This document shows positions 1-5,486 of a DNA stretch of 5,486 nucleotides, in pieces (the stretch's first letter is position 1; each line of letters opens with the position of its first letter). Location: positions 1 through 5,486 of the forward strand of contig NZ_CALADU010000194.1 of assembly GCF_937890665.1 (NCBI RefSeq), given 5' to 3'. The notes under the pieces are model-generated. The model saw only the letters and a list, made by a program, of their open reading frames with translations, was not told where the DNA came from and searched no databases. The position numbers and the translations under genes are program-made. Origin of the DNA: an uncultured Subdoligranulum sp. GTDB taxonomy: Bacteria > Bacillota_A > Clostridia > Oscillospirales > Ruminococcaceae.

Positions 1-1253
1 TTCATCATTTTTTGCTTCAACGCTTGGCTGTACATGCCGTCCAGGATGGCATCGGTCAGGCGCTCTATTTTTTCGTTGATGGCTTGCAGCCGCGCGGTGG
101 CGGTGGCTGTGACGGTGTCGGCCAGTGAGACCGCCTCCCGCTCGGCGCGCTGCACGGTGTCGATCAGAGCGTCCCGGTTGGTGGCGTCCTGTAGCGCCTG
201 TTTGACCGCACGGGCCACCGACCGGTCCAGCACGTCCACCCGCACGTTACGCATGCTGCAGGTGTGGCTGCGGTGCTTGGCGCCGCACTCATAATACTGG
301 TAGAGTGAGCCGTCATTAGATGAGTGTACCACCATAGCCGCGCCGCAGGCGCCGCAGTAGACCTTGCCGGTCAGCAGGTAGGTCTGCTTCGCGCTGGCCC
401 GGCCGCCGCAGCCCCGGCGGGATTCCCGGCGGCGCTGGACGATCTCCCACACATCCCGCTCCACGATGGGCGGAACGCCGCCCTCCAGGCGGATCGCGTC
501 CGGCCGGGGATTGGTGTGGGCGTTCCAGCCGCCGCGGCCGCCTTTCTGGGCGCGGCCATAGGTGAGCACCCCGATGTATTTTTCGTTGCGCAGAATTTCC
601 AACAACGAATTTTTGGTAAAGGCTCTCCCCCGCTTGGTGTGCAGCCCCCGGCGGTTCAGCTCATCCACGATATGGCCGTACCCCTCGCCGTCGGCAGCCA
701 TGCGATAGATCAGGCGCACCGTTTCGGCTTCCCCTTCATTTATAATATAGTGTTTGTCCGGGCCGATATCGTACCCCAGCGCCGGGCGGCCGCCGGTGGT
801 CTTTCCGTTGCGGGCACGGTAGCGCAGCGCCTCGATGGTCTTTTGCCGGGTTACCAGCACCTGGGCGTGGTTCATCATGGCGGTGGCGGCCTCACCGATA
901 AACACGGCGGGGTCCTGCAGGTCGCCGCCAAGCTGCGGCTGCGTGACCGAGGCCACACCCGCCCCGAAGGATGCCACCAGCCGCCGGAACTCGAACCACT
1001 CGGTAAACTCACGGAACATGCGGCTCTGGTCGTAGATCACCACAAGGTCTGCGCCGCCCATGGACAGGTGCCGGATGCAAGCCTGATACCCGGCGCGGGT
1101 GTCCTTCATGCCGCTGACGGCTTCGTCGGCGAACACGCGGCCGACCTGGTAGCCGTGCTGCTTGCACCAGGCTTTGCAGGCGGCCACCTGCACGTCGATG
1201 GTGACCGGGTTCTGGTGATCGGTGGAATAGCGGGCCAAAATATCTGCTGTCAT
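1..1253 (-). CDS. Large serine recombinase (integrase), C-terminal end cut by window edge
   Basis: This is a site-specific DNA recombinase that would cut and rejoin attachment sites through a 5'-phosphoserine link to integrate and excise the element. 417 codons are visible and the frame is still open at the left edge, so the stop lies outside. The N-terminal resolvase domain (about residues 1-135) has the A-R-Y-S motif with candidate nucleophile Ser10 and Arg8, a Q-x4-I-D-x-Q segment (14-22), and S77-R78-x-x-R81 for the second arginine motif. The recombinase domain follows (about 155-275), with G-G-R-P-A-L-G-Y at its start. A zinc ribbon has C300-x2-C303 and C323-x8-C332, and a helical, coiled-coil-like stretch runs from about 360 to the edge. 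The ATG at 1253 has GGAGGTG six bases upstream. Usual family length is about 450-600 residues, so only the tail is missing. GC content is clearly higher than in the neighbouring exonuclease gene. Family assignment is firm; the attachment site is not identified. Confidence 0.95.
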   Translation of the reverse strand, partial: MTADILARYSTDHQNPVTIDVQVAACKAWCKQHGYQVGRVFADEAVSGMKDTRAGYQACIRHLSMGGADLVVIYDQSRMFREFTEWFEFRRLVASFGAGVASVTQPQLGGDLQDPAVFIGEAATAMMNHAQVLVTRQKTIEALRYRARNGKTTGGRPALGYDIGPDKHYIINEGEAETVRLIYRMAADGEGYGHIVDELNRRGLHTKRGRAFTKNSLLEILRNEKYIGVLTYGRAQKGGRGGWNAHTNPRPDAIRLEGGVPPIVERDVWEIVQRRRESRRGCGGRASAKQTYLLTGKVYCGACGAAMVVHSSNDGSLYQYYECGAKHRSHTCSMRNVRVDVLDRSVARAVKQALQDATNRDALIDTVQRAEREAVSLADTVTATATARLQAINEKIERLTDAILDGMYSQALKQKMM

Positions 1254-1259
1254 AAAAAA

Positions 1260-1298
1260 CACCTCCGGGGTACACTTGTCAAAGCCTGCCCGGAGGTG
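1260..1298 (-). promoter_or_regulatory. Inverted repeat covering the recombinase ribosome binding site
   Basis: Ten-base perfect arms (CACCTCCGGG at 1260-1269 and CCCGGAGGTG at 1289-1298) flank a 19-base centre. On a leftward transcript the arm at 1260-1269 contains the recombinase Shine-Dalgarno sequence GGAGGTG, and the other arm is its exact complement, so a transcript entering from the right would fold the site shut. The same 39 bp also overlap the rightward promoter, so a protein operator is possible. A recombinase recognition site is a third reading, because large serine integrase sites are of similar size and partly palindromic. The pairing is visible; which role applies is inference. 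Confidence 0.6.
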
Positions 1299-1305
1299 GT
1301 ACAAT
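1276..1305 (+). promoter_or_regulatory. Rightward sigma-A-type promoter, divergent from the recombinase
   Basis: The -35 box TTGTCA (1276-1281) matches five of six consensus bases, the spacer is 18 bp, and the -10 box TACAAT (1300-1305) matches five of six and is preceded by the extended element TGG. Transcription would start near 1312. A seven-base inverted repeat (ACAATAC at 1301-1307, GTATTGT at 1320-1326) spans the -10 box and start point, and the larger inverted repeat at 1260-1298 covers the -35 box and spacer, so the promoter looks regulated. No rightward gene follows before the terminator at 1352. Confidence 0.55.
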
Positions 1306-1311
1306 ACGATT

Positions 1312-1390
1312 GCGGGTCGGTATTGTTCCCACATGGGGCAAGCTGATCTATAACGCCCTGCCGGTTGCCGCCGGCGGGGCGTTTTTATTT
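1312..1390 (+). ncRNA. Candidate small RNA of about 80 nt between recombinase and exonuclease genes
   Basis: A promoter with near-consensus boxes ends at 1305 and a strong intrinsic terminator ends at about 1390, both rightward, with no convincing coding frame between them. The predicted transcript is about 80 nt and ends in a 13-bp GC-rich hairpin plus U-tract. It does not resemble any RNA family I know. It is divergent from the recombinase mRNA and overlaps neither flanking coding region. Readthrough past the terminator would be antisense to the 3' end of the exonuclease gene. The boundaries come only from the signals, so existence is plausible but unproven. Confidence 0.35.
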
Positions 1391-1391
1391 T
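1352..1391 (+). terminator. Rho-independent terminator, rightward
   Basis: AACGCCC (1352-1358) pairs with GGGCGTT (1377-1383). T1359 faces G1376 and GCCGG (1360-1364) pairs with CCGGC (1371-1375), giving a 13-bp stem with a six-base loop. A T-rich tract, TTTATTTT, follows at 1384-1391. Read leftward, the hairpin is followed by ATAGATC rather than a U-run, so it should not stop the leftward operon efficiently. Leftward readthrough into the recombinase leader is therefore possible. Confidence 0.75.
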
Positions 1392-1399
1392 AATCGTAT

Positions 1400-2611
1400 T
1401 TATTGATGCGTTGGCGCCATTTGCAGAACCTGCTGCAAAAGGGATATATATTCAGATTCGTCAATAATCTTGACCTTTTTCCCGTTTTGAGACAAGGTAA
1501 CGGCTTTGCTGTATTTTCGTTCTACTGCCCAATCGGGAAGGTTTGTCAGCGAACCCTTAACGAGATAATCAGTGTTTCCATTGACATTATCCCGCAAGTT
1601 GGCGCCGATTTTCTCAAGAGAGGATTCGAGTTTTTCCCGGTTCTGCTGAAAATCGCCAGTAAAAACAAAATTTTTATTGAGCATAGGGGACCACCCAAAG
1701 CGTGCAGCTTTTTCGGCCCTTGCCTGCTCACGTGCCGCCCGGCGGGCTTCGAGTTCTTTACGGTAAGCATCCATGATTTCGAAACGGCAACGCTCAAATA
1801 GTTGTGCTGTCAATACAACGTCATCATCTGCTCTGTGTGTTTGGGTACTGGAAATTCCAAGATCTTTAACCAAATTGGCCAGCTTGTAAGTACTCCGGCC
1901 AGGGAAAGCCTTTTTTGAAAGTGTAAGCGTATCTAAATACTGGACATTTAAGGATGCTGCAGAATCTGGAATTGCGTAGCCAATCATATCCAAATCAAAA
2001 GTTACGTTGTGACCAACGATAAGTACATCCTGCACCATTCGGCACACATCCGGCCATATCTGTGCAAAGGTGGGGGCCGTGGCAACGTCGGTATCCGTAA
2101 TATGGTTTACACGTGAAGCTGCAGGAGGAATCGGGATTTGCGGATTGACCAGCGTAGCATAGTGATCTGTCTGTACACCATTCTCATAACGCGCCAAGCT
2201 AATCTCAACGATTCTGTCGTTTTTGCGGTCGAGGCCGGTCGTTTCGGTATCGAGTACCACGTAAGAACAGATACCCTCCAGGTTTTTGGCCGTAGGCGAA
2301 ACAAAGGAACTACGTAAGATTTTGCAGCCTGCCCCCGATTCAATACTTGGACTGGGAATAGAAGTATGGGAAGTGTAGGCAGGTGCAGGTAAAGAATGAT
2401 CTTCCGGAAGGTCATTTTTGGAGGGGCGCGTCGTTTTGTGAAAGGTCACAAGGTGGAATAGTGCTATGCAAACATCAACGAACCATCCAATCCCAAATAG
2501 GCCAAATGTGCAAAGGTATAAAATGCCGGTTCCGATTTTGTGGTCCAAAAAGCGTTGAATGCCGGTCCATCCCAAAAGCAGGGTCAGAATAAACCGAATC
2601 GTCGGGTTCAT
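1400..2611 (-). CDS. TM2 domain / DEDDh 3'-5' exonuclease / BRCT fusion protein
   Basis: This is a predicted membrane-anchored 3'-5' exonuclease of 403 residues. Residues 1-55 form a TM2 domain: two hydrophobic helices (about 4-17 and 27-52) joined by a short Q-R-F turn, with G-W-F-V-D in the second. A polar linker (about 56-115) follows. The DnaQ-like domain (about 116-275) keeps all the metal-binding motifs: D121-T-E123-T-T-G, N202-x3-D206, and H259-R-A-x2-D264. A charged helix (281-305) leads to a BRCT domain (about 309-395) with F-V-F-T-G-D near its start, as in DNA ligase and exonuclease BRCT modules. ATG at 2611 is preferred because GGAG lies eight bases upstream; the GTG at 2620, which overlaps the ImmA stop, has no such spacing. 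The gene follows the metallopeptidase in the repressor operon and so should be expressed in the lysogen. Its GC is about 45%, lower than its neighbours. Biological role is unknown; defence against entering DNA is an inference from anchor, nuclease and position. Confidence 0.88.
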   Translation of the reverse strand: MNPTIRFILTLLLGWTGIQRFLDHKIGTGILYLCTFGLFGIGWFVDVCIALFHLVTFHKTTRPSKNDLPEDHSLPAPAYTSHTSIPSPSIESGAGCKILRSSFVSPTAKNLEGICSYVVLDTETTGLDRKNDRIVEISLARYENGVQTDHYATLVNPQIPIPPAASRVNHITDTDVATAPTFAQIWPDVCRMVQDVLIVGHNVTFDLDMIGYAIPDSAASLNVQYLDTLTLSKKAFPGRSTYKLANLVKDLGISSTQTHRADDDVVLTAQLFERCRFEIMDAYRKELEARRAAREQARAEKAARFGWSPMLNKNFVFTGDFQQNREKLESSLEKIGANLRDNVNGNTDYLVKGSLTNLPDWAVERKYSKAVTLSQNGKKVKIIDESEYISLLQQVLQMAPTHQ

Positions 2612-2616
2612 GTGTA

Positions 2617-3060
2617 TCACTCCATCTTTGATACGTCTTTATAATAGTAGTACGCCCGGCGGACGTATTCCTCGGTAGTGTTCAGCAGTTCGGCGATCTC
2701 CCAGGCGTCGCGCCCCTCACGAAGCAAGCGAAACAACGTGCGCCTGGGGATGGCTCTTTTTATGTACCAGCGGTCGGCGCGCACCTCGTGGCGCTCGGCC
2801 ACATCGTAAGACGTTCCACGGGTATAGAAGCCACCATACAGGCAGTGCCCCAGTTCGTGGCCCAGGCGGGCTTGCTCCTCGGCACGGGTCATGGCATGGG
2901 TGTTGTCCAGGCCGACCACGCCGCTACTACCGACGGCCAGCGCCAAGCTACGCACTTCCGGCAGTGGCATGTGGATGACCGGCACCCCAGCAGCTTCGGC
3001 CACTTGGTAAAAATCAGTCGTCTTTGGGGCGGATGTTATGCTCGGCGATAAATTTGGCAA
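2617..3060 (-). CDS. ImmA/IrrE-family metallopeptidase
   Basis: This is a predicted zinc metallopeptidase of 147 residues. The H68-E-L-G-H72 motif supplies two zinc ligands and the catalytic Glu69, and H-E92-V-R-A-D supplies the likely third ligand at Glu92. ImmA of ICEBs1 and related proteins cleave the partner Xre repressor to induce the element, and the gene directly upstream here is such a repressor. The C-terminal part (about 117-140) reads like a small helix-turn-helix (W-E-I-A-E-L-L-N-T-T-E-E-Y-V) followed by a run of tyrosines. The start is TTG at 3060, giving a 47-bp overlap with the repressor gene and a GAGGAAG about ten bases upstream. Later in-frame starts would cut the conserved N-terminal helix. 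No signal peptide or membrane segment is seen, so it should act in the cytoplasm. The overlap implies translational coupling to the repressor. Confidence 0.9.
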   Translation of the reverse strand: MPNLSPSITSAPKTTDFYQVAEAAGVPVIHMPLPEVRSLALAVGSSGVVGLDNTHAMTRAEEQARLGHELGHCLYGGFYTRGTSYDVAERHEVRADRWYIKRAIPRRTLFRLLREGRDAWEIAELLNTTEEYVRRAYYYYKDVSKME

Positions 3061-3349
3061 ATCGCTTCACTTCCTCGTACTGGGCGTCGGTGACCGGCGC
3101 ACCGTCAAATAGCGCAAATTTGATATCTTCATCAGAAACCTTGCCCGCAGGGGCAGGGTCTTTTTTATTTCCCAACAGATAATCCACACTGCAGCCAAAA
3201 TACTCCCCCAATTTCAAAAGCGTCTCGAAATCAGGTTCACGCTTGCCCGCCTCATAGTTGCTATAGGCCTGGCGGGAGATTCCGAGGTAATCGGCAACTT
3301 CCTGCTGCGTTTTGTGAATTGCTTTTCGCGCGTTCAGCAAATTCAACAT
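3014..3349 (-). CDS. Xre/Cro-CI family repressor, probable lysogeny regulator
   Basis: This is a DNA-binding repressor of 111 residues. An HTH_3 domain occupies residues 4-60, with the helix-turn-helix at about 15-35 (Q-Q-E-V-A-D-Y-L-G-I-S-R-Q-A-Y-S-N-Y-E-G). A short linker (61-72) and a C-terminal helical part (about 74-105) follow. There is no LexA/S24 self-cleavage domain. That fits derepression by the neighbouring ImmA-type protease rather than RecA-stimulated autocleavage. The ATG at 3349 has AAAGGAGG eight bases upstream. An open frame runs further upstream to 3508, but it crosses the promoter and operator region and has no binding site, so it is not used. The first gene of a leftward operon, it is divergent from the Cro-like gene and is likely autoregulated through a palindrome inside its own promoter. 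Confidence 0.92.
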   Translation of the reverse strand: MLNLLNARKAIHKTQQEVADYLGISRQAYSNYEAGKREPDFETLLKLGEYFGCSVDYLLGNKKDPAPAGKVSDEDIKFALFDGAPVTDAQYEEVKRFAKFIAEHNIRPKDD

Positions 3350-3371
3350 AGTAGGCGCCTCCTTTGTTTCC

Positions 3372-3400
3372 AGTATAGCAACTATTTGTTGCGTTTGCAA
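3372..3400 (-). promoter_or_regulatory. Promoter of the repressor operon
   Basis: Read leftward, TTGCAA (3400-3395) and TATACT (3377-3372) are separated by 17 bp. The start point would be near 3365, leaving a very short leader that begins almost at the AAAGGAGG ribosome binding site. The perfect palindrome at 3378-3392 fills most of the spacer, so repressor binding there would shut its own promoter. The -35 box matches four of six consensus bases, so the promoter is probably weak to moderate. Confidence 0.6.
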
Positions 3401-3497
3401 TAGTAGCAACAAATCGTAGCGGAATATTTGTATAAACCGCCGAAATTGCAACGAAACGTTGACATAATGAGATTTTGGGCCTATACTAAAGGCAACG
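3376..3497. promoter_or_regulatory. Operator array with GCAAC half-sites in the switch region
   Basis: GCAAC or its complement recurs through the divergent region. A perfect palindrome GCAAC-5-GTTGC lies at 3378-3392. A second copy of GCAACAAAT at 3406-3414 is an exact nine-base inverted match of 3384-3392. A palindrome CAACG-3-CGTTG lies at 3449-3461 and overlaps the Pcro -35 box. GCAACGATA lies at 3493-3501 near the Pcro start point, so the last site slightly overruns the listed end. Placement on both promoters fits binding by the Xre repressor and the Cro-like protein. Which protein prefers which site cannot be told from sequence. Confidence 0.6.
3459..3487 (+). promoter_or_regulatory. Early rightward promoter (Pcro)
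   Basis: TTGACA (3459-3464), a perfect -35 box, is followed by a 17-bp spacer and TATACT (3482-3487), five of six for the -10. The start point should be near 3494. The -35 box overlaps the palindrome at 3449-3461, so repressor binding there would exclude RNA polymerase. It is the strongest promoter seen in the window, and no terminator is visible between it and the right edge, so it probably drives the whole rightward early cluster. Confidence 0.8.
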
Positions 3498-3506
3498 ATA
3501 TGTAGC

Positions 3507-3516
3507 AAGGAGGTGA
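3507..3516 (+). promoter_or_regulatory. Ribosome binding site fixing the TTG start of the Cro-like gene
   Basis: AAGGAGGTGA is fully complementary to the 16S 3' end and lies seven bases before the TTG at 3524. No ATG or GTG is placed as well, so this site decides the start. A strong binding site combined with a weak start codon may limit the amount of Cro-like protein. Confidence 0.8.
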
Positions 3517-3523
3517 GAGGAAC

Positions 3524-3742
3524 TTGAGGGAGTATCTGGTCGAGCTTCGCAATCGGAAGGGGCTATCGCAACAAGATGTGGCGGACAAACTTGGAATCAC
3601 CCGTCAGTATTACCAGATGATCGAATCGGGAGAGCGTCAGAAGCATCTTGACCTTTCTTTGGCTGGTGGGTTGGCCGCACTGTTGGGGGTGACCATCATG
3701 GACATCGAGCACTGTGAGAACCAACTTCATTCTACCACCTGA
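3524..3742 (+). CDS. Small Cro-like Xre-family regulator
   Basis: This 72-residue protein consists almost entirely of one HTH_3 domain: the helix-turn-helix runs from about 15 to 37 (Q-Q-D-V-A-D-K-L-G-I-T-R-Q-Y-Y-Q-M-I-E-S-G-E-R), followed by two short helices. The domain starts at residue 2, so little can be missing at the N-terminus, which supports the TTG start. It is the first rightward gene after Pcro and is divergent from the larger Xre repressor, which is the Cro position in temperate phages. By analogy it would bind the shared GCAAC operators and lower repressor synthesis. It could instead activate early genes. The short C-terminal tail (about 61-72) has no recognisable function. Confidence 0.88.
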   Translation: MREYLVELRNRKGLSQQDVADKLGITRQYYQMIESGERQKHLDLSLAGGLAALLGVTIMDIEHCENQLHSTT

Positions 3743-3780
3743 CCCATCCCATAGTCTGTACTTCAAAGGGGGTGAACGGG

Positions 3781-3921
3781 ATGGATGAAGAAGTAACCAC
3801 AGAAAACGCTGCCAATGAGGTGGAAGCTCAAAAGCAGCGTTCTCAAGGTGTGTATTCGGTTGACTTTGGAACTACAAAGATTTGCCAGACAGACGACGCT
3901 ATTTATCTGTCGGTGCAATGA
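3781..3921 (+). CDS. Small hypothetical protein, 46 aa
   Basis: The ATG at 3781 has GGGGGTGA five bases upstream and lies 38 bp after the Cro-like gene in the same direction, so it is well placed for translation from the Pcro transcript. The product is acidic at its N-terminus (D-E-E-V-T-T-E-N) and has no transmembrane segment, signal peptide or recognisable domain. Its last 23 bp overlap, tail to tail, the leftward 80-aa gene. It could be the remnant of a longer gene interrupted by that leftward gene. Support comes from the binding site and context only. Confidence 0.5.
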   Translation: MDEEVTTENAANEVEAQKQRSQGVYSVDFGTTKICQTDDAIYLSVQ

Positions 3922-4141
3922 ATCCGCCGTTGCCATCAGGTTCCAGCGGCATGTTAGTCCCAACAGCAATCGAATCAGCATACTGAATCATTGTGATTTC
4001 AAACCCGTTCGGGTATACGGAGTGATTCTCTACTCGATTAGGAAACATTTGAACTTCTTTTTTGATCGATTGGAAATCCGTAACGCCAGGAGTTGAAATT
4101 TTCATATTGGTACCAGGCTCGACTGCATATATGTACTTCAT
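3899..4141 (-). CDS. Leftward 80-aa hypothetical protein inside the rightward early cluster
   Basis: The 80-residue frame starts at ATG 4141, with GGGAGGTGA four bases upstream, and has its own likely promoter at 4166-4194. The product is soluble, begins M-K-Y-I-Y-A-V-E-P-G, and contains Y-P-N-G-F-E-I in the middle. The V-E-P-G start and mid-protein Y-P faintly recall DUF3846 proteins, one of which may lie at 5134, but the likeness is too weak to assign. The frame extends open upstream to 4351, but that part is Arg/Pro-rich antisense of the 50-aa gene and has no binding site. The gene opposes all of its neighbours and would be crossed by transcripts from Pcro, so it may be silenced when the early region is active. 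Function unknown. Confidence 0.65.
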   Translation of the reverse strand: MKYIYAVEPGTNMKISTPGVTDFQSIKKEVQMFPNRVENHSVYPNGFEITMIQYADSIAVGTNMPLEPDGNGGFIAPTDK

Positions 4142-4148
4142 TTTATCA

Positions 4149-4186
4149 CCTCCCTTCCCATCCCCATTGTAGCATGGGACGGGAGG
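4149..4186. repeat. Inverted repeat between divergent small genes
   Basis: CCTCCCTTCCCAT (4149-4161) is inverted as ATGGGACGGGAGG (4174-4186), 12 of 13 positions pairing, around a 12-base centre. On a leftward transcript the arm at 4149-4154 is the ribosome binding site of the 80-aa gene, so a transcript entering from the right would hide it. Part of the symmetry could simply reflect purine-rich leader sequence on each strand, but TCCCAT/ATGGGA extends well beyond any ribosome binding site. Confidence 0.55.
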
Positions 4187-4194
4187 GAGAACAA
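4166..4194 (-). promoter_or_regulatory. Probable promoter of the leftward 80-aa gene
   Basis: Read leftward, TTGTTC (4194-4189) is followed after 17 bp by TACAAT (4171-4166), with the extended -10 element TGC just upstream. The -10 box sits in the loop of the inverted repeat at 4149-4186. A start point near 4159 would therefore leave out the distal arm, and only this promoter would give an mRNA with an open ribosome binding site. The -35 match is weak and the extended -10 is strong. Confidence 0.5.
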
Positions 4195-4209
4195 GAAGGA
4201 GAAATTTAT

Positions 4210-4362
4210 ATGAAGAACATGGAAGTACAGGTGATCCAGAGATCCCCGATCGAAGTTCGATCCGGCGCAAAGCCTTACGTTGTGTATCTGAACGGCGAGT
4301 TTTGGTGCGACTGCACCGATATGGCCGCGGCGAAGGCGGAAATTGCCGCACTGAAAAAGTAA
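4210..4362 (+). CDS. Small hypothetical protein, 50 aa
   Basis: ATG at 4210 has AAGGAG eight bases upstream, and this start is preferred over the longer open frame from 4093, which lacks a binding site and overlaps the leftward gene. The protein has no membrane segment. Its central part reads P-Y-V-V-Y-L-N-G-E-F-W-C-D-C, followed by an Ala-rich amphipathic helix (about 37-49). The C-D-C pair could bind metal, but two cysteines alone are not enough for a claim. It is the first gene of the rightward cluster after the opposing 80-aa gene, 18 bp before the next one. Family not recognised. Confidence 0.7.
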   Translation: MKNMEVQVIQRSPIEVRSGAKPYVVYLNGEFWCDCTDMAAAKAEIAALKK

Positions 4363-4380
4363 GAGGAAAGGACCCACATC

Positions 4381-4566
4381 ATGATTCTGGATATATCCCG
4401 CGAGACGGGAGAGGTGACGATCATCCAGCCGCCGACCGAGGCGGACCGCCAGCGGTGGCGGGATGCTCAGGCCAAGGCAGCCCATGACTACACCCTGGAA
4501 CTGTGCATGCAGCGCCTGGGGGCGCCGGGGTGGGCAGCCACACCCGACTTGAAAGGAGCATCATAA
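4381..4566 (+). CDS. Small hypothetical protein, 61 aa
   Basis: ATG at 4381 follows AAAGGA by eight bases. The product begins with a likely beta hairpin (I-L-D-I-S-R-E-T-G-E-V-T-I-I-Q-P-P) and continues with a charged helix (about 20-47; E-A-D-R-Q-R-W-R-D-A-Q-A-K-A). It is soluble by appearance. Its stop TAA shares one base with the ATG of the membrane-protein gene (TAATG at 4564-4568), which implies coupled translation. I recognise no family; short proteins of this layout are common in early regions of Firmicute phages. Confidence 0.7.
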   Translation: MILDISRETGEVTIIQPPTEADRQRWRDAQAKAAHDYTLELCMQRLGAPGWAATPDLKGAS

Positions 4567-4814
4567 TGACTATAAAAAAGACAGCCGCCCCGGTGCTGGC
4601 ACACCGGAACGGCCAAAAAACAGAGCACTGGAAGTTGCTCACCCCTATTTTACCGCTGCTGCGCGCCGCCGTCAAGACTGCGGCGGTGACGCTGGGCATC
4701 TACATTCTGGCGGCGGTGGCTGCCCTCAACATTCCCGCGCTGGTCGGCGGGGTGCTGGTTCTCAACGCCCTGCTGGGCGCGTGGTTCGCGCTGGACGAGG
4801 AGGTGGCCACATGA
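4566..4814 (+). CDS. Small two-helix membrane protein, 82 aa
   Basis: The first 25 residues are basic and polar (I-K-K, H-R-N-G-Q-K). Two hydrophobic helices follow at about 36-53 (V-T-L-G-I-Y-I-L-A-A-V-A-A-L) and 57-76 (A-L-V-G-G-V-L-V-L-N-A-L-L-G-A-W-F), then a short acidic tail (D-E-E). By the positive-inside rule both ends might face the cytoplasm. ATG at 4566 has AAAGGAG seven bases upstream and is chosen over an earlier in-frame ATG at 4503, which lies inside the preceding gene and adds a non-membrane Gly-rich stretch. The 3' end overlaps the next gene by ATGA. A holin is unlikely from the early-region position. Function unknown. Confidence 0.75.
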   Translation: MTIKKTAAPVLAHRNGQKTEHWKLLTPILPLLRAAVKTAAVTLGIYILAAVAALNIPALVGGVLVLNALLGAWFALDEEVAT

Positions 4815-5134
4815 AAGCGCCTTGCGGAGCCTGCGCAACCTGTGAGCAGTGTCCCTACGATGATTGCACCTGGGACGGCGTGAGCGCGGAGGAATGGGCC
4901 GCGGCGAAAGACACGGATGCAGATGCCCGCCATGCTGTGGAAAGTAAACAAGCCGCCCAGCAGCGGGCCTGGTATGAGGCCAACCGGGAGAAGGTGGCCG
5001 CCCAGCAGCGGGCCTACCGGGAGGCCAACCGGGAGAAGGTGGCTGCCCAGCAGCGGGCCTGGTATGAGGCCAACCGGGAGAAGGTGGCCGAATACAATCG
5101 AAACTACTATGCCAAAAGAAAGAAGGCGAAGTAA
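4811..5134 (+). CDS. Cys-cluster protein with 15-residue tandem repeats, 107 aa
   Basis: The N-terminus holds five cysteines in 15 residues (C5-x2-C8-x2-C11-x2-C14-x4-C19), a possible metal-binding knot. After an acidic, Ala-rich linker (about 22-46) come four head-to-tail 15-residue units (48-107). The first three read A-A-Q-Q-R-A-W/Y-Y/R-E-A-N-R-E-K-V and the fourth is diverged and ends basic (A-K-R-K-K-A-K). The units are highly helical and charged and would form a long rod or coiled coil. Similar Y-x-E-A-N-R-E-K repeats occur in phage and mobile-element proteins of unknown role. ATG at 4811 overlaps the preceding stop (ATGA) and has AGGAGGTGG four bases upstream. The basic repeats and Cys cluster suggest nucleic-acid binding, which is inference only. 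Confidence 0.8.
   Translation: MKAPCGACATCEQCPYDDCTWDGVSAEEWAAAKDTDADARHAVESKQAAQQRAWYEANREKVAAQQRAYREANREKVAAQQRAWYEANREKVAEYNRNYYAKRKKAK
4952..5131 (+). repeat. Four 45-bp tandem units encoding the 15-residue repeat
   Basis: The units are at 4952-4996, 4997-5041, 5042-5086 and 5087-5131. The first and third are nearly identical at the DNA level and the second differs mainly at the W-Y to Y-R codons. The fourth is diverged. The unit length is an exact multiple of three, so gain or loss of units keeps the frame, and near identity suggests recent expansion or copy-number change. Confidence 0.85.
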
Positions 5135-5442
5135 TGCGCGGAATCCTGATCGACCCCGGCCAGCCGCCGGAGGTCCGCAACATTCCGGACACCGCCCAGG
5201 GACTGGACGCCTATCTGGGTGGGGCGGTGCGCATCAAGCCGTTCAGCACCCAGCCCGCGGCGCTGGCCTACGTTCCCTGCCTGGCTGGGCAGGCCATGCC
5301 CACACGCCTCTACGGCGGGGCCTGGTACTTTGGCCGCCTGCTGATCGTCGGCTGGCGACGCAGCCGCCTGGTGCCGCTGCCGGAGCCGCTGGCCCGCGAG
5401 TTGGCCGAATACTTTGCGCCCATGGAGGTGTCCCGCTTATGA
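5134..5442 (+). CDS. DUF3846-like protein, 102 aa
   Basis: The start M-R-G-I-L-I-D-P-G, the E-V-R-N-I-P segment, and the L-D-A-Y-L-G-G-A-V-R-I-K-P-F stretch (about 24-37) match the usual outline of DUF3846 proteins found in actinobacterial and Firmicute phages and plasmids: an I-D/E-P-G strand, a helix, then a G-G-x-I/V strand. The role of the family is unknown. The C-terminal half (about 58-100) continues with L-Y-G-G-A-W-Y-F-G and a Leu-rich helix. No membrane segment or signal peptide is seen. ATG at 5134 shares one base with the stop of the repeat protein (TAATG), and the 3' end overlaps the following gene by ATGA. The gene's existence is well supported; the family call is from memory of the motif pattern. 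Confidence 0.7.
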   Translation: MRGILIDPGQPPEVRNIPDTAQGLDAYLGGAVRIKPFSTQPAALAYVPCLAGQAMPTRLYGGAWYFGRLLIVGWRRSRLVPLPEPLARELAEYFAPMEVSRL

Positions 5443-5486
5443 TCTACGAAAAAATAGAAGCCGCCTACCGCTACGGCCGCCCGGAC
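5439..5486 (+). CDS. Start of a further early gene, cut by the right edge
   Basis: ATG at 5439 overlaps the preceding TGA (ATGA at 5439-5442) and has GGAGGTG eight bases upstream. The 16 visible residues begin M-I-Y-E-K-I-E-A-A-Y-R-Y-G and stay open to the window end. They are too few to identify the product. The frame, binding site and coupling fit the pattern of the preceding genes. Confidence 0.65.
   Translation, partial: MIYEKIEAAYRYGRPD

Follow-up and report, generated by a model that had tools for sequence, protein, structure and literature searches.

Why would a prophage-like element in a gut bacterium carry, between its repressor and its integrase, a gene for an exonuclease with a predicted membrane anchor at one end and a BRCT domain at the other? 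The gene in question lies in a stretch of 5,486 nucleotides (hereafter the window) from an uncultured Subdoligranulum sp. (contig NZ_CALADU010000194.1). An earlier note, made from the letters of this DNA, had taken the product for a possible undescribed exclusion or defence factor, held at the membrane of the lysogen and directed at incoming phage DNA. That interpretation is, overall, partly supported by the analyses below. The reading that we favour, at a probability of about 0.5, is that the exonuclease is expressed in the lysogen, is tethered at the cytoplasmic face of the membrane and attacks incoming DNA: it would be a superinfection-exclusion nuclease that works like SNIPE, and a variant of the membrane-tethered anti-phage nucleases.

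The gene, its product and its surroundings

Analysis of the open reading frame and Pfam-A searches bear out what had been reported of the 403-residue product, its length, its residue numbers and the order of the surrounding genes, with the addition that the gene is on the minus strand (Table 1). The three domains that the earlier note had read in a single protein all score above the curated Pfam cut-offs: TM2 at residues 2–47 (43.0 bits, cut-off 27.9), the RNase_T exonuclease at residues 118–272 (101.4 bits, cut-off 24) and BRCT at residues 309–370 (28.1 bits, cut-off 21.3). In the AlphaFold2 model of the whole protein (54 sequences, mean pLDDT 90.7) helices at residues 3–22 and 26–57 form a hairpin, a stretch of low confidence at residues 58–84 forms a linker, and a DnaQ-type exonuclease fold follows, then a 45-residue helix (261–305) and the BRCT domain. 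A profile match above cut-off together with two helices joined by a short linker identifies the N-terminal part as a TM2 protein. Two helices would place both ends of the hairpin on the same side of the membrane, and the basic residues that follow it weakly favour the cytoplasm as that side.

Table 1. Features of the window; positions are those of the 5,486-nucleotide stretch.
Feature	Position	Strand	Basis
TM2–DEDDh exonuclease–BRCT gene	1400..2611	-	ATG at 2611, stop 1400-1402, 403 aa
Predicted TM helix hairpin, residues 3-57	2441..2605	-	Pfam TM2 match 2-47; AlphaFold2 helices
DEDDh 3'-5' exonuclease domain (activity predicted), residues 118-272	1796..2260	-	RNase_T; PolC/DinG/DnaQ nearest by sequence and fold
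BRCT domain, residues 308-397	1421..1690	-	Pfam BRCT, profile matches, fold in model
Xre/CI-like repressor	3014..3349	-	HTH_3 65.6 bits; phrog_8 80.5 bits
ImmA/IrrE-like (M78) metallopeptidase	2617..3060	-	phrog_87 'metallo-protease' 47 bits; PF06114 weak
ImmA-like stop (2617-2619) and GGAG (2620-2623) upstream of exonuclease ATG (2609-2611)	2609..2623	-	sequence
Large serine recombinase (presumed), C-terminus lost at window edge	1..1253	-	open frame, start 1253
Divergent Cro-like Xre protein	3524..3742	+	HTH_3 51.9 bits
Promoter-like site toward repressor, ImmA-like gene and exonuclease	3372..3400	-	consensus scan only, 9/12 matches
Divergent promoter-like site toward Cro-like gene	3459..3487	+	consensus scan only, 11/12 matches

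The window covers that end of a prophage-like element where lysogeny is controlled. On the minus strand the Xre repressor is followed by the ImmA/M78-like gene, the exonuclease–BRCT gene and the large serine recombinase, with the Cro-like gene divergent from them, so that the gene does lie, as had been claimed, between repressor (here with an ImmA-like gene) and integrase. The start given for the repressor is an ATG of our choosing; the list of open reading frames starts this frame further upstream, at a TTG (3508). The ImmA-like gene is clearer in PHROGs than in Pfam, where PF06114 reaches 16.7 bits (cut-off 22). The frame at the left edge we take, from familiar features of its sequence, to encode a large serine recombinase; our in-house recombinase HMM is no independent proof of this, because that very gene seeded it. 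The consensus promoter scan that gave the two sites of Table 1 returned six sites in all, where 3.2 are expected in shuffles.

The exonuclease ATG comes five bases after the stop codon of the ImmA-like gene, and GGAG lies immediately 5' of that stop; the two genes are likely to be translationally coupled. Judged by this tight spacing and by the promoter-like site ahead of the repressor, the exonuclease gene is probably among the few genes that the prophage keeps on. Its GC content (46.6%) is close to that of the repressor (49.7%) and low compared with the ImmA-like gene (59.5%) and the recombinase (64.3%). Such a composition would suit a cargo gene that had been acquired, even if the repressor differs little. 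The tight coupling to the ImmA-like gene, together with the Xre or ImmA genes that stand directly upstream in other loci, would also suit a regulator of the lysogeny switch, a nuclease that clears the small nucleic acids or the messenger triggering ImmA/repressor cleavage. We think this very improbable: the gene co-occurs with repressors that look by eye like the LexA/S24 type, with CI and ImmA, or with no repressor that we could find, and both the BRCT domain and the membrane anchor are left unexplained.

No substitution occurs at any of the five catalytic residues noted earlier (D121, E123, D206, H259 and D264) in the 54 aligned proteins, of which the window's is one. By fold and by these residues the protein falls among the DEDDh 3'-5' exonucleases (RNase_T, DnaQ-like), and exonuclease activity is predicted. 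A comparison of the family profile with solved chains puts the PolC exonuclease domain (2p1j) and DinG closest, followed by PolC and DnaQ chains; a fold search against the PDB is likewise led by DinG, DnaQ and PolC, with ExoX, RNase T and TREX1 lower, and its matches include single-stranded DNA complexes of RNase T, DinG and ExoI.

The BRCT profile matches BRCT chains of LigA and, weakly, of RFC1 (E 0.005 and 0.009). In the BRCT domain of RFC1 a threonine, a glycine and an arginine, plus a lysine, hold the 5'-phosphate of DNA. Here T318, G319, R325 and K366 are kept in 45, 49, 47 and 48 of 49 ungapped sequences, and the first three align with their RFC1 counterparts. Given the role of these residues in RFC1 and their conservation in this family, it is reasonable to suppose, and at most to suppose, that the BRCT domain binds DNA ends.

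Exchange of membrane anchors among relatives

Is the anchor a property of the family or an accident of one protein? The survey of anchors comprised the first 81 among 120 listed matches, of 221 found, including the window's protein and a few short entries that may be fragments. A TM anchor is predicted ahead of the exonuclease in 66 of these 81 proteins; in nine the N-terminal extension has no predicted TM segment and in six there is no extension, these calls being made with Kyte–Doolittle windows instead of a trained predictor and missing at least one likely case (P0064). The earlier note had allowed for a one-off fusion should TM2 be absent from all close homologues. This we reject: besides the window's protein, 10 of the other 53 aligned proteins have Pfam TM2 (11 of 54 in all), and most of the 81 examined have a predicted anchor of some kind. 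One further aligned protein carries DUF4236, and two other relatives begin with a CxxC...CxxC ribbon-like segment ahead of a hydrophobic part. An assembly artefact that joined TM2 to the exonuclease is rejected as well: a full-length locus from another genome, 69% identical, has the same domains and the same gene order, and P0002, with 16 member sequences, is 85–86% identical along its length. Six of the 11 TM2 proteins have a BRCT domain; the five that do not (P0043, P0044, P0046, P0078 and P0079) indicate that BRCT is dispensable there.

The anchors themselves are diverse. When the membrane segments of all proteins that have an extension (75) were clustered by BLAST, they fell into 21 groups, of which one is loose and has 34 members. 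More telling are pairs of proteins in which almost the same core follows different membrane segments. P0001 and P0003 are 97.6% identical across 288 core residues and have unrelated anchors, the identity climbing from ∼20% to at least 87% near residues 100–120. The cores of P0004, a TM2 protein, and P0007, which has another hairpin, are 96.9% identical, and those of P0054 and P0056 are 95.8% identical. Counted over pairs, which are not independent of one another, membrane segments lack BLAST similarity in 45 of 102 pairs with cores at least 70% identical, in 6 of 22 at 90% and in 3 of 10 at 95%. The proteins with swapped anchors derive from metagenomes. Any single one of them might be a chimeric assembly, although P0003 has been recorded on 13 contigs.

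Anchors are therefore conserved as a class and exchanged as sequences between database proteins. Selection seems to favour both a place at the membrane and change in the means of reaching it. This result is independent of the test of locus position described below.

Gene position of anchored and unanchored relatives

Close relatives are patchily distributed. A scan of named genomes found four loci, three in Gemmiger MAGs and one in an uncultured Clostridia MAG. Within one genus, 3 of 35 genomes contain an exonuclease–BRCT relative at 54–69% identity, and these are the three already found by the first scan; among 396 genomes of the family there were seven matches, one close (69%), five at 27–30% identity and one to PolC. 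Scans of viral contigs with P0001 and P0050 as queries returned no relatives, and none of 204 matching phage records or 1009 matching plasmid records covered at least 80% of the protein in a single place.

In the five closest loci (the window and L001 to L004) an integrase or recombinase gene lies downstream on the same strand. It is a serine recombinase in the window, L001 and L002 and a tyrosine integrase in L003 and L004, and it is the next gene in four of the five. In L001 two additional genes of the operon intervene, one for a DUF898 membrane protein and one for a protein that combines FtsK_gamma with an Mrr nuclease and has two TM segments predicted at its C-terminal end. A same-strand repressor or ImmA gene is directly upstream in the window, L001, L002 and L004, and in these four the gene is placed as sie-type genes are, within the lysogeny module and on the strand of the repressor. 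The L003 contig begins inside the gene, which removes the repressor side and is the reason that L003 is counted as unanchored; the L004 protein is extended at its N-terminus, but no TM segment is predicted there.

We defined a lysogeny module by a same-strand repressor or ImmA gene within 1.2 kb or a recombinase within 3 kb, and applied this rule to 114 non-PolC DEDDh open reading frames, 19 duplicate loci and frames over 700 aa (mainly PolC) having been removed. The viral loci included are the best 80 of 203 confirmed; near-identical viral contigs were kept in this count and collapsed in later repeats. By this rule all eight TM-anchored genes belong to lysogeny modules, compared with 26 of 106 that lack an anchor (p = 3.3e-5), and so do 23 of 34 genes with BRCT, compared with 11 of 80 without it (p = 2.7e-8), by Fisher tests that ignore the relatedness of loci. 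With the window's family left out, the counts for anchored and unanchored genes are 5/5 and 24/104 (p = 0.001). Genes without BRCT considered alone give 2/2 and 9/78 (p = 0.017); genes with BRCT give 6/6 and 17/28, which is not significant (p = 0.15).

The repressor, ImmA and recombinase HMMs were seeded with genes picked by eye in some of the tested loci. Six anchored loci gave seeds (the window, L001, L002, L053, L055 and L059) and two, L070 and L112, are seed-free. After collapsing at 90% identity (102 left) the anchored and unanchored counts are 8/8 and 24/94 (p = 4.8e-5), and those with and without BRCT 22/32 and 10/70 (p = 9e-8); without the seed loci (84 left) they become 2/2 and 12/82 (p = 0.026) and 7/17 and 7/67 (p = 0.006). 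Collapsing at 60% gives 7/7 and 22/78 for the anchor (p = 0.0003) and 19/28 and 10/57 for BRCT (p = 8e-6), or, without the seed loci, 2/2 and 10/66 (p = 0.03) and 5/14 and 7/54 (p = 0.11). The direction of the tests is constant. Their strength hangs on loci already read by eye, the seed-free test having two anchored loci (L070 and L112), and the link between BRCT and lysogeny modules fades under the stronger collapsing of seed-free loci. The tie of anchored homologues to mobile elements, on which the earlier note had staked its case, holds in that all eight anchored genes are in lysogeny modules, and is qualified in that only two of these eight loci are seed-free.

Genes of the same architecture without an anchor occupy a similar place in phages. 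In Streptococcus suis Javan549 the order is CI, exonuclease–BRCT gene, a hypothetical gene and integrase; in Staphylococcus aureus phi2958PVL the repressor is followed by the exonuclease–BRCT gene (labelled DNA ligase), more genes and the integrase; in Streptococcus pneumoniae IPP58 the gene is immediately ahead of the integrase. In Campylobacter CJIE4-2 it comes one gene after the repressor, with a KAP NTPase beyond, and in Moraxella Mcat9 a gene that looks by eye like a repressor is immediately upstream. None of these five proteins has a predicted N-terminal TM segment: CJIE4-2 has a 52-residue extension and the other four begin at the exonuclease. As unanchored genes fill the same slot in phages of S. 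aureus and S. pneumoniae, the membrane is evidently unneeded for the role of the core there.

The best-matching phage family is phrog_192 (181.6 bits), which aligns over both domains (residues 117–396 to positions 108–368 of 397) and has the exonuclease and BRCT in the same order. Phage proteins with this architecture fill the slot between repressor and integrase in Javan549, phi2958PVL and IPP58; they differ from the window's protein in that the exonuclease domain starts at residue 1–3 and no anchor is predicted. The family is named DNA polymerase exonuclease subunit, which implies replication, and the position of the gene fits this poorly. The name, the proofreading-type exonucleases that are the closest structures and the frequent adjacency to an integrase would all agree with an enzyme of repair or maintenance of the element, one that trims or proofreads ends as the prophage integrates, excises or replicates, and whose anchor serves only to keep it near membrane replication sites. 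We consider this unlikely. The linked integrases are of unrelated serine and tyrosine types, so no common recombination chemistry is served, and in the linked loci the gene sits with the repressor; anchors change on a core that persists, and some relatives adjoin DrmB/DrmC and SngB/SngC genes, as set out next.

Eleven of the 34 distinct BRCT-bearing loci fail the lysogeny rule. Two of them (L068 and L069) do have an upstream repressor, which the HMMs missed. Five of the other nine, all unanchored, have PADLOC matches to defence proteins nearby, a count made on neighbours picked by eye and without a background rate for proximity to defence genes. These are L071, with DrmB, DrmC and Vsr; L062, with SngB and SngC; L063, with a caspase-domain gene and a weak or borderline TIR/ThsB match; L154, with a strong ThsB-type TIR ∼3 kb away; and L155, with PD-T4-7 ∼3 kb away and candidate matches in the adjoining helicase gene. 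A type II DNA methyltransferase gene is near L077. In the phage regions of L078, L060 and Pasteurella Pmp8 no lysogeny or defence neighbour was recognised by eye. The L060 region looks, also by eye, like a phage region other than a lysogeny region; a pure lytic replication gene is nonetheless unlikely from the position of the gene elsewhere.

The exonuclease part of the window's protein also matches PDC-S48 of PADLOC (E 4.1e-42, residues 116–275 to positions 5–166 of 411). PDC-S48 is a candidate family only, and the best-matching stretch is that of the exonuclease; its name did not appear in a literature search that required a second term.

Three of these observations, the swapping of anchors, the defence genes near unanchored relatives and the second TM nuclease in the L001 operon, support the idea of the earlier note in ways that it did not foresee.

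Known systems and the proposed function

The nearest functional parallel is SNIPE, a nuclease held at the cytoplasmic membrane by its N-terminal region that has been shown to cut phage DNA at injection (PMC13190303); it demonstrates that a strategy of this kind can succeed. Among SNIPE homologues the nuclease is conserved and the N-terminal region highly variable, with one predicted TM segment in 59% and two in 7%, and the authors see in the variable region a possible adapter for phage specificity (PMC13190303). A membrane-tethered nuclease with a variable N-terminal region is also what we find, as judged from TM prediction and from unrelated anchors on near-identical cores. The two differ in their enzymes and setting: SNIPE combines DUF4041 with GIY-YIG, whereas the window's protein combines a DEDDh exonuclease with BRCT in a prophage lysogeny module, and would, on our reading, likewise attack phage DNA. 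Membership of SNIPE is rejected, as neither DUF4041 nor GIY-YIG is among the Pfam matches at E 0.01.

A DEDDh exonuclease fixed to a membrane is known from eukaryotes. TREX1 is a DNA exonuclease of this class that limits stray DNA; it differs in having its anchor at the C-terminus and no known BRCT domain. Mouse TREX1 ranks 37 among the PDB fold matches, with 20% identity over the aligned part. The diDNases of Gram-positive genomic islands are DEDD-superfamily enzymes that are carried on mobile elements and lie near defence systems; they are described as dinucleotide-specific homologues of NrnC, itself placed in the DEDDy class, in a paper whose main text does not mention BRCT (PMC11706625). 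An NrnC-type DEDDy diDNase is rejected for the window's protein because of H259, a histidine invariant in 54 of 54.

Exclusion proteins of the lysogeny module offer the other comparison. Ltp of TP-J34 and the lactococcal Sie proteins are of this kind; they are not known to be nucleases and block DNA injection instead of degrading DNA. The Sie proteins are membrane proteins or have a hydrophobic N-terminus, belong to the lysogeny module and are expressed in lysogens, from which it follows that phages do keep membrane exclusion genes in that module (PMC6127208). A tethered nuclease of the same anatomy might equally consume the single-stranded DNA that enters by conjugation or transformation, a general barrier to uptake that shields the prophage from competing mobile elements; the single-stranded DNA complexes among the fold matches would agree with it. 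We rate this improbable, and lower than phage exclusion only because the known membrane exclusion genes of lysogeny modules act on phages (PMC6127208).

Phage exclusion by a tethered nuclease could work as follows. The exonuclease–BRCT protein would be cargo of the lysogeny operon, produced in the lysogen from the repressor transcript. Its two-helix N-terminal hairpin would insert in the cytoplasmic membrane, leaving the exonuclease and BRCT domains to face the cytoplasm. BRCT would grip DNA ends, probably 5'-phosphorylated as with BRCTs of the LigA and RFC1 type, and feed them to the DEDDh active site, which would degrade the linear DNA of an entering phage or other element at the membrane. 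The host chromosome, being circular and having few free ends at the membrane, would be spared. Exchange of anchors by recombination may shift the site in the membrane, or the partner entry protein, and hence which invaders are stopped. An exonuclease made in the lysogen, with a constant enzyme and replaceable anchors, makes most sense as a nuclease lying in wait at the point of entry of foreign DNA.

It is possible, though on balance doubtful, that this holds in a more general form: that exonuclease and BRCT make up a 'warhead' mounted on interchangeable anchors, each tuned to a route of DNA entry, that self is told from non-self by free ends, and that the arrangement originated independently of SNIPE. 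The anchors would be those observed, namely TM2, several unrelated helix hairpins, a zinc-ribbon-like segment with a TM segment and DUF4236 with a TM segment, and the same core would serve without any anchor as well, both in the lysogeny modules of phages and next to defence genes.

In literature searches that covered mainly open full text, and bioRxiv preprints as far as they are in PMC, no exonuclease with a membrane anchor or a BRCT domain turned up as part of prophage immunity, and within that scope 'undescribed' remains apt.

If the favoured reading is true, repressor-adjacent exonuclease–BRCT genes now filed as 'exonuclease', 'DNA polymerase exonuclease subunit' and, once, 'DNA ligase' would be immunity genes, and unrelated enzymes would on at least two occasions have come to be tethered at the point of phage DNA entry. 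The pairs that join almost the same core to different anchors amount to domain swaps made by nature, and they allow a direct test of whether the anchor sets the range of blocked phages. For a virus lying dormant in a gut bacterium, the kept enzyme and the exchanged anchor suggest a guard against other viruses that inject their DNA.

Domain variants and a second nuclease

Just downstream of the exonuclease-BRCT gene at the relative locus L007, which is unanchored (no N-terminal transmembrane segment is predicted), lies a separate gene that resembles, by eye, DUF4236 plus a transmembrane segment; in another family member (P0045) the DUF4236 domain and the exonuclease are fused in one protein. 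The TM2-exonuclease-BRCT protein P0008 (487 aa) carries an additional segment between exonuclease and BRCT, which by eye resembles TerB. The unanchored exonuclease-BRCT gene of the S. aureus phage phi2958PVL is labelled 'DNA ligase' in its reference record, a label that perhaps derives from the BRCT domain.

At L001, among the five closest loci (the window's own included), the lysogeny operon encodes a second nuclease besides the exonuclease. It combines an FtsK_gamma DNA-binding domain with an Mrr_cat nuclease domain, and the serine recombinase gene follows directly.

Genes adjoining the exonuclease in relatives

A small protein with a conserved C-terminal FGCC cysteine cluster adjoins the DEDDh genes of five loci (L056, L057, L052, L061 and L062), and at L051 motif and exonuclease share a single ORF. 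The only FGCC protein tested, that of L057, had no Pfam match at E 0.01. At L062 the FGCC protein accompanies an unanchored exonuclease-BRCT gene that adjoins homologues of the Shango genes SngB and SngC; no SngA-like gene was recognised by eye among the listed neighbours. At L063 the exonuclease-BRCT gene, with pieces of a serine recombinase nearby, adjoins genes for a caspase-domain protein and for a TIR protein that weakly resembles ThsB; these two may constitute a Thoeris-type system whose effector is a caspase.

Coordinates of the features described
Feature	Location	Strand
FGCC-protein ORF	L056:2720-3244	
FGCC-protein ORF	L057:5728-6192	
FGCC-protein ORF	L052:7025-7549	
FGCC-protein ORF	L061:7642-8070	
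FGCC-protein ORF	L062:6003-6518	
FGCC-exonuclease ORF	L051:2950-4425	
SngB/SngC region	L062:6003-11012	
Caspase-domain/TIR region	L063:1179-2545	
DUF4236-like gene	L007:7437-7907	
'DNA ligase' (phi2958PVL)	NC_011344.1 3381-4301	
FtsK_gamma/Mrr_cat gene, two predicted C-terminal TM segments	L001:10697-12061	+
ORF with repeated segment AWYEANREKVAAQQR	window 4811-5131	+
Promoter-like site and terminator-like hairpin	window 1276-1390	+

Other features of the window

The ORF with the repeated segment matches a phage HNH endonuclease family weakly (29.7 bits). Between the recombinase and exonuclease genes, and directed against both, lies a promoter-like site (10/12 matches, with TG preceding the second hexamer), followed after ∼50 bases by a terminator-like hairpin of 14 pairs; together they possibly define a small RNA.
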